Origin: Halorussus ruber
Lineage (GTDB): Archaea; Halobacteriota; Halobacteria; Halobacteriales; Haladaptataceae
Length of the DNA: 64,000 nucleotides
Reading direction: 5' to 3'
Assembly (NCBI RefSeq): GCF_004765785.1
Contig: NZ_SBIT01000007.1
Span: forward strand, 186,001 to 250,000
The notes beneath the pieces are model-generated. The model searched no databases, was not told the origin of the DNA, and worked only from the letters and a program-made list of their open reading frames with translations. Shown in pieces: positions 1 through 64,000 of the stretch; within the stretch, counting starts at the first letter, position 1, and each line of letters starts with the position of its first letter. A program made the translations under genes and the position numbers.

Positions 1-1090
1 CAGACTGGGTTTCGTAGAGGTGCATCTTTGCCCCGCCGTCTAACAGCTGTATTATAGCTAAATAAAACTCTACGAGGGAGGGAAATGAACAATCTTGCTT
101 TGGAACAATGCGCATTGAATCTTCGGTAGCACTTACGTTAAAAAGCGATCCTCTAGTCTCATCAGCTACCTGTGCAGAAAAATCAAGTGAACCCGCTTCT
201 GCTGTGACATCCGAAAAGCTAAAATTCAGTTCATCGCTATTTCTAGTCCCTCGAAGAAAATTCTCGGCTTGCAACAGGGTAACCTCTTGATCGAAGACAA
301 TTTCTCCCGAGCTAACTTCCGGTACTGTAATTTTCAAGTTTCCCGGCATCACCTCTTTTTTTTCGAATTTTATGCTTCTAGCAACATCTCGTAAGTTAAG
401 GACGTTTTGAACAACTTCGCGCACTAGTTCAAATAGAATCTCAAAGCTTTCTTTATTTATCGTTAAGAGAGTAAACTTCCCAGAAGTATCAATTTTGATT
501 TGAACATTTTCGTGTTCGTACTGAATTCGAGTTGGAACGACTCCATACTCATCCCGAAACTCATCTAATCGCTCTCTTCCGTCGATACCTCTATACTCAA
601 TTTCACGGTCAACATCCGGACGAATTCTTGCATCTGCTAAGCTAGGAACTCGCTTAGATTTAAATTCTGATATACGCATGTCCTCATACCGAGAAAGAAC
701 AATTTCATTCATTTGCTGAAAGTCTTCGGTCATAATTGGCATTGGGGAGAGATGCTCACTTCGTTCAAAAACAGGTTGAAGTGATTGTCTTATTGCTTCT
801 TCAGTTTCGGCAGTAATGATCATTTGGAGATCTTGTTCGTACTCACCAACGTAGAATTCAGCTATCTGTTCCGCACCTTTTCGATTCACATATTCCCCCA
901 CAAACTTTGTAACCTCTCCGAAATCCTCAACTTCATAATGCCCCTCTAGATATTCTTCCCATCCATCCTCAGAAAGATAGAAGAAGGATTTAATCTGATT
1001 ATAGTGATAGCCCTTTAGCACAGATTCAGATGACTCTATGATAACCCGGCAGAACTCACGTAGTGTATATTGGTCATCTGGAATGTGCAT
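1..1090 (-). CDS. Unidentified protein, 3' end cut by window edge
   Basis: An uninterrupted minus-strand frame runs from an ATG (MHIPDDQYTLREFCRV...) to the left window edge, giving at least 363 codons without a stop. An in-frame TGA lies 10 codons upstream and no other start codon intervenes, so the ATG is the only reasonable start. The protein is soluble-looking, rich in Glu, Phe and Ile, with no transmembrane segment or metal-binding cysteine cluster. I do not recognise the family. Codon use is AT-rich (many ATA, AGA and TTA codons), unlike the GC-rich gltB beside it, which suggests a horizontally acquired gene. Confidence is high that it is a gene, nil on function. Confidence 0.75.
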   Translation of the reverse strand, partial: MHIPDDQYTLREFCRVIIESSESVLKGYHYNQIKSFFYLSEDGWEEYLEGHYEVEDFGEVTKFVGEYVNRKGAEQIAEFYVGEYEQDLQMIITAETEEAIRQSLQPVFERSEHLSPMPIMTEDFQQMNEIVLSRYEDMRISEFKSKRVPSLADARIRPDVDREIEYRGIDGRERLDEFRDEYGVVPTRIQYEHENVQIKIDTSGKFTLLTINKESFEILFELVREVVQNVLNLRDVARSIKFEKKEVMPGNLKITVPEVSSGEIVFDQEVTLLQAENFLRGTRNSDELNFSFSDVTAEAGSLDFSAQVADETRGSLFNVSATEDSMRIVPKQDCSFPSLVEFYLAIIQLLDGGAKMHLYETQS

Positions 1091-1219
1091 CGGGAACTGA
1101 AGTCTTCTCTTATCAAATCATGACACGGAGGGGTACATATTAGTTGCCCATTCGGAGTGGAAGTGAAACTGAAGCGCTTCTGCTTAGACCTTCAACTATC
1201 GTGAGATAGAAAATAACCG

Positions 1220-4200
1220 CTAGTCCGCCCCGCTCTGCACCGCCCGCCCGCCTTCCTCACGGACCTGCGCCTGCGGCGGCAGCGAGTTCCGCACGTCCTC
1301 GCGGCCCTCCTCGGTCACGGCCCGAGCGTAGGCCTCGGGCATCACCTTCACGAACTGCGAGAGCGCGGCGTCCCAGTTGTCCAGCAGCTCCGCGGCGCGC
1401 TCGCTGTCGGTGTAGGCCGCGTGGTTCTCCACGAGGCGGCGGAGGACGCGCTCGTCGCGCTCCGAGAGGGAGCGTTCGAGGCCGACCATTCCCTCGTTGA
1501 GGCTGTCGGCGAAGTCGCCGCCGTCGTCCAGCACGTAGGCAATCCCGCCGGACATTCCCGCGGCGAAGTTCTTGCCCGTGTCGCCCAGCACCGCCACGAC
1601 GCCGCCGGTCATGTACTCGCAACCGTGGTCGCCGACGCCCTCCACGACGGCCTTCACGCCGGAGTTGCGGACCGCGAATCGCTCGCCAGCGACGCCGTTG
1701 ACGTAGACCTCGCCGCCGGTCGCGCCGTAGAGCGCGACGTTGCCCACGACGACGTTCTCGGTGGGGTCGTAGGCCGCCGAGTCGGGCGTCTCGACCGCGA
1801 TGCGGCCGCCCGAGAGGCCCTTGCCGAGGTAGTCGTTGGCCGCCCCTTCGAGGAGGAAGTCCACGCCCGACTGGAGGAAGGCACCGAAGCTCTGGCCCGC
1901 GGTCCCCCGGAACGAGACCGAGAGCGTCCCGTCGGGCAGGCCGCCCTCGCCGTGAATCTCCGAGATGCGCCCCGAGAGCATCGCGCCGACTGCGCGGTCC
2001 TGATTGGCGATGTCGGCGTCGAGCGCGACCGGTTCGGCGTCCTCGACTGCCGACTCGGCGGCGTCCAGCAGGTCCCGGTCGAGGAGGTCCCCAATCTCGT
2101 GAGTCTGCTCCCGCGTTTTCGTCCGCTGGGGTTCCGCCCCGTGGTCGGCCGGTTCCGCGATGACTCCCGAGAGGTCCAGTCTGCTCGCCTTCGGGTGGTC
2201 GGTCTCGCGCTGTTCGAGGCACTCGACGCGCCCGACCATCTCCTCGACCGACTCGAAGCCGAGTTCGGCCATAATCTCCCGAAGCTCCCGGGCGATGAAC
2301 GTCATGTAGTTGACGACGTGTTCCGGTTCGCCGGGGAAGCGCTTGCGCAGGTCCTCGCGCTGGGTGGCGACGCCTACCGGGCAGGTGTTCTCGTGGCACT
2401 GGCGGGCCATCACGCAGCCCGAGGTCACGAGGCTGGACGTGCCGAAGACGTACTCCTCGGCCCCCAGAAGCGCCGCAATCGCCACGTCGCGCCCGGTCTT
2501 GAGTCCGCCGTCCACGCTGACCCGGATTCTGGAGCGCAGGCCGGTCTCCCGAAGCATCTGGTTGGCCTCCGCGAGGCCCAACTCCCACGGCAGGCCAGCG
2601 TGCTTGATGGAGGTCCGGGGACTCGCGCCGGTGCCGCCCGAGTGTCCCGAGACGTGGACCACGTCGGCGTTGGCCTTGGCGACCCCCGCGGCAATCGTCC
2701 CGATGCCGTCCTCCGACACCAGCTTGACGTTCACGTCGGCGTCGGAGTTCGCGGCCTTCAGGTCGTGGACCAACTGCTTGAGGTCCTCGATGGAGTAGAT
2801 GTCGTGCTGTGGCGGCGGCGAGATGAGGCCGACACCCGGCGTGGCGTACCGGACGTGGGCTATCATCTCGTTGACCTTGCTTCCCGGCAGGTGGCCGCCC
2901 TCGCCGGGTTTCGAGCCTTGGGCCATCTTGATTTGAATCTCGTCGGCGTTGGCGAGGTAGGCGCTCGTGACGCCGAACCGCCCCGAGGCGACCTGCTTGA
3001 CGTTGCACTCGCGCTCGGTGCCGAATCGCTCTGGCGGTTCGCCGCCCTCGCCGGTGTTCGATTTGGCCCCCAAGCGATTCATCGCAATGGCGTTGTTCTC
3101 GTGGGCCTCGGGCGAGAGCGACCCGAGGCTCATCGCCGCGGTCGAGAACCGCTTCACGATGGACTCGACCTCCTCGACCTCCTCGACCGGAATCGACTCC
3201 CGGTCTTCCGAGTCGAAGTCCAGCAGGCCGCGCAGGGTCCGCGGGCCGCCGTTGTGGTCGTTTGCGGCCTCGGCGAACTCGGCGTAGGTCGATTCGTCCC
3301 CCTGCCGGACCGCGCGCTGGAGGGTGCCGACAGTCTCGGGGTTCCACTCGTGACGGCGGCCGTTCGACCGATGCTCGAACTCGCCCTGCAGTTCGGGTTC
3401 GGGGGCGTCATCGCTCTCGTCACCCTCGCTTTCGCCGTCACCCTCACCGACGCCGCCCCGGCCATCGAACGCCTTCCGGTGGCGCTCTCGGAGGTCGTCC
3501 TCGACGCCCTCTACGCCGATGCCCTCGGTACGGGCCGGAGTGCCCGCGAAGTACTCGGCCACGAAGTCCGAGTCCAAGCCCACGGCCTCGAAAATCTGGG
3601 CACCGCGGTAGCTCTCGACCGTCGAGATGCCCATCTTCGCCATCGTCTTCTGGAGGCCGTCTTCGAGCGCGTGGACGTAGGCCTCGATGGCGTCGGCTTC
3701 GCTCGCTCCCTCGGGTCCGGACACGATGTCGGCGATGGACTCGAAGGCCAGCGTGGGGTTGACCGCGCCAGCGCCGTAGCCGACGAGGCACGCGAGGTGG
3801 TGGACCGTCCGGGGGTCGCCCGACTCCACGACGAGGCCGGTTCGGTTCCGGAGGCCGTTCCGGACGAGGTGGTGGTGGACCGCGGCGGTTGCGAGGAGAC
3901 TGGGAATCGCAAGCCGGTCGGGACCCACCTCGCGGTCCGAGAGGACCACGATTTCCGCGCCCTCCTCGACGGCCTCGCTGGCCTCCTCGCGGACGCGCCG
4001 GACCGCGGCTTCGAGGTCGGCGTCGTCGCTTCCGGGGTAGGTAATATCCACGGTCGCGGTCGGAATCTCGTCCTGCTCGCGCATTTCGGTCGTCTCGGCG
4101 TCGGTCAGGACCGGCGAGTCCAGCACGAGTTGGCGGGCGTGGGCCGGGGACTCCGACAGGAGGTTACGCTGGTTGCCCAACCTGCTTTCGAGGCTGGTCA

Positions 4201-5893
4201 CGCAGTCCTCGCGGAGGTAGTCGATTGGCGGGTTCGAGACCTGCGCGAACAGCTGCTTGAAGTACGAGAACAGCGGTCGGTCGAACTCCGAGAGGACCGA
4301 TAGCGGCGTGTCGTCGCCCATCGACCCCACAGGGTCCTTTCCGTCCTCGGCCATCGGTTCGAGCAGCTGGTCCAACTCGTCGCGGGTGTAGCCGAAGGCG
4401 GTCTGGCGCTCGCGGAGACTGGCGTCGAGGCGCGCGTCGGGGGTCGCCGAGGCCCGCGGGTCGTCGGCGTCCGCGTCGAGTTCGACCTGTTCGCTCTCGA
4501 CCCACTCGCCGTACTTCTCGTCGGTCAGGTCCTCGAAGACCTCCTCGTCGGGGACGACGCGGCCCTCCTCGGGGTCGGCCAGAAACAGTTGGCCGGGTTC
4601 GAGTCGGCCGCGGTCCCGAATCTCGCTCTCGTCGGTGTCGAGCGCGCCCGCCTCGCTGGCCATCACGAGGCGGTCGTCGGTCGTCACGTCGTACCGGCAG
4701 GGGCGCAGGCCGTTCCTATCGAGGACCGCGCCGACGCGCTCGCCGTCGGTCGCCGCGACCAGCGCGGGACCGTCCCACGGTTCGAGGAGGGAAGCGTGGA
4801 AGTCGTAGAACTCCTTTCGCTCCTCGGCCATCTGGTCGTCCTTGCGCCACGCCTCGGGGACCATCAGTCGGAGCGCGTGGGGGAGTTCGCGGCCGCCCCG
4901 CAGGAGGAGTTCCAGCGAGTTGTCCACCGCGGCGGTGTCGCTTCCCTCGGGGTCGGCGACGACCGGGGTCACGCTGTCAGCGTCGAAGGCGTCGGATTCG
5001 AGGTCGTTCTCCCGGGCGCGCATCCAGTTGACGTTGCCCCGGATGGTGTTGAACTCGCCGTTGTGGATGACGCGGCGGTAGGGGTGGGCGAGGTGCCACG
5101 CGCCGAGGGTGTTGGTCGAGAACCGGGCGTGGACCATGGCGAAGGCGGTCTCGAATCGCTCGTCGCGCAGGTCGGGGAAGTAGTCCGGCAGTTGCTCGCC
5201 CTTGAGCAGGCTCTTGTAGACGACCGTCTGGCGGTCGAGCGAGCAGACGTAGAACCGGTCGGCCCCCGCAACATCGACGCCGCCGACGGAGCGTTCGAGG
5301 ACGCGCCGGGCGACGTAGAGTCGGTCGTCGAAGGTCTCGGGGTCGAGCGACTCGTCTCCCGCGGGTCGGACGAAGCACTGCCAAATCGCGGGTTCGCAGT
5401 CGAGCGCGGTCTTGCCGAGGTCCGAGTTGTCGGTCGGGACCTCGCGCCACGCGAACAGGTCGAGGCCCTCGTCGGCGAGAACGTCCTCGGCGAGCGTCTG
5501 GAGTCTCTCGCGGGCCGGGTCCGATTTCGGGAAAAATACCGTGCCGACCGCGTACTCGTCGGGGTTGGGAAACTCGCCAGCGAGGTCGCCGCCAATCTCG
5601 TCGGCGAAGAACTCGTGTGGCTTCTGCAAGAGGACGCCCGCGCCGTCGCCGGTGTCCTCCTCTGCGCCGGTCGTGCCGCGGTGTTCGAGGTTTTCGAGCA
5701 GTTCGAGGCCGTCGGCGAGGACGCCGTGGCCGCCGCCGTCGGCGAGGTCCATCACGACGCCGACGCCGCAGTTCGCGCGGTAGTCCTCGGGGTCGGCGAG
5801 GAGAGCGGTGTCGGCTTGCTGGTCGGTTCGCACGCCGGTTCGACCACCCGGTCGGGATTGGTCTCCGGAGTCGGAAGGTGGGTACTCGGTCAT
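1220..5893 (-). CDS. gltB: Glutamate synthase, large (alpha) subunit
   Basis: This enzyme makes two glutamates from glutamine and 2-oxoglutarate, the second half of the GS/GOGAT ammonium assimilation route. All domains of the family are present over 1557 residues: an N-terminal class II amidotransferase whose catalytic Cys is Cys42 (YRANCGVG) after a propeptide-like leader, the central domain, the FMN-binding synthase domain, a 3Fe-4S motif near residues 1158-1170 (C-x5-C-x4-C in CVMARQCHENTC), and the C-terminal GXGXG beta-helix. No small subunit gene (gltD) lies next to it, so the electron donor (ferredoxin or an NAD(P)H subunit encoded elsewhere) is undecided. The start ATG sits about 21-28 nt behind a TATA-like box, implying a leaderless mRNA. 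Confidence 0.96.
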   Translation of the reverse strand: MTEYPPSDSGDQSRPGGRTGVRTDQQADTALLADPEDYRANCGVGVVMDLADGGGHGVLADGLELLENLEHRGTTGAEEDTGDGAGVLLQKPHEFFADEIGGDLAGEFPNPDEYAVGTVFFPKSDPARERLQTLAEDVLADEGLDLFAWREVPTDNSDLGKTALDCEPAIWQCFVRPAGDESLDPETFDDRLYVARRVLERSVGGVDVAGADRFYVCSLDRQTVVYKSLLKGEQLPDYFPDLRDERFETAFAMVHARFSTNTLGAWHLAHPYRRVIHNGEFNTIRGNVNWMRARENDLESDAFDADSVTPVVADPEGSDTAAVDNSLELLLRGGRELPHALRLMVPEAWRKDDQMAEERKEFYDFHASLLEPWDGPALVAATDGERVGAVLDRNGLRPCRYDVTTDDRLVMASEAGALDTDESEIRDRGRLEPGQLFLADPEEGRVVPDEEVFEDLTDEKYGEWVESEQVELDADADDPRASATPDARLDASLRERQTAFGYTRDELDQLLEPMAEDGKDPVGSMGDDTPLSVLSEFDRPLFSYFKQLFAQVSNPPIDYLREDCVTSLESRLGNQRNLLSESPAHARQLVLDSPVLTDAETTEMREQDEIPTATVDITYPGSDDADLEAAVRRVREEASEAVEEGAEIVVLSDREVGPDRLAIPSLLATAAVHHHLVRNGLRNRTGLVVESGDPRTVHHLACLVGYGAGAVNPTLAFESIADIVSGPEGASEADAIEAYVHALEDGLQKTMAKMGISTVESYRGAQIFEAVGLDSDFVAEYFAGTPARTEGIGVEGVEDDLRERHRKAFDGRGGVGEGDGESEGDESDDAPEPELQGEFEHRSNGRRHEWNPETVGTLQRAVRQGDESTYAEFAEAANDHNGGPRTLRGLLDFDSEDRESIPVEEVEEVESIVKRFSTAAMSLGSLSPEAHENNAIAMNRLGAKSNTGEGGEPPERFGTERECNVKQVASGRFGVTSAYLANADEIQIKMAQGSKPGEGGHLPGSKVNEMIAHVRYATPGVGLISPPPQHDIYSIEDLKQLVHDLKAANSDADVNVKLVSEDGIGTIAAGVAKANADVVHVSGHSGGTGASPRTSIKHAGLPWELGLAEANQMLRETGLRSRIRVSVDGGLKTGRDVAIAALLGAEEYVFGTSSLVTSGCVMARQCHENTCPVGVATQREDLRKRFPGEPEHVVNYMTFIARELREIMAELGFESVEEMVGRVECLEQRETDHPKASRLDLSGVIAEPADHGAEPQRTKTREQTHEIGDLLDRDLLDAAESAVEDAEPVALDADIANQDRAVGAMLSGRISEIHGEGGLPDGTLSVSFRGTAGQSFGAFLQSGVDFLLEGAANDYLGKGLSGGRIAVETPDSAAYDPTENVVVGNVALYGATGGEVYVNGVAGERFAVRNSGVKAVVEGVGDHGCEYMTGGVVAVLGDTGKNFAAGMSGGIAYVLDDGGDFADSLNEGMVGLERSLSERDERVLRRLVENHAAYTDSERAAELLDNWDAALSQFVKVMPEAYARAVTEEGREDVRNSLPPQAQVREEGGRAVQSGAD

Positions 5894-5913
5894 GGACTAA
5901 CAATCCGCGAACC

Positions 5914-5921
5914 CCTATAAG
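5914..5921 (-). promoter_or_regulatory. TATA box of gltB
   Basis: Read on the minus strand, CTTATAGG lies 21-28 nt before the gltB ATG. Archaeal TATA boxes are centred about 26 nt before the transcription start, so transcription would begin at or next to the ATG, giving a leaderless transcript. Inferred from spacing and composition only. Confidence 0.5.
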
Positions 5922-6115
5922 AGGCTACTCCTGAATGTATAAATGGAAGATATTGTCCAATAATGATCCTTATACTACCTAAGTCATCATTCAACGCCGA
6001 AACGACCGTCGAGTTCCGACAGTATCGGAATATCGGCTCTCAGGTCAAAAGTAGTAGAAACGGGAGGGAAGAGCAACGAGAGAGAGTAGAAACGGGAGAG
6101 GAGAAACGAGAGAAA

Positions 6116-7372
6116 CTACCATTCCGTGAGCGCCTGCGTCCCGTAGTTCCGAGAGAGGACGCCCAAGAACGTCAGCACCGCGCTCAGCGCCGACGCCCCG
6201 CCGACGTAGAACACCCAGTCGATTTGCATCGTCATGAGGGCACCGCCGAGCATCGGCGCGAGGACGCTCCCCGGCCGCCAGACCAACTCTCGGATGCCGA
6301 AACTCGACGCGACGCTCCCGTCGTCGGTGCCCTCGTCGGCGAACAGGGCCATGCTGGCGGGTTCGCGGATGCTGTCGGCGACCCCGAGCAGGCCGTTGCA
6401 GACCAGCAGGGGGAGGAAGGCGGCCGAGAGCGTCCCGACGACCGGGAAGGTGGCGGGCAAGTCGAGTGCCGTTCCGATGGCGGGCGTGAACGGAACCGCG
6501 ATGGCGACCAGTCCGTAGAGGCCGCCGCCGACGAAGACGAACAGCGAGCGCCCGGCGCGGTCCGAGAGTCGGCCGGTGTAGGGCTGCAGAAGCATGTTCG
6601 TGACCTTCTCGGCGGTGAGGACGAGGCCGACCGCCAGCGGCGCGGTGTAGCCCAGTCCGCCCCGCGCGGCGGTGACGCCAGCGTAGATGGGGACCCACGT
6701 CCGGACCAGCGTGACCGCGACGGCGTACTGGGCGCGGAAACTCGTGAGGGTCCAGAGTCGGCGGTTGAACGCCAGACCCGCGAAGGGGTTGCCTTTCACG
6801 CGAGTCTCGTCCTCGTCCAGCAGGAACCAGACGCCGACCATCGCCGGAACGAGGAGGGCGACGAGGACGGTGTAGACCGCCTCGAACCCGCCCCAGCGGT
6901 AGAGCGCGCCCGCTGCGAGACTGCCGAGGATGCCCGCCGCGAGTCGCCACGAGTTGGCCTTGCCGATGTGGTTGGCCCGCCGGTCGGGCGGCGAGAGTTC
7001 GCCGACCAGCGCCAGCGACATCAGTCCCGACCCGGTGACGGCGACGCCTTGCAGGCCGCGGACGAGGATGAACTGCCACGACTCTGCCGCGGGGTTCGAG
7101 ACGAGCGCGAACGCGACGTAACTCGCCACGCTCACCCCGAGGACGCCCACGAGGACGAGGCGCTTGTCTCCTCGGTCGCCCGCCCACGCCAGCGGGATGG
7201 TGGCGAGGGTCTGGGCGCCCGTGAATGCGGTCGTGAACAGGCCGACGACGAACCCGGTGGCCCCGAACAGCGTGATGTACTTCGGCAGGAGCGTCAGCAG
7301 CGTGACGAACCCGAACCCGGAGGCGAACCGCGTCAAGTAGAGCGCGTAGAACTTGAGTTTCTCGTCGTTCAC
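6116..7372 (-). CDS. MFS transporter
   Basis: A 418-residue protein with about twelve hydrophobic segments arranged as two six-helix halves, typical of the major facilitator superfamily. The first cytoplasmic loop carries WAGDRGDKR, matching the G-x3-D-R/K-x-G-R/K signature between helices 2 and 3. A charged central loop (DEDETRVKGN) separates the halves. The start is GTG (MNDEKLKFYALY). The substrate cannot be deduced. It is transcribed in the same direction as gltB with a gap of about 220 nt and is probably a separate unit. Haloarchaeal relatives are often annotated as multidrug or sugar-type MFS proteins, but nothing here decides that. Confidence 0.9.
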   Translation of the reverse strand: MNDEKLKFYALYLTRFASGFGFVTLLTLLPKYITLFGATGFVVGLFTTAFTGAQTLATIPLAWAGDRGDKRLVLVGVLGVSVASYVAFALVSNPAAESWQFILVRGLQGVAVTGSGLMSLALVGELSPPDRRANHIGKANSWRLAAGILGSLAAGALYRWGGFEAVYTVLVALLVPAMVGVWFLLDEDETRVKGNPFAGLAFNRRLWTLTSFRAQYAVAVTLVRTWVPIYAGVTAARGGLGYTAPLAVGLVLTAEKVTNMLLQPYTGRLSDRAGRSLFVFVGGGLYGLVAIAVPFTPAIGTALDLPATFPVVGTLSAAFLPLLVCNGLLGVADSIREPASMALFADEGTDDGSVASSFGIRELVWRPGSVLAPMLGGALMTMQIDWVFYVGGASALSAVLTFLGVLSRNYGTQALTEW

Positions 7373-7881
7373 ACCGGATTGGCTCCTCGGGACGGAAAAG
7401 CCGTTTCGGAACAGCGACGGATTTCACCGCGTTCAGCGGCCTATTTTGCCGGGTTCGCCGACCGCAACCCGCCCCGTCGAAGTTCGCACTCCGGAAATCG
7501 GCTCTGACGGAAAGACAACTATACATTTTCTAAACATAAATATATGTGTCTTTACAAATGGTAGAAGTTGCAAATGGTGGAATCAACTCATGCGTCGGCG
7601 CGTGCGGTCGCGGTCCGTGCCGGGCCGCGCCTCGCGCGCGAGGGAGTCGGCCGCCTCCGGCGGCCGACGAGGTTGGGGAGGTGTGAGGTCCGCGGTAGCG
7701 GTGCGGGGCGGTTGCGGTAGACGGCGTTGTTCAAGCCTGAAGCTAGCTTCTCGTCGCCTCCCACTCTCGTTCTGAGATATTGATATACTCGACAAACGAT
7801 ACTCTGCCGACGAATTAGGAAACAGACCAGAACGCTCGGCTCTACCGACGGCCGAAGAAACGAAAAACCCGAATCCGCGAC
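7373..7881. other. Intergenic region with dispersed repeat
   Basis: No credible gene. The first 180 bases become AT-rich, ending in a run around 7520-7560 that could hold the MFS promoter. The middle carries one copy of a dispersed GC-rich repeat, described separately, and a GGCCGCC/GGCGGCC hairpin near 7650-7666. ORFs across this stretch are arginine/proline-rich artefacts. Confidence 0.6.
7640..7760 (-). repeat. Dispersed repeat family 2, copy 1
   Basis: On the minus strand this contains GAGAAGCTAGCTTC, then ACCGCAACCGCCCCGC, then CCTCACACCTCCCCAACCTC, followed by a GC-rich hairpin. The same blocks in the same order occur near 32.4 kb, and the last block again near 55.8 kb. No protein is encoded. 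The role is unknown. Confidence 0.65.
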
Positions 7882-8910
7882 TCAGCCCTGCCACTCAAGC
7901 ACCGTCGCGGCCCACGTGTAGCCGGTTCCGGCCGCGAGGAAGCACAGCACGTCCCCCGAATCGACCAGGCCGCGCTCCAGGCCCTCGTCCAGCGCGAGAA
8001 TCTGGTCCACGCTCTGGACGTGGCCGTACTCGTCGAGGTAGTAGTTTTTCGCGTCCAAGCGGTCGGTCAGCAGGTCGTGGAAGGACCGCTTCATGTGGGT
8101 CAGCGCGACGAAGTCCAAGTCTTCACGGTCGTAGCCCGACCGCGAGAGCGCGTCGTCGGCGACCGCCTCGAAGTTCGGGAGGCTCACGTCCGCCAGCCGC
8201 TCCTTCATGCCCTCCGGGTCGGGCACGTCGAGGGCGTGGAGGCCCTGCTCGACCGTCGCGTGACTCGCCGGGTTCCGGGACCCGCCAGCGGGCATGACCA
8301 CGTCCTCCGAGAAACTGCCGTCCGTCAGCGCGGCGCTCTCCCGAATCGTGGCCCGCGTCCTGCTCTCCTCGGGGTCGGCCTCCAGCACCATCGCGCAGGC
8401 CCCGCTCCCGAAGTTGAACATGAACGACGAGTCCTCGTTCTCGTAGTCCACGAGGTCCTCCTCGCGGCTGGCCGAAACCAGCAGGGCCGTCTCGGGCGCG
8501 TCGGCGACGAGTTGGGACTTGGCCTGCCGGATAGCGAGGGGTGCCCCGGCACAGAGCGCGTAGCTCTCGACCGCGAAGGCCCCGTCCGCGCCGATGCGCT
8601 CGGCGACGTTCGCCGCCGCGCTCCAGACCACGAAGTCCTTGAACTCCGACCCGTGGTAGAGGACCATCTCCACGTCTGAAGGGTCGATTCCGGCGTCATC
8701 GAGGGCGTCCTCGGCGGCTTTGACGCACATGTCCGTCGCGTGGTCTGCGTCGGGTGGACAGACTCGCTTCTCGCGGACGCCCATCTTCTCGACCACGACC
8801 TCCTCGGGAATGTCGCTCTGGGCGGCTATCTCCTCGCCCGTGACGACCTCCTCGGGCACGTAGGTTCCGTATCCGGTCAGTCCGACTGTGGATTCGTCTG
8901 GTTCTGTCAC
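7882..8910 (-). CDS. 3-oxoacyl-ACP synthase III (FabH)-like condensing enzyme
   Basis: A 342-residue thiolase-fold protein of the KAS III group. The nucleophile is Cys120 in ESYALCAGAPLA and the first catalytic His is His272 in LTHMKRS. Where FabH has Asn in a GNT-type motif, this protein has His297 (YGHVQS), so the catalytic set reads Cys-His-His. Haloarchaea make isoprenoid rather than fatty-acid membranes, so the product is uncertain; relatives act in polyketide-type or acyl-CoA condensations. Its GTG start overlaps the livM stop by four bases, so it is the last gene of the ABC-transporter transcript. That link suggests a role in metabolising the imported compound, which is inference. Confidence 0.82.
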   Translation of the reverse strand: MTEPDESTVGLTGYGTYVPEEVVTGEEIAAQSDIPEEVVVEKMGVREKRVCPPDADHATDMCVKAAEDALDDAGIDPSDVEMVLYHGSEFKDFVVWSAAANVAERIGADGAFAVESYALCAGAPLAIRQAKSQLVADAPETALLVSASREEDLVDYENEDSSFMFNFGSGACAMVLEADPEESRTRATIRESAALTDGSFSEDVVMPAGGSRNPASHATVEQGLHALDVPDPEGMKERLADVSLPNFEAVADDALSRSGYDREDLDFVALTHMKRSFHDLLTDRLDAKNYYLDEYGHVQSVDQILALDEGLERGLVDSGDVLCFLAAGTGYTWAATVLEWQG

Positions 8911-10211
8911 TTCTCGTCACCTCGCAGTCGCGCCGCGACCTGCTTGCCGACCGGGCCGCCGAGGCGGTCCCGAACCGTCCCCAGCAGCCCGTTCGGGATG
9001 AACAGGACGAACAGCACGAAGATGACGCCGACGTAGAGTTCGGCGTGGCCGTTGAGGAAGGTGTCGATGGCCTGTCCGATGGTCAGCCCGTTGTAGAGTT
9101 CGGTCGTCATCGTCGCCTCGCCGAGGTGGTCCCGGAGGTAGGGGAGGAGACCGCCGCCTTCCCCGGACTTCGAGAGGAACTCGGTGACCGTCTCGTCGAA
9201 GAGCCAGCCGTAGAGCGGTCCGGCGAGGGTGCCGAACCCGCCGATAATCGACGCCAGCAGGGCGTCGCCCGTCACGAGGAAGTAGAAACTGCTCTCGGGC
9301 GAGACCGACCGCTGGAAGCCCGCGAACAGGCCCCCGGCGACCGCAGCGAAGAACGCCGAGACCGCGAACGCGCCGAGTTTGTACCAGAAGGTGTTGTAGC
9401 CCACGGCCTCGGCGCGCTCCTCGTTCTCGCGGATGGCGACCAGCACCTTCCCGAACGGCGAGTGGATGATGCGCTGCATGGCGAAGTAGCACGCCAGCAC
9501 CACGAGGCCAATCATGTAGTAGGAGACCTCGGTCGTCCCGAACGAGAGGAATCCCAGCAAGCCCTCGACGCTGTCGCCCGCGAGTTGGCCGATGGCCAGA
9601 TTGAGCGAGTCCACCCCGGGCACGCCGATGCTAAACGGTTCGGTCCGGCCCAGTACCGCGGGGCCGTCCCGCGGGTTGCTCGCCACGAAGTCCCAGTCGC
9701 GGACGAACACGTACAGCACCTGCGAGAACCCGAGTGTGATCATGGCGAAGTAGACTCCCGACAGGCGGAACGACACCGCGCCGATGAGGACCGCGAGGAC
9801 CGCCGCCACGAGTCCCGCGAGAACCAGCAGGTAGATAAAGGGCGTGCCGGTCCCGAGCATGGGTATCTTCCCGTTGGCGACGAGGATGACGAAGTACGCC
9901 CCCGTGCCGTAGAAGGCCGCGTGGCCGAACGAGAGGTAGCCCGTGTAGCCGCTAATGAAGTCGAACGACATGGCGAACAGCCCGAAGTACAGCACCGTAA
10001 TCATCGTCTCCACGTCGGGCAGAACCGTCACCATCTCCGCGCCGACCGGCGAGTTCGTCAGCGCCGAGTGGAGCGCGGGGTAGGCCGCGAAGAACGCGAT
10101 GACCGCGACGTGGACCGTCTGCTCGCGCAGGTAGCGAACCGGCCACGACGCCGCCTGCTCCCCTTCCGTCTCGGACTCGGGAGCCGCGGCGTCAGCGGTT
10201 TCGGTGCTAAT
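8907..10211 (-). CDS. livM: Branched-chain amino-acid/amide ABC transporter permease (LivM type), probable ATT start
   Basis: Integral-membrane permease of the LivM family, with the signature region ISGYTGYLSFGHAAFYGTGAY and about nine to ten hydrophobic segments. The first ATG (10034) would drop an N-terminal segment that is open, in frame and encodes a membrane helix (VHVAVIAFFAAYPALHSALT). Extending upstream there is no ATG, GTG or TTG. An ATT at 10209-10211 stands about 8 nt after a perfect AGGAGG and overlaps the livH stop (ATTAG), mirroring the coupled overlaps elsewhere in this operon. I therefore place the start there, giving 434 residues. If ATT is not used, the protein is 375 residues and lacks the first helix. 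Confidence 0.88.
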   Translation of the reverse strand: MSTETADAAAPESETEGEQAASWPVRYLREQTVHVAVIAFFAAYPALHSALTNSPVGAEMVTVLPDVETMITVLYFGLFAMSFDFISGYTGYLSFGHAAFYGTGAYFVILVANGKIPMLGTGTPFIYLLVLAGLVAAVLAVLIGAVSFRLSGVYFAMITLGFSQVLYVFVRDWDFVASNPRDGPAVLGRTEPFSIGVPGVDSLNLAIGQLAGDSVEGLLGFLSFGTTEVSYYMIGLVVLACYFAMQRIIHSPFGKVLVAIRENEERAEAVGYNTFWYKLGAFAVSAFFAAVAGGLFAGFQRSVSPESSFYFLVTGDALLASIIGGFGTLAGPLYGWLFDETVTEFLSKSGEGGGLLPYLRDHLGEATMTTELYNGLTIGQAIDTFLNGHAELYVGVIFVLFVLFIPNGLLGTVRDRLGGPVGKQVAARLRGDEK

Positions 10212-11217
10212 GGCCGCCCACCTCCTCGACGCCGAAGATACCCTGCGGGCGCAGGATGAGCATCGCCACGAGGATGAGGAAGATGGTCATCTCGGGCAGA
10301 CTGGCGAAGTCGATTTCGTTGACGAACCACCACGTCGTCACGGAGTCGGCCATCCCGACGATGACCGCGGCGACGACCGTGCCCCGGAAGGTGCCGAGGC
10401 CGCCGATGATGACGACCACGAACGCCGGGAGGAGCGTGTCGGCGGCCAGCGGGACGCTGGCACCCCACGCGGGGTCCCACATCAGGAGCGTCCCGGCGAC
10501 GCCGGCCACGCCAGCGCCGAGCGCGAAGACCACGGTGAACACCCGGCGCACGTCGATGCCCAGCGCCTCGGTCATCTCGGCGTCCTCGCTCCCGGCCCGG
10601 ATGACGAGTCCGTAGCGCGTCCGGGTGAGGAAGGCCCACAGGCCCGCGACGGTGGCCGCGCCGACGACGATTTCGAACAGCGAGAGGCCGCTGACCGAGA
10701 TGAGGCCGAGGTCGACCGACTCGGAGAGGAACCACGGCTTGGTCCCCAAGGCGGCCTGCCAGTCGCTGGTGGGTTGCATCCCGTAGAACAGGACCGCGAT
10801 GCGGACCAGTTCGTCCAAGATGAGCGTCAGCCCGAACGTCAGCAGAATCTGGTAGACCGGCGGGCGGTCGTAGAGGCGTCTGATGAGTCCGACCTCGACC
10901 ACGCCGCCCAGCCCCGCCAGCAGGGCGAACGTCACGGCCAGCGTCAGGAAGAACACCAGCAGGCGGGTCGCGCCGCCGGACGCGCCGCCGACCGCGAACA
11001 CCATCAGCAGGCCGCCCAGATACGCGCCGATCATCGTCATCGACCCGTGGGCGAAGTTCAGCACGCCCATCAGGCCGAAGATGAGGGTCAGGCCGCCCGC
11101 AATCATGACGTAGATGGCGGCCTTCGCCAGTCCGTCCACGAGGACCGACGCGAGGTTCTCCGGTCGGAGGAACTGGCCGAGCGCGTCGATGAACCCGGCA
11201 AGGACGATTTCCATCAT
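10207..11217 (-). CDS. livH: Branched-chain amino-acid/amide ABC transporter permease (LivH type)
   Basis: A 336-residue membrane protein of the LivH permease family. The conserved region GLTLIFGLMGVLNFAHGSMTMIGAY is present near residues 42-66, followed by further hydrophobic helices. It would pair with LivM to form the translocation channel, energised by LivF and LivG. The start codon is one of two adjacent ATGs (MMEIV...) overlapping the livF stop, which implies translational coupling. The 3' end overlaps the proposed ATT start of livM. Substrate class (branched-chain amino acid, urea or short amide) cannot be separated from sequence alone. Confidence 0.93.
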   Translation of the reverse strand: MMEIVLAGFIDALGQFLRPENLASVLVDGLAKAAIYVMIAGGLTLIFGLMGVLNFAHGSMTMIGAYLGGLLMVFAVGGASGGATRLLVFFLTLAVTFALLAGLGGVVEVGLIRRLYDRPPVYQILLTFGLTLILDELVRIAVLFYGMQPTSDWQAALGTKPWFLSESVDLGLISVSGLSLFEIVVGAATVAGLWAFLTRTRYGLVIRAGSEDAEMTEALGIDVRRVFTVVFALGAGVAGVAGTLLMWDPAWGASVPLAADTLLPAFVVVIIGGLGTFRGTVVAAVIVGMADSVTTWWFVNEIDFASLPEMTIFLILVAMLILRPQGIFGVEEVGGH

Positions 11218-11912
11218 GCCGACAGATACCTCCTGAGTCGCTCGTCGTCCGCAGCGGTCTCGTCGGCGTCGCCCTCGTCCACGACCTGCCCGTTGTCGAT
11301 GACGTAGAACCGGTCAGCGAGGTCTAACGCCAGCGGCAGGTTCTGCTCGACCAGCAGGAGCGTGGTGTCCTCGGCGGCGTTCGAGAGAGCCTCCGCGACT
11401 CGCTCGACGATGAGCGGCGCGAGACCCTCGCTCGGTTCGTCCACCAGCAGGAGGTCGTTCTCGCCGACCAGCCCGCGGGCCAGCGCGAGCATCTGCTGCT
11501 GGCCGCCCGAGAGGGTTCCGGCGTCTCGGTCGGCGAACTCTCGCAGGTCGGGGAAGGTGTCGAAGGCCTGCTCGATGGCTTCGCGGGCGTCGCGGTCCTT
11601 GGGCACCGCGACCCGGACGTTCTCCTCGACCGACAACTGGGTGAAGATGCGTCGCTCCTCGGGAATCCAACCGACGCCCATGTCGGCGACCTCGTGGGTC
11701 TCGCGCCCGGTCAGGTCCTCGCCGCGATAGCGAACGGTGCCCTCGCGGGGCGCGGTCAGTTGGAGGATGGTCCGGAGCGTGGTCGTCTTGCCCACGCCGT
11801 TCCGACCGACCAAGGCGACGACCTCGCCCTCCTCGACTTCGAGCGAGACGCCTTCGAGGATGTGGCTCTCGCCGTAGTAGGTGTGGGCGTTCTCTACCTG
11901 TAGCAGTGTCAC
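11214..11912 (-). CDS. livF: ABC transporter ATP-binding protein (LivF type)
   Basis: A 232-residue ATPase with Walker A (GRNGVGKTT), signature LSGGQQQM, Walker B (LLLVDEPSEGL) and a following switch region, i.e. a complete nucleotide-binding domain of LivF length. The start is GTG, preceded at about 7 nt by GAGGAGG, a good ribosome-binding site. It is separated from livG by a spacer of about 430 nt that contains a structured repeat, so either the livG-livF transcript reads through that repeat or livF-livH-livM-KAS has its own promoter there. Confidence 0.94.
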   Translation of the reverse strand: MTLLQVENAHTYYGESHILEGVSLEVEEGEVVALVGRNGVGKTTTLRTILQLTAPREGTVRYRGEDLTGRETHEVADMGVGWIPEERRIFTQLSVEENVRVAVPKDRDAREAIEQAFDTFPDLREFADRDAGTLSGGQQQMLALARGLVGENDLLLVDEPSEGLAPLIVERVAEALSNAAEDTTLLLVEQNLPLALDLADRFYVIDNGQVVDEGDADETAADDERLRRYLSA

Positions 11913-12120
11913 GTTTTAGCCTCCTCTATATTTGTTTGAGAACTGTCTTCGTTGCGATTAGCAACAGGATTGTGTTTCTGTGTGATAGTATGGCTCCGCT
12001 CGGCGGTATCGCTGGAAAAAGTCGCTGGATTGGTGGCGTGATTCCTACTGTTCGCGCGAGAAACGTCACGATGGCCGCGACGACTGCCGAAACGGTCACG
12101 ACGACCACAGGGAAGAAGGC

Positions 12121-12240
12121 TCAGAAAGCCCCCGCCCGGTCGCGGTCGCTCCTCGACATATCCGACGGACGTCGTTGCGACGGATAGGGGTCGAGGAGCG
12201 ACTGCAGTGAACGCGACCGGGCGGCCCCTTTCATCCACCC
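12121..12240 (-). repeat. Structured intergenic element (family 1), copy A
   Basis: Read on the minus strand: GGGTGGATGAAAG, an outer stem CGCCCGGTCGCG paired with CGCGACCGGGCG, an inner 13-bp perfect stem GTCGCTCCTCGAC/GTCGAGGAGCGAC, an apical segment from CTATCC to GGATATG with an inner GTCG-CAA-CGAC hairpin, then GGGGCTTTC. GAAAG and CTTTC close the base, leaving a G-rich internal loop. Three other full copies change arm sequences but keep the pairing. It lies inside the liv operon. Either a structured RNA or a palindromic transposable repeat. Confidence 0.8.
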
Positions 12241-12317
12241 AGACGGTTGTCCGGTCTGCCGGGCGCGTCCCGGTAGACTGGTTTGCCGAGCGCGTCCCGG
12301 TGGATTGGTCCACCGAG
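12241..12317 (-). repeat. 27-bp tandem units preceding element copy A
   Basis: Immediately upstream of the structured core (in its own orientation) are two near-identical 27-bp units and a partial third, each of the form CTCGG...ACCA...ACCGGGACGCG. Translated in one frame they give repeated S-x-x-Q-S-T-G-T-R, but the 27-bp period also appears as degenerate DNA beside the other copies. The first unit contains a GGTGGA/TCCACC mini-hairpin. Confidence 0.7.
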
Positions 12318-12342
12318 GTCCCCGCGAGAGGCCGCCGGGCGC

Positions 12343-13173
12343 TCACGCCGTCCCCTCCTCCGGGTCCGTCGAGGAGTCGCCCGCGGGCGATTCCGCGTCT
12401 CTCTCGCCGTCGAGACTCCCGGCCTCGTAGCCGCCGAGGTAGGCCTCCTGAACCGTGGGGTCGTTGCGGACCGCCTGCGGTTCGCCCTCGGCGATGACCT
12501 CGCCCTGATTCAGCACCACGACGCGGTCAGAGACGTTCATCACGATGTCCATGTTGTGTTCGACCAGCAGAACTGCGTGGTCGGTCGCCACGTCCTCGAT
12601 GAGGTCGATGATTTCGTCCACGCTCTCGGAGGAGACCCCCGCGTTGGGTTCGTCCATGAGCAACACGTCGGGGTCGCCAGCGAGCGCGACCGCGACCTCC
12701 AGCTGGCGCTTCGCGCCGTGGCTCAGGCTCTCGGCGGGGGTGTGGGCCTCTGGGGCGAGTCCCACCCGGTCGAGGATGGCGTGGGCCTCCTCGACGTGCT
12801 CCTCGAACGCCCCGGCGTTGCGCCAGAACTTCGCGGAGTCGCCGCTGGCGGCCTGTGCGGCCACGCGGACGTTCTCCAGCACCGTGCTGGTCGGAAAGAC
12901 GTTCGTAATCTGGTACGACCGGTGCAGGCCGAGGTCGGCGGTCTCGTAGGGCGTGGCGTCGGTCACGTCGCGCCATCCGTCCTCGCCGTCTCGGACCTCG
13001 ACGCTCCCCGTGGTCGGGGTCAGCACGCCGGTCAGCAGGTTGAAGAACGTCGTCTTGCCCGCGCCGTTCGGGCCGATGAGCGAACAGAGTTCGTTCTCCG
13101 CCAGCGCGAAATCGACGTCGTCGACGGCGGTGAGGCCGCCGAACTCCTTCGTCAGTCCCGAGGTTCGCAACAT
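12343..13173 (-). CDS. livG: ABC transporter ATP-binding protein (LivG type)
   Basis: A 276-residue ATPase with Walker A GPNGAGKTT, a degenerate signature LSHGAKRQLEV as is usual for LivG, Walker B VLLMDEPNAGV and the H-loop VEHNMDIVM. The C-terminal extension (GGYEAGSLDGERDAES...) is acidic and probably disordered. The ATG start follows the binding-protein stop by only 3 nt, so the two are co-transcribed. It works with LivF as the ATPase pair of the transporter. Confidence 0.94.
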   Translation of the reverse strand: MLRTSGLTKEFGGLTAVDDVDFALAENELCSLIGPNGAGKTTFFNLLTGVLTPTTGSVEVRDGEDGWRDVTDATPYETADLGLHRSYQITNVFPTSTVLENVRVAAQAASGDSAKFWRNAGAFEEHVEEAHAILDRVGLAPEAHTPAESLSHGAKRQLEVAVALAGDPDVLLMDEPNAGVSSESVDEIIDLIEDVATDHAVLLVEHNMDIVMNVSDRVVVLNQGEVIAEGEPQAVRNDPTVQEAYLGGYEAGSLDGERDAESPAGDSSTDPEEGTA

Positions 13174-13176
13174 GGC

Positions 13177-14607
13177 CTACAGCGAGCAGTTCATCTGGCT
13201 GCTGTCCTTGGGAATCGTCGCTTCCTCGGCGTCGATGGTGGCCAGCGGTTCGCTGGGCATGACGGCCGCCTTCCAGCTGTCGCTCCACTCGTCGGTGGTG
13301 GGCACCACGTCGGCGACGGTCATGGCCGACCGGGCCTGGTTGTTGTACGACTGGAAGGTGTAGCCGTTCTTGCCCTTCGGGGTGTCCGTGACGGTCATCC
13401 CGCTGAGGGCCTCGGCGATGTCCGCGCCCTCGGTCGAACCGCTCTGGGTGACCGCCTGCGCGATGGCCGACGCCGCGGTGAACGTCCCGGAGGTGAACAG
13501 GTCCGGCACCGTGCCGTAGGTGCTGGTGTAGGTGTCCACGAACTGGTTGTTGATCTCGTTGTCGTACTGGTTCCAGTGGTAGCGCGTCGTGAACGGCCCC
13601 ATGTTGGCGTTCTGAATCTTCTCCTTCGTCAGGGGCTTGCCGAGCGCCTTCTGGAGGGTCTGGCCCACGACGCCGTTGGTAATTCGAGTTGCGAGGCCGC
13701 CGAACACCCGGTAGTCGTAGCTACCGTTGAGGAAGGCGGTGAACAGCTTCGGCAGGGTGTTGACCGTGAACCCGCCGACGATGCCCTCCGCGCCCGCTTC
13801 CGACGCGTTGTCGAGCAGGCCCTTCCACTCGGAGTGGCCCTGCGGGACGAACTTCTTGCCGACGATTTCGACGCCCTCGTCTTTCAGCACTTGCTCGTAG
13901 TTGTTGACGACCGCCTTGCCGAACGAGTAGTCCGCGCCGAACAGGTAGACCTTGCTCACGTCGGTCTGGTTGGCGACGTACTTCCCGCCGGAGCGGGCGT
14001 CCATCGCGGTGTTCTCGCTCGCCCGGAAGACGAGGTTCCCGCAGGTCTCGGAACTCGCCGTGATATCCGCCGAGGCGGCCGGACCCACCATGTACGGAAC
14101 TTGGGCCTGCTTGACGACCGTCTTGATGACGCGGTTGGCCGCGCCCGAGGAGGCACAGCCGAACAGCATGTCTATCTCCTCGTCCTGCACGAGGCGGGTC
14201 GCCAGCGATTGAGCCTTGCTGGCCTTGAAGCCGGTGTCGCGGACGATGAGTTCGTAGTCCACGTCGCCGACCGTCGCGGTGTAGGTGCCGGTACTCCCGC
14301 TCTCGATCGGGTCCGTGTCACCCTTGTACGCCAACCCGGAGTAGAACCCCCAGAGGCTCTGCTGGCCGTAGTACTTGATACTGCCGGAGGTCGGCTGAAG
14401 CACGCCGATTTTGACCTTTCCGGAGACGTTCGATTGGGTCGTCGTCTTCGCCGTGGTTTCTGTCATGCCGCTTTCGGTCGTCGTGTCGCCGCCTTCGGTC
14501 GTCGTCTCCTGTCCACCGTCGCCACCTGTACATCCCGCGAGGCCCGCCGCTCCGGTCGCGCCGAGCGCGGTGAGCCATCGCCGTCGTGAAACGCTGTCAT
14601 CTGCCAT
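13177..14607 (-). CDS. Branched-chain amino-acid/amide ABC transporter substrate-binding lipoprotein
   Basis: A 476-residue periplasmic-binding-protein type I (Peripla_BP_6 / LivK-like) protein. The N-terminus SRRRWLTALGATGAAGLAGC is a Tat signal with a lipobox ending at a Cys, as in many haloarchaeal binding proteins, followed by a Thr/Gly/Glu-rich linker that tethers the receptor to the cell surface. The mature domain begins around VKIGVLQPTSG, the usual start of this fold. It is first in the liv cluster. The substrate is not predictable from sequence; amides, urea and branched-chain amino acids are all handled by this family. Confidence 0.92.
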   Translation of the reverse strand: MADDSVSRRRWLTALGATGAAGLAGCTGGDGGQETTTEGGDTTTESGMTETTAKTTTQSNVSGKVKIGVLQPTSGSIKYYGQQSLWGFYSGLAYKGDTDPIESGSTGTYTATVGDVDYELIVRDTGFKASKAQSLATRLVQDEEIDMLFGCASSGAANRVIKTVVKQAQVPYMVGPAASADITASSETCGNLVFRASENTAMDARSGGKYVANQTDVSKVYLFGADYSFGKAVVNNYEQVLKDEGVEIVGKKFVPQGHSEWKGLLDNASEAGAEGIVGGFTVNTLPKLFTAFLNGSYDYRVFGGLATRITNGVVGQTLQKALGKPLTKEKIQNANMGPFTTRYHWNQYDNEINNQFVDTYTSTYGTVPDLFTSGTFTAASAIAQAVTQSGSTEGADIAEALSGMTVTDTPKGKNGYTFQSYNNQARSAMTVADVVPTTDEWSDSWKAAVMPSEPLATIDAEEATIPKDSSQMNCSL

Positions 14608-14726
14608 AACAGATTGGAATAGTTACTTCCCCTCGGCAAATACTGCGGGGTTAACATGTGAACAGCGGAGCCGAATTTCACGCGTTAACCCTCGGTTTTT
14701 CCCTTCCCGGGCGAGTTTGACCGGGT

Positions 14727-15584
14727 ATGACGGACGAAGTCGAATCACCAGAGCTGACCAGCGACGACATGCTCGTCGTGGACGACGACCGATTCGCCCC
14801 GGAGAACGTCGCGCTCGTGACCGGCGCGGCCTCCGGCATCGGGCAGGCGACCGCCCTCGTCCTCGCCGAGAACGGTCTCACCGTGGTCGGAACCGACGTG
14901 GACGAGGAGGGCCTCGCGGAAACTGAACGAGAGGCCGAGGACCTCGGCGTCGAAGGAACCGTCGAGACCGTCGCGGGCGACCTCCGCGAGGACGTCCCGG
15001 AGATCGTGGATTCCGCGGCCGAGTACGGAAACATCGCCCTCCTCGCCAACGTCGCCGGGATGCAGCACATCGACTCCATCGAGGAGTTCCCGATGGAGGC
15101 CTACGACCGGATGCAGGAGGTCATGGTGCGCGCGCCGGTCCAACTCTCGAAGGAGTGTCTGCCCCACATGCGGGAGACCGGATTCGGTTGCGTCGGCAAC
15201 ATGGCCTCGGTCCACGGCCACTACGTCACCAGCGACAAGGTGGCCTACAACGTGGCGAAGTTCGGGATTCGGGGCCTCACCCAGTCCATCGCCGCGGAGG
15301 GCGGGGTCGGAGGCGACGACGCCGACATCCGCGCCTTCTCGGTCAGCACGGGATACGTCGAGACGCCGCTCGTGACCGACCAGATTCCGGACACCGCAGA
15401 ACAGCGCGGCATCTCGGTCCAAGAAGTCGTGGAGGACGTGATGCTCGGCCAGTCGCGCACCACGGAGATGATGACCCCCGCCGAGGTCGCCAACCTGTTC
15501 GTCTTCGGCTTCTCGAAGCACGCCAGCCACCTCAACGGCGGAGATTTGCGCTTCGACGACGGGATGACGCTGACCTACGAGTAA
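14727..15584 (+). CDS. Short-chain dehydrogenase, 3-hydroxybutyrate dehydrogenase-like
   Basis: A 285-residue classical SDR with the cofactor motif TGAASGIG near residues 32-39, NVAG, catalytic Ser in ASVHG and Y-x3-K in YNVAK. NVAGMQHIDSIEEFP and ASVHGHYVTSDKVAYNVAKFG resemble bacterial D-3-hydroxybutyrate dehydrogenases, as does the tail ending in a HLNGGDLRFDDGMT block. Asp after the second beta strand (GTDVDEEG) suggests NAD preference. It is divergent from the liv cluster across a gap of about 120 nt, so the two may share control. Exact substrate uncertain. Confidence 0.82.
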   Translation: MTDEVESPELTSDDMLVVDDDRFAPENVALVTGAASGIGQATALVLAENGLTVVGTDVDEEGLAETEREAEDLGVEGTVETVAGDLREDVPEIVDSAAEYGNIALLANVAGMQHIDSIEEFPMEAYDRMQEVMVRAPVQLSKECLPHMRETGFGCVGNMASVHGHYVTSDKVAYNVAKFGIRGLTQSIAAEGGVGGDDADIRAFSVSTGYVETPLVTDQIPDTAEQRGISVQEVVEDVMLGQSRTTEMMTPAEVANLFVFGFSKHASHLNGGDLRFDDGMTLTYE

Positions 15585-15672
15585 CAGAGTTGGCAACCCG
15601 CTGTCGTTATTTGGAATCGTCCACGTAACTGCCCTTCAGTTTAGAGTATGAATATATCAATGGAGGTCATGT

Positions 15673-16398
15673 TTAGCCTCGATTGTCGTACACCGAATCC
15701 AGCGAGTACTTCACGTATGTTACCTCGCCAGAATCCCATTCAAATCCGAACTCATTCTCAATCACTCGAATACAATTCTCAATCGATAGTCGAGTTTGAA
15801 CGTACCACTGAGAGTCAAACCAAGAAGCTAAAAGGGAGTTTAGTAAGGTCACAGTGCAAATAGCTGCGTGGTCGTGTACTTTGAAACCGTACTCGGTATC
15901 GTACGAGAAATTATGGCCGACGTCATTCCGACAGAGTCGAATAAATTGCGCAAGTTTCGCCTGTGATTCAGTAATTTCACTACTGTCTTCCGCTTCCACA
16001 ATTACGTTGTATAGGCGCTTATCACACCCCGTTCTCTCATTGAAACATTGCTGAAGGAATGACCCAGTCCGCATCAGAGCGGGCGTGACATGGTTTTGTT
16101 TTAAACACAAGTCGGTCTCACTCAATTCAGTAAGCAAGAACACCAGCAAATCTTGCTCATCTCCGGCAAACTGAACAAGATACGATGTAATGTTAGCAAT
16201 AACGCTCCTCCGACCCCTCTTCTTAAGATCTGCTCCGAACACGTCCTTCCATTCATCCAGCGTATCCGCTCTCCAACTTTCTCCTCTCTCGATTTCGTAC
16301 TCGCCTTCTGGTTCAATCGTGTCCGGATCGACCGTGTACACCCACTCAAGTACTTCGAGTAATCGTTCGATATATAATTCTCGTTTTGATAATCCCAT
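15673..16398 (-). CDS. HEPN-like protein of unknown function
   Basis: A 241-residue protein in AT-rich, codon-atypical DNA. Residues 157-162 read R-N-D-V-G-H inside a predicted helix (RLCRNDVGHNFSYD), which fits the Rx4-6H motif of HEPN RNases and of abortive-infection C-terminal domains. A hydrophobic helix (HAAICTVTLLNSLLASWF) follows, as in HEPN four-helix bundles. No partner antitoxin or nucleotidyltransferase gene is adjacent. Function as a defence or stress RNase is inference from one motif; the gene itself is sound. Neighbours on both sides are GC-rich housekeeping-type genes, so this looks like a small insertion. Confidence 0.7.
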   Translation of the reverse strand: MGLSKRELYIERLLEVLEWVYTVDPDTIEPEGEYEIERGESWRADTLDEWKDVFGADLKKRGRRSVIANITSYLVQFAGDEQDLLVFLLTELSETDLCLKQNHVTPALMRTGSFLQQCFNERTGCDKRLYNVIVEAEDSSEITESQAKLAQFIRLCRNDVGHNFSYDTEYGFKVHDHAAICTVTLLNSLLASWFDSQWYVQTRLSIENCIRVIENEFGFEWDSGEVTYVKYSLDSVYDNRG

Positions 16399-16554
16399 TT
16401 ATCTCTCTATCAGCTATATCTTCCTCTTGCATATAAGTCTCTGTCCAGTCAGTAAGTATTACGTACTGAGTAAATTAACCGAACTAGTCACCTGTCGAAA
16501 AGCAAATGAAGAAATCGTATTACCAGCTAACGATCCCTGCTTGATGCCCTCGAA

Positions 16555-16713
16555 TCACTTTCCACCGCTCTCGGGAAGCACGTGTTCGACCTTCTCGAAG
16601 GGAATCCACCCGACGTTCCGGCCGTGGCTGTCCTTGAGTACCAGTCCCTCGCGGCCCTCCTCGAAGGCGTCGCACGAGATGCTCGGGCCGTCGGTTCGTT
16701 CGACTCGTGGCAT
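16555..16713 (-). CDS. Small conserved-type protein, 52 aa
   Basis: A short minus-strand gene reading MPRVERTDGPSISC... to ...HVLPESGGK. Composition is acidic and GC3 is high as in real haloarchaeal genes, in contrast with the arginine-rich translations of the other frames here. It looks like a small soluble beta-rich domain (GLVLKDSHGRNVGWIPFEKV). It lies just downstream of, and in the same direction as, the MFS gene, with about 60 nt between them. Function unknown. Confidence 0.65.
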   Translation of the reverse strand: MPRVERTDGPSISCDAFEEGREGLVLKDSHGRNVGWIPFEKVEHVLPESGGK

Positions 16714-16775
16714 AGTTCGGACGATTCAGCCGAGTCACAAAAACGTGCCGCCGGGTCGGTTCTCAGCCCGCGGTC

Positions 16776-17942
16776 CTACGCGGCTATCTCCCGGCGCACG
16801 CCCCACAGAAGCGCCATCCCGACCGCCGAGCAGACCGCCAGCGCGCCCCAGCCGACCCGGTAGCCTGCGGTGTCGGCGAGGAGGCCGAACGCGGGCGGGG
16901 CCAGCAGGCCGCCGACGTTGATGGCGGTCTGGCCGCCCGCGGTCGCCGCGCCGAGTTCGTCGCTGGCCACGATGTCGCCCAGACAGGAGTAGTAGACCCC
17001 GGTCGAACCGAGGACCGTCAGGCCGAGGCCGCCGAAGACGCCCGCCGCGACCGGGAGCGCCGTGATTCCGACAGCCAGCGACCCGAACAGCGCGATTCCG
17101 GCGCTGAACTGCGCGAGCGAGACGGTCGCCGCGCCGCCAGCGCCGCCGAGGCGGTCAGCCAGCGACCCGGCACCGATTCGGCCCGCGCTCCCCGCAATCT
17201 GAGTCGCCGCGAGGACGACCCCGCCCGCCGCGGCGCTCGCGCCGACCACGTCCTCGACGTAGAGGATGACGTAGCCGAGCATCGAGAAGATGGTCGCGCC
17301 GACGAACACCCCGGCGGCGACCAACAGGAGGTACGCCCGGTCGTCGGCCAACCCCGAGAGGTCGGGGAGTTCCCACCGACCGGACCCGCCGGTGCCGGAG
17401 TACGCTAGTGGGAAGGCGACCGCGTAGGCGGTGGCGACGACCGCGATGGCCCAGAAGCCGACGCGCCACGCCGCGAACGCCGCGACGCCGGTCACGACCA
17501 GCGAGGCCGCGCCGCTCCCGGCGGTGACGCCGACCTGCTTGATGCCCATCGCCAGATTCTCCCGACCTCGGGGCGCGGAGGCGACGATGCCCTTGTTCGA
17601 GGCGGGCATCGCGGTGGCGTAGGCCGCGCCGAGGAGCGCCGCCGCGCCGAGGAGGGGCAGAAAGCCGGGTGCGAGCGAGACGGCGACGGTGCTACCGGCC
17701 AGCACCAGCAGGCTGGCGACCATCGCGGTGCGCTCGCCGAACCCGTCCACGGCGGCACCGCTCGGGAACAGCGCCAGCGTGTAGCCCACCAGCGCCGCGG
17801 TCAGGAAGACGCCCACGAGGGTGCGCGAGAGGGCGAACTCCTCGCGGACGAACGCGGTCGAGGCGAAGATGCTGTAGTAGCAGAGGCTCGCCGCCGTCTG
17901 CCAGCCAGCGATGGTCGCCACCGGTCTCCAGCCACGCTCCAC
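16776..17942 (-). CDS. MFS transporter
   Basis: A 388-residue MFS protein with about twelve hydrophobic helices rich in Ala and Gly. The loop between helices 2 and 3 reads SGAAVDGFGERTA, a recognisable MFS loop motif, and a central charged loop splits the halves. The sequence AMPASNKGIVASAPRGRENLAMGIKQVG is like those of nitrate/oxalate-type and organic-anion MFS carriers, but the substrate is undetermined. The nearest downstream gene is the 52-aa ORF, possibly in the same transcript. The 3' end of a dispersed structured element lies in the upstream spacer. Confidence 0.88.
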   Translation of the reverse strand: MERGWRPVATIAGWQTAASLCYYSIFASTAFVREEFALSRTLVGVFLTAALVGYTLALFPSGAAVDGFGERTAMVASLLVLAGSTVAVSLAPGFLPLLGAAALLGAAYATAMPASNKGIVASAPRGRENLAMGIKQVGVTAGSGAASLVVTGVAAFAAWRVGFWAIAVVATAYAVAFPLAYSGTGGSGRWELPDLSGLADDRAYLLLVAAGVFVGATIFSMLGYVILYVEDVVGASAAAGGVVLAATQIAGSAGRIGAGSLADRLGGAGGAATVSLAQFSAGIALFGSLAVGITALPVAAGVFGGLGLTVLGSTGVYYSCLGDIVASDELGAATAGGQTAINVGGLLAPPAFGLLADTAGYRVGWGALAVCSAVGMALLWGVRREIAA

Positions 17943-18485
17943 GAGTTCACCTCACCGACGCCGGGAATCGCCCGACAACGCTCCGTCGCACTCGGAAATC
18001 CATCCTGCGCTCGCTTGGCAGGCGAGTCCGGTTAAGCTTGCGTCTCCGGCAGGCCGGGACCGGCGGACCCCGGCCTGCCGGTTCGGGCGCGCTCGGTGGA
18101 ACAGACTACCAAAAGTGCTCTCGGAATTTAGATAGTTGCTTTCGAATAGGTAATTCGTTCTTTACTGATTGTCTAGTTGTCTTTCGGTGCGTGCGCTCGG
18201 CGAATCAGACCACCGGAATGCGCCCGACGAATCGACCGCCGTGGGGTGGATGAAGGGGCCGCCCGGTCGGGGTCCGAAGGACCGTGGTCGTCTGACCGAC
18301 CACTTTCCGTCGCAACGACGTCCGTCGGATATGTCGGTCAGCGACCCCGAGCGGGCGGGGGCTTCAGAAGACAGCAACACGTCGATTCTGCGGTTCGCGC
18401 TCGTCGGACAAAGATTCCCGAGAACCGACCGAGAAGCACCGATAGGCGTTCGGAAACTCTCGCTCGTAGAAAATCCAAAAATCCG
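17943..18485. other. Intergenic region holding a structured repeat
   Basis: No gene. It contains a long palindrome near 18047-18085 (GGCAGGCCGGG.../CCCGGCCTGCC), an AT-rich block (18115-18175), then the 27-bp units and structured element copy B. The AT-rich block may be the promoter region for one of the flanking genes, but both flanking genes point left, so only the MFS gene could use it. Confidence 0.55.
18244..18370 (+). repeat. Structured intergenic element (family 1), copy B
   Basis: Plus-strand copy. GGATGAAG pairs at its base with GGGCTTC (GAAG/CTTC). The outer stem is longer here (CGCCCGGTCGGGGTC with GACCCCGAGCGGGCG, one mismatch). The inner stem is CTGACCGAC/GTCGGTCAG, different from copy A but still paired. 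The apical block from TTTCC to GGATATG matches copy A. About one and a half degenerate 27-bp units precede it. Confidence 0.8.
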
Positions 18486-19214
18486 TTATTCTAACTCCTC
18501 AAGCGCCTCCACGACCCGCTGAATCATCTTCTGCTGACCCCGCCGTAGATTCTTCGACACCGCCGGTTTCGACACGTCGAACTCGTCGGCCAGATGGCCC
18601 AGCGTGGCTCCTCGGGGGTTCTCGAAGTAGCCGTCCGAGACCGCGGTCTCCAGCGTCTCGCGTTCCACGTCCGAGAGGTCACGACAGCCCTCGATGAGCG
18701 TCATCGCGGCTCCGGCGTTCTGCACGAAGTCCTGCATCTCGGGCAGCTCGGTGTTGTCCCGCTCCAGCACGTCGTACTCGTTGTCCCGCTCCAGTTCTGC
18801 CAGCGTGGTGTCGGCGTCCCCGATGCCGTCGAAGCCGACGTGCCAGACCTCGCTCCCGCTCTCGATGTAGAACGGGCCGGTGATGTAGCCGCCGTTGTCT
18901 CGAATCGTCGCCATCGCGTCGGTCTCGCCGATGACCGTCCGGATGTGCGCGACGTTGTCCCGGCGCGTGAGGAGTTTGTAGTCGCGCATGTTGTCGTGGT
19001 TCCGAAGGGTCGAGAGGCCGTTCGAAAGCTCCTCGCGGGTCTCGCCCTCGACCATCATGCGCGTCTCTAATTGGTCGTTGACCCGGTCGAAGTCCCACTG
19101 GATGGCCGAGAAGCCGACGGCGTGGTCGTCAGTAGTGTCTATGAACGGGCAGTCGTACTGCTCCATGTCCATCGTGATGTCTATCATGGGCCTGCCCTTG
19201 CTATTGGACCCCAT
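18486..19214 (-). CDS. HTH-10 (bacterio-opsin activator-type) transcriptional regulator
   Basis: A 242-residue regulator of a haloarchaeal type: an N-terminal sensing region followed by a C-terminal HTH_10 domain (LSDVERETLETAVSDGYFENPRGATL, then LADEFDVSKPAVSKNLRRGQQKM as the helix-turn-helix). No metal or haem ligand pattern is evident in the N-terminal half. A second in-frame ATG (MIDITMDMEQYDC) at 19187 is an equally plausible start, because it marks the beginning of the folded-looking sequence. Target genes are unknown; it stands alone, divergent from the aldo/keto reductase. Confidence 0.88.
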   Translation of the reverse strand: MGSNSKGRPMIDITMDMEQYDCPFIDTTDDHAVGFSAIQWDFDRVNDQLETRMMVEGETREELSNGLSTLRNHDNMRDYKLLTRRDNVAHIRTVIGETDAMATIRDNGGYITGPFYIESGSEVWHVGFDGIGDADTTLAELERDNEYDVLERDNTELPEMQDFVQNAGAAMTLIEGCRDLSDVERETLETAVSDGYFENPRGATLGHLADEFDVSKPAVSKNLRRGQQKMIQRVVEALEELE

Positions 19215-19322
19215 ACGGTAGGTGGCATAAAAGAGTTTTCTTCGATTCCGGTAACCTTCGCCAAATAATTACCGATGTGCATCGAAATTCATCTCTCTAT
19301 CATTCGGCACACTACCCGTACC

Positions 19323-19400
19323 ATGACGCGTCAAGGTCTCACGACCGTCCCACGCCTCGGTCTCGGCACGCAGAACACCGATTCGAAGACCTGCATCGGC
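19323..19400 (+). pseudogene. Fragment of a second aldo/keto reductase N-terminus
   Basis: An ATG-initiated stretch reads LTTVPRLGLGTQNTDSKTC, closely matching LLDGMPRLGLGTWENTDAGTC at the start of the intact aldo/keto reductase about 200 nt downstream, at both protein and DNA level. After this the similarity is lost and the frame becomes arginine-rich. It looks like the remains of a tandem duplication or of an insertion of the gene's own 5' end. Confidence 0.6.
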
Positions 19401-19533
19401 GGTCGCCCGCCGCGAGTTCGAGCCGAGAACGGTCGAGAGCTCCGAGTGGCCGAGAACCCCGAACGGTCGAGAACCCCCGAGCGTTTCCGACGCCGAAACC
19501 ACTTTCCTCGCTGTCGCCCTACGTGCTGTTGCT

Positions 19534-20367
19534 ATGGCTCAAACACCGGAATCCAGCGACCAGTCGCTACTCGACGGGATGCCGCGCCTCGGTCTCGGCA
19601 CGTGGGAGAACACCGACGCCGGGACCTGCGCCGACAGCGTCCGTCAGGCCCTCGAAATGGGGTATCGCCACATCGACACCGCGCAGGCCTACGACAACGA
19701 GGAGTACGTCGGCGAGGGCATCGCCGACGCCGACGTGGACCGCGAGGAGGTCTTCCTCGCCACGAAAATCTGGACGAGCAACCTCTCGTACGACGACGTA
19801 ATCCACACCGCCAAGGAGAGCCTCGACAAGCTCGGCGTGGACTACGTGGACCTGCTGTACGTCCACTGGCCCGCCAACGAGTACGACCCCGAGGACACCC
19901 TGCCCGCGTTCGACCAGCTCTACGACGACGGCCTCATCGAGAACGTCGGCGTCTCGAACTTCGAGCCGCGCCATCTGGACGAAGCGCAGGAAATCCTCGA
20001 CGCGCCCGTCTTCGCCAACCAAATCGAGTGCCACCCGATGCTTCCCCAGAACGAACTGGTCGAGTACGGGCAGGAGAACGATATCAACACCGTGGCCTAC
20101 TCGCCGCTGGCCCGCGGCAAGGTCTTCGACGTGCCCGAGATTCAGGAGGTCGCCGAGAAGCACGACGCCTCCGAGGCGCAGGTCAGTCTGGCGTGGCTCC
20201 TCCAGCGCGACGGCGTGGCCGCGATTCCGAAGGCCTCCAGCGAGGACCACATCCGCGACAACTGGGGCGCGTTGGACCTCGAACTCGACGACGAGGACGT
20301 CGAGAAAATCGAGAGCGTCGGCGAGCGCGACCGGCAGGTGGACCCCGACTTCGGTCCCTGGAACTGA
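19534..20367 (+). CDS. Aldo/keto reductase
   Basis: A 277-residue (beta/alpha)8 NADPH-dependent oxidoreductase. The catalytic tetrad is complete: Asp48 and Tyr53 in HIDTAQAYDNE, Lys78 in LATKIW, His111 in VHWP. The phosphate-binding tail IPKASSEDHIRDN is present, indicating NADP(H). Length and motifs fit the 2,5-diketo-gluconate reductase-like AKR5/AKR3 branch, but the physiological carbonyl substrate is unknown. The gene is probably monocistronic; the downstream membrane protein starts about 45 nt later and could share the transcript. Confidence 0.93.
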   Translation: MAQTPESSDQSLLDGMPRLGLGTWENTDAGTCADSVRQALEMGYRHIDTAQAYDNEEYVGEGIADADVDREEVFLATKIWTSNLSYDDVIHTAKESLDKLGVDYVDLLYVHWPANEYDPEDTLPAFDQLYDDGLIENVGVSNFEPRHLDEAQEILDAPVFANQIECHPMLPQNELVEYGQENDINTVAYSPLARGKVFDVPEIQEVAEKHDASEAQVSLAWLLQRDGVAAIPKASSEDHIRDNWGALDLELDDEDVEKIESVGERDRQVDPDFGPWN

Positions 20368-20413
20368 ACCTCGCTGAACACAACATTTTACTCACACGTC
20401 TTCGATTTCGAGA

Positions 20414-20950
20414 GTGATGAGTAGTCCCCGCGATAGGTCTCCCTCCACCGTCCGGTCGCTCCACCGACTCGTCGAACACTACACGCCCGACGGAACGCTC
20501 GGGCGGACCCTGCTCGGCGCGCCAGCGATTCTGCTCGCGCCGTTCCTGTTCTTCGGCGGTATCTGGTTGGTGGGTCTCGGGGCCACGTTTATCAGTTTCG
20601 TTATGGGATTGCTCGGAACTGTCCTCGGTGTCCCGACCTTCCTCCTCGGCGTCCTCACGCTCTGGCCGGTCTACCTCTCGCTCATCGGCAACGTCGAGTC
20701 GCCCGAGGAGTACCCCGAGGGCGCATCGAAACCGGGCGACCTCCGCGAATCCCGCAAAAATCCCGAAACTCCCGAGGAGGTCCTGAAGCGTCGCTACGCC
20801 GCCGGGGAACTCACCCGCGAGGAGTTCGAGCGTCGGCTCAACGAAGTGATGGATTCCGGCGGAAGAGAATCCGCCGGGGTGGCGTCCCGAGGCGTCGAAT
20901 CCGAGGGCGGTGACGACCGAGTGCGCTCCGAGACCTCGGCGAGTCGATAG
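20414..20950 (+). CDS. Membrane protein with C-terminal SHOCT-like motif
   Basis: A 178-residue protein. Two to three hydrophobic segments (LLGAPAILLAPFLFFGGIWL, then FISFVMGLLGTVLGVPTFLL) precede a soluble tail with a SHOCT-type short helix pair: EEVLKRRYAAGELTREEFER, which is the characteristic L-x2-RYA-x-GEI/L-x2-EEFE/K pattern. SHOCT domains mediate oligomerisation; the function is otherwise unknown. GTG at 20414 or the ATG immediately after it is the start. The last 35 residues are low-complexity and probably disordered. Confidence 0.8.
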   Translation: MMSSPRDRSPSTVRSLHRLVEHYTPDGTLGRTLLGAPAILLAPFLFFGGIWLVGLGATFISFVMGLLGTVLGVPTFLLGVLTLWPVYLSLIGNVESPEEYPEGASKPGDLRESRKNPETPEEVLKRRYAAGELTREEFERRLNEVMDSGGRESAGVASRGVESEGGDDRVRSETSASR

Positions 20951-21027
20951 AAACAAAATTTCTATCGGCTAATAGTTCTGAATCCAACCCCGAAAGTTCA
21001 TATTCGCCGTAACGTATTAAAACGCAG

Positions 21028-21771
21028 ATGCACGGCGGAACAAGTAGCACCGGTCTGGTCGGGGCGATTCGGTACGACTTGCGACGACTGCACGAGAGTT
21101 GGATGGCGCTTTTCTTCCCGCGCCAGCGGGGGTCCCAGAGCGGCGTCCTCGGCAAGTGGGAACCCTCCTCCACGACCGGAAAAGTCGCGTACAGAGCGTG
21201 GAGCGCGGTCGGCACGCCAGTCGTGGGTCTCCTCTACCCCCTCGCGCTGTTCGGGTTCGCGGCGCGGTACTACACCCGGAAGATAGACGGGACCGCGACC
21301 CGACTCGGCGTGGTCGGCGTCGTCCTGCTGTCGCTTCTGGTGTGGGGTGGACTGACCGCGCTCGCCCGGATTCGGTTCTCGACCGACGGCTTTCTGGCGG
21401 TCGGGGCGGCGGGCGGCGTCGCCACGATTGCCGCGGTACTGGCGTACCTCACTGGAACTCGGGGCGGGCGCGGTAGCACCGTCCTGCTGGCGTACCCGTT
21501 TGCGATGACGGCGCTGTTCCTGCCGCCGGTCGTGGCGGCGCTCTACTCGCCGACGCTCTCGGAGGTCATCTTCCCCAAGAGCTACACCCTCGCGGTCTGG
21601 TTGCTCGACAACCCGCTGGACCTCTGGGGGGTCAACACCTTCCTGCGCGAGCAGTTCACCCTCGAAGGGGCCAACTACGTGGCGATGTGGTTCGGCCTCT
21701 CGGTGCCCGTCGGGTGGTTCCTCGGCCTGCTGGTGACGCTGGCCGACATCGTTCGGCCGAAAGGCGACTGA
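21028..21771 (+). CDS. Multi-pass membrane protein of unknown function
   Basis: A 247-residue protein with about six hydrophobic segments (e.g. VGTPVVGLLYPLALFGFAA, LGVVGVVLLSLLVWGGL, FLAVGAAGGVATIAAVLAYL, a C-terminal GWFLGLLVTLADIV) and a basic, cytoplasmic-looking N-terminus (RRLHESWMALFFPRQRG). I do not recognise a named family; it appears to be a haloarchaeal conserved membrane protein. It is followed by two further tiny membrane proteins in the same direction, but the gaps do not prove an operon. Confidence 0.75.
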   Translation: MHGGTSSTGLVGAIRYDLRRLHESWMALFFPRQRGSQSGVLGKWEPSSTTGKVAYRAWSAVGTPVVGLLYPLALFGFAARYYTRKIDGTATRLGVVGVVLLSLLVWGGLTALARIRFSTDGFLAVGAAGGVATIAAVLAYLTGTRGGRGSTVLLAYPFAMTALFLPPVVAALYSPTLSEVIFPKSYTLAVWLLDNPLDLWGVNTFLREQFTLEGANYVAMWFGLSVPVGWFLGLLVTLADIVRPKGD

Positions 21772-21852
21772 CGTTCGCGGGCGACGAAACGGGAGCGACT
21801 CGACCGCGAGCGGAGAACAACGCTTTTGCTCTGTTCGTCCTGAGGTTGGCAC

Positions 21853-22044
21853 ATGGAGTTCAATCTGCCCGTGACCGCCGCGGCATTGCTCGGAATCGTC
21901 GCTCTCGGCACCGTCGCGCTCATTGCGATGGAATTCATGGCCACGAGTACGGTGCTGATGATGGTGACCCCCGCGATGCTGGTGTTCGGCGCAATCGCGC
22001 TGTTCCTCGGCGTCAAGCACGGCGAGTACCGCGCGGCGCGCTAA
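21853..22044 (+). CDS. Small two-helix membrane protein, 63 aa
   Basis: MEFNLPVTAAALLGIVALGT... contains two hydrophobic helices, separated by MEFMATSTVLM, and a short basic tail (VKHGEYRAAR). Translation start ATG and the compact, non-arginine-rich composition argue for a real gene rather than a shadow. Function unknown. Confidence 0.7.
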   Translation: MEFNLPVTAAALLGIVALGTVALIAMEFMATSTVLMMVTPAMLVFGAIALFLGVKHGEYRAAR

Positions 22045-22087
22045 CTGCGACAGAAGATTCATGTCGTCCGGGTGACCCCACAGCAAT

Positions 22088-22315
22088 ATGGAACAGTCTC
22101 GCGCGCTCGTCGGAGTCGCCCTCCTCGTCGGCGGGGCGGTCGGTGCCCGCTACGCCCACGTCCTCGCCCGGTGGGACGAGCGACTCGACTCTATCGGAAG
22201 CACGCGCCGCTGGGACGAGGTCGAACCCGCCACGTGGAAGGTGACGCTCGTCCTCCTCGGCGCGCTCGCCGGGTTCACAATCGGCGGGTTCCTCCTCGCG
22301 TCGGCGCTCGTCTGA
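22088..22315 (+). CDS. Small two-helix membrane protein, 75 aa
   Basis: A short protein with an N-terminal helix (ALVGVALLVGGAVGARYAHVL), a charged middle (DERLDSIGSTRRWDEVEP) and a C-terminal helix (TLVLLGALAGFTIGGFLLAS) rich in small residues. The preceding and following spacers are GC-rich repeats. Function unknown; probably a conserved haloarchaeal membrane peptide. Confidence 0.7.
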   Translation: MEQSRALVGVALLVGGAVGARYAHVLARWDERLDSIGSTRRWDEVEPATWKVTLVLLGALAGFTIGGFLLASALV

Positions 22316-22340
22316 AAAAGAACGGAATCGCTAGAAATTC

Positions 22341-22415
22341 TACCGCGAGCGAGGAGCGCTAGCGACGAGCGAGCGGACCAAGGAATCCCTCGAAGGCCGT
22401 GCCTCCGGCACGGCC
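22341..22415. repeat. GC-rich intergenic repeat (family 3, copy 1) plus hairpin
   Basis: TACCGCGAGCGAGGAGCG followed by TAGCGACGAGCGA recurs nearly identically near 23746, on the other side of the PAPS-reductase-like gene. It is followed by a perfect hairpin GGCCGTGCC/GGCACGGCC at 22395-22415, which could act as a processing or termination structure for the genes that meet here. Confidence 0.55.
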
Positions 22416-22548
22416 TGAGGGGGTGACGCCGTGTTTTTCATGAACGTTTTCCCAGGGAGAGCGCGCCTACGGCGCGCTCGACCGCACCGGAAGACAAACC
22501 GCGTCTTCCGAGCCTTTGCTCGCTACGCTCGCAAAGACAGGAAAAGGT

Positions 22549-23520
22549 TCACATGTAGCCGAGGTCGCGCAGGCGCTCCATCAGGTCTTCTTTGTCCTGG
22601 GCGCGGCCCGCGCGCTCGGTCGTGTCTTCGAGGTCCTGCAGCCACGCAGGCTCCTCGTCGGACTTCTCGGTGCTGACCTCGCTACCGAGCGAGCGGAATC
22701 CGGCGAAGTACTTGGGGCTGACCGGGATGTCGTCCTGCGTGAGACCGTTCGGCAGGTCGTCGTCGGCCTCGGGCACGTAGCCCTCGTCGGGGTAGTCTTC
22801 GACCGTGTCCGGCACGACGTAGTGCCAGAAGGTGTCCCAGACCGCGCGCTCGTCGAACTGGAGAATCGGCTGAACGCGGTCGTGGGGCGGATAGATGTCG
22901 GGGTCGTGGCGCGGGCTGAAGAACGTCTCGTCGGCGCGGGCCTCCTGTTCGTCCCAGCGGACGCCGGAGATGATGCCGTCGATGTCGAGGTCTTCGATGG
23001 TGTCGTTGAGCGCCACCGTCTTCAGCAGGTGGTTGCCCACGTAGGTGTCCAGCAGGAAGGGGAAGGTGTCCTCCTCGTACTCTAGAATGTCGCGCACGTG
23101 GTGCTGGTTGTGCTCGTTCAGGGCGTCGATGGGGATGTCGTCGCCCGGTTCGAGGTCGTTCTCCTCGGCGTAGTCGCCCACGTCGTCGTTGCTGGCGTAG
23201 ACGACGTCGAGGTCCCACTCGTCCTCCCACTTGGCGACGAAGTCGTGAATCTCGTCGAAGTGCTGGAAGTGGTCGATGAAGACCGCGGTGGGGGTCTCGA
23301 GGTCGTACTTCTCGGCGACCTCCTTGATGAAGTACAGCGTCAGCGTCGAGTCCTTGCCGCCGGTCCACATCACGGCCGGGTTCTCGTACTGTTCGAGGCC
23401 CTGCCGAGTCACTTCGATTGCCTTCTCGATTTTGTGTTCCATCGAGGGGTAGTCCTCGGGGTCTTCGCCTTCGCCGTCGGTGTAGTCCACGTCGACGTAG
23501 TCTGGGAAGTCTTCGGGCAT
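22549..23520 (-). CDS. PAPS-reductase-family PP-loop protein (CysD/CysH-like)
   Basis: A 323-residue adenine-nucleotide alpha-hydrolase. The PP-loop is WTGGKDSTL (residues 52-60), and the region GIISGVRWDEQEARADETFF corresponds to the conserved R-containing segment of the phosphoadenylyl-sulfate reductase / ATP sulfurylase small-subunit family. There is no cysteine anywhere in the protein, so it cannot be a thiol-dependent PAPS reductase with the usual C-terminal catalytic Cys; a CysD-like adenylyl transferase or another sulfur or nucleotide activity is more likely. No cysN, cysC or cysI gene is adjacent. Haloarchaeal homologues are commonly annotated only at family level. Confidence 0.85.
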   Translation of the reverse strand: MPEDFPDYVDVDYTDGEGEDPEDYPSMEHKIEKAIEVTRQGLEQYENPAVMWTGGKDSTLTLYFIKEVAEKYDLETPTAVFIDHFQHFDEIHDFVAKWEDEWDLDVVYASNDDVGDYAEENDLEPGDDIPIDALNEHNQHHVRDILEYEEDTFPFLLDTYVGNHLLKTVALNDTIEDLDIDGIISGVRWDEQEARADETFFSPRHDPDIYPPHDRVQPILQFDERAVWDTFWHYVVPDTVEDYPDEGYVPEADDDLPNGLTQDDIPVSPKYFAGFRSLGSEVSTEKSDEEPAWLQDLEDTTERAGRAQDKEDLMERLRDLGYM

Positions 23521-23939
23521 CGTTCGTAATTACATCTAATTACCAGGGTAAAGTGCTTTTCGGCTTTTCAATCGAGCAGGACGACCACAATCACTCGAAG
23601 GCTCCCGTTACCGCGGTCTCAGTCCGTCTTTGGTGATATAGAGTAGCACGGTAAAACGACGCACGACTCCTCGCGCTCGGCCCAAAATCTAGATTTGACA
23701 GCGAGCCGAAGACTCGCGCACCAGCTTCGCGCCACACCGTTTTTGTACCGCGAGCGAGGAGCGATAGCGACGAGCGACCAGCTCTTTTTTGTTCGACATC
23801 TTTTCGAGTAGCGAGGGACTTCGTCTCTCGTACCGTGCGAGCGGCGAAGCCGCGAGCAGAGAGCGGTGCCCGCAGGGCGCGAACGAAGTCCGCGCCCGAA
23901 GACACCCGACGACGAAAAAAGGTCGTAGTCAAAAGGTGG
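23521..23939. other. Intergenic region with repeat family 3
   Basis: No gene. Holds repeat family 3 copy 2 (23746-23778) followed by a T-run (CTCTTTTTTG) that could terminate rightward transcription, then arginine-coding shadow ORFs. The promoter of the PAPS-reductase-like gene should lie just right of 23520, in the ATTACATCTAATTACC segment. Confidence 0.5.
23746..23778. repeat. GC-rich intergenic repeat (family 3, copy 2)
   Basis: TACCGCGAGCGAGGAGCG then ATAGCGACGAGCGAC, matching the copy near 22341 with one or two differences. A T-tract follows within 15 nt. Confidence 0.6.
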
Positions 23940-24527
23940 TTAGATAAACTCGTTGTCCCGCCAATCGACGCCGCTGGACCCGGAGTTCGAGGAGTCCGGT
24001 CCTTCCACGACTTCGATGGAGGCCGGGCGGTCCTCGCCGTCCACGATGCGGGTCGCCTGTAGTTCGCCGTCCTGCTCGGTAATCGCGGTGAGCGTACCCT
24101 TCTCCGCCAGCCGAGCGAGGTCGCAGAGGACCAGAAACATCGGGTACTGGAGCGCCGTGTTCTGGAGGACCGTCTCGCGGTCGCCCTTGAACGCGGCGAC
24201 TTCGATGAGTTCGCCGAGGGGTTCGTCGTCTTCCTCCTCGTCGAGTTCCTCGGCGTCGTCGCCCCATCGAGGTCCTTCGCGCATCTTCTGTTCCTCCTCG
24301 GTGTAGACGCGCGTCTCGGAGATGCTGGCCTTCAACTGCGCGGTCGGCGTGTACTTGCTGATGCTGTCGTCAGCGGCGACGGCGCTGATGATGAGCGTGT
24401 TCTTGCGCCGGGTGATGTCGACGCTGGCGATTTCCGGCGGGAGGTCAGGGTCCTCCTCGAAGTGGTCGTAAACGTTTTCGAGCGGCAGTTCGAGCGTCGA
24501 GTGAAGTCGATATACTTGCCCCGTCAT
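23940..24527 (-). CDS. Conserved haloarchaeal-type protein of unknown function
   Basis: A 195-residue acidic protein starting MTGQVYRLHSTLELPLENVY. A longer frame exists upstream (to 24569), but its residues (VVSREPACKSQ) look non-coding, and the conserved-looking sequence begins at this ATG. A middle run of acids (DDAEELDEEEDDEP) splits two folded-looking halves. The second half (LQNTALQYPMFLVLCDLARLAEKGTLTAITEQ) suggests an alpha/beta domain. No known family is recognised. A CGYS glutaredoxin lies about 110 nt upstream in the same direction. Confidence 0.78.
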   Translation of the reverse strand: MTGQVYRLHSTLELPLENVYDHFEEDPDLPPEIASVDITRRKNTLIISAVAADDSISKYTPTAQLKASISETRVYTEEEQKMREGPRWGDDAEELDEEEDDEPLGELIEVAAFKGDRETVLQNTALQYPMFLVLCDLARLAEKGTLTAITEQDGELQATRIVDGEDRPASIEVVEGPDSSNSGSSGVDWRDNEFI

Positions 24528-24639
24528 TTGTGATTTACATGCAGGTTCCCGGCTGACGACACGGTACACGGGAGTGTAGGCGGTCCGTACATATATGGTC
24601 TACTCTTTTGGTCCTCATTTTCATCGCCGAAATTACGAT

Positions 24640-24981
24640 TCACGCCGACAGCTCGTCCGCGAGTTCGCCTCGCTCTTCGAGTTCGGCCAGCACGTCGCTC
24701 CCGCCGACGAATTCGCCGTTCACGAACGTCTGGGGGATGGTCTCCCATCCGCTGTGGTCCTCCAGCGCGGCCCGATGCTCCGCGAGCGCCTCCAGCACGT
24801 CCACCGTCTCGTACTCGTCGCGGTGGGACTGAATCAGTTCGAGCGCCTTCTGGGAGTAGCCGCACTGGGGCATCAGCTCGTTGCCCTTCATGAACAGGAC
24901 GACTTCGTTGTCCTCGATGGCGGAATCGACCCGCTCGCGGACCTCTTCCTCCGTCAAGTCACTTCCCGGCTGAAAGGTCAT
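24640..24981 (-). CDS. Monothiol (CGYS) glutaredoxin family protein
   Basis: A 113-residue thioredoxin-fold protein. The active site is PQCGYS with Cys40, matching the CGFS monothiol glutaredoxins that carry or transfer 2Fe-2S clusters; the preceding VVLFMKGNELMPQ and the later WETIPQTFVNGEFVGGSDVL (cis-Pro loop and GG-D glutathione-binding motif) are canonical. The start is taken at MTFQPG because nine upstream residues read as leader DNA. Haloarchaea use gamma-glutamylcysteine rather than glutathione, so the thiol partner may differ. Confidence 0.92.
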   Translation of the reverse strand: MTFQPGSDLTEEEVRERVDSAIEDNEVVLFMKGNELMPQCGYSQKALELIQSHRDEYETVDVLEALAEHRAALEDHSGWETIPQTFVNGEFVGGSDVLAELEERGELADELSA

Positions 24982-25053
24982 ACCGTCCGATACGCACCCG
25001 GCGCGCAAAGAAGTTGTGTTACTCCTCGTCGCTAAAGACTCCTCTTTGAGGAG

Positions 25054-25701
25054 CTATTGTTCAGCGATTTCAACTGCTTTTTCGGTCAGTTCGTACCGAT
25101 ACGGGTTCCGGAGTATCCGAATCGGTTCATAGTCGTTCCCTTTGTTGACTTTCTCTTCCTCCTCTATTGCCTCAATCGCAGTCTCGAGGTTTTCCCGCCA
25201 GTCCCAAATCTCACCATCCTCCGTAAGATCTTCCTTCTTCACTTCTTCTTCTATCTCGTCCAACCCGACACCTAGTGCCTCAGCGACGACTTCCCGCTTA
25301 GTTAGGTCATCAGTACCGCCATCTGCGAGAGCAAGAGGCTCCAAGTCATCAAGCAACCTGTCAGTTTCGTCCTCCAAGAGTTCCTCTAAGTCCTCATCAT
25401 TCACAATTTCGTCTCGCCGGTCGTGAATGACCAACCAACGTCCGCCATTAAACCAGCGACGGACGATGTCGATTTCGTGGAGATGGTTAAGACAAGTTCC
25501 TATTTTCACCTCTACGATGTCACCGTAAACTCGCTTGATATGGCGCTTTTTTAGACTGTTCTCCTCGGTGGGGACCATCGCATCCAAGTACATGGTCAAA
25601 GCAAGGGCCGCAATGCTGTCCGTACTCGGAATTCCTCCTCGTTCGTCTCGAATTTTGTCTTCGAGGTCTCGTAGCGTCATTGTGTTTTCTAGAGTTGACA
25701 C
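25054..25701 (-). CDS. Orphan acidic protein, unknown function
   Basis: A 215-residue protein (GTG start; alternative ATG at 25680, MTLRDLEDKIRD). The N-terminal 90 residues look like a winged-helix fold (LKKRHIKRVYGDIVEVKIGTCLNHLHEIDIVRRWFNGGRWLVIHD: helix, recognition helix, beta wing), after which comes a helical Glu-rich tail with heptad character and a final RNPYRYELTEKAVEIAEQ that is reminiscent of the wing end of archaeal DNA-binding proteins. It sits in lower-GC DNA. A DNA-binding role is inference from pattern only. Confidence 0.65.
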   Translation of the reverse strand: MSTLENTMTLRDLEDKIRDERGGIPSTDSIAALALTMYLDAMVPTEENSLKKRHIKRVYGDIVEVKIGTCLNHLHEIDIVRRWFNGGRWLVIHDRRDEIVNDEDLEELLEDETDRLLDDLEPLALADGGTDDLTKREVVAEALGVGLDEIEEEVKKEDLTEDGEIWDWRENLETAIEAIEEEEKVNKGNDYEPIRILRNPYRYELTEKAVEIAEQ

Positions 25702-26097
25702 TTCTCCTAGATTACACCGGTGGTTTTAATACAACAGAGTGAAGCGTAGCCAATGTACGCGTACTCTGCCGTAAGAGCCGGCTCATCAAGGGATGGTGAC
25801 GGACCGCCCTAACGGTCTGCCACCCAATACGTCCTACTCACGTGCCAGTTGTACTTATCGCGTACGTCTACTCAAAATGAAGATGGCGTCTTACTTATTG
25901 GTTTTGGTAACTAAGGTTAGTGGTGTATCTTAAAATAACTTTCCGAATAGATAGTAATAGCTTTACAGAGTCTCTAGATGACATAATCCTGCGAATCGAG
26001 TTAAGCAAGTTTAGTTGTATAACTACATGAGTGGGTAAATCATTACTGGAAGATATGGTTCTTTTAAATAGCTACACTCGTATTGGGAGGCTAACTT
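25702..26097. other. AT-rich spacer with a long hairpin
   Basis: No ORF of note. Mostly AT-rich DNA except for a GC-rich island at about 25775-25830 that contains GAGCCGGCTC and a strong hairpin GGTGACGGACCG-CCCTAA-CGGTCTGCCACC (12 pairs including one wobble, one mismatch). The remainder (25870-26090) is featureless AT-rich sequence next to the end of gfcR. Confidence 0.55.
25803..25832 (+). other. Strong isolated hairpin, possible RNA
   Basis: GGTG-A-CGGACCG, loop CCCTAA, CGGTCTG-C-CACC. It is flanked by AT-rich DNA and does not follow any gene directly, so a terminator role is unlikely. A GAGCCGGCTC palindrome lies about 25 nt to its left. Could be part of a small RNA or the end of a lost mobile element. 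Confidence 0.4.
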
Positions 26098-26745
26098 TTA
26101 CTCGTCGTCGCCGACGCGGACCACGTTGATGAGCGAGTGGACCGGGACGCCGTTCACGTCGTCCACGCCCTGCTTGTCCACGAGGACGACGCAGGCGACC
26201 GGTTCGCCGCCCTCCTCGCGGATGGCCTCGACCGTCTCGGTCATGGTCGTCCCGCTGGTGATGGTGTCGTCCACGACGTAGCACTCGCGGTCCCGAATCT
26301 GGGCGAAGTTGCGCGAGAAGGTGCCCCCGAGTTCGTCGATGTCGCCCTCCTCTTCCCACTGGTGTTTGCTCGGCGCGTAGGTTCCGAGGTCGGTGTCGAG
26401 TTCGCGCGCGACGGCGGTGGCGAGGGGCGCGCCCGCCTTCTCGATGCCGATGGTCAAATCGACCTCCTCGCCCTGTTTCTGGAGGAGGTCGGCCATCGCG
26501 GCCCCGGCGTGGTAGAGTCGGTTGCTGTCCCGGCCGAACGCCGACCAATCGACGTGGATGTCGTGGGGCCCGCCCGAGGGTTTCGGGGAGGGCGTGGTCG
26601 TCGCGCTCGCTCCCGAACTGCTACGCTCGACCAGCCAACTGGCGGTCTCGCGCGAGACGTTGAGTTCGTCGGCGATTTCGCCCTTCGACCGGCCTTGCTC
26701 TGCGAGGTGTGCCGCGCTCTCGATGAGGTCGTCTACGTTCTTCAT
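26098..26745 (-). CDS. gfcR: Sugar-responsive phosphoribosyltransferase-like regulator GfcR
   Basis: A 215-residue fusion of an N-terminal helix-turn-helix (residues about 5-42, GRSKGEIADELNVSRETASWLVERS) with an orotate-phosphoribosyltransferase-like domain, whose PRPP loop reads VVDDTITSGTTMTE. In Haloferax volcanii the protein of this architecture, GfcR, activates genes of glucose and fructose breakdown in response to a pathway intermediate. Here its ATG overlaps the stop codon of glucose dehydrogenase (ATGA-type, 4 nt), so the enzyme and the activator are co-transcribed, supporting the assignment. Confidence 0.93.
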   Translation of the reverse strand: MKNVDDLIESAAHLAEQGRSKGEIADELNVSRETASWLVERSSSGASATTTPSPKPSGGPHDIHVDWSAFGRDSNRLYHAGAAMADLLQKQGEEVDLTIGIEKAGAPLATAVARELDTDLGTYAPSKHQWEEEGDIDELGGTFSRNFAQIRDRECYVVDDTITSGTTMTETVEAIREEGGEPVACVVLVDKQGVDDVNGVPVHSLINVVRVGDDE

Positions 26746-27857
26746 ATCTGGCTAAATTGGACTGCGGTCTTTATTGTCGTTTCGTCGTGCCGAGACTGCG
26801 TCTCGGCGCTCGCCGAAGTTCCTTCGGCGGTGGCGTCAGCAAATGCGGTCTCGTAGTCGTCGAGAGTATGGACTCCCGTCACGAGGTCGTCGAACAGCCA
26901 CTCGGGGAGGTCCGCGAGCGTCTCGACCGCCGCCTCGAAGTGCGAGACGTTGGAGTTGACGCTCCCGACCAGCGCCTTGTTGTTCATCACGAACTCCTTG
27001 TGGAGTCGTCCGCCGTCGATTTCGAACTCCCACGGTTCGGGCACCCCGAGGAGTGCCCCGACGCCGTTGGGCGCGAGCGCCTCGATGCACTCGAAGGCGT
27101 GGCGGGCGTAGCCCGTGGCCTCGTAGACGAAGTCCATCTCCTCGCGGGCGTCGGGAATGTCGGTCACGGGGGTCTGGCGGGAGTCGATGTACGTCCCGCC
27201 CAGTTCCTCGATGATGTCGATGGTCGGGTCCGGCCGGTCCCTGCGGCCGAGGCAGTAGGTCCGGTCGTAGCCCTCGGCTTCGAGCATGGCGAGCGTGAGG
27301 AGGCCCAGACTCCCGTTGCCCAGCACGAGGCCGGTCTCCGGGTCCCAGTCGAACGCCGAGCGCGAGGCGTAGGCGTGTTCGATGGCCTTCTCGGAGATGC
27401 TGATGGGTTCGACCAGGAATCCCCACTCGGCCAACTCGTCGGGCACGGCCACGAGGTACTCGGCGGGACTGGTGAAGTACTCGGCCATGAACCCGTGCGC
27501 GCCGTCGATGCCGCGCTCGACGCACTCGTCGGGCGGAGCCATGTCGGGTTCGCCGCGCTCGAAGTACTCGTTCGGCCCCTCGGCGGGCGGTCTGCGCACG
27601 GTCGGCACGACCACGTCGCCCTCCTCGAAGGCGGTCCCCTCGGCCGATTCGACCACGCCGACCGCCTCGTGGCCGAGGACGAGTTTGTCCTCGCCTTCGG
27701 GGAACCCGCCGTGGCTCCCCTCGATGACCTCGCGGTCGGTCCCGTCCACGCCGACCCGGAGCGTCCGGACCAGCACTTCGCCGGGTCCGGGGTCCGGGCG
27801 CGGGAGGTCGGCGACGGTGGGCGAGGTCTCGCCTCGCCGAATGGCGATTGCTTGCAT
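26742..27857 (-). CDS. gdh: Glucose 1-dehydrogenase
   Basis: A 371-residue zinc-dependent medium-chain dehydrogenase that oxidises D-glucose to gluconate (lactone), the first step of the semi-phosphorylative Entner-Doudoroff pathway. It closely follows the Haloferax mediterranei enzyme: TLRVGVDGTDREVI, GHEAVGV, PTVRRPPAEGPNEYFERGEPDM, the dinucleotide-binding GNGSLGLLTL, CLGRRDRPDP (NADP phosphate contacts), and a C-terminal TTIKTAVQFS. A short low-complexity insertion (TAEGTSASAETQSRH) precedes that tail. Start at MQAIAIRRG; the longer frame upstream encodes a non-conserved leader. Confidence 0.96.
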   Translation of the reverse strand: MQAIAIRRGETSPTVADLPRPDPGPGEVLVRTLRVGVDGTDREVIEGSHGGFPEGEDKLVLGHEAVGVVESAEGTAFEEGDVVVPTVRRPPAEGPNEYFERGEPDMAPPDECVERGIDGAHGFMAEYFTSPAEYLVAVPDELAEWGFLVEPISISEKAIEHAYASRSAFDWDPETGLVLGNGSLGLLTLAMLEAEGYDRTYCLGRRDRPDPTIDIIEELGGTYIDSRQTPVTDIPDAREEMDFVYEATGYARHAFECIEALAPNGVGALLGVPEPWEFEIDGGRLHKEFVMNNKALVGSVNSNVSHFEAAVETLADLPEWLFDDLVTGVHTLDDYETAFADATAEGTSASAETQSRHDETTIKTAVQFSQI

Positions 27858-28010
27858 GACAGGTGGTAGAACGCGAGGGGACAAAAGATTTATTCTATAC
27901 CGAGTAAACATCTGTGGTTGGGTGGGCCGGTCGAACCCGAACGCCTGTCAGCGTCCCGCCCACCGCGCACATTCCGGCGCTCCTCGGCTTCACACGACCG
28001 ATACCGGCGG

Positions 28011-28040
28011 GGCTGGCGCGCAGAACTGCGCGCGCCAGCC
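28011..28040. repeat. Perfect GC palindrome
   Basis: GGCTGGCGCGCAG and CTGCGCGCGCCAGCC face each other across two or three bases. The core GCGCGCAG..CTG is shared with the palindrome near 48611, suggesting a small family of self-complementary intergenic hairpins. Confidence 0.55.
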
Positions 28041-28054
28041 GACTCGACTGGACG

Positions 28055-28133
28055 CGCTCGGTGGCACTATCCACGGGGATGGGCTTGGTGAACCATTCCA
28101 CGAGGACGCGCTCGGCGTATCTTCCTGCTGTCT
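28055..28133 (+). repeat. 27-bp tandem units preceding element copy C
   Basis: Two 27-bp units and a partial third (each starting CTCGGTG or CTTGGTG and ending near GGGGATGGG or GAGGACGCG) lead straight into the structured core, the same arrangement and spacing as beside copy A. Confidence 0.65.
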
Positions 28134-28253
28134 GGGTGGATGAAAGGGGCCGCGCTGTCGCGTGCAGTTTAGTCACTCGTCGGCCCCTATCCGTCGCAAC
28201 TACGTCCGTCGGATATGCCGACGAGCGACCGCGACAGCGCGGGGGCTTTCTAA
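28134..28253 (+). repeat. Structured intergenic element (family 1), copy C
   Basis: Plus-strand copy. Compared with copy A the outer stem changed from CGCCCGGTCGCG/CGCGACCGGGCG to CGCGCTGTCGCG/CGCGACAGCGCG: two base pairs differ and both are compensated. The inner stem is GTCACTCGTCGG/CCGACGAGCGAC with one A-C mismatch. Apical block and basal GAAAG/CTTTC are as in copy A. Confidence 0.82.
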
Positions 28254-28354
28254 AACAACAACCCTACTGCGTCTCCTGCGGTTCGTCGGAACCACTCTCC
28301 TACCGTTCGTCCAAATCCGTCTCCCGCGGCCCGTACTCCAAATCCAAAATTCCC

Positions 28355-29326
28355 CTACGCCCAGAGGTCGTAGAGGTCGTCCCGAATCGCCTCTCGAACG
28401 ACCCGACTGTCGATTTCGACACCCGAATCCCCATCTTCACCGACCTCCCGAACCACGCCGATTTCGCTCGCGTCAATCCCCTCGGCTTCAAGCGCATCAA
28501 GTCTGTCCGCCACCTCGTCCTCCGGAACGGTCGCCAGCAAGGCCCCGGAGCCGAAAATCCGGAGCGGGTCCACGCCCATCGCCGAGCAGAGTTCGGCGGT
28601 CTCCTCCCGAACCGGAACCGCGCTCCGGTCGATGTCCAGCATCACGCCCGAGGCCGTCGCCAACTCCAGCATCCCGTTGAGCAACCCGCCCTCGGTCGGG
28701 TCGTGCATCGCGGTCGCGGCGTCCCGCAGAATCCGCGACTCGGGCACGACGCTGATGTCGCCGAAGAAGCCCTCGGCGCGGTCGAGGAGGGCCGAGTCAA
28801 CGTCGAGGTCGTCGCGGAAGTCCGAGGCCAGCACGGCGGTCCCCTCGATGCCCGCGCCCTTGGTCAGGAGGACGCGGTCGCCCGGCTCTGCCCCGCCGGT
28901 GGGGACGTACTCGTCGGCCAGTCCCATCGCGGTCATCGAGACCATCGGGCGCTCCAACGCCGGGGTGTACTCCGAGTGGCCGCCGACGATGGCGACGCCG
29001 AGTTCGCGGGCCTCCTCGTCCATCTGGCCGGTCAGCGCGTCCACGGTCTCGGGGTCGTCGTCGGGCAGAAACATGACGTTCGTGAGCCACCGCGGGTCGG
29101 CCCCGCAGGCCGCCACGTCGTTGCACGCGACGTGGACTGCGAGGGTGCCGAGGCGCTCCTCCGCCAGCGAGAGCGGGTCGGAGTTGGCCACCAGCACGCT
29201 CCCGTCGGGGAGTCGCATCGCCGCGGCGTCCTCGCCGTAGGCCGGTCCCATCTCCACCGCGTCGTCGTCCGCGCCGGTCCGCGCGAGGACCCGCGCGAGG
29301 TCCTCGGGGTCCAGTTTGCCTATCAT
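28355..29326 (-). CDS. AIR-synthase-related protein (HypE/ThiL-like)
   Basis: A 323-residue protein of the PurM/HypE/SelD/ThiL superfamily, which phosphorylates or dehydrates small substrates with ATP. Recognisable elements: YGEDAAAMRLPDGSVLVANSDPL (ATP-binding Asp segment), VACNDVAACGADPRWL, VGGHSEYTPALERPMVSMTAMG, and the C-terminal DPTEGGLLNGMLELATASGV. It lacks the C-terminal Cys tail of HypE, and there are no hydrogenase genes near, so hydrogenase maturation is unlikely. Archaeal members of this branch are of unknown specificity. It runs leftward; the HAD gene upstream is in the same direction. Confidence 0.85.
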   Translation of the reverse strand: MIGKLDPEDLARVLARTGADDDAVEMGPAYGEDAAAMRLPDGSVLVANSDPLSLAEERLGTLAVHVACNDVAACGADPRWLTNVMFLPDDDPETVDALTGQMDEEARELGVAIVGGHSEYTPALERPMVSMTAMGLADEYVPTGGAEPGDRVLLTKGAGIEGTAVLASDFRDDLDVDSALLDRAEGFFGDISVVPESRILRDAATAMHDPTEGGLLNGMLELATASGVMLDIDRSAVPVREETAELCSAMGVDPLRIFGSGALLATVPEDEVADRLDALEAEGIDASEIGVVREVGEDGDSGVEIDSRVVREAIRDDLYDLWA

Positions 29327-29438
29327 ATCTCCCTCTCGGTGGTCGGGGACCTAAGGTGCGGCGAACGGCGTAACGGGTTCCGGCGCTCCGCTAAACAATG
29401 AAAATATTGCTAAAATATATCAAAATATTTCTTTCCGA

Positions 29439-30098
29439 TCAGGCGCTACAGACCCGATGGAGGTCGTCGAGCGACTGGATGTCCCACGTCGGCCAGACGT
29501 TCAGATCCCAGTCCTGACGGTGGGGTCGCCGGATGAACGCCGAGTCGATACCGGCGTTCTCGGCGGCCTGAATGTCCGAGACGTTGTCGCCGACGAACAG
29601 CGCGTTCTCGGCGTCGAGGTCCGACAGCGCGCGCTCGATGTAGTGGGGGTCGGGCTTTCGCAGGTCCAAACTCTCGATGGTCGGCTCCCGGCCGTAGGCG
29701 GTCGAGAAGTGGTCGCGCATCTCGAAGTGGTCCAGCAGGAAATCGACCGTCGCCTGCTGGTTGGAACTCACGATGCCCATCTCGACGTCGAGGTCGGCCA
29801 GCGTGCCCACGTCGCCGTAGGGGGTCTTGCGTCCCGTGCGGGCCTCCACTTGCTGAGCGCGGGCGAGTCGGGTGTCCCGCGCCTGCCAGAAGGTGTCCGG
29901 GTCGAGACCGTAGGTGTCGCAGACGGTATCGACAGAGGAGGGCGTCGCACCAATCGTCATGTCCTCGACGTGGTCGGGGTCGCAATCGGTCACGCCGAAG
30001 TCCGCGAACGTCGCTTCCGTGGCGTCTCGCAGGACCTCGAAGTGGGTCCGACCGACGAGGACACCGTCGTTGTCGAAGATGACGGTATCGTAGGTCAT
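29439..30098 (-). CDS. HAD-superfamily hydrolase (phosphoglycolate phosphatase-like)
   Basis: A 219-residue phosphatase of HAD subfamily I with an alpha-helical cap. Motif 1 FDNDGVLVG (D-x-D), motif 2 IVSSNQQ, motif 3 RKPDPHYIERAL and motif 4 FVGDNVSDIQAA are all present. The substrate is undetermined; family members remove phosphate from phosphoglycolate, sugar phosphates or nucleotides. Short AT-rich sequence upstream (TATAAGG near 30120) is a plausible promoter about 25 nt before the ATG. Confidence 0.92.
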   Translation of the reverse strand: MTYDTVIFDNDGVLVGRTHFEVLRDATEATFADFGVTDCDPDHVEDMTIGATPSSVDTVCDTYGLDPDTFWQARDTRLARAQQVEARTGRKTPYGDVGTLADLDVEMGIVSSNQQATVDFLLDHFEMRDHFSTAYGREPTIESLDLRKPDPHYIERALSDLDAENALFVGDNVSDIQAAENAGIDSAFIRRPHRQDWDLNVWPTWDIQSLDDLHRVCSA

Positions 30099-30150
30099 AC
30101 TCTAAGAAGAGTTGGGAGGGTTATAAGGATTTCAGTTACGTGAGTCAGGT

Positions 30151-30885
30151 TTAGCTACCGTCGTCGTTATTCGCATCCTCTTCGGACCACCGTCGATTTG
30201 AGCCACCCGTAACGTCAAAATCGACACCTGTATCGCTTGATTCGCTAGAATCTCTGTGGTTGTCTGCGCTCCCCGATTTCTCTTTTTCACGTGTGAGGTT
30301 CTCAGCAATCGCAAAGCCGAGTAACGCACCCGCAAGAGCGCCTCCCGGTCCGAAGGAGATACCTGCAAAGCCGCCTGCGATAGCCCCACCGACGCCTGCA
30401 CCACTACCGGGTTCGTGTCGAGTGGTACCACCGTCTGTCTCCACCGCAGGGCGGGTCATGCCCGTTAGTTCTACTTCTAGGTCATTAAGTTTCCGGGTCT
30501 GCAACCGATTTTGGGCGACGACGAGTCCGATTAGCACTCCCAGAAGTTGCGTTTCGACCGAGACGCCGAGATAACCAGTCATACCCAAAAATGGCGATAG
30601 AAGCATCCTAATCGGAATCGAACTCGCTGCTGTCGTCGCCAAGTTGATTACTGGAGTCGATATTTGATTGTAAATCCAGTTTGTGACGAACCAGACGACC
30701 GCTGCAATGGAAAGCTGGAGAAAAAGCGGTAACTTCGCGTACCAGTTTTTGAGACCGTAATAGCTGTGAGCGAGGCTGTCGCCTGCAGAATCCCACGCCT
30801 CTCGAAGTGATTTACGGGCTTCGGCGAGACTGTATTCAGAATCAGTATTCTCGGTATTGGAATCATCGTCGGTCCTCGTAATCAC
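30151..30885 (-). CDS. Membrane protein with glycine-zipper domain
   Basis: A 244-residue protein in lower-GC DNA, GTG start. Order of parts: an acidic, Ser/Thr-rich cytoplasmic-looking head, three hydrophobic stretches (LFLQLSIAAVVWFVTNWIY; VINLATTAASSIPIRMLLSPFLGMTGYLGV; LLGVLIGLVVAQ), a glycine-zipper segment (GAGVGGAIAGGFAGISFGPG and GGALAGALLGFAIAE), and a long polar tail. Glycine zippers insert or oligomerise in membranes and occur in some effector and pore-forming proteins, but no partner gene supports such a role here. Family not recognised. Confidence 0.7.
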   Translation of the reverse strand: MITRTDDDSNTENTDSEYSLAEARKSLREAWDSAGDSLAHSYYGLKNWYAKLPLFLQLSIAAVVWFVTNWIYNQISTPVINLATTAASSIPIRMLLSPFLGMTGYLGVSVETQLLGVLIGLVVAQNRLQTRKLNDLEVELTGMTRPAVETDGGTTRHEPGSGAGVGGAIAGGFAGISFGPGGALAGALLGFAIAENLTREKEKSGSADNHRDSSESSDTGVDFDVTGGSNRRWSEEDANNDDGS

Positions 30886-31013
30886 TCCCCGGATTCGGTT
30901 TCGGGTGTATCGTCTATATCAGCTACTTTGACGGATAGGTTTAACTTTGGTTATTTAGAAATCTGTTCTTGGTCGACCCCGAACTTTATCCCCGAAAACG
31001 ACCCAGTTCCGGC

Positions 31014-32294
31014 ATGGAGCGGTACGACCAACTCTATCGACTCTACGACGAGTTCGACGCCGCGACCCTCCGGGCCTTGCAGGACTTCGTGGACCTGTTT
31101 CCCCCGGTCGATTCGCGCGTCGCTCTCGAACACTGGCAGGAAGTCGAGGAGGAACTCGACGACCGGAAGGCCGAGATTCGGGACGCCTTCCCCGCGACGG
31201 GCGGGACGTTCTCCGAACTCGCCGCGCGGGCCTCTCGGGACCAGGCGTTCACCGCGCTCGACTTGCACACCAAGTACGACCGAGGAGTAAACGTCCTCGT
31301 CCTCGACGTGGACGAGACCCTGCGCTCGGCTGGCGGGACCGACAACGAAATCCCGCGCGAGACGCTCCACCTCCTGACCGAGTTCCACGAGGCGGGGATG
31401 CCAATCGTGGTCTGCACCGGCCAGACCCTCGAAAACGTCAAGGGCTTCCTGATTCAGGGCCTCGGCAACGAACTCGTCCACTCAGGGGACCTCTCCATCG
31501 TCTACGAGGCCGGGACCGGGGTGTTCACGCCGGGCCACGGCGCGGACACCAAGCGACTCCTCTACGAGAATCTCGACTCGGACGTGCGGGCCATCTTCGA
31601 CGCGGTGCGCTCGCGGGTCCTCTCGGAGGCCCCCGAGCGACTCCGCCGCGGGTGCCACCTACAGGGCAACGAGTTCAACGTCACGCTCAAGCCCAACTTC
31701 GAGACCGGGAGCGCCGACGCGCGCGAGGTCATCGACCGAGCGCTCGTCTACGAACTCGACCTCCTCGGTACGGTGGTCGCGGAGGAGGTGGTCGCGGAGG
31801 AGGTCAAGGAGGTAGAAGAGGGCGCGGAAGGCGAGTCCCAAGCCCCCGACTGGGCGCGGGCCTACTACGCGAGTCAGGACCCCGAAATCCGGGGCGTCCT
31901 CGAAAGCGAGGGCGAGACGCCCGACTGCGACCCCGAGGACGTGCCCGACGCCGTCAGCGACATCTTCGAGCGCATCGACGTGGCCTACTACGAGGCCGAC
32001 GCCGCAGAAATCGGGAGCCTCGAACTCAACAAGGTCGTGGGCGTCGAGGCCGCCTTCGACGTGCTTGGTCTCGACGACCCGTTCGCGGCCGTCATGGGCG
32101 ACAGCAAGAGCGATCTGCGGGTGATGAAGTGGGTGGCCGAGGAGGGGATGGGCATCGCGGCCGCGCCGGAACACTCCTCGCGGGACGTGCTGGACCACGT
32201 CATCAAGACCGACGAGTTGGTCTTCGACCGAGGAAAGGCGGGCGAGGTCCTGCGCACGATTTTCGCCATGAATCGGCTGGCGAAGTTGGGGTAG
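31014..32294 (+). CDS. HAD-superfamily phosphatase (type IIB-like)
   Basis: A 426-residue protein. After an N-terminal helical region (DLFPPVDSRVALEHWQEVEE) come HAD motif 1 VLDVDETLRS, motif 2 VVCTGQT, and C-terminal VMGDSKSDLRVM plus DELVFDRGKAGEVLRTI, giving the Cof/sucrose-phosphate-phosphatase style order with a large cap between. The cap carries a duplicated acidic segment (VVAEEVVAEEVKEVEEG) encoded by a 15-bp tandem repeat, probably an unstructured loop. Start at MERYDQ; the upstream in-frame leader is Pro/Arg-rich and unlikely. Substrate unknown. Confidence 0.85.
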   Translation: MERYDQLYRLYDEFDAATLRALQDFVDLFPPVDSRVALEHWQEVEEELDDRKAEIRDAFPATGGTFSELAARASRDQAFTALDLHTKYDRGVNVLVLDVDETLRSAGGTDNEIPRETLHLLTEFHEAGMPIVVCTGQTLENVKGFLIQGLGNELVHSGDLSIVYEAGTGVFTPGHGADTKRLLYENLDSDVRAIFDAVRSRVLSEAPERLRRGCHLQGNEFNVTLKPNFETGSADAREVIDRALVYELDLLGTVVAEEVVAEEVKEVEEGAEGESQAPDWARAYYASQDPEIRGVLESEGETPDCDPEDVPDAVSDIFERIDVAYYEADAAEIGSLELNKVVGVEAAFDVLGLDDPFAAVMGDSKSDLRVMKWVAEEGMGIAAAPEHSSRDVLDHVIKTDELVFDRGKAGEVLRTIFAMNRLAKLG

Positions 32295-32708
32295 CAGGCA
32301 GAACGTGGGTTTTGCGAGGCTCCCGTGATTTTGGTTGCTGGCTTGGGGCTCCGGAACTTCGGGGTTGGTGTCGAGAAGCTAGCTACTGCCGAAGCCGAGG
32401 AGTTTCCGCACCGCTCCGCAACCGCCCCGCAACCGCCCCGCGATAGCCTCACACCTCCCCAGCCTCTTCTCACTCCGTTCGGTCATCCACCGGCAGACAA
32501 CCCGCGTCTGCCGAGCCTTCGGCTTCGCCGAAGACCTCGCGCGAATGATGGCGCGACACAGGGTCGCGCCAGCGCGCCCAGCAGAGGTCAAGACGGGCGT
32601 AGCGCGTACTCGACCCAGAAATTCCTCGTAGCAAGTATAATTATAGTTGATACGCACGCAAAGGATAGAAACGCGGAAGAGAATCGAGAAAACGCGGAAA
32701 GAGACGGG
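32295..32708. other. Intergenic region with repeat family 2
   Basis: No gene. Holds family 2 copy 2 (about 32370-32470) and a hairpin near 32567-32587 (GGCGCGAC/GTCGCGCC), then AT-rich DNA (32620-32700) before the ubiquitin-like gene's 3' end. Confidence 0.6.
32370..32470 (+). repeat. Dispersed repeat family 2, copy 2
   Basis: GAGAAGCTAGCTAC, then CCGCAACCGCCCCGC (itself duplicated), then CCTCACACCTCCCCAGCCTC, matching the minus-strand copy near 7.7 kb block by block with variable spacers. Confidence 0.65.
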
Positions 32709-32981
32709 TTAGACGTTCAACCGGAACCGGACCGTGTCGCCGTTCTCCAGCGAACTCCGGGTCGAGAGCGTCTCGGTCGAGTCGAAGCGCTCGCGCACGA
32801 CCACGGTGTCCGAGCGCAGGCGTCGGCCGTCGAGGACGCCCGCGCGGACCTGCGGGCCGTGCTGTTCTGCGAGTTCGTCCACGACGTCGGCGACCGTCGC
32901 GTCGTCGGGCACGGCGACTCTGGCCTCGTGGGTGCCGGTGCGGGCGACGAGGGTTCCGGTGAGTTTGACTGTCACGTTCAT
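32709..32981 (-). CDS. Ubiquitin-like / MoaD-type beta-grasp protein without C-terminal GG
   Basis: A 90-residue protein with a ThiS/MoaD/SAMP beta-grasp pattern: MNVTVKLTGTL start, ATVADVVDELAEQHG helix, and a final GDTVRFRLNV strand. Functional MoaD, ThiS and SAMP proteins end in Gly-Gly, which is adenylated and conjugated; here the chain stops at V with no GG. It may therefore be a non-conjugating member with a binding role, or need trimming or extension by another route. No E1, MoaE or JAMM gene is nearby. The divergent KDG aldolase starts about 100 nt away. Confidence 0.75.
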   Translation of the reverse strand: MNVTVKLTGTLVARTGTHEARVAVPDDATVADVVDELAEQHGPQVRAGVLDGRRLRSDTVVVRERFDSTETLSTRSSLENGDTVRFRLNV

Positions 32982-33081
32982 ATCTCCCTCTCGGACCGCT
33001 ACTGACTAAAAGTTTACTCACACTCGAAAAAGTACTCTCGAAGTGCCACCCCTTAAGGACGCGGCTCCCGACGAGTCGGGT

Positions 33082-34002
33082 ATGGTGGACAACGCACCCA
33101 GTCCCGGCGAGGAGGACCCGCTCTCCGTCCACGGCGTCGTCCCGCCGACAGTCACGGCGTTCGAGGCGGACGAATCGGTCGATTACGACGCGACCGCGGC
33201 CCACGCGCGATTCGTCGTGGACCGGGACGCGCACGGCGTCTTCCCGCTCGGGACCAACGGCGAGTTCCCGCTGTTGACCCCCGACGAGCGCGAGGGCGTG
33301 GTCGAGGCCGTGGTCGAGGAGATCGGCGACGACGCGCCGGTCATCGCCGGGGTCGGGGCGGCCAGCACCCGCGAGACGGTGAGCCACGCCGAACACGCCG
33401 AGGAGGTCGGCGCGGACGGCGTGGTGGTCGTCACGCCCTACTACTACCCGCTGGACCACGACGCCGCGGTCCGCCACTACCGGCGGGTCGCCGAGGCGGT
33501 CGAGTTGCCGGTGTACGTCTACCACATCCCGAGCAAGACCGGCAACTCGCTGTCGCTGGACACGCTGGACGCGCTCGCGGAAATCGAGAATCTGGTCGGC
33601 TTGAAAGATTCGAGCAAGGACGTGCCGTGGCTCGGGCAGGCCATCGACGCCCACCCCGAGCTGACCTTCCTCGCGGGGTCGGACTCGCTTCTGTTTCCCG
33701 GTCTGGAGGTCGGCTGTGCGGGCATGGTCAGCGCGGTCGCCAACGCCTTCCCCGAGCTCGTGGTGGACCTCTACGGGGCCTACGACGAGGGCGACGAGGA
33801 GCGCGCCCGCGAGTTGCAGAGCGAGGTCTACGACGTGCGCGACGCCCTCAAGCGCGGCCCCTACATGGCGGGCGTCAAGACCGCCCTCGACCTGCGGGAC
33901 GTCGGTTTCGACCCCGGCCCGCTCCGGAGTCCGCTCCGGAAGATGGACGACGGCGACCGCGCGGAGTTGGAGTCTGACCTCGCCGACCTCGGTCTGCTCT
34001 GA
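33082..34002 (+). CDS. kdgA: 2-keto-3-deoxygluconate / KDPG aldolase (DapA family)
   Basis: A 306-residue class I aldolase of the dihydrodipicolinate synthase/N-acetylneuraminate lyase family. Schiff-base Lys175 (VGLKDSS), Tyr147 (YHIPSKTGN) and the TNGE carboxylate-binding motif at 58-61 mark it as a KDG/KDPG-type aldolase rather than DapA proper. It would cleave KDPG (or KDG) to pyruvate and a C3 compound, the last step of the semi-phosphorylative Entner-Doudoroff route whose first two enzymes are also in this window. Start at MVDNAPSP; a GTG 39 nt earlier would add a non-conserved leader. Confidence 0.88.
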   Translation: MVDNAPSPGEEDPLSVHGVVPPTVTAFEADESVDYDATAAHARFVVDRDAHGVFPLGTNGEFPLLTPDEREGVVEAVVEEIGDDAPVIAGVGAASTRETVSHAEHAEEVGADGVVVVTPYYYPLDHDAAVRHYRRVAEAVELPVYVYHIPSKTGNSLSLDTLDALAEIENLVGLKDSSKDVPWLGQAIDAHPELTFLAGSDSLLFPGLEVGCAGMVSAVANAFPELVVDLYGAYDEGDEERARELQSEVYDVRDALKRGPYMAGVKTALDLRDVGFDPGPLRSPLRKMDDGDRAELESDLADLGLL

Positions 34003-34156
34003 ACCGTTCCGTCCGTTCCATTTTGTTCTCCGTGAACGGTCGGAACTTTTATTCTGATTGACACCGTTCGAAATGTGTGCGACGGTCCCCGCGGTAGCGC
34101 GAGCCGCCCGACGTGTCGCGCATCGGGAACGGGAGTGTTCGCAACGAACGACAGCC

Positions 34157-34312
34157 ATGAGTACCGCCCTCCCCCTCAACAAACGGACAGTCCTCGGTGG
34201 ACAGTACCTACTGGTCGGCGCGGCGGGCGCGCTGGCCCTCGAAAGCCCCCTGCTGGCCGTAGCACTCATTGCAGTCGGCGTGTACCTCCTCGTCAGACCG
34301 GTACTCGCGTGA
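34157..34312 (+). CDS. Small membrane protein, 51 aa
   Basis: MSTALPLNKRTVLGGQYLLVGAA... gives two short hydrophobic helices separated by ESP. The longer frame upstream is arginine-rich and was not used. It lies between the KDG aldolase and gluconate dehydratase genes, all in the same direction, but with gaps of about 150 and 55 nt. Function unknown. Confidence 0.6.
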   Translation: MSTALPLNKRTVLGGQYLLVGAAGALALESPLLAVALIAVGVYLLVRPVLA

Positions 34313-34337
34313 GTCGAGAGCGCTGAGACCTTCAAAT

Positions 34338-34343
34338 TTTTAC
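34338..34343 (+). promoter_or_regulatory. TATA box of gluconate dehydratase
   Basis: TTTTTA within CAAATTTTTACTCC is centred about 26-27 nt before the ATG of the dehydratase, the spacing expected for a leaderless haloarchaeal promoter. Confidence 0.5.
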
Positions 34344-34366
34344 TCCGTGCAGAGTAAGTAGTTCGC

Positions 34367-35605
34367 ATGGTTCGCAACTACGAGTCGCTCCACGACCCGA
34401 ACGCCGAGTACACGATGCGGGACCTCTCGGCGGAGACGATGGGTTGCGGGGGCGAGCGCGGCGAGGGTCGGGACGTAGAGATTACCGACGTGCAGACGAC
34501 GATGATAGACGGTAACTTCCCGTGGACGCTCGTCCGCGTCTACACCGACGCCGGAGTCGTGGGAACCGGCGAGGCCTACTGGGGTGCGGGGGTGCCCGAA
34601 CTCGTAGAACGCATGAAGCCCTTCGTGGTTGGCGAGAACCCCCTCGACATCGACCGCCTGTTCGAGCATCTGGTCCAGAAGATGTCGGGCGAGGGGTCCA
34701 TCGAGGGCGTGACCGTGACCGCCATCTCGGGCATCGAGGTGGCGCTCCACGACCTCGCGGGCAAGATTCTCGACGTGCCCGCCTACCAGCTGCTGGGCGG
34801 AAAGTACCGGGACGAAGTTCGGGTCTACTGCGACTGCCACGCCGGGGAGGAGGCCGACCCCGAGTCCAACGCCGACGAGGCCGAGCGCGTGGTCGAGGAG
34901 TTGGGCTACGACGCCCTGAAGTTCGACCTCGACGTGCCCTCGGGCCACGAGAAGGACCGCGCGAACCGCCACCTCCGGAACCCCGAAATCGGGCACAAGG
35001 TGGACATCGTGGAGGCCGTGACCGAGCGCGTCGGCGACCGAGCGGACGTGGCCTTCGACTGTCACTGGACGTTCTCGGCGGGGAGCGCCAAGCGTCTGGC
35101 CCACGCGCTGGAAGAGTACGACGTCTGGTGGCTCGAAGACCCCGTCCCGCCGGAGAACCACGACGTCCAGAAGAACGTCACCCACTCGACCACCACGCCA
35201 ATCGCGGCGGGCGAGAACGTCTACCGCAAGCACGGCCAGCGCCGCCTCATCGAGGAGCAGGCCGTGGACATCATCGCCCCCGACATGCCCAAGACCGGCG
35301 GGATGCGCGAGACCCGGAAAATCGCCGACCACGCCGACATGTACTACCTCCCGGTGGCGATGCACAACGTCTCGTCGCCCGTCGCCACGATGGCCTCGGC
35401 CCACGTCGGCGCGGCCATCCCGAACTCGCTGGCTGTCGAGTACCACAGCTACCAGCTCGGCTGGTGGGAGGACCTCGTGCAGGAGGACGTCATCGAGGAC
35501 GGCTACATCGAGATTCCCGAGAAGCCCGGACTGGGGATTACGCTGGACATGGACGTTGTCGAAGAGAAGATGGTCGAGGGCGAAGAACTGTTCGACGAGG
35601 TCTGA
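34367..35605 (+). CDS. gad: D-gluconate dehydratase
   Basis: A 412-residue member of the mandelate-racemase branch of the enolase superfamily. It shows the KFD motif near residue 185, the three metal ligands in AFDCHW (about 230), WLEDPVP (about 257) and AAGENV (about 282), and the catalytic His in MHNVSSPV (about 332). In haloarchaea this family converts D-gluconate to 2-keto-3-deoxygluconate. The presence of glucose dehydrogenase, GfcR and a KDG/KDPG aldolase within 9 kb supports that role. KDG kinase is not seen in the window. Confidence 0.92.
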   Translation: MVRNYESLHDPNAEYTMRDLSAETMGCGGERGEGRDVEITDVQTTMIDGNFPWTLVRVYTDAGVVGTGEAYWGAGVPELVERMKPFVVGENPLDIDRLFEHLVQKMSGEGSIEGVTVTAISGIEVALHDLAGKILDVPAYQLLGGKYRDEVRVYCDCHAGEEADPESNADEAERVVEELGYDALKFDLDVPSGHEKDRANRHLRNPEIGHKVDIVEAVTERVGDRADVAFDCHWTFSAGSAKRLAHALEEYDVWWLEDPVPPENHDVQKNVTHSTTTPIAAGENVYRKHGQRRLIEEQAVDIIAPDMPKTGGMRETRKIADHADMYYLPVAMHNVSSPVATMASAHVGAAIPNSLAVEYHSYQLGWWEDLVQEDVIEDGYIEIPEKPGLGITLDMDVVEEKMVEGEELFDEV

Positions 35606-35681
35606 ACACGGAATTCTCCCGCCTCTCGTCAGACTTCTAGAGAACGCCACAGTTTTGTCCTGCGCCTCTGCGGACACAGGT

Positions 35682-36434
35682 ATGTCGCGCCTTCCCCTCC
35701 TCACCCCCGCGCGCCGCGACGCCCTCCTCGCTTTCGTCGCGCTCGCGCTCCTCGTCGCGCCGGTCTGGGCACCCGCCCTGCACCTCGACGACCCCGCCCA
35801 GCGCTACGAACGCGCCCGAGTCACCGCCGAAAACGGCACTATCGAGTACGCCAACGAGTCGCGGGAGCCGACCCGCGCGCCAGTCAGCGACGAAATCGCC
35901 TGCACCGAGCCGTTTTTGCAGTCGCGGGGCTGTTTCTTCGAGCAGTACCTCGCGGAGGGCCACACGATTCCGACGGGCGTCTGGACGACCAACCCCGGCC
36001 AGAGCTACCTCTCGACGTTCCACCGGTACCGGTACGCCGCGCCGAACGGGTCGGTCTACAGGGTGAGCTACGTCGCCAACGAGTCCGTGCAGAACGACAT
36101 GGGCCTCTACCGCGTCGAGTTGGCGCTCGAACCCGAACCCGCCGACGAGGTCCTGCACTCGGTCTCGATTTCCGCCGAGCGCGTCCCCGACCCGATTCGG
36201 CGGGCCGCCGAGACTGGAGTCGCCACGTCCCACCGCGAAATCGAGGTCCCCGAGTCACCGGTCCGACTGGCCGACGGCACCTACTACCGGGTGTACGAGG
36301 CCGGGGAGACCGACCCGTCGAATCTGATGGGACTCCTCGACGGCATCGTGGGCTACGGTTTCCCCCTCCTCGGCCTCGCGCTGGTCGGCCACCTCCGGGG
36401 TCGGTTCGAGGTTCGGTACGTCGGCGAGGAGTGA
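35682..36434 (+). CDS. Membrane-anchored protein with external domain, unknown function
   Basis: A 250-residue protein. An N-terminal hydrophobic segment (ALLAFVALALLVAPVWAPAL) leads into a polar domain with two cysteines (IACTEPFLQSRGCFFEQY) that could form a disulfide outside the cell, and a C-terminal helix (GLLDGIVGYGFPLLGLALVGHL) returns it to the membrane. Start at MSRLPLLTP, since the preceding in-frame codons overlap the dehydratase. No family recognised. Confidence 0.75.
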   Translation: MSRLPLLTPARRDALLAFVALALLVAPVWAPALHLDDPAQRYERARVTAENGTIEYANESREPTRAPVSDEIACTEPFLQSRGCFFEQYLAEGHTIPTGVWTTNPGQSYLSTFHRYRYAAPNGSVYRVSYVANESVQNDMGLYRVELALEPEPADEVLHSVSISAERVPDPIRRAAETGVATSHREIEVPESPVRLADGTYYRVYEAGETDPSNLMGLLDGIVGYGFPLLGLALVGHLRGRFEVRYVGEE

Positions 36435-36482
36435 TTCCCGACCCTCGATTTTATCGCGCTCCTCGTCGTGGAACGGTAGCAC

Positions 36483-37445
36483 ATGCCACGACGACGCGAC
36501 TACGCTATCGACCACCGACTCAGCGACGACGACGAGAACATCCACAGCGCGTGGGACAACTCCCTCGACCCGGTCCTGACGGTCGAACCGGGCGAGGTGG
36601 TGCGCTTCGAGTGCCGGGACGCCGTGGACCGGCAGGTGGGCGTCCAGACCACCGCCGAGGACGTGCCCGACATCAGTTTCGACCCGGTGCATCCCCTGAC
36701 GGGGCCGGTTGCAGTCGAGGGCGCACAACCCGGCGACGTGCTGGAGGTCGAACTGCTGGACCTCCAGCACAAGGGCTGGGGCTACACCGCGTTCTGGCCC
36801 GGAGAGATGGATTTAGGCCTGCTTCCGGAGGATTTCGAGGACCCCGGGCTTCACGTCTGGGATTTGGAGGGCGACGTGGGCCACTTCGTTGACGGCATCG
36901 AGGTCCCGCTGGACCCCTTCCCCGGCGTCATCGGGGTCGCGCCGGACGAGGCGGGCGAACACGACACGCTCCCGCCGCGGTCGGTGGGCGGGAACATGGA
37001 CGTCAAGCACATGACCGCGGGTTCGACGGTCTATCTCCCGGTAGAGGTCGAGGACGCGCTGTTCAGCGTCGGCGACTGCCACGCCGCGCAGGGCGACGGC
37101 GAGGTCTGCGTCACGGGCGTCGAGGCCCCGATGTTCGTGACCGCCCGGTTCGACGTGCGCTCGGGGATGGACATCGAACAGCCGCAGTTCGAGACGCGCG
37201 GGCCGTTCACGCCGACGGGCCGCGACGAACCGATGTACGGCACGACCGGTATCAGCGACGACCTGATGGAGGCGACGAAGAAGGCGGTCCGGCAGATGAT
37301 AGACCACCTCCACGAGGAGCGCGGCCTCTCGCGGGGCGAGGCGTACCTCCTCTGCTCCGCGGCGGTGGACTTGAAGATAAGCGAGGTGGTGGACGCGCCG
37401 AACTGGACCGTCTCGGCGTACCTGCCGGAGAGCATCTTCCCCTAA
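36483..37445 (+). CDS. Acetamidase/formamidase family protein
   Basis: A 320-residue FmdA/AmdA-type amidohydrolase. The family landmarks are present: the N-terminal WDNSLDPVLTVEPGEVVRFE, the HPLTGPVAVEGAQPGDVLEVE block, GVIGVAP, PPRSVGGNMDVKHMTAGSTVYLPVEV, and SVGDCHAAQGDGEVCVTGVE with the catalytic-site Asp, Cys and His. It would hydrolyse formamide or acetamide to ammonia and the acid. An amide-type ABC transporter lies elsewhere in the window, but not adjacent. Transcribed alone, about 50 nt after the membrane protein. Confidence 0.93.
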   Translation: MPRRRDYAIDHRLSDDDENIHSAWDNSLDPVLTVEPGEVVRFECRDAVDRQVGVQTTAEDVPDISFDPVHPLTGPVAVEGAQPGDVLEVELLDLQHKGWGYTAFWPGEMDLGLLPEDFEDPGLHVWDLEGDVGHFVDGIEVPLDPFPGVIGVAPDEAGEHDTLPPRSVGGNMDVKHMTAGSTVYLPVEVEDALFSVGDCHAAQGDGEVCVTGVEAPMFVTARFDVRSGMDIEQPQFETRGPFTPTGRDEPMYGTTGISDDLMEATKKAVRQMIDHLHEERGLSRGEAYLLCSAAVDLKISEVVDAPNWTVSAYLPESIFP

Positions 37446-38065
37446 TCCGGCGGGCGTTCAATCGACGGTCGTGGAAGCCTCGCCCGGCCGATTCTCGGCA
37501 ATGGACGAACACCGGCCGCAGGCGTCGAGTTCCCGCTGCTCGGCCTCGCTCCGGGGCAGGGTTCGAAACGAGTCGGACGCGAACGGACTGCCCTCGTTTA
37601 TCGACCTTATCTGAGTAACAAAGCCGAGAGAGTTATCTGAGTAACAAAGCCGAGAGAGCGAGCGTGGCCTCCGAGCGGAGCGAAGCGGGTGCTGTCACTC
37701 TCGAAGTCACAACAAGTACCTCCGGTTCCGACGAACGCGGCCCACCGCCGATTTCTAGTCACAAACCTGCCACGCGAGGTGGCAGGCGGGCACGCTGTGG
37801 AATGTGGTTGGGACACGTACCAACAGCCGTGCCGTCTGAGACTACGATTCCCTCCGGTATCAAGCTTGTGTGATTAACTGGGTTACAAGGATAGATTCGT
37901 TCTGTAGCGACCGTCGCAGAATTACCACGGCTGGCGAAATCGGAATCGGCCGAGCGAGACTCTCGCAGAGACGCCGGGCAGAGGTAGTGCGAAGAACAAG
38001 TCCTATTGGTTGCGGACGATAACGTCTATTGGACTTCCCGTCTCCGCGGGAAGAGGTTGGGACAC
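37446..38065. other. Intergenic region with tandem repeat, upstream of TrmB-type gene
   Basis: 620 nt without a convincing gene. A 37-codon frame at 37501 (MDEHRPQAS...) exists but is Ser/Arg-rich. The region carries a 26-bp direct repeat (see its own entry) and the promoter region of the TrmB-type regulator; a possible hairpin GTCTCCGCGGGAAG lies just before that gene. Confidence 0.55.
37607..37658. repeat. 26-bp direct tandem repeat, two units
   Basis: Two perfect adjacent copies of a 26-bp unit beginning TTATCTGAGTAACAAAGC and ending GAGAGAG. The motif ATCTGAGT(A/T)AC recurs once near 39498, upstream of a small gene on the other side of the TrmB-type regulator, so it may be a binding site. 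Otherwise simple tandem duplication. Confidence 0.7.
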
Positions 38066-38902
38066 ATGAGTTCGAGCGATTCAAACGAAAACCGCAATCA
38101 AGCGGTCGAGTTGTTACAGCAGCTCGGGTTGAAGGAGTACGAAGCAAAGTGTTTCGTCGCACTGTCGCGCGTGCCGGAAGCGACGGCCAAAGAGATAAGC
38201 GAGAGTTCCGAGGTGCCGCGAACCCGCGTCTACGATGCGGTTCGAATCTTAGAGGCCCAAGGCCTCGTCGAGGTCCAGCACGGGAATCCCCAGTTGTTTC
38301 GGGCAGTCCCGGTCGAGGAGGCCATCTCGACGCTCCGCGACCAGTACGAGTCGCGGTTCGACACGCTCAAAGACGCCATCGAGGACCTCGACCGACCGGC
38401 CGAGAGCGACAGCGACTCCGTCCACGAGGTGTGGTCGCTCTCGGGAACGACCGCCATCGCCAATCGGACTCAGCAACTCGTGGAGAACACGTCCGACGAA
38501 CTCTTCCTGCTCGTCGGCCACGAGAGTCTGGTCACCGACGACCTGATGGGGAGTCTGAGCGAGGCGACCGACCGCGGCGTCTCGGTCATCGTCGGCACGG
38601 AAGACCAGTCGGTTCGAGACGCGATTCGAGAGCGAGTTCCCCGCGCCGAGGTGTTCGTCTCGAAGTTGGACTGGCTCAACACCTCCTCGGACCCCGACGA
38701 CGCCGACGAGGTGCGCATCGGCCGCGTGCTGTTGGGCGACAACTCCACGATTCTGGTCAGTTCCATCGACCCCACGACCTCGAAAGAGCGAGCGGTGTAC
38801 GGTCGCGGTTTCTCGAACGGTCTGGTCGTCATCGTCCGTCGGCTGATGGCGACGGGACTGATTCGGTCCGACGACCCCGCCAAGCGAGGTGGCGACGAGT
38901 AG
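38066..38902 (+). CDS. TrmB-family transcriptional regulator
   Basis: A 278-residue protein. An N-terminal winged helix (LLQQLGLKEYEAKCFVALSRVPEATAKEISESSEVPRTRVYDAVRILEAQGLVEV) is the hallmark of TrmB and TrmBL regulators. It is followed by a coiled segment (VEEAISTLRDQYESRFDTLKDAIEDL) and a C-terminal domain of PLD-like character (ELFLLVGHESLVTDDLMGSLSEA). The maltose-binding domain of TrmB proper is not evident. Start at MSSSDSNE; the track-length frame before it is leader. No obvious regulon partner beside it. Confidence 0.9.
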   Translation: MSSSDSNENRNQAVELLQQLGLKEYEAKCFVALSRVPEATAKEISESSEVPRTRVYDAVRILEAQGLVEVQHGNPQLFRAVPVEEAISTLRDQYESRFDTLKDAIEDLDRPAESDSDSVHEVWSLSGTTAIANRTQQLVENTSDELFLLVGHESLVTDDLMGSLSEATDRGVSVIVGTEDQSVRDAIRERVPRAEVFVSKLDWLNTSSDPDDADEVRIGRVLLGDNSTILVSSIDPTTSKERAVYGRGFSNGLVVIVRRLMATGLIRSDDPAKRGGDE

Positions 38903-38960
38903 CGAGTCCCGACTTCGGACCGTAGGGCGGTACGGAAAGTGTTCTCAGACTGCGAGTTCC

Positions 38961-39176
38961 TCACGACCGCAGCGTGTCGGTCACGTCGTACCAGTGAATC
39001 AGACTCGTCGCGGTGAACAGCCCGACGACGAGAGCGGCGGGAGCGAGTCGAGCAACGCCAAACTGGGTGGGGAGCCGGGAAACTCCCACGAGTAGACCGA
39101 CTCCCAGCGCGGTTACTGTCAAGTACGTCGTGTGCCACGGCATCGACGGCGTCCGCGGGCGGAATCGGGGACGCAT
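38961..39176 (-). CDS. Small membrane protein, 71 aa
   Basis: MRPRFRPRTPSMPW is followed by two hydrophobic helices (TYLTVTALGVGLLVGV and ALVVGLFTATSLIHWY). GC3 and composition fit a real haloarchaeal gene. A shorter start at MPWHTTY is possible. Convergent with the TrmB-type gene. Function unknown. Confidence 0.65.
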   Translation of the reverse strand: MRPRFRPRTPSMPWHTTYLTVTALGVGLLVGVSRLPTQFGVARLAPAALVVGLFTATSLIHWYDVTDTLRS

Positions 39177-39299
39177 TCACTCACTTCCTCACACGAGGAT
39201 AGCGCGTGGCAGGATAAGATTATTTTGGCGGGAGTTGGTCCGTCGCCAGTCCGAGCGGAAACCGAGCGCAGACCGCTCGCACGTCGCGGAGCGGAGTAG

Positions 39300-39455
39300 C
39301 TACGACCGCTGTCCGGTCTCCGAAACGGCCTCCCCGTCCAGTTCGAGGAGTTGGAGGGCCTGTCGGATGTGGTAGTTCTTCTCGGTGTTCTCTTCGGCCT
39401 CTATCGCGGCCTCTAACTCCTCGACGGCCTCCTCCTGTTGCCGATGCTCCGCCAT
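39300..39455 (-). CDS. Small acidic helical protein, 51 aa
   Basis: MAEHRQQEEAVEELEAAIEA... to ...DGEAVSETGQRS: Glu-rich, probably a helical hairpin (AAIEAEENTEKNYHIRQALQLLEL). The composition contrasts with the Arg-rich alternative frames, so I accept it. Upstream of its ATG is a CATCTGAGTTAC sequence resembling the tandem repeat near 37.6 kb. Function unknown. Confidence 0.65.
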   Translation of the reverse strand: MAEHRQQEEAVEELEAAIEAEENTEKNYHIRQALQLLELDGEAVSETGQRS

Positions 39456-39852
39456 AGCGATAACTCTCACGCCCGAGCAAATAACTGTAACGAACATCTG
39501 AGTTACACACCCGTTGCGCCGGAAACACGGCGTCCGCCGCACAGCGCGTCAGTCTCGGATACAGCGGTGTCCGGCGTCTATCGGGCAAACAGAGCATTAT
39601 TCCCCCTAATTATAGAATTAAAAACATTTACTAAACGAATATTCTTGTGTTTCAATCGGTTTCACGTCGGCCGCTACGAGACGGGCAGTCGCGCACGGAC
39701 AGGGCTACCGCGGAATCGGAGCAAACGTTTACCTCGCTCGCCGTCGCACGCTCTTCGACTCCTCGCCCGCCATGACCACCGTTCGCCCGCCATGACCACT
39801 GTTCGCCCGCCATGACCACCGCTCAGGACTCGACCGCGCGAGAATCCGCGCC
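39456..39852. other. Intergenic region, AT-rich with a triplicated 20-mer
   Basis: No gene. A clear AT-rich block (39600-39660) would suit a promoter. It ends in three tandem 20-bp units (39761-39820) carrying CGCCCGCCATGACCAC, each with an ATG, directly before a broken transporter gene. Confidence 0.6.
39761..39820 (+). repeat. 20-bp tandem repeat, three units
   Basis: Three consecutive 20-bp units, each close to TTCGCCCGCCATGACCACYG (first unit starts CC). Every unit contains a potential start codon ATGACCAC. Likely replication slippage at the 5' end of a degenerating gene. Confidence 0.7.
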
Positions 39853-40730
39853 GTGCCGTGGGACTCGCCGACCGTCAGGGTCGTGTTCGCGGCGACCGCG
39901 CTCGCGCCGCTCGGCGTCCCGCTGGTCAGCCCCGCGCTCCCGGTCGTCCGCGACGCCTTCGTCTCGTGGAACACGTCCTTCTTCGCGTACCTGCTGGGAC
40001 TCCCGGTCGCGGCGTTCGCGTGGGTCGCGCTCGGCGAGGAGCGACTCGACGCCGGGACCGCGAACTCCGACGCCGCGAACCCCGACGCCGCGAACCCTGA
40101 CGCCGCAAACGCCGACGTCGCAAACGCCGACGCTAGGACCGCAAGCCGGGGCACCGCCTACCTCCGCGAGGCGGCCCGAACGCTGGCCCGCGGGCCGCGG
40201 TGGTCCCCTACGTGACCGCGTTCGCCACCGAGGTCCTGCTGTTCGGGGGCGTCATCACGACGCTTCCCTTCCTGCTGGACCGCGAGTACGGCGTCTCGCT
40301 GGTGTTCAGCGGCGGGGTCATCACCGCCGCGGAAGTCGCCTCGGCGGTCGTCGCCGCCGGGAACGGTCGCCTCGCACAGCGGTTCTCCGACGAGCGACTC
40401 ATCGCGCTCGGCTACGTCTGCTACGGCGTCGGCCTCTTGGTGGCGGGCGCGGCGGCCTCGCTCGTCCTCGTCGTCGCCGGGGCGATGGCGCTCGGGGCCG
40501 GAATCGGCCTGACGATGCCCTCGGTGGACGCGCTCCTGAGCGACCTCGTGTCCGCCGAGTACCGCGCCGGAGCCCTGAGCATCCGCAACAGCGTTACCTT
40601 CCTCGGCAGGGCGGTCGGTCCGATTCTGTTCGCCGGAATCGCCGCGACCACGGGCTACCGCCCGCTCCTGCTGGCCGCCGGGGTCGCGGGTCTCCTCGGT
40701 GTCCCGCTCACGCTCGCACTGAGCCGGTGA
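39853..40730 (+). pseudogene. Broken MFS transporter gene (internal deletion and frameshift)
   Basis: The first frame gives a helix-1-like start (VRVVFAATALAPLGVPLVSPALPVVRDAF), then jumps directly to SWNTSFFAYLLGLPVAAFAWVALGEE, which is the helix 6/central-loop region; helices 2-5 are missing. The central loop holds degenerate DAANP repeats. At about 40198 a single base is missing (CGCGGTGG where CGCGGGTGG would keep frame), after which helices 7-12 continue in the next frame from VVPYVTAFATEV to ALSR. The second half could in principle be translated from GTG at 40200, but a complete transporter cannot be made. Confidence 0.8.
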
Positions 40731-40748
40731 GCGTCAGGGCCGTGGCAG

Positions 40749-41363
40749 TCAGGTCTGGACCAGCGCCGGGTCCACCTGCCGCCCGACCCAGAGCAGACTC
40801 CCGACCAGCAGGACGACCGCGGCGGGAATCAGCCACTCGAAGACGGTCAGCACGGCGCTGGAGGCCTGAATCCCGAAGATGACGAGGACGATGGGGCCAC
40901 AGCAGGCCGCCCCGGACAGCAGGGCCGGAATCCCGGCCAGCACGCCCGACGAGGACGAACCGATGCCGCAGGCTTTCGGCTGTCGCCACGCGACGTAGGT
41001 CACCGCGAGGTTCAGGCCCACCAGCAGGGCGATTCCGAGTCCGATGGCGGTGTTCAGCGAGAGCAGGTACGTCCCGACGCCGAACTCCACGAGCGCGACC
41101 GGTTCGAAGGAGAGGGCGCTGTTCGCGGGTTGAAACAACCGCCCCAGCGGATTTCGGGCCACCGTCAGTCCGAACTCGCCGCCACCGACTCCGCCGCCGA
41201 ACGTGAGGAGGTCGCTGAACCAGAGGTACGCCAGCAGGTAGGCGAGGGCGACGCTCCCGAACACGGCCTGCCCGTCGCGCCGCCCGAGCGCCGCGCCGAT
41301 TGCGAATCGGGTCCGCGAGAGAGTCAGGGGGATTCGACCGCGAGAGGCGGTTTCGGTCGCCAT
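40749..41363 (-). CDS. Membrane protein, unknown function (paired with DUF3179 gene)
   Basis: A 204-residue protein with five or six hydrophobic segments. A Cys pair sits in LSGAACCGPIVLVIFG next to a membrane helix and another Cys in QPKACGIGSSSSG; such motifs occur in membrane proteins of thiol or metal handling, but the family is not recognised. Its ATG overlaps the stop of the DUF3179 gene by 4 nt (ATGA), so the two are co-translated. Confidence 0.8.
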   Translation of the reverse strand: MATETASRGRIPLTLSRTRFAIGAALGRRDGQAVFGSVALAYLLAYLWFSDLLTFGGGVGGGEFGLTVARNPLGRLFQPANSALSFEPVALVEFGVGTYLLSLNTAIGLGIALLVGLNLAVTYVAWRQPKACGIGSSSSGVLAGIPALLSGAACCGPIVLVIFGIQASSAVLTVFEWLIPAAVVLLVGSLLWVGRQVDPALVQT

Positions 41364-42520
41364 CAGGAGGCCTCCTCAGTCGGGTCCACCAACGCCGTAC
41401 TCGGGTAGAACCCCGACCACGCGAACCACATCGCGTCGAAGGCGTACACCCGGTCGAGCGGCAGGTCCGCGGGGTCGTAGCTGGTCCCGTCGTCGGCGAC
41501 GACCTGCCCCTGCGCTCCCTCCTCGCGGCTGAACGACGCGCCCTCGGGATTCCGGTAGACGTACCCCGTGTCGAGCGTCGAATCGTAGACCGCGAGATAG
41601 GTGGTTCCGCTGGTCCCACCGACTTGGCCCGAGAGGAGGCCCTCCTCGCGCAGGGCGGCCTTGCGGAAGGCGATTCGGCCCGACCCGGTCCGGGCACCCA
41701 GCACGACGCGCTTGTTCGATAGTCGGTCGTCGGACCCCAGCGGCGGGAACAGCGTCGAGTTCCGACCGTAGTACCCGCGCCGGTTCGAGACGTAGGAGCC
41801 GTAGGGGTCGTTGTCGTAGTTCCGGACGTGGCCGGTGTCGGTCGAGAGGATCGCCGTCTCGGGGTGGACCTCCTTCCAGCGGTTCCACCGGGTCCAGACC
41901 AGTCGGAACTCCCGCAGGGACTCGCCCTCGAAGGTCCCCGAAATCGCGGTCGCCAGCACCTGCGGCCACCGGCTGTCGGTCTCGCGGTCGTACATCACGA
42001 GGTTGTTGTTCAGCAGTTTGCCCGAGACGCCGAAGGTGGTCTCGCCTCGCTGGAACCCCATCGCGGTCCCGGTCAGCGGGCAGTAGGTCACCGACACGGC
42101 CTCGTCGCCCACCACGTCGTTGACGATTTCGTGGTGGACCAGTATTCGCTGCGGGTAAGCCCTGACCTCGCCGTTCCGGACCAGTCCGAACACCACGTCC
42201 TCGGCCCGCAACTCGTCGTCGGCCTCGTCGGCGCTCCAGAACTTCGGGTCGTCGATGGAGGGGATGCCGTCTTTCGGCGGCCCGCCGGAGAGGACCTCCT
42301 CGCGGAGGGTCCCGAAGTCGTACTCGACCGGGAGCCGGTCGGCCGCCAGCGGGAGGCCCCGCTCAGTCGGTCCGCTCGCGGTGGTCTGTTCGCTCGTGGT
42401 CGCCTGTTCGCCGTCCTGTCCCCCTGCTCCCCGTGGCTGTCCTCTCCCGAGACACCCCGCGAACCCCGAGAGCGCGACCCCTGCCGCGGCTACGAACGCT
42501 CTCCTCGAACTCCGTTCCAT
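41363..42520 (-). CDS. DUF3179-domain lipoprotein
   Basis: A 385-residue protein. The N-terminus SSRRAFVAAAGVALSGFAGC is a Tat-lipoprotein signal, followed by a disordered Gly/Thr/Gln linker. The rest is a DUF3179 domain: FGLVRNGEVRAYPQRILVHHEIVNDVVGDEAVSVTYCPLTGTAMGF is the characteristic block, with conserved His, Cys and Thr, and the C-terminal FDAMWFAWSGFYPST closes it. Function of DUF3179 proteins is unknown; they are exported. Start at MERSSRRAF; the 58-residue longer frame is leader DNA. Confidence 0.9.
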   Translation of the reverse strand: MERSSRRAFVAAAGVALSGFAGCLGRGQPRGAGGQDGEQATTSEQTTASGPTERGLPLAADRLPVEYDFGTLREEVLSGGPPKDGIPSIDDPKFWSADEADDELRAEDVVFGLVRNGEVRAYPQRILVHHEIVNDVVGDEAVSVTYCPLTGTAMGFQRGETTFGVSGKLLNNNLVMYDRETDSRWPQVLATAISGTFEGESLREFRLVWTRWNRWKEVHPETAILSTDTGHVRNYDNDPYGSYVSNRRGYYGRNSTLFPPLGSDDRLSNKRVVLGARTGSGRIAFRKAALREEGLLSGQVGGTSGTTYLAVYDSTLDTGYVYRNPEGASFSREEGAQGQVVADDGTSYDPADLPLDRVYAFDAMWFAWSGFYPSTALVDPTEEAS

Positions 42521-43135
42521 GAGGGCCGGTAGGCCACGAGTCAGGTTAACGCTTCTACGGTTGTGTCGCGGGACTGCACAGCCGATAGTTGGAGAAAATC
42601 GGTGTCGAAGGAAATCAAGCCTCTTCAATTTATTGGCCGAAAACTGGCATATCGTCGGCGTAACAGGTTCTTTCCCGTCTAGCGGTGGCTTCATACCGGA
42701 TACGAGGAATAATGTTTTATGCTATGCACGGGATTCGCTAAATGATGGGTAGAATGCCGTGACATCCTCACCCGCCCTACAGAGCGAGACTTCCTGCACA
42801 GCAGGAATGCCCTATCGCAGAGGTTTCGGAACCACACTCCTCGGTTCTCGAACGGGTGGTTCTCACCCTCGAAGCCGAGGCGTTCCATGGCCCTGTCACA
42901 GGGGCACCCATCTTCGGCCATGTCATCGTCCCACGGTTTCTCAATGGGACTCTCACCGCCGAAGTCGCCCAGCGAGGAACCGGGCGAAGATGGTCCGTAT
43001 TGCGCGACACAGTGCAACCGTGCCAGTTCCCGATATGTCACCAATATACTTCAAAATACCGACACGCACGAGAGTACAGACCGCTGAGTACATTCCTCCC
43101 CGCAGTAAACGGCGGGGGTTCCTGCTTACGGAAAG
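42521..43135. other. Spacer with an IS200/IS605-like remnant
   Basis: About 600 nt between DUF3179 and cheY. The left 230 nt is AT-rich and should contain the DUF3179 promoter. The right 370 nt is the probable mobile-element remnant described in its own entry. A minus-strand frame of 117 codons (ending WFRNLCDRAFLLCRKS...) runs through the remnant; I do not call it a gene. Confidence 0.55.
42753..43130 (+). mobile_element. Probable IS200/IS605 (TnpB-type) remnant or MITE
   Basis: The right boundary carries ACATTCCTCCCCGCAGTAAA followed by CGGCGGGGGTTCCTGC, a hairpin of the type found at the right ends of haloarchaeal IS1341/TnpB elements and their omega-RNAs. About 335 bp to the left a related, decayed motif in the same direction reads GACATCCTCACCCGCCCTAC then GAGCGAGACTTCCTGC. 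No tnpA or tnpB reading frame survives between them. The remnant directly abuts cheY, whose ATG lies about 20 nt beyond the hairpin. Confidence 0.45.
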
Positions 43136-43504
43136 ATGAAGACCGGGATTCTTATCGTGGACGACTCGGAGTTCATGCGACAGCGGGTCAAGAGCGCCTT
43201 GGCGGACGACGAGTACCGTATCGTCGCCGAAGCGCCGAACGGAGCGTGGGCCATCCAGAAGTACAAGGAGAACGCCGACGACATCGACCTAATTTTGATG
43301 GACATCGTGATGCGGAAGGCAAACGGCCTGAAGGCCACCGCCGCCATCAAGAAACTGGACGACGACGTGCGGGTCATCATGTGTACCAGCGTCGGCCAGC
43401 GCCAGAAGATACAGTTGGCCGCGCGGGCCGGGGCCGACGCCTACATCACGAAACCGTTCGAGGACGAGGAGCTAACCGACGCCATCGACGGGGTGGTCGC
43501 CTGA
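43136..43504 (+). CDS. cheY: Chemotaxis response regulator CheY
   Basis: A 122-residue single receiver domain. Asp9, Asp10 (LIVDDSE), phosphoacceptor Asp56 (LILMDIV), Thr84 (MCTSVGQ) and Lys106 (ITKPF) form the usual active site. Phospho-CheY from CheA would control the archaellum switch through the archaeal adaptor CheF (not in the window). First gene of the che operon; GGAAAG stands just before the ATG. Its upstream DNA is the mobile-element remnant. Confidence 0.96.
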   Translation: MKTGILIVDDSEFMRQRVKSALADDEYRIVAEAPNGAWAIQKYKENADDIDLILMDIVMRKANGLKATAAIKKLDDDVRVIMCTSVGQRQKIQLAARAGADAYITKPFEDEELTDAIDGVVA

Positions 43505-43591
43505 TGGACCAGCGACCGACCTCTGGCGCGAGCCACCGACCACGGGACGCGAGCGACCGCCGACGGCGAGCCACGTCGCGGGGGTGCCGGT

Positions 43592-46500
43592 ATGGACCCG
43601 ACTGACGACGCCTTCTTCCGGGAGGCCAAGTCCCAGATTCGGGCGCTGAGCGACGGCCTGCTGGCGCTCGAACGCCGCGATGAGGGCGGCGAGGACGGCG
43701 GGGGCGGTGAGGACGGCGACGCCGACGACGGTGTCGCGGTCGCCGAACTCTTCCGGGTCGCCCACTCGCTGAAGGGGTCGTGTCGCACCCACGGCCTCGC
43801 CGAGGCGGGGGACCTCGCCCACGCCCTCGAAGACGTGCTGGACGCACTCCGGGCGGGCGAGGTCGAGCCGACCCCCGAGCTGGTAGACGACGCGCTGGAG
43901 ACCGTGGACGTGCTGGAAGCGACCGTCCGCGACGCGGCGGTCGGGAGCGGCGTCGAGGGCGACCCGGAAGCGACGCGGGAATCGCTCCGCGCGACCCTCG
44001 ATGCGGTGCGCGCCGAGTCGCCCGCCGACGCCGACTCCGACGCGTCGGCCACTCCCGGCCTCCTCGGCGACTCCGGGGCCGAATCGGCGAGTTCGGGCGA
44101 CGACTGGGACCCGGCGGACGACGACCTGAGCGACGACGTGGTCGCGGCGCTCGAAGAGACCTCGGAGTTCGACGACCTCGACTCGCTCCTCGACGGGATG
44201 GACGACCCCGAGGAGGACGAGGAACTCGACGGCTGGGGCATGCTCGGTGAGGACGAGGAGGAAGACGCCTCGGACGCCGAGGACCGCTCGGTGCCCGACG
44301 AACCCGAGGAGTCCGCGACGCCCGACGAACCGGCGTCGTTCTTCGAGCGGACGAAGGCCGAGGTGGAGTCCGACGACGAGAGCATCGACTCGCTTCAGGA
44401 GGACATCGACGCGGTCGAGTTCGGCGAGTTCGACGACGAGGACAACTACACCATCGAGGAGTTGATGGAACTCGAACCTGACGAGGAGGCCGACGCCGAA
44501 GCGTCGGCCGACGAGTTCGCGGAAGAGGTAGAGGCCACTCCCGAAGGAGTGGCCGACGAGTCCGCGGAAAAGGCCGACGCCGAAGCGTCGGACGACGAGT
44601 CCGCGAAGGGGATAGAGGCCGACGCCGACGAGGCGCTCGCGCCCGACGCCGCGGACCCCGATTCGTCGCCGGACGACCAGCCGAGCCTCGACCCCGCGTC
44701 CGCCTCGCTCGACCCGTCGCCGGACTCGCCCGACGCGTCGGGCGAGTCCGGCGAGTTTGACGACGCCGAAGCGAAAGACAACTCTGCAATCGCCTCAGAT
44801 GATTCTATAATTTCTTCAAATAACTCTACCAGTCCATCGGATAACGCTGTGATTGCCCCCGGCTCCGGCGTCGAGAGCGAATCCGAACCCGCCGAGTCGG
44901 AGTCTTCGGTCGATGCCGCGGACGACCCGCTCGGCCTCGCGGACGACGACTCGCTCTCGGTCGAGGCCGACACGTCACCCCCGACCGAGGAGGAAGACGG
45001 CGAAATCGCGGCGGCTAACGCCGAACAGGTAGGAACCGAGGCAGACGGCGAAATCGCGGAGGCTGACGCCGAGCAGGTAGAAACCGGCGCAGACGCCGAT
45101 GCCGACGGCGAGGAGACCGAGACCGGCACCTTCGTCTTCGGCGAACCCGAACGCGACGCGCCAGCGGACGATACGCCCGAAGACGAGGCGGACATCTCGC
45201 CCGAAGACGAGGAGTCGGAAACGGGCGAGGTTTCGCCGGAACTCGAACCCGGCGCGTCGGACTCCGCCGCGGCGGAATCCGACGCCGACCCGGTTTCGGC
45301 GACCGACTCGACACCCGACGCGGAGTCGGTTCCGGACGCCGATTCGACGCCGGACGCAGAGTCCGTTCCCGATGTGGATTCCGTCCCCGACGCCGACTCG
45401 CTTCCGGACCTCGGCGACGTGCCGGAGGCCGACTTCGTGCCGGATTCCGACTCCGATTTGGACACAGAAGCGCTCGCAGACGCCGAATCCATCGCGGAGT
45501 CCGCGTCCGACCCGGACGCGGATTCGACCGCGGAAGGTGATGCGCTGCCAGAGAGCGATTCCCCACCGGACGCCGATTCCGTGCCCGAGGATGATTCTCT
45601 ACCGGACGCCGACACCGTGCCGGAAGCTGACTCCCTGCCGGACGCCGACTCCCTGCCGGACGCCGACACCGTGCCGGACGCCGACTCCCTGCCGGACGCC
45701 GACTCGGTCCCCGAGGGCGACCTCGGCGTGGACCTCTCGGGGGACTTCGGCGAGGTCGGCGACGAGTTCTCCGACGACCTCTCCGGCGGCGTCGGCGACG
45801 ACTTCGGTGCCAGCGAGACCGAGATGGACGTCTCCGTGGACGAGGAGATGGCGGCCTTCGAGTCCCGATTCGGCGACCTCCTCGGCGAGGGACCGACCGA
45901 CGACGAGGAAGAGGGCGCGGTCTTCCGGTCGGCGGTCTCGACCATCGAGGAGAGCCAACTCGACGCCGACCAGTTCCCGACCGCAGACGCCGTCGAGGGG
46001 TCGGGCGAGACCGGCGACTTCGACCGACTGCAGGCGATGACGGTGGACGTGGACACCGCCGACAAACTGCTGGACGTCGCCGAGGAACTGTCGCTGTCGC
46101 ACCTCCGACTCGACGAGGCGGTCACGCCCGAGACCGACGACGCCATCCGCGAGGAGGTCTCGAACCTGCTGCGCATCGTGACCGAGTACCGCCGGACCGT
46201 GATGGACGTGCGACTGATGGCGCTGGAGACCGCCATCGACACGATTCCCCGGACGGTCCGCGACGTGGCCCGAGCGCAGGACAAGGAGGTGGACCTCGTG
46301 GTCAACGACGCCGACGTGGAACTCGACCGCTCCATCCTCGACCGCCTGCGGGACCCCCTCGTCCACCTCGCGCGAAACGCCGTGGACCACGGCATCGAAC
46401 CGCCCGAGGAGCGCGAGCGGGCGGGCAAGCCCCGCGAGGGGACCGTCGAAATCTCGGCCGAGCGCGTCGGCGACGAGGTCATCATCGAACTCGCCGACGA

Positions 46501-47236
46501 CGGCCGGGGCGTGGACCCCGAGGAGGTCCGCGAGCGGGCAATCGAGCGCGGCGTCGTCTCGCCCGCCGAAGCCGACCGACTGAGCGACTCGGAGACCTAC
46601 GACCTGCTCTTCGAACCCGGATTCACCACGACCGAGGAGGTCACGGACGTGAGCGGCCGGGGCGTCGGCATGGACGTGGTGAACCGGACTATCGCGGACC
46701 TCAACGGCACCGTGACGGTCGAGAGCGACCCCGGCGCGGGAACCGCGGTTCGGCTCACGGTCCCGGTCTCCATCGCGCTGACCGAGGTGCTGTTCGTGGA
46801 AGTCGAGGGCCGGACCTTCGGCATCCCGATGACCGCGGTCGAGCAGATTACCCCCACGCCGCCGGTCGAGACCGTGGAGGGCCGGGACGTGGTCCGGCGC
46901 TCGGACCTCGACCTCGTGGGCGGACTGCCCGAGGGCGTCGAGGCCGAGGACGCCTATCCGCACGTGGACCTCCGGGAGGCGCTGGAGTTGTCCGAAGCCG
47001 AAGACGGGGGAGAAGAGCGAGCCGACCGCGATGCTCCGGGCGCACCGGACGACCAAATCGTCTGGATTCGGGCCGAGACCGGCCGACGCGCGGTCCGGTG
47101 TGACCGCGTGGTCGCCTCGCAGGAGGTCGTGGTCCGGCCCTACGGGGACCTCCTCCGAGACGTGCCCGGCGTCAGCGGCGCGACCACGCTCGGCGACGGA
47201 CAGGCCGTGAACGTGCTGGACGTGAGTTCTCTATGA
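43592..47236 (+). CDS. cheA: Chemotaxis histidine kinase CheA with giant acidic linker
   Basis: A 1214-residue kinase, about twice the usual haloarchaeal length. Domain order: Hpt (phospho-His58 in VAHSLKGSC, with an acidic loop EGGEDGGGGEDGDADDG inserted before it), a roughly 690-residue linker (about 120-805) of Asp/Glu/Ser/Ala with repeats of the type SVPDADSTPDAES around 570-710, the dimerisation helices (ADKLLDVAEELS...), the ATPase with N-box LVHLARNAVDHGIEP (about 920-935), G-boxes DDGRGVDP and GRGVGMDVV, and a C-terminal CheW-like domain. All catalytic parts are intact. The P2 domain is not identifiable and may be lost in or replaced by the linker. Confidence 0.95.
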   Translation: MDPTDDAFFREAKSQIRALSDGLLALERRDEGGEDGGGGEDGDADDGVAVAELFRVAHSLKGSCRTHGLAEAGDLAHALEDVLDALRAGEVEPTPELVDDALETVDVLEATVRDAAVGSGVEGDPEATRESLRATLDAVRAESPADADSDASATPGLLGDSGAESASSGDDWDPADDDLSDDVVAALEETSEFDDLDSLLDGMDDPEEDEELDGWGMLGEDEEEDASDAEDRSVPDEPEESATPDEPASFFERTKAEVESDDESIDSLQEDIDAVEFGEFDDEDNYTIEELMELEPDEEADAEASADEFAEEVEATPEGVADESAEKADAEASDDESAKGIEADADEALAPDAADPDSSPDDQPSLDPASASLDPSPDSPDASGESGEFDDAEAKDNSAIASDDSIISSNNSTSPSDNAVIAPGSGVESESEPAESESSVDAADDPLGLADDDSLSVEADTSPPTEEEDGEIAAANAEQVGTEADGEIAEADAEQVETGADADADGEETETGTFVFGEPERDAPADDTPEDEADISPEDEESETGEVSPELEPGASDSAAAESDADPVSATDSTPDAESVPDADSTPDAESVPDVDSVPDADSLPDLGDVPEADFVPDSDSDLDTEALADAESIAESASDPDADSTAEGDALPESDSPPDADSVPEDDSLPDADTVPEADSLPDADSLPDADTVPDADSLPDADSVPEGDLGVDLSGDFGEVGDEFSDDLSGGVGDDFGASETEMDVSVDEEMAAFESRFGDLLGEGPTDDEEEGAVFRSAVSTIEESQLDADQFPTADAVEGSGETGDFDRLQAMTVDVDTADKLLDVAEELSLSHLRLDEAVTPETDDAIREEVSNLLRIVTEYRRTVMDVRLMALETAIDTIPRTVRDVARAQDKEVDLVVNDADVELDRSILDRLRDPLVHLARNAVDHGIEPPEERERAGKPREGTVEISAERVGDEVIIELADDGRGVDPEEVRERAIERGVVSPAEADRLSDSETYDLLFEPGFTTTEEVTDVSGRGVGMDVVNRTIADLNGTVTVESDPGAGTAVRLTVPVSIALTEVLFVEVEGRTFGIPMTAVEQITPTPPVETVEGRDVVRRSDLDLVGGLPEGVEAEDAYPHVDLREALELSEAEDGGEERADRDAPGAPDDQIVWIRAETGRRAVRCDRVVASQEVVVRPYGDLLRDVPGVSGATTLGDGQAVNVLDVSSL

Positions 47237-48489
47237 AACTCGACGTAGATACCCTCGGGACGTTCTACGAGATGGCGCGCGAGGGGGCCGGACTCGCCGC
47301 GAACCGGCTGAGTTCGATGACCGACATCCCGGCCAGAGTGGACGTGACCCACCTCAACTTCACCCGGGACGCCGCCATCGCGCGGGACCTCTCGGGCACC
47401 GAGTGGGTCGGCATCCGGGTCGAACTCTCGGACGGGTTCGGCGGGACCTCGCTGCTGCTGTTCGACGCCGAGAGCGCCGAGACCATCGCCACGGCCGTCA
47501 TCGACGGGATTCCGACGGTCAGGGAGGGCACCCTGCAGGAGAGTACCGTCACCGAAATCGCCCAAATCATGAACAACGGATTCGTTGACGGGTGGGCCAA
47601 CGTGCTGGACACCAACATCGACGTGTCGGCCCCGACCTACGTCAGCGCCGACCGGCCCGACGAGTTCCTCCGAGAGACCGAGCTGACCCCCGACGAGGAG
47701 GAACTCGCGGTCCTGTTCCGGAACAACCTCGAAGCGGTCGGCGAGGAGCTGACCTTCCGTCACTACCTCGTACCCGACACCGAGACGGTCCAGAACCTGT
47801 TTCAGGCCCGCTCGGAGGAGCGCGCCATCGAGTTCGAGAAGCTGGTCGGCTTCGACCGCATCGCCCAGCGCGGCGCGACGCAGGTCGCCGACAACCTGAC
47901 CCAGATGACCGGTATCGAGATGGACGTGGACATCCGGCGCATCAACTTCATCTCGCTCGACGCGATTCCCAGCGAGGTCTCGGCCGAACCGATGGTCGGG
48001 GTGGCGTTCAGCTTCGCCGGGATGCCAAGCGGCTATTTGCTGTTCCTGTTCGACGCCGACTCGGCCCGCAGGCTCGTGAGCCAGAGCCTCGAAACCGAGA
48101 CCGCCCGGAATCTCGGGTCGTTCGAGCGCGACGCGATTCAGGAACTCTCGAACGTGATGGCCAGCGGGATGCTCGACGGGTGGGCCAATCTGCTCGACAC
48201 CACCATCGACCACTCGACCCCGGCCTACGCTCACGACATGGGCGCGGCGGTCGTGGACCCCCTCGTCGTCGGCCTCGGCGACTCCCAGGAGTTCGCCTTC
48301 GTCTTCGACACCCGAATCGAGGCGGTCGATACCGAGGTGGACTTGGACATCTACGTCATCCCCGACGAGGAGGACCTGCGCGAGGCGCTGGGGGCGTTCG
48401 ACATGTCGCGGGTCGCTGCGACCCAACCCGAGGCCTCGACAGACCTCTCCGAGCAGGACGTGGATTTGGACTACTGGGACGAGCTGTGA
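47233..48489 (+). CDS. cheC: CheC-type CheY-P phosphatase, double-domain
   Basis: A 418-residue protein made of two CheC units. Each holds a [DS]-x3-E-x2-N-x22-P type phosphatase motif: in the second half (around LSNVMASGMLDGWANLLDTTI...P) E, N and P are all present; in the first half (EIAQIMNNGFVDGWANVLDTN...P) the Asn is replaced by Gln. So one active site looks complete and the other altered. It would dephosphorylate CheY-P and bind CheD. The ATG overlaps the cheA stop (4 nt), implying coupling. Confidence 0.92.
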   Translation: MKLDVDTLGTFYEMAREGAGLAANRLSSMTDIPARVDVTHLNFTRDAAIARDLSGTEWVGIRVELSDGFGGTSLLLFDAESAETIATAVIDGIPTVREGTLQESTVTEIAQIMNNGFVDGWANVLDTNIDVSAPTYVSADRPDEFLRETELTPDEEELAVLFRNNLEAVGEELTFRHYLVPDTETVQNLFQARSEERAIEFEKLVGFDRIAQRGATQVADNLTQMTGIEMDVDIRRINFISLDAIPSEVSAEPMVGVAFSFAGMPSGYLLFLFDADSARRLVSQSLETETARNLGSFERDAIQELSNVMASGMLDGWANLLDTTIDHSTPAYAHDMGAAVVDPLVVGLGDSQEFAFVFDTRIEAVDTEVDLDIYVIPDEEDLREALGAFDMSRVAATQPEASTDLSEQDVDLDYWDEL

Positions 48490-48799
48490 GCAATCGTCTT
48501 GTTTTCTACGAAAACAAAATCATACATTAACGCACGAATCGAGTCTCCTCGGTTCTCGGTCACTTCGGTTCGGCCCTCGTTTCGAGACGAGACGGTGAAA
48601 CTCGTCGCTCGGGCGCGGCGGCGCGCAGTTCTGTGCGCCGCCGCGCCGTCACGCCGTTCCCCGAACCACCGGGCCGTCGCGCTACTCGTTGATTCTAAAG
48701 GACAGCTCCTCGCATTGATTTTTCGTATCCCTTTCGTTTTATAACTATCCGGTCATGTTGCGTGAAGATTTATTACGCCATGCCGAATGGGTTCTCTCA
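48490..48799. other. Spacer with palindrome and transducer promoter
   Basis: A 310-nt gap inside the che cluster. It holds a strong palindrome (48611-48648; GGCGCGGCGGCGCGCAG facing TGTGCGCCGCCGCGCC) and TTTATTA at 48769-48775, about 28 nt before the transducer ATG at 48800, a good leaderless TATA position. The transducer thus probably has its own promoter. Confidence 0.6.
48611..48648. terminator. Long GC palindrome after cheC
   Basis: A nearly perfect 17-bp stem closes around TT, about 120 nt after the cheC stop. It has no T-run, so termination is a guess; its core GCGCGCAG..CTG(T)GCGC is shared with the palindrome near 28011. Confidence 0.4.
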
Positions 48800-50500
48800 A
48801 TGTCCAACTTTCCGCGCGCGTTCGTCCCTACTTTCCTCAGGCGAAGCCGACCCCTCAAGGTCGGCCTGACGATGGTAGTCGTCGGAGCGATTGCGGCAGG
48901 CGGAGTGTACGCGACCGGCCGGTTCGACCGAGTGGTCGCCGGAGCCACCTTCGGCGGGGCGCTGGCGGCCGGATTCGTCGCCACCGTCTCGTCGTGGCGC
49001 ACCGCGAAATCGTTCGACCGACTGGTCGAGAGCGCCGACCGGCGGGCCGAGGGCGATGACCCCGCCTTCGACACCGCCCGCGTCGATTGCGTCGGCCGGG
49101 TCGCCGACTCGATGTCCGACACCCACGAGACGCTGGTCGAGGAGCACCGAGCGCGCCGCGCCGCCGAGGAGCGCGCCGAGACCGTCGAAGCCACCGCCGC
49201 TGAGTACGCCGATGTCGCTGCCGAGTGCGCCGACGGAAATCTCGACGCGCGCATGACTCCCGACACCGACAGCGAGGCCATGGCCGAACTCGCCACCGAG
49301 TTCAACGCCACGCTCTCGACCTTCGAGGAGTCCGTCGAGGACCTCACGCTCCTCGCCGACGACGTCGTGACCTACGGTCAGGAAGTCGCGTTCGACACCG
49401 CCGAGATCACGACTGGGAGCGACGGGATGGCCGACTCGCTCGAAGCTATCGCCGCCGAGGCCGAGACCCAGACCGACGACTTGGAGGCCGCGACGGTCCA
49501 GATGAACCGCCTCGCGGACGCGGTCCAAGCGGTCGCCGAGTCCACCGACGAGGTGGCGACCATCGCCGAGAAGACCGCCGAGACCGGCCGCGAGGGCCGC
49601 GAGGCCGCCGACCGCGCCGTCTCCGGCATGAACCACATCGAGACCGAGTCCGAGGAGACCGTCGAGGCCATCGAGAGTTTGGAATCCGAGGTCCAGCAGG
49701 TTGACGAACTCATCGACTTCATCGGCGAAATCGCCGAGCAGACCAACATGCTGGCGCTCAACGCCCACATCGAGGCCTCTCGGGCGGGCGAGCAGGGCGC
49801 TGGCTTCGCGGCCGTGGCGAACGAAATCAAGGAACTCGCCGAGCGCACCAAGGAGGCCGCCGCCGACATCGAGGAGCGCCTGACACGCATCCGCCGCCAG
49901 ACCGACCGGACCGTGGACGAGGTCCGAGACACCAGCGCGCGCATCGCCCAGCAGACCGACTCGGTCGAGAACGCCGCGGAAGCGCTCGCGGACATCGCTG
50001 GCTACGCTCAGGAGACCAACGCTGGCGTGCAGGAAATCAGCGACGCGACCCGAAAGCAAGCCGACTCGACAGAGGAGGCCCTCGAAATGGTCGAGGACGC
50101 CGCCGCGGTCAGCGCGGGCATCGCCGACAAGGCCGAAACCGCCGCGGGGTCGGCAGACGCCCAGACCGGCGCGCTCTCGGAGGTCACCGAGACCGCCGCC
50201 GACCTCGCCGAGCAGGCGACTCGCCTCGGCAACGCGCTCGAATCTCTCGACGCCGACTACGAGGTCGCTGGCGCGGACTTCGAGACGCCGGTCGTGGACG
50301 AGGCGGTTTCGGCCGACGCTCCGAACGACACCGAAGGCCCGGCGGCCGACGCCTCCGAGGAGGACACCGCGGAGTCCGAAGTTCCCGGGGACGAGAATCC
50401 CGCTCCGGCCGAGACGCCGGAACCCGACGGCGGTGAAGTGACCGGCGAAGAGCAGACCCACGACGAACCCGACGACGCCGCCGGAGGCGAGGAGGCCTGA
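48800..50500 (+). CDS. Methyl-accepting chemotaxis transducer (short extracellular part)
   Basis: A 566-residue transducer. Two closely spaced helices ([18 protein letters not shown] and [19 protein letters not shown]) with only a few residues between, so there is no sizeable extracellular sensor; then a HAMP-like/linker region and a full signalling hairpin ([37 protein letters not shown]) embedded in long coiled coil. The C-terminus is a 70-residue acidic disordered tail. It likely senses through the membrane, cytoplasm or a partner protein. Start at MSNFPRAF (TATA about 28 nt before); an in-frame ATG at 48755 is the alternative. Confidence 0.92.
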
Positions 50501-50501
50501 G

Positions 50502-51011
50502 ATGAGCGGCGGAATTTCCAGCGTCGAACCGGTGCGGACCTCCGGCGACCGGCGCGAGTGGGTCGAGTTCGTCAACTTCAACCTCGGCAGCGAGGTCTAC
50601 GCGCTGGAACTCGGGCGCGTCGAGCAGATTCTGCCCGACCCGAGCGTGACCGAGGTGCCCCAGACCGCCCCGACCATCGCGGGCGTGACAAATCTGGGGA
50701 GCGAGATTCCGGTCGTGGTCGAGGGGCGGGCGCTGTTGGAACTGCCCGACAGACCGCCCGCGGCGGAGCCGACCCTCCTCCTGCTGGACCGCGACGACGC
50801 CCGGCCGACCGGCCTGCTGGTGGACGAGGTACTCGGCATCGAAGCCCACAACGTCGATACGGTCGCGCCGCCGGGTACCATCGAGGACTGGTCGCTCCCG
50901 GTCGGTCCGCGGTGGTTCCGCGCCGTGGTGGACGACCCGGACCGGGCGGGCCAGCCAATCGGGGTGTTCGACCTCGACGCAATCGTCCGCGAAGCGAGGG
51001 GGCAATCGTGA
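50502..51011 (+). CDS. cheW: Chemotaxis coupling protein CheW
   Basis: A 169-residue CheW/SH3-like protein (FVNFNLGSEVYALELGRVEQILPDPSVTEVPQTAPTIAGVTNLGSEIPVV is the typical N-terminal half). It couples transducers to CheA. It starts 1 nt after the transducer stop. The C-terminal PRWFRAVVDDPDRAGQPIGVFDLDAIV completes the fold. Confidence 0.95.
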   Translation: MSGGISSVEPVRTSGDRREWVEFVNFNLGSEVYALELGRVEQILPDPSVTEVPQTAPTIAGVTNLGSEIPVVVEGRALLELPDRPPAAEPTLLLLDRDDARPTGLLVDEVLGIEAHNVDTVAPPGTIEDWSLPVGPRWFRAVVDDPDRAGQPIGVFDLDAIVREARGQS

Positions 51012-51676
51012 CGCCCGAAGAGTTCGCGGCCGGGCAGGACGAAGAGTCGTCTCCCTCGGCGGGCGACGACCGACTCACGGTCCCCCTCGAAACGCTGGCG
51101 GTGCTGAACTGGCTGGGCGACACCGCGATTTCGGGGGTCGAGTCGCGCATCAACGACGTGCTGGACGACGACCTGACGGTCACGACCGAGCAGGTCAAAA
51201 TCGGCTACGCGGACCAGCAGACCCTCGACAGCCAGTTCCACACCGACCAGCGCGCCGGGGCGCGGGTCCTCCTGAGCAAGCCCTTGGTCGGCAACGTGCT
51301 GGTCACCTTCCCGATGGACAGCGCGAACAAGGCCGCGGCGCTGATGCTCCAGCGCGCGGTCGAGGACCTCTCGTCGGTCTCGACCGAGATGGGCCGGGAC
51401 GCGTTGACCGAACTCTGCAACATGATGGCCAACGGGTTCGTCGACGAGTGGGCCACGCTGTTCGAGACCACCATCGACACCGGGTCGCCCGTCGCAGTTC
51501 AGGACCCCGAGCGAACGCTAGTCGCGCGCATCCTCAAGCAGTACGAGGTCGGCCTGTTCATCCGGTCGAGACTGCGGATTCCGGAACACGGCATCGACGC
51601 GACCATCTACATGTTCCCCGGCAAGGAGGAGTTCGTCACCAAAATCTCGGCGGTCGGCCTCGGGGTGATAGAGTGA
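51008..51676 (+). CDS. cheC: CheC-type CheY-P phosphatase, single-domain
   Basis: A 222-residue CheC. The phosphatase motif is intact: DALTELCNMMANGFVDEWATLF...SP gives E-x2-N-x22-P. A disordered acidic N-terminus (QDEESSPSAGDD) precedes. GTG start overlapping the cheW stop (GTGA). Together with the double CheC upstream and CheD this gives an unusually rich CheY-P removal module in one operon. Confidence 0.93.
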   Translation: MTPEEFAAGQDEESSPSAGDDRLTVPLETLAVLNWLGDTAISGVESRINDVLDDDLTVTTEQVKIGYADQQTLDSQFHTDQRAGARVLLSKPLVGNVLVTFPMDSANKAAALMLQRAVEDLSSVSTEMGRDALTELCNMMANGFVDEWATLFETTIDTGSPVAVQDPERTLVARILKQYEVGLFIRSRLRIPEHGIDATIYMFPGKEEFVTKISAVGLGVIE

Positions 51677-52200
51677 AGACCTACGAGGGCAATCCCGACG
51701 AACCCGACCGCAACCGGCGCTTCGTCGGCGTCTCGGAGTACGAAGTCGTCGCCGACGGCGAGACGCTAATCGCCTACGGCCTCGGTGCCTGCGTCGGCCT
51801 CGCTATCTACGACCCCGAGAACGGCGTCGGCGGACTGGCCCACTCGATGCTCCCGCGCCAGTCCGACGGCGACGGCACCAGCGAGGGCAAGTACGTCGAT
51901 ACCGCGGTCGAGACCATGCTCCGCGAGGCGGTCTCGGCGGGCGCAAGTTACGCCGCGCTGGAGGGGTACATCGTCGGCGGGAGCGACCTGCTGGACTTGC
52001 AGAAGCTCCCCCGCGAGGTCAGCGACAACAACGTCGCCACCGCCCGCGAGGAGTTCGCGGATTTGGACGTGCCAGTCGAGGGGGAGGACGTTGGCGGGAG
52101 CAGGGGTCGGACGGTCGAGTTCGATACAGGGACAGGAGAGATTCGGGTCGTGACGGCCTACGACCCGGAGCCGACGCTGTTGCGGGAAGGGGACGACTGA
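51673..52200 (+). CDS. cheD: Chemoreceptor deamidase CheD
   Basis: A 175-residue CheD. Catalytic Cys40 (YGLGACVGLAIYD) and His57 (GGLAHSMLP) are present, as is the DVGGSRGR block near 134. It deamidates receptor glutamines and binds CheC, stimulating its phosphatase activity. GTG start overlaps the preceding cheC stop. Last gene of the operon. Confidence 0.95.
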   Translation: MKTYEGNPDEPDRNRRFVGVSEYEVVADGETLIAYGLGACVGLAIYDPENGVGGLAHSMLPRQSDGDGTSEGKYVDTAVETMLREAVSAGASYAALEGYIVGGSDLLDLQKLPREVSDNNVATAREEFADLDVPVEGEDVGGSRGRTVEFDTGTGEIRVVTAYDPEPTLLREGDD

Positions 52201-52307
52201 TAGAACTAGTTTTTGGGCCCGTACGGGCTTGTTGGTCAATCTACTGGGCAGTTCTGACGGCCGAGTAATCCCTCAAATTAATATCACCGAAGTATCTACC
52301 TTCGCTT

Positions 52308-52538
52308 ATGACTGAGACCGCCAATATCGAAGTATACTGCGACAACACCGATGGCGAACAGGATATGTTCGCCGTTGTCAGCGAACACCGTCCTGACTTG
52401 CCGAAACCATTCGAAAGCCAACTCCAAGAATGGGTTCAAGAAAACTTTGACCACTTGGAAGTGGGTGATTCGCTACCGGAAGCGGCCAAAATGGAGTACG
52501 AGCCGAACGAGGATATCGTTGAGTTTCGAAGGAAGTAG
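52308..52538 (+). CDS. Small acidic protein, 76 aa
   Basis: MTETANIEVYCDNTDGEQD... continuing to ...DIVEFRRK. A TAATAT sequence about 29 nt before the ATG fits a leaderless promoter. Composition and beta-like pattern (IEVYCDN, MFAVVSEHRPDL) fit a small folded domain, but it is unrecognised. It marks the beginning of the AT-richer defence segment, and may belong to it or to the che side. Confidence 0.7.
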   Translation: MTETANIEVYCDNTDGEQDMFAVVSEHRPDLPKPFESQLQEWVQENFDHLEVGDSLPEAAKMEYEPNEDIVEFRRK

Positions 52539-52614
52539 ACTACTCAACCCTCATCATTACTGACACGGAACGAACGGTCAAGGTTTTTATCACGGGAACT
52601 ACTCAAATCGACCA

Positions 52615-53700
52615 ATGCAGGCGTCAACGGCACGAGACGACATCTTAGACCACGCGCTTTCCATTAGTCCCAGTCAATTCGAGCAACTCTGCCGTATCCT
52701 GATTCGAGAGTCCGAAAAGACACGGGAACTCAAGCTCACGCCGACCTCGGGAGACCAAGGTATTGACGTACATGCGGTCGTTGACCGAGACTTGTTCCAA
52801 GCGCGTCTCGGCGTACAGGCCAAACGGAACGACGAAGGAAACAACGTCTCCTCGGACACTATGCGGAGATTCAAGGGGTCACTTAGTGAGGGAGAGTATC
52901 ACGTAGGCACCTTCGTCACGACGGCGGACTTCACCCAGCCAGCTATTGATAGTGCAAAAAAACGGTATATTCGCCTCGTTGATGGCCATCGCCTCTCCGA
53001 GATAATGCTCCAGAGCAATCTGGGTGTCGTCCAAGAGGGTGAAAACGAGTGGGCCACGGACTGGGAGTTTTGGAACCTGTTCGAGATCGAGCGCGATGAC
53101 CTCCTCCTCTCCGACGCCATTCCTCAAGCAGACACCGTTGAGACTCTGAATGTAGTTCTTTTGGCTATTGACGCGGACAACACAGTCAAGCCCACCATCA
53201 AGGAGTTCATGGAGGAGCAGACGGGAGAGGGTTGGCGTCCCCGGCAGGCCGATTACTACTGCCAAGCCGCGTGGGCACTCGGACTGGTACATAAAGATAC
53301 CAAAGTTGAGTACGCTGGGTACGAGCGACAGCAATGGACGCTGTCGAGAGTCGGTCAGGAGTACGTCCAGTATCTGAACGCGAACGATGCAGACTCGGCA
53401 GAGGCCCTGCTCTTTGAACGGATTCGAGAGATGGAAATTGCAAGGCGCGTATTGGTTAAACTCGAATCTCAGGGCACGATATCGCATGAGGAACTGCAAG
53501 AACTTGTTCATGAGAACACGCTCCCCGGCGAACTTGATGAAGGACTATCACAAGATACGTCGTATCGCCGCGGAAACACGGTAGGTCGTTGGATAGAACG
53601 ACTCCCTGAAGTGGTGCGTCATCCACCGGACGGCGCACCGGAGTATCAGCTCAAGGGTTCCACATACGAGTACCTTCGAAAAGGGTTGACAGACTTCTAA
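52615..53700 (+). CDS. Mrr-like restriction endonuclease
   Basis: A 361-residue protein with an N-terminal nuclease of the PD-(D/E)xK superfamily: ISPSQFEQLCRILIRE helix, GDQGIDVHAVVDRD (Asp51) and GVQAKRND (Gln-x-Lys70), the Mrr/restriction-like arrangement, followed by FVTTADFTQPAIDSAKKRYIRLVDGHRLSEIM, the typical tail of Mrr-fold enzymes. The C-terminal half is helical and may be the target recognition part. TTTTTAT is centred about 28 nt before the ATG. It converges with a Dam-type methylase whose stop overlaps by 4 nt, so the pair is most simply a restriction-modification system. Confidence 0.85.
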   Translation: MQASTARDDILDHALSISPSQFEQLCRILIRESEKTRELKLTPTSGDQGIDVHAVVDRDLFQARLGVQAKRNDEGNNVSSDTMRRFKGSLSEGEYHVGTFVTTADFTQPAIDSAKKRYIRLVDGHRLSEIMLQSNLGVVQEGENEWATDWEFWNLFEIERDDLLLSDAIPQADTVETLNVVLLAIDADNTVKPTIKEFMEEQTGEGWRPRQADYYCQAAWALGLVHKDTKVEYAGYERQQWTLSRVGQEYVQYLNANDADSAEALLFERIREMEIARRVLVKLESQGTISHEELQELVHENTLPGELDEGLSQDTSYRRGNTVGRWIERLPEVVRHPPDGAPEYQLKGSTYEYLRKGLTDF

Positions 53701-54611
53701 GCGTCGTCTTCTTGGCCGAACGAACTCAGAGTCCCCTGCCGCATATGTTGGGGAACGTTGGTGACGATGATTTCTTTTGCTCCCGTACGGTCATCTCCAT
53801 TGCGGTTGATAGAGCGGTTGGCTGTTATTGACTCAACCTCAAATGCGTCTGGTACGTCATCTTCCTCGTAGAGTTGCCGGGCAGGTGGCGAGTTTGAAAT
53901 GGTGACGTACACTCCCTTTTCATGTAAATCCACAGCAAGGTCGCGGAGTTTTCTCTGCTTGTCCGCACCGAATCCGCCTGCTAGATAGTCATCAAAGTTC
54001 GCAGTTTCAGACACCGGCTTGTATGGAGGATCAAAGTAAACAGCGTCCTTCTCACCTACAACGTGTTTGACGTAAGTAAAGTCTTGATTTCGGATATCCG
54101 TGTTTTGGAGTGCATCGTGGGCCGCCCGAATTCGTTCCTCGCGTACCACATCAGGACTTGTTCTTCTTCCGAACGGCACGTTATACTTCCCAGACTGGTT
54201 TTCACGATACAACCCGTTGAAGCAGGTTCGATTCAAGAAAAGCAGTAAAGACGCCTCCAATACTTCATTCTCACAAAGCCCATGCTGTCGGAGACTGTTG
54301 AATTCGTCCCGCTTATCATAGTAATATTCTTCTGTCGCCTCGTCGTCTAACTCGTCAATCTCGCGTTGGTGTTTCTTGTTCGTCTCAATGAGTTCCTCGT
54401 GGTTATCTCGCACTTGGCGGTAGAAGTTCATCAAGCGTGAGTTTAGATCGTTTATCGTCCCGTTCGGCGGTTGGAGGTCAAAGAAGACTGCTCCCCCGCC
54501 GAAGAACGGCTCATGATAGTGATTAAAGTCGGACGGAAGACGCGGGACTATTTCGTGGAGAATTTGAGACTTCCCGCCCGCCCATTTCAATACAGGCTTT
54601 ACACTTGCCAT
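53697..54611 (-). CDS. DNA adenine methyltransferase (Dam/DpnII-type, N6A)
   Basis: A 304-residue type II N6-adenine methylase of the D12 class. AdoMet-binding FGGG (YHEPFFGGGAVFFDL) and catalytic DPPY (VYFDPPYKPV, around residue 193) are present, as are KWAGGKSQI at the start and the NRTCFNGLYRENQSGKYNVPFG block of GATC-type enzymes. The gene opposes the Mrr-like nuclease tail-to-tail. GATC recognition is likely by family but not proven. Lower GC than the backbone: acquired together with its partner. Confidence 0.92.
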   Translation of the reverse strand: MASVKPVLKWAGGKSQILHEIVPRLPSDFNHYHEPFFGGGAVFFDLQPPNGTINDLNSRLMNFYRQVRDNHEELIETNKKHQREIDELDDEATEEYYYDKRDEFNSLRQHGLCENEVLEASLLLFLNRTCFNGLYRENQSGKYNVPFGRRTSPDVVREERIRAAHDALQNTDIRNQDFTYVKHVVGEKDAVYFDPPYKPVSETANFDDYLAGGFGADKQRKLRDLAVDLHEKGVYVTISNSPPARQLYEEDDVPDAFEVESITANRSINRNGDDRTGAKEIIVTNVPQHMRQGTLSSFGQEDDA

Positions 54612-54711
54612 TCTCGCTGTTCAACTGTGGACGGTGGTGCGTGATAAATGCACCTTCTCGTAACGCACCATCAGCCATACTACCAACGACTGTTATTCAG
54701 AGACATCAGTC

Positions 54712-55269
54712 CTACTCAGAACTGCCGGACCGCTTTACTTTCTCCCCGAACTTCTCCCGAACCTTCTGGACCTTCGGTTCGGCCTGAATCGAGCAGTACT
54801 GGTCGTTGGGATTCTTCTCGTAGTAGTCCTGATGATACTCCTCGGCCTCGTAGAAGGTCTCCAACGCCTCCACTTCCGTCACGATTTCGTCGCCGTCGTA
54901 GGCTCCTTCGGCGTCCAACTCGCGGAGGAATCGCTGGACGACCTCCTTCTGGTCGTCGTCGTGGTAGAGGACGATAGACCGGTACTGGGTGCCCACGTCG
55001 GGTCCCTGCCGGTTGAGTTGCGTCGGGTCGTGGACCGTGAAGAACACCTTGAGTACGTCCTCGTAGCTCATCTTTTCGGGGTCGTACTCGACCTGCACGA
55101 CCTCGGCGTGGCCGGTGTCGCCAGAGCAGACCTCCTCGTAGGTGGGGTCCTCGGTGTCCCCGCCCGCGTAGCCGGAGGTGACCTCCTCGACGCCGTCGAG
55201 TTCCTTGAACGCCGCTTCGGTGCACCAGAAGCATCCGCCGCCGAGCGTGGCTAATTCGGTGTCTGTCAT
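54712..55269 (-). CDS. msrA: Peptide-methionine (S)-S-oxide reductase
   Basis: A 185-residue MsrA. The active site GGGCFWC has Cys13 and Cys16, followed by GYAGGDTEDPTYEEVCSGDTGHAE, EYDPEKMSYEDVLKVFFTVHDPTQ and GTQYRSIVLY, all diagnostic. It repairs oxidised methionine. Start is ATG at MTDTELATL; the longer frame upstream is repeat DNA. No msrB in the window. Confidence 0.96.
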   Translation of the reverse strand: MTDTELATLGGGCFWCTEAAFKELDGVEEVTSGYAGGDTEDPTYEEVCSGDTGHAEVVQVEYDPEKMSYEDVLKVFFTVHDPTQLNRQGPDVGTQYRSIVLYHDDDQKEVVQRFLRELDAEGAYDGDEIVTEVEALETFYEAEEYHQDYYEKNPNDQYCSIQAEPKVQKVREKFGEKVKRSGSSE

Positions 55270-55407
55270 GGGCGGGTGTAGGTGTCGCTGACGGTTAGGT
55301 TTGCGGGAAGCGGCTAGGCGAGGTTGTTTTCTCGGTTGATGTTGGGTCGGAGTCTTTGATGGGCAGAGTCGGTTCGAGAACGACAGCAGAAGAGACAGTG
55401 ATGATGT

Positions 55408-55433
55408 CTTCTTGAAGCCCCCACCCGGTCGCT
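55408..55433 (-). repeat. Truncated structured element (family 1)
   Basis: Minus strand AGCGACCGGGTGGGGGCTTC matches the 3' end of copies B and D (outer-stem right arm, G-run, CTTC). The rest of the element is missing. It lies about 45 nt from copy D. Confidence 0.55.
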
Positions 55434-55477
55434 CTGCATCAGCACAGTCTCGGCAGGAATCGGAACTGTGAACGTTT

Positions 55478-55604
55478 CCTGAAGCCCCCGCCCGGTCGCG
55501 GTCGCTGAGCGACATATCGCGGGCCTCTCCGCACCGCCCGGCCCGCGATAGAGGTCGCTCAGACGACCAAGCGTTGCGCGACCGGGCGGCCCCTTCATCC
55601 ACCC
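55478..55604 (-). repeat. Structured intergenic element (family 1), copy D
   Basis: Minus-strand copy. The basal pair is GAAG/CTTC as in copy B, the outer stem CGCCCGGTCGCG/CGCGACCGGGCG as in copy A, and the inner stem GGTCG(T)CTGAGCGAC/GTCGCTCAGCGACC with a bulged T. The apical part is wholly different from copies A-C yet still pairs: TATCGCGGGCC with GGCCCGCGATA, 11 perfect pairs. This is the strongest sign that the fold, not the sequence, is kept. Confidence 0.82.
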
Positions 55605-55653
55605 GTGGTGGAGTGGTCAGTCGAGCGCGTCCGGCGGTTGACCGACCGAGTGC
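55605..55653 (-). repeat. Degenerate 27-bp units preceding element copy D
   Basis: Minus strand: CTCGGTCGGTCAACCGCC, GGACGCGCTCGACTGACC and a final CACTCCACCACGG that runs into GGGTGGATG. Roughly one and a half diverged copies of the unit seen beside copies A and C. Confidence 0.55.
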
Positions 55654-55769
55654 CTGCTGGCGGGAGAAACTTATAGGTGTGGTAAGCAAACAAAAGCAAT
55701 GCTTTAGAAAATAATTAATTATTCTGAGGCCAATTCGCACAGACTCGCCCGAGCGTATCCTGATAGCCT

Positions 55770-55830
55770 GCGCCACCGAGCGCGAGCCTCAGACCTCCCC
55801 AACCTCCTCACTCCCGCGCAGAGCGCGGTC
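55770..55830 (+). repeat. Dispersed repeat family 2, copy 3 (partial)
   Basis: CCTGATAGCCTGCGCCACCG then GCCTCAGACCTCCCCAACCTC then CTCACTC. The CTCACACCTCCCCAACCTC block of the other two copies is recognisable with one change; the GAGAAGCTAGCT block is absent. Confidence 0.5.
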
Positions 55831-55940
55831 GTTCGTCCCTCGCGCGAGTCACTCGTTTCGCTTCGCTCACTCGCTCCCGCGCGCCGGACAGCCGACTCGA
55901 AGAAGCGAAATCCCCGAAAATCAGCCACCTCGAACTCCGC

Positions 55941-56597
55941 TCACAGAACGTCCAGAACCACGATAGAGAGGTAGAGCTGTCCGAGGCCGGCGAGAATCAT
56001 CACCACGGCGGCGGCCCGCTCCAGCGTCCCTGAGTACTGCCCGAGGTCACGCCACGTCTCGACGCCCACACTGGTCAGTAGGGTCACCCCAACCAGCGGG
56101 GCGGCCACGCTCCCGGCGTAGACCCCGACGACCGCGACGCCGCGGGCGGGCGAGAACGCCAGCGCCTGCGTGACGACGCCGAGGAACAGCGGCGCGACGC
56201 ATCCGGCGGCCGCGAGGGCGTAGACCGCGCCGAACACGCCGAAGCCGACGACCGACTGAGGACGCTCGGGGAGCGCGACCCGCAAATCGGGCGCGCGGCC
56301 CGTCAGCGTCAGCGCGCCGAACGCTACCAGTCCCACGCCGACGATAGGCTCGAACAGCGGGAGCGCCGAGGTGACGGTCTGGCCCACGGCGAACGCGAGC
56401 GCGGCGATGGCCCCCAGCGCCACCAGCGCGCCGACGGCGGCCGCGCCCGCCGCCAGCAAGTCCGAGGAGTCCTCGCCCTGCTCGACGTAGTAGCCCACGT
56501 AGCCCGGAAGCAGGGGGAACGCGCAGGGCGCGAAGAAGGTAGTCACGCCGGTCGTCGCGGCGAACGCCAGCGCGCCAGCGAACTCCGAGGCGGCCAT
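55941..56597 (-). CDS. ccdA: CcdA/DsbD-type thiol:disulfide transmembrane carrier
   Basis: A 218-residue protein with six hydrophobic helices and the two conserved cysteines, Cys25 in FFAPCAFPLLPGY and another in ALAAAGCVAPLFLG. It passes reductant across the membrane to TlpA-type partners. The start, two bases after the tlpA-like gene's stop, places it in one transcript with the thioredoxin-like and SCO genes. Confidence 0.92.
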   Translation of the reverse strand: MAASEFAGALAFAATTGVTTFFAPCAFPLLPGYVGYYVEQGEDSSDLLAAGAAAVGALVALGAIAALAFAVGQTVTSALPLFEPIVGVGLVAFGALTLTGRAPDLRVALPERPQSVVGFGVFGAVYALAAAGCVAPLFLGVVTQALAFSPARGVAVVGVYAGSVAAPLVGVTLLTSVGVETWRDLGQYSGTLERAAAVVMILAGLGQLYLSIVVLDVL

Positions 56598-56599
56598 CC

Positions 56600-57121
56600 C
56601 TACGCCAGCGCCTCCTCGACCTGTTTCCGGAGCGTCTTCGCGTCCGTGACGCCGGTCTCGGCCCACGCGACCTCGCCCTCGGCGTCGAAGACGGCGACGT
56701 GCGGGATGCCGCCCGCGCCCAGCGCCGACATGAGTTCGCTGTCGGGGTCGTGGCCCAGCGTCCACGCGCCGTCGTTCTCGCGCCACCAGTCGCGGATGTC
56801 GCCCTTCGAGAGGCCGCCGCCGAGGCGCTCGTTCGTGACCGAAATCATCGCCACCTCGTCGCCGTACTCCTCGCGGACTGCGCCGAGCGCGTCCATCTGC
56901 TCCTTGCAGGGGCTACACCACGTGGCGAAGAGGTCCACGACGGTCACGGTTCCCTCGGCGGGGACCCGCATCTCTCCGGCCTCGGAACCGGGCGCGTCGA
57001 ACGTCTCGACGGTCAGCGGGAGCGAACTCCCCGACGACCCGAGACCGTCGCCTAGCACCCACGCGCTCGTCCCGGTCAGGCCGAGACCGCCGAGCGCGAC
57101 CAGCAAGCGGCGTCTGTTCAT
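56600..57121 (-). CDS. TlpA/ResA-like thioredoxin
   Basis: A 173-residue exported thioredoxin-fold protein. MNRRRLLVALGGLGLTGTSAW is a signal or membrane anchor (Tat-like, RRR), and the active site is WCSPC with Cys69 and Cys72, followed by ISVTNERLGGG and the cis-Pro GGIPHVAVFD. Its reductant would come from the adjacent CcdA. Its start overlaps the SCO stop (4 nt). Confidence 0.93.
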   Translation of the reverse strand: MNRRRLLVALGGLGLTGTSAWVLGDGLGSSGSSLPLTVETFDAPGSEAGEMRVPAEGTVTVVDLFATWCSPCKEQMDALGAVREEYGDEVAMISVTNERLGGGLSKGDIRDWWRENDGAWTLGHDPDSELMSALGAGGIPHVAVFDAEGEVAWAETGVTDAKTLRKQVEEALA

Positions 57122-57789
57122 GTTCGAACGGTTTCGAGGTCGGAAATTATCTGCTTCGCTTTCGGTGACTTCGACCGGTAGGCTCGTTCGACGTAGCCGT
57201 CGGCATTCACGAGGAAGGTGAGCGCGCTGTGGGTGAACATGTACATGTCCATGTCGTCGGGGTGGGTGCGCTCGAACATCACGCCGAACTGCTCCTGGAC
57301 GACCGACTTCGCCCGGTCTTTGGACTCGGGCCGGAGGAAGTGCCAGTTCTTCGAGTCGGCGTCGACGTTCATCTCCTCGGCGTAGGCCTCGAAACGCTGC
57401 GCGTCGTCGCGCTGGGGGTCGAACGTCGTCGGGAAGAACTCCACGTCCCCAGCGTACCCCTCGTTCAGCGAGTGAGTGTGGACGTTGCGCATCGTCGAGA
57501 TGAGGACGGGACAGACCGTGTTACAGTGGCTGTAGAAGAACGTCAGCACCATCGGCTTGTCCACGCTCCGGAGTTCGACCGACCGGTCTTCCATCGGGGC
57601 CGGAAGCGTCACGTCGGGGACTTTCTGGCCCCACGCCGGGTAGGGTACGTCCTCGCTGGCGAACTCGCGGTCCGGTTCCGAGAGGGTTACGTTCGAGTTC
57701 CCGCCCGAGTCGAGCATGCCGGTACAGCCCGCGACGCTCCCCGCGAGGCCGACCGCAGTCGCGGTCCGAAGAAAGTTGCGACGGTCCAT
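57118..57789 (-). CDS. SCO1/SenC-family copper chaperone lipoprotein
   Basis: A 223-residue protein. Tat lipobox RRNFLRTATAVGLAGSVAGC (lipid Cys22), copper-binding C-x3-C (Cys89, Cys93 in SHCNTVC) and distal His186 (MFTHSAL), all required for SCO function. SCO proteins supply or reduce the CuA site of cytochrome oxidase. The TlpA-like and CcdA proteins behind it would keep its cysteines reduced. No oxidase gene is in the window. Confidence 0.95.
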   Translation of the reverse strand: MDRRNFLRTATAVGLAGSVAGCTGMLDSGGNSNVTLSEPDREFASEDVPYPAWGQKVPDVTLPAPMEDRSVELRSVDKPMVLTFFYSHCNTVCPVLISTMRNVHTHSLNEGYAGDVEFFPTTFDPQRDDAQRFEAYAEEMNVDADSKNWHFLRPESKDRAKSVVQEQFGVMFERTHPDDMDMYMFTHSALTFLVNADGYVERAYRSKSPKAKQIISDLETVRT

Positions 57790-57877
57790 ACCTGTGTCTC
57801 ACCACTGGCGGCCTAAAGGTGGTCTGGTGCGATTCTCGAACGAGCGTCGCCACGCTTTCAGTGCTACGTGTCGCGCA

Positions 57878-58984
57878 TCAACAGTGGTCACGAACCGCCG
57901 CGACGTCCTCCTCCGAGGCCGCAAGCACCTCGCCCGGCGTCAAATCGGTCTCGCGCCACGCCAGAAGCCGTCGGTCCGCGCCCGGCGAGACGACCGCCTC
58001 GGCGTAGATGTCCACCTGCTCGCGCTCCTCGGCGGGGTCGTAGTCGAGGCCGTTGAATCCCGCGTCGGCGGCGTACTGCTCGACGAGTTCTCCCGCGGCG
58101 CGCCGGTAGCGGTCTGGCAGGGTGTCGTAGTCCGGCGATACGCCGTGGGACTCGACCGCCCGGAGGAGCGCGGTCCCGACGTGGCGACTCATGTCCGAGA
58201 GGCCGGTCGGTCCCGACACCGCCCGGTGGTCGTGTTCGTACCGGCCCAAATCGACCTGCGCGGTGCCCTCGAATCCGGCGTGGGCGAACGCCTCGCCCAA
58301 CTGGCCGACCTCCAGCCCCCAGTGGCGCTCGACTCGGAGCGAGCGCACGAGGTCGCTGGTCGCGCCGAACTCCCCGGCCAGCGCGTACCGGAAGGCCCCC
58401 AAGTAGTCCAACACCGCCGCGTCGGGGTTGGCGTCGGCCAACGCGCGCACGAGTGGTTCGTAAAAGAGGCGACAGAGTCGCCCGTAGAGTTTCCCGTTCT
58501 CGACGCGGGCGTAGTAGCCCTTCGAGAAGTCGTAGCCCTGCGCGAGGGGGTAGCACAGTCGAGACACGTCGGCGGCCTCGTAGGTCTTGGCGTCGGCGTC
58601 GTGGACCACCACGTACTCGCTGTCGGCGGTGGCGACCCCGAGTGCGAGCCACACGTCTCGGCCTTTCCCGGCCTCGCCGTTCAGGCCGCGCTCGGCCAGC
58701 AGGTCGGTGACGCCCGGTCCGTTGCACCACACCACCGACAAGGGCAGGTCGAATCCCCCCAACCAGTCCAGAAACGGCCCGACCTTCTCCGGCGGCGCGC
58801 GAAGCGGGACGACGACCTCCTCGGGCGCGACCGACTCCAACTCCGAGAGGACGCGCTCGGCGGCGAGTCCGGCGTACTCGCGTTCGGTCATCGGTACGAC
58901 CACGGCGGTCCGGTCGGTCGGCGCGTCCGGCACTCGGCCCGTCAGGTCGTGTAGCGTGGCGATTCGCTCCTGTCCGTACTCCAT
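57878..58984 (-). CDS. GpgS-like family 2 glycosyltransferase
   Basis: A 368-residue GT-A enzyme. The N-terminal AVVVPMTEREYAGL and the D-x-D in VVVHDADAKTY (around residue 128), then FSKGYYARVENGKLYGRLCRLFYEPLVRAL, resemble glucosyl-3-phosphoglycerate synthases, which start synthesis of the compatible solute glucosylglycerate from NDP-glucose and 3-phosphoglycerate. A matching phosphatase (gpgP) is not adjacent, though HAD phosphatases are elsewhere. Start at MEYGQERIAT; 80 in-frame upstream codons are rejected as leader. Confidence 0.82.
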   Translation of the reverse strand: MEYGQERIATLHDLTGRVPDAPTDRTAVVVPMTEREYAGLAAERVLSELESVAPEEVVVPLRAPPEKVGPFLDWLGGFDLPLSVVWCNGPGVTDLLAERGLNGEAGKGRDVWLALGVATADSEYVVVHDADAKTYEAADVSRLCYPLAQGYDFSKGYYARVENGKLYGRLCRLFYEPLVRALADANPDAAVLDYLGAFRYALAGEFGATSDLVRSLRVERHWGLEVGQLGEAFAHAGFEGTAQVDLGRYEHDHRAVSGPTGLSDMSRHVGTALLRAVESHGVSPDYDTLPDRYRRAAGELVEQYAADAGFNGLDYDPAEEREQVDIYAEAVVSPGADRRLLAWRETDLTPGEVLAASEEDVAAVRDHC

Positions 58985-59204
58985 TGGGTGGGAGTTGGGA
59001 GGGAGGATTGAAAAGGAGGTGGAATCGGAAACAGTAGTAACTCGCCGGTTCGAAAAGTAGTCTTTTTTGACTATACGTTCGTCATGACCGATAACAGGTG
59101 ACTGACGAGTGGGAACTCGACTCGACCCGGTGTGGGTCTCGTGGCCGTACGCGAGAATCAGACGCGAGGTTCGGACCGAGCGCGGCGACGTGACGCGGTT
59201 CGTC

Positions 59205-59497
59205 ATGCAGTTAGAATACGACATGAACGCGACTCTCGACGGACGAGGAGACTCGGACTGGCGAGTCGTCGCTCGGTTCGACCACGACCCCGAGGAAGCG
59301 CAGGGTCACGACGTTACCGAGGAGGACTGCACATGGACGTGTATCGAAACGGCGAGAAGTACCGCCGGGCGTGGGACTTTCCGGAAATCGACCTCAACGA
59401 CGCGCCGGGATACTGTCGAGAGTACCTCTGTCGGCACAGCGACTGGTTGCTCTCGCGCTTCGAGAAGTGGCACGGACTTCGCCAAGTGACAGACTAA
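59205..59497 (+). pseudogene. Frameshifted small gene (or sequencing error)
   Basis: Reading ATG at 59205 gives MQLEYDMNATLDGRGDSDWR... to GHDVTEE, then the sense continues only in the next frame: GLHMDVYRNGEKYRRAWDFP... to the stop at 59497. Inserting one G in GAGGAGGAC (about 59333) joins them perfectly as GHDVTEEGLHMDVYRNGEKY. A third-frame stretch from GTG at 59098 (MTDEWELDSTR) may be the original N-terminus, implying a second one-base loss. Family not named. Its end overlaps the next gene tail-to-tail. Confidence 0.65.
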
Positions 59498-59637
59498 TCC
59501 TCGATTGGTTCCCACTCTAGCGTTTCCGGATGCGGATACTCGGCGTCTTCTGGAGGTTCGAACTCCGATTTCGGTTTCCCGGTTCGCTCCGAGAGAAACT
59601 CCGAGACGCTCAGTCGGTCGTCGTTCTGGAGAGACAT
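59494..59637 (-). CDS. Small acidic protein, 47 aa
   Basis: MSLQNDDRLSVSEFLSERTG... to ...ETLEWEPIED, rich in acids and prolines. A longer frame to 59706 adds a histidine/arginine-rich leader that I reject. Meets the frameshifted gene tail-to-tail with a 4-nt overlap. A small toxin-antitoxin type pair was considered but there is no supporting motif. Confidence 0.6.
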   Translation of the reverse strand: MSLQNDDRLSVSEFLSERTGKPKSEFEPPEDAEYPHPETLEWEPIED

Positions 59638-59695
59638 CGGTCGTCTTCTTCGACTATGTTGCCACACCGATATAAAACTGTGGGAGTGTCCGGTT

Positions 59696-60892
59696 TCAGT
59701 CCCCACGCGCCACGCTCGGGTCTCGACCGCCGGTCGGAAGCTTATTCCCGGCCCACAGCACGACCAGCACGGCCAGAATCGCTATCAGCAGCCCCCCGAA
59801 GGTCCGGAACACCGTGTTGTAGGCGAATCCGGCGTCCACCAGCGCGCCGACGACGACGCTCCCGGTGGCCTGCACTATCATCATCGACCCGCTGTACAGC
59901 GAGTAGGCGCTGGCGCGGTTCTCGTCGGGGAGCGAGTCGAGCAGGTAGGTGTCGAGCGCGGGGAAGAGGCTGTGGACGACGTAGCCCAGAATCGCGGTGA
60001 CGGCCGCCAGCATCGCCAGTCCCTGCGCCGCGGTGAGCGCGAATAGACAGGCGACGAACCCGCCGAGAATCGACAGCATCAGCGGGACGTGAGGCAGGCG
60101 ATCTGCGAGTCGGCCCGTGACCCAGAACGCCGGGACCCCGGCGGCGAACACCACCGTGAGGAGCGTGTTGGCGGTCCCGGCGTCGATACCCTTCGTCGCG
60201 GTCACGTACTTCACGTAGAAGTTGAACAGGCCGTTCCAGACGAACCCGGTCGCGCCGAGGATAGCGATGCCGCTCAGGATGATGGGCCACTGTCTGCGGG
60301 CGGCCGTCAGCAGGTTGCGGTCCTCGGTCCCGGCGTCGGGCATCTCGATTTGGCGCGCGGCCCAGTAGAATCCGCCGGTCGCAACGGCCGCCACGACCGC
60401 GATGATACCGAAGACGGCGCGCCACGGCGCGGCGAGTAGCACCGCGCCGACGAACAGCGGAGCAATCACGGCCGCGAGCTGACTCGCGGTGCCGTGAATC
60501 CCGAGCGTCCGACCGACGCGCTCGGGGTAGAGTTCCGTCAGCAGGGGGTTCGCCGCGATGAAGTACGCGCCGCTGGCGACGCCCATCAGGAACGCGCCGA
60601 CGCCGAGCATGACCACCGAGTTGGCGACCGACATGAACGCCGCCGCGCCGGTCAGCACCCCGCCGGTCCCGAGGACGACCGTGTGGCGGTCCACCCGCGT
60701 CAGCAGGTAGCCCGTCGGAATCCGAGGCGTGGCGCTCCCCAACCACGCCAGCGTGGCGACGAGGCCCGCCGTGGACTCGGTGAGCGCGAACGCCGCCGAG
60801 AGCGGTTCGAGCAGCGGCGCGAACACGATTCGGGCGAGGTTGACCAGAAAGACGACCGAACACATCGAAGCGAAGACCCGACCACGAGACAC
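59696..60892 (-). CDS. MFS transporter
   Basis: A 398-residue MFS protein of about twelve helices. A helix 2-3 loop GYLLTRVDRHTV and the later GTASQLAAVIAPLFVGAVLLAAPWR fit carriers of the nitrate/nitrite or organic-anion style (NarK-like helix 5 glycine pattern is only suggested). The C-terminus ends in a short basic/Gly tail. No operon partner. Substrate unknown. Confidence 0.87.
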   Translation of the reverse strand: MSRGRVFASMCSVVFLVNLARIVFAPLLEPLSAAFALTESTAGLVATLAWLGSATPRIPTGYLLTRVDRHTVVLGTGGVLTGAAAFMSVANSVVMLGVGAFLMGVASGAYFIAANPLLTELYPERVGRTLGIHGTASQLAAVIAPLFVGAVLLAAPWRAVFGIIAVVAAVATGGFYWAARQIEMPDAGTEDRNLLTAARRQWPIILSGIAILGATGFVWNGLFNFYVKYVTATKGIDAGTANTLLTVVFAAGVPAFWVTGRLADRLPHVPLMLSILGGFVACLFALTAAQGLAMLAAVTAILGYVVHSLFPALDTYLLDSLPDENRASAYSLYSGSMMIVQATGSVVVGALVDAGFAYNTVFRTFGGLLIAILAVLVVLWAGNKLPTGGRDPSVARGD

Positions 60893-61199
60893 GCTCGACT
60901 CTACTCCGAGGGCACAGTCAAACCTTCCGAATCCGGCGAACTGAACGTTTCAACCGAGTGTTAGTGAGTCCGTGGCGGGTTCGCATGGGCCGAGGTAGCG
61001 GCGTTCAGCGACTGAAATACACCTCTCTTGATCGTATTTTTATTTTCTTAGCGATTGTGAATATTCCTTTGCCGAGGGAACGACCGCGGGTCGCGTCCGA
61101 TACTTCGAGACCACAGTCGCCGTTCCCGCGGCGTAGGCAGACCCTACTGCGGAGAACGGCCCCCAAACTTTTCCCCGGGTCCGTCGTACTCCAGTCGCT
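60893..61199. other. Intergenic region
   Basis: 307 nt between divergent genes. AT-rich around 61030-61070 (GTATTTTTATTTTCTTAGC), which may supply promoters. Nothing else recognisable. Confidence 0.5.
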
Positions 61200-61427
61200 A
61201 TGAAATCTATTCGTCGCGGCCTCTGGGACGGCGAAGTCGAGAAGGACACTCGGGGCCGATTCGCGTGCGGTATCTGCCGTGAGTCGCTGACGGTCCCCGA
61301 GTCGGCGGTCTCCGACGAGTCGGCAGACGAGTCCATAGAGACCGACGGCGGGGTCCGGTCGTGTCCGGAGTGCGGCCGGTCGTGGAAGTCGCGCCAGACT
61401 CCTCGCTGGCGGACGACCGGCGGATAG
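61200..61427 (+). CDS. Small zinc-ribbon protein, 75 aa
   Basis: Two C-x2-C knuckles, FACGICRESL and RSCPECGRSW, separated by an acidic linker (SAVSDESADESIETDG), form a zinc-ribbon. Such proteins bind nucleic acids or partners; this one is short and alone. Start ATG; composition is normal for the genome. Confidence 0.85.
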   Translation: MKSIRRGLWDGEVEKDTRGRFACGICRESLTVPESAVSDESADESIETDGGVRSCPECGRSWKSRQTPRWRTTGG

Positions 61428-61517
61428 ACGGCGTCCGCGGTGCAAGCGAAACTCGTTCTACTCGGCCACCGCGTCGAAGGCGGGTGGCGAGACGGCCGGA
61501 GCGTCGCCGTCGCATTC

Positions 61518-61691
61518 TCAGTAATCGACCGACCCGTAGGACAGCAACGCAATCAGTACGAAGCCGACGAACGTCGCCACGACCAGAAAGCTACTCAGGG
61601 GCTTGCCGTTCACCACCGAGTGGACGAACCAGACGGCACCCCACGCGAGAAAGAACCCGACGATGCTCTCGATGGAGATGATGGGCCTCAC
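61518..61691 (-). CDS. Small membrane protein, 57 aa
   Basis: A GTG-started frame reading MRPIISIESIVGFFLAWGA... and ending ...LLSYGSVDY, with two hydrophobic helices (SIVGFFLAWGAVWFVHSVV and FLVVATFVGFVLIALL) around the turn NGKPLSS. It lies below a 60-residue ORF cutoff and is overlapped by arginine-rich frames of the other strand. Good GC3 and clean helix pattern support it. Confidence 0.72.
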   Translation of the reverse strand: MRPIISIESIVGFFLAWGAVWFVHSVVNGKPLSSFLVVATFVGFVLIALLSYGSVDY

Positions 61692-61729
61692 GTTCGGCCC
61701 GACGAACTAACAAAATAAATAGCTATCTT

Positions 61730-62818
61730 TCACTCGAACACCGCGTCGAAGGCGTCCGCGCCGAGGGGGTCGAAGCGCCCGGCCTCGACGTTCTCCTCGA
61801 CGTGTTCGGGTCGGCTCATCCCCACCAGCGAGGAGGTCACGCCGGGCGCGCTCCGGGCGAAGTTGATGGCGCGCTGGACCGTGGTGTCGCCCTCCAGTCG
61901 GTCTTCCACGTCCTCGGGAATCTCGCTCGCCAAGTCGCCCTGCGCGATGCTGGCGCTGGTGAAGACGTTCAGGCCCGCCTCGTGGGCGAACCAGAGCGCG
62001 CTCTGGGGACCCTCCGGCCCCTCGTGGGACTCGACGGTGAACCCGTCGGCCATGAAGACGTTGAAGGGCAACTGAATCGCCCGGAGGTGCGTCGCGGTGT
62101 TCTCGGCGGCCTTGGCGGCCTTCCGGGCGCGAGAGACGATTTCGGGGAGCGAGAGGTACTGGTCGTCGCCCTCGGGCACCCGGAGGGCGTTCCACGTCGC
62201 CACGCCGTACTTCGAGATGTCGCCCTCGGCGGCGCGCTCCTCGAGTCGGGTGAAGGTGGCTTCGAGTTGGTCGTAGACCTCCTCGCGGGACCGAGCGTGG
62301 AGTTGCGTCTCGGGGTTGTGGACGTAGTAGAGGTCGATCTCCTCGACGCCCAGATTGTCGAGCGACCAGTCCAGTTGGGTGTCGATGAAGTCGGGCGCGA
62401 TGCAGTGGCTTCCCCGCGCCAAATCTTCCCGCTCGACGAGGCCGGTGTCCACGAACTCGCGCTTGACGTACTCGCCGGGATTCTCCGGGCGCTCGCCGTC
62501 GAAGGGGAGAAAGCCGCCCTTGGTCGAGACGAACGCCGAGTCGCGGGACACGTCGGCCTCCTCGATTGCCCGCCCGACGACGCGCTCGCTCCGCTGGCAC
62601 CGGTAGTTGATGGCGGTGTCCACGACGTTGATGCCGCTTTCTAGCGCCGTCGTGATGGCGTCGCGGTACCGCGAATCGACCGCGTCGGTCGAGTCGCCGA
62701 GGTAGGTCCCGACCCCGACCGACGAAATCGCCAGTCCGTCGAACCGCCGGAAGTAGGTCCGACCGAAGTCGTCGCCGTGTTCGAGTTTGTACTCGTAGGT
62801 TCCGTCGTCGGTGGCCAT
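61730..62818 (-). CDS. Aldo/keto reductase
   Basis: A 362-residue AKR (longer subgroup). Asp67 and Tyr72 (VVDTAINYRCQ), Lys100 (VSTKGGF) and His167 (YYVHNPET) make up the catalytic tetrad; SLVGMSRPEHVEENV is the cofactor phosphate region. This resembles oxidoreductases of the YajO/L-galactose-dehydrogenase-like branch. Start at MATDDGTYEYK; upstream codons are leader. Substrate unknown. Confidence 0.92.
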   Translation of the reverse strand: MATDDGTYEYKLEHGDDFGRTYFRRFDGLAISSVGVGTYLGDSTDAVDSRYRDAITTALESGINVVDTAINYRCQRSERVVGRAIEEADVSRDSAFVSTKGGFLPFDGERPENPGEYVKREFVDTGLVEREDLARGSHCIAPDFIDTQLDWSLDNLGVEEIDLYYVHNPETQLHARSREEVYDQLEATFTRLEERAAEGDISKYGVATWNALRVPEGDDQYLSLPEIVSRARKAAKAAENTATHLRAIQLPFNVFMADGFTVESHEGPEGPQSALWFAHEAGLNVFTSASIAQGDLASEIPEDVEDRLEGDTTVQRAINFARSAPGVTSSLVGMSRPEHVEENVEAGRFDPLGADAFDAVFE

Positions 62819-62949
62819 GTCGGGGGGTAGCGCCCCGAAGCGGATAAGCGCGCAGGATTCGGGGCGGTTCGGTTTCCGAGAAAACCCGCACCGAAATCGG
62901 CGATTTCGAAGTGGAAATTCCAATAGGTTAGCCGCGTGTCGTATTATCC

Positions 62950-63615
62950 ATGTTCGAGCGTTCGCCGACTCCCGACGCTTCCGGAGGAGTCCCGGGCCGC
63001 CCGTCTGACAGCGCGCTCCCCGGTCTGCTCGACCGGTACGCCGACTGGGGGCTGTACGGTCTCCTCGCGGGGACGATTCTGGGCCTCTTCGCGTTCGTCA
63101 CCAACCCCGTGCCGGACCCCTCGTTCCCGTGGGCGACCCTGCCCGCTTCGCTTCGACTCCCGGTCGCCCAACCCCGAATCGAGCATTGGCCGGTGACTTA
63201 CACCGTCGCCGTCTGGCTGTGGGTGTTCTGCTTCCCGGCGGTGTTTCTGGCGGGCTACCGGCGGTACGGACGAAAGCGGGTCGGCGGCGACCTGCGCGGC
63301 TCGACTCTCTGGCTGGTCGGACTCCCGGCCGCCGCGATGCTCGCGCTGACGACCTACTGTCGGTTCTTCTGGCCGAAGCTCTCCCCGGCGTCGTGGAACG
63401 CACCGTCGTACACCTTCGTCTGCTGGCTCTACTGCTCGTCGTACGTCCCGGCGTGGAGCAACGCGGCCTACGCCGTCGCCGCGCTCGGCCTCGGCGCGAC
63501 CCTGCTCGCACGTCGAGACGCCGACCTGACGAAGTACGCGCTGGCAACCTTCGGCGTGCTGGCGCTCCCGCTCGGCCTGCCTGCGCTCTACGCGGCGTAT
63601 CTGCGCCACCAGTAA
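62950..63615 (+). CDS. Multi-pass membrane protein, unknown function
   Basis: A 221-residue protein with about five helices (GLYGLLAGTILGLFAFV, VTYTVAVWLWVFCFPAVFLAGY, LWLVGLPAAAMLALTTYC, YTFVCWLYCSSYV, and two more near the end). Aromatic-rich and Pro-rich between helices. Family not recognised. Confidence 0.78.
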   Translation: MFERSPTPDASGGVPGRPSDSALPGLLDRYADWGLYGLLAGTILGLFAFVTNPVPDPSFPWATLPASLRLPVAQPRIEHWPVTYTVAVWLWVFCFPAVFLAGYRRYGRKRVGGDLRGSTLWLVGLPAAAMLALTTYCRFFWPKLSPASWNAPSYTFVCWLYCSSYVPAWSNAAYAVAALGLGATLLARRDADLTKYALATFGVLALPLGLPALYAAYLRHQ

Positions 63616-63631
63616 GATTTCCCAGAAGGAG

Positions 63632-64000
63632 TTACACGTCGCCGTTCAGCGCGGCGAAGATGTCGTCGGCGAGTTCGGCTTGGGACCACATCGCGGCTTC
63701 GGCCCCGCTGGCGTAGGCCGCGCCCTCGACCGGAACCTGTCCGCCGCCCATCCGAGCGTGGCCGCCAGCACTCGCGCCGGGGATGTCGGTGGCGACCGAT
63801 TCGAGCGCCTTGCCCATGTGGACTCGGTCGTCGCGCGACCGCCCCGAGAGGTGGACCGTCTCGTCGCGCCGACCGAAGACGACGACGGCCGTGACGCCCT
63901 CCAGTTGGAGGAGTTCGTCGGCGGCCTGCGGGATGGCGTCGGCGTTGTTGATGCGCCCCACGTCGCTGACCGCGAACGACCCGCGGACGTCCCGGCCCGA
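63632..64000 (-). CDS. DHH/DHHA1-family phosphoesterase, C-terminal part (5' cut by window edge)
   Basis: The frame is open to the right edge (SGRDVRGSFAVSDVGR... on the minus strand), so the first visible Met-type codon (GTG at 63961) is not the start. The visible 122 residues end with GGHARMGGGQVPVEGAAY, the GGH...GG signature of the DHHA1 domain (NrnA/exopolyphosphatase-like). The catalytic DHH part lies outside the window. Confidence 0.85.
   Translation of the reverse strand, partial: SGRDVRGSFAVSDVGRINNADAIPQAADELLQLEGVTAVVVFGRRDETVHLSGRSRDDRVHMGKALESVATDIPGASAGGHARMGGGQVPVEGAAYASGAEAAMWSQAELADDIFAALNGDV

Follow-up and report, generated by a model that had tools for sequence, protein, structure and literature searches.

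A probable ATT start codon for livM, overlapping the livH stop codon, in Halorussus ruber and most haloarchaeal orthologues

The livH-livM junction

Two permease genes of the BPD_transp_2 family (PF02653) follow one another on the minus strand of the window (the whole 64,000-nt stretch of DNA analysed here). The upstream gene, livH (10207..11217), has CAT as its last codon and TAG as its stop codon (10209-10207). The downstream gene, livM, assigned from its translation, its PF02653 match and its orthologues, ends in TGA at 8907 and would extend over 8907..10211 and encode 434 aa if read from an ATT at 10209..10211. This proposed start codon is in frame with the first canonical in-frame codon, an ATG at 10032..10034, and forms with the livH stop a 5-nt overlap, ATTAG (10207..10211), which confirms the overlap reported in the first-pass annotation of this sequence. 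That annotation also described the livM frame as open for 59 codons 5' of the ATG at 10034 and free of ATG, GTG and TTG, and the reading frame bears this out; these codons (10035..10211), which are lost under a canonical-start annotation, specify an acidic tail as well as the first membrane helix (residues 23-52). Its further statement that the frame ends near the livH stop is wrong. The frame remains open for 25 more codons 5' of ATT, to a TGA that ends at 10287, and ATG, GTG and TTG are absent from all 84 livM-frame codons between this upstream in-frame stop and the ATG (25 + 59).

Within livH, the Shine-Dalgarno (SD) sequence GGAGGTG (10219..10225) precedes ATT by a 7-nt spacer and matches perfectly the 16S rRNA 3' end of the same genome (GGATCACCTCCT). 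A perfect AGGAGG about 8 nt before ATT had been noted earlier; the SD is indeed present, but AGGAGG ends 9 nt before ATT, and GGAGGTG with its 7-nt spacer is the better description. livH and livM hence show what characterizes a termination-reinitiation pair, namely overlapping stop and start codons with an SD inside the upstream gene. A scan of the same genome with GGAGGTGN{6,8}ATT gave 12 matches, versus five for a control pattern, and one-by-one inspection of these matches found a long frame without canonical starts at livM only.

LivM scored 116.6 bits against PF02653, above the Pfam gathering cut-off of 26.8, and 94.6 bits against NCBIfam PRK11301 (bacterial LivM), below the curated cut-off of 366; the transporter proteins fall below the curated cut-offs for both LivM and LivH. 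We therefore treat LivM as a LivM-like permease with an unproven substrate. A ketoacyl synthase III-like gene (PF08541, PF08545; 7882-8910, minus strand) follows livM by a GTGA overlap, and a 3-oxoacyl-ACP synthase is annotated beside livM in plasmid records as well. This neighbor may hint at a transporter substrate other than branched-chain amino acids.

Conservation and constraint at the junction

Searches for livM orthologues found the gene in 138 of 391 Halobacteria genomes (E up to 1e-80) and, within the genus, in 17 of 18 genomes (E up to 1e-100). Of the 150 loci gathered, three lack livM in the stretch and one lacks livH, leaving 146 with both genes. ATT stands in frame at the livH stop in 138 of these 146 loci, corresponding to 138 genomes from 40 genera and 8 families, and the overlap is ATTAG in 137 cases and ATTAA in one. 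The other eight loci comprise five with ATG at the equivalent place (ATGA overlap), one with TTG (TTGA), one broken second copy with ATTAG and one fragment. The 138 genomes of the class-wide search divide into 131 with ATT, five with ATG, one with TTG and one fragment, and the genus search contributed the other seven ATT genomes. ATTAG is carried by named public genomes of, among others, Halorussus, Haloarcula, Halobaculum, Halorubrum, Natronomonas, Natrinema and Halosimplex. The ATT genomes are relatives rather than 138 independent tests, and the synonymous sites adjoining the motif are diverse.

These counts support the earlier proposal that livM starts at ATT. Orthologues with ATG or GTG at the same site had been suggested as a check, and this yielded the five ATG genes, which are Halovenus-type, and the TTG gene, all six of them followed by Ser. 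The five ATG-form genes group as a single clade (support 1.0), which nests only tentatively within the ATT genes, the node that bears on whether ATT is ancestral having a support of 0.26. Sequencing error as the source of ATT is ruled out by its presence in 138 genomes; resequencing, given that ATT is kept in 40 genera, will not yield ATG or GTG. A chance origin of the ATT/SD arrangement is likewise excluded by its conservation.

Pattern searches gave a similar picture. The pattern GGNGGTRGGNGGYCATTA occurs in 133 of the 391 Halobacteria genomes (41 of 86 genera), compared with five genomes for the pattern reversed as a control. GGNGGTRGGNGGYCATTA sites without livM in the stretch were seen in G325 and G357 and at the second site of G332; a second site, seen in part, is present in the genome of the window as well. 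Within the genus, livM is the sole match to GGAGGTGN7ATTAGC, in 16 of 18 genomes; of the other two, one has a broken livM and one is 62% complete. In one genome of the same genus (G007, locus L232), livM is frame-shifted and shortened, and the stretch lacks livH. On a Halobaculum plasmid, a second copy of the livH-livM pair (L227, in G235) has an intact ATTAG and a broken, unannotated livM frame.

We examined constraint at the junction over the 138 ATT-form genomes, taking the A of ATT as position 0. Inside the SD, the third codon positions of livH at -14, -11 and -8 are G in all 138, and the SD itself is GGAGGTG in 133 and GGGGGTG in five. Position +1, the third position of the last livH codon, is T in all 138, such that this codon is always CAT; elsewhere in livH, CAT and CAC occur in a ratio of 2:205, and livM has 42 CAT versus 874 CAC among its His codons. 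The spacer wobble position at -5 varies (G 59, C 45, T 30, A 4), as do positions farther up. Within the spacer (10212-10218 in the window), the base at -2 is C in 135 genomes and T in three, although GGG makes up 1394 of 5308 livH Gly codons. The livH stops of the ATT form are TAG or TAA and never TGA, and the livM stops that fall within the stretches are TGA in 36 of 37. Codon 2 of livM is AGC or AGT (Ser) in 137 of 138 and AAT in one; with TAG fixed, AGA or AGG at codon 2 would encode Arg, which is never observed. Ser fills column 2 in 143 of 144 aligned proteins, those of the ATG and TTG forms among them. The ATG form has its SD in a shifted register (GGTGATC), and there too the start lies 7 nt after GGTG. 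CAT TAG and the SD wobble positions are thus conserved beyond coding need while the spacer wobble is free, and on this comparative evidence the constraint fits a ribosome-binding site and a start codon, not a protein end.

The same evidence bears on whether livM has a start of its own at all. A frameshift at CAT TAG might instead produce a LivH-LivM fusion, as happens in the release-factor-2 gene, and both the strong SD-like sequence before a stop codon and the open livM frame upstream would suit such an event. The SD at the release-factor-2 frameshift site lies much closer than 7 nt, however, and the 7-nt spacing found here suits initiation. Moreover, an ordinary start codon occupies the place in the ATG and TTG orthologues, and the relative frame varies: the first base of livM precedes the livH stop by 2 nt when the start is ATT and by 1 nt when it is ATG or TTG. 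Given this difference, we reject the fusion, which we consider highly improbable.

The N-terminal segment of LivM and other candidate starts

The codons between ATT and the first canonical codon show a codon-position GC bias. Pooled over genomes, these 4,496 codons have GC contents of 0.761, 0.564 and 0.872 at the first, second and third positions, and contain no in-frame stops, whereas the two remaining frames contain 14 and 53. The extra membrane helix that had been read into the sequence upstream of the ATG is conserved, with Tyr44-Pro45 found in 144 of 144 proteins and His34 in 139 of 144. A model of LivM built with 35 aligned sequences (mean pLDDT 75.7) places this helix at residues 23-52 with block values of about 77-85, and residues 1-20 are disordered. 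Sequence searches for solved relatives (E up to 0.01) and Foldseek searches with the model (E up to 0.001) found no match; fold comparison recovered general ABC-importer permeases only (best VIA Z 14.6 and 13.8), which has no bearing on the start.

These features weigh against the view that livM starts at a downstream canonical codon (here the ATG at 10034) and that the upstream frame is open by accident. Public records agree with that view. Nine of ten plasmid records with livM annotate the gene, and 9/9 place its start downstream of ATT, so that 85-298 nt separate it from the livH stop. No gene is listed at livM in the remaining record, which holds the second copy of Halobaculum marinum. Against it, Met occupies the position of the ATG in 24 of 144 aligned proteins, while the upstream-encoded Tyr44-Pro45 is invariant; the upstream segment shows codon-position GC bias and no stops; and the invariant SD and CATTAG are left unexplained. 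Comparison of the orthologues shows that any downstream start would remove the conserved membrane helix, and we regard a downstream start as very unlikely. With livM starting at ATT, public protein records would contain a systematic error, in that they lack or truncate the first membrane helix of the permease. In Halobaculum magnesiiphilum (L254, 1327-1551), a hypothetical protein is annotated antisense where the livM N-terminus is missing, and it is probably spurious.

Canonical codons elsewhere in the frame do not offer a better candidate. No canonical codon lies between the upstream stop and ATT in 102 of the 138 genomes, and in 58 of these 102 (17 genera) the first downstream canonical codon lies beyond the conserved His34, in 27 (9 genera) beyond the invariant Tyr44. 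On these counts, and on the frame in the window, no canonical start can serve the conserved LivM N-terminus. An upstream in-frame canonical codon is found in the other 36, being GTG at codon -2 only in 25 and others in 11. GTG at codon -2 arises from T at -5 and occurs in 30 of 138 genomes in all, above the expectation from GGT among livH Gly codons (506 of 5308), with 16 of the 30 falling in one family. This GTG, where present, or one of the near-cognate codons that exist in the window frame (CTG 10130, ATC 10100, CTG 10061) might be proposed as the start. The GTG lies 1 nt from the SD, however, and is absent in 108 of 138 genomes, and all 30 carriers retain CAT and ATT; the conserved SD points to ATT, and no comparable conserved signal was seen at the CTG and ATC codons. 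A start at any of these seems to us the most remote of the possibilities considered.

Probable reinitiation and the persistence of ATT

Taken over the orthologues, the comparison shows the place of the livM start and its conservation, and we conclude that livM of this Halorussus-type haloarchaeon, like most haloarchaeal orthologues, very probably starts at ATT and is coupled to livH. We infer that initiation takes place at ATT itself and that the first residue is Met. ATT is probably used by reinitiation after livH. A ribosome finishing livH at TAG would be held by the GGAGGTG SD sequence, which would position AUU, whose last base is common with the stop, at the P site. Initiator Met-tRNA would then pair with AUU by two of its three bases, LivM would begin Met-Ser, and the LivH/LivM pair would be translationally coupled.

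Haloferax volcanii has termination-reinitiation pairs that resemble livH/livM in their stop/start overlap, in the SD within the upstream gene and in encoding subunits of one complex (PMC6728339, PMC10666635). These pairs overlap as ATGA or GTGA (-4) or TGATG (-1), whereas ATTAG at livH/livM is a -5 overlap. In one study, overlapping genes of H. volcanii and Escherichia coli showed strict coupling in 13 of 14 pairs with a variable contribution of the SD (PMC6728339). The section on overlap lengths in a survey of 2.66 million gene pairs reports the -5 overlap to be >1,000-fold rarer than -4 and describes it as seemingly ruled out, given that the last base of a start is G and the first base of a stop is T; the section names ATTAG as a hypothetical -5 possibility and gives no example there (PMC10666635). 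On the alignments described above, livH/livM is a conserved example of the -5 overlap that this section of the 2023 survey held impossible with canonical codons (PMC10666635). A literature search of open-licence papers turned up none on an ATT start in haloarchaea and none on livM.

Two bacterial genes offer partial parallels, both described in the same article (PMC5472188). E. coli infC, which encodes IF3, has AUU as its natural start codon, as proposed for livM. The infC gene is bacterial, however, and IF3 represses its own AUU start, whereas livM is an archaeal transporter gene that overlaps an upstream stop; feedback of the product on the livM AUU start is not expected. Streptomyces sigR starts at GTC, a non-canonical start that lies behind an extended AGGAGGTG site, was misannotated and is conserved in 32 of 34 species (PMC5472188). 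It differs from livM in that its GTC is IF3 dependent and conserved within one genus, while the livM ATT spans 40 archaeal genera. In E. coli, ATT initiates at about 0.3% of the level of ATG (Hecht 2017, as cited in PMC10666635), and such weak initiation counts against an ATT start for livM.

ATT may have persisted because it is partly frozen, because a start that functions solely in the coupled state was selected, or for both reasons. It would be partly frozen since the livH stop begins with its third base. ATT might even be merely trapped, a reading that concerns the reason for the codon and not the place of the start and to which we assign slightly less than an even chance. A change of the third base destroys the livH stop, and without TAG LivH would gain more than 50 codons in 79 of 138 genomes (median 94). 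The extension would nevertheless be at most 10 codons in 35 of 138 (5 in the window), none of which has changed to ATG, and the ATG and TTG forms show that escape is possible.

Alternatively, the livM AUU might be a selected, reinitiation-only start across haloarchaea, too weak for fresh ribosomes despite the strong SD and accepted by a ribosome that has just terminated on livH. We consider this possible but doubtful. If it were true, LivM would be made only where LivH was just made, and the -5 ATTAG overlap would join -4 and -1 as a third class of coupled overlap. The ATT start, being fixed in 40 genera, is measurable in tractable haloarchaea.
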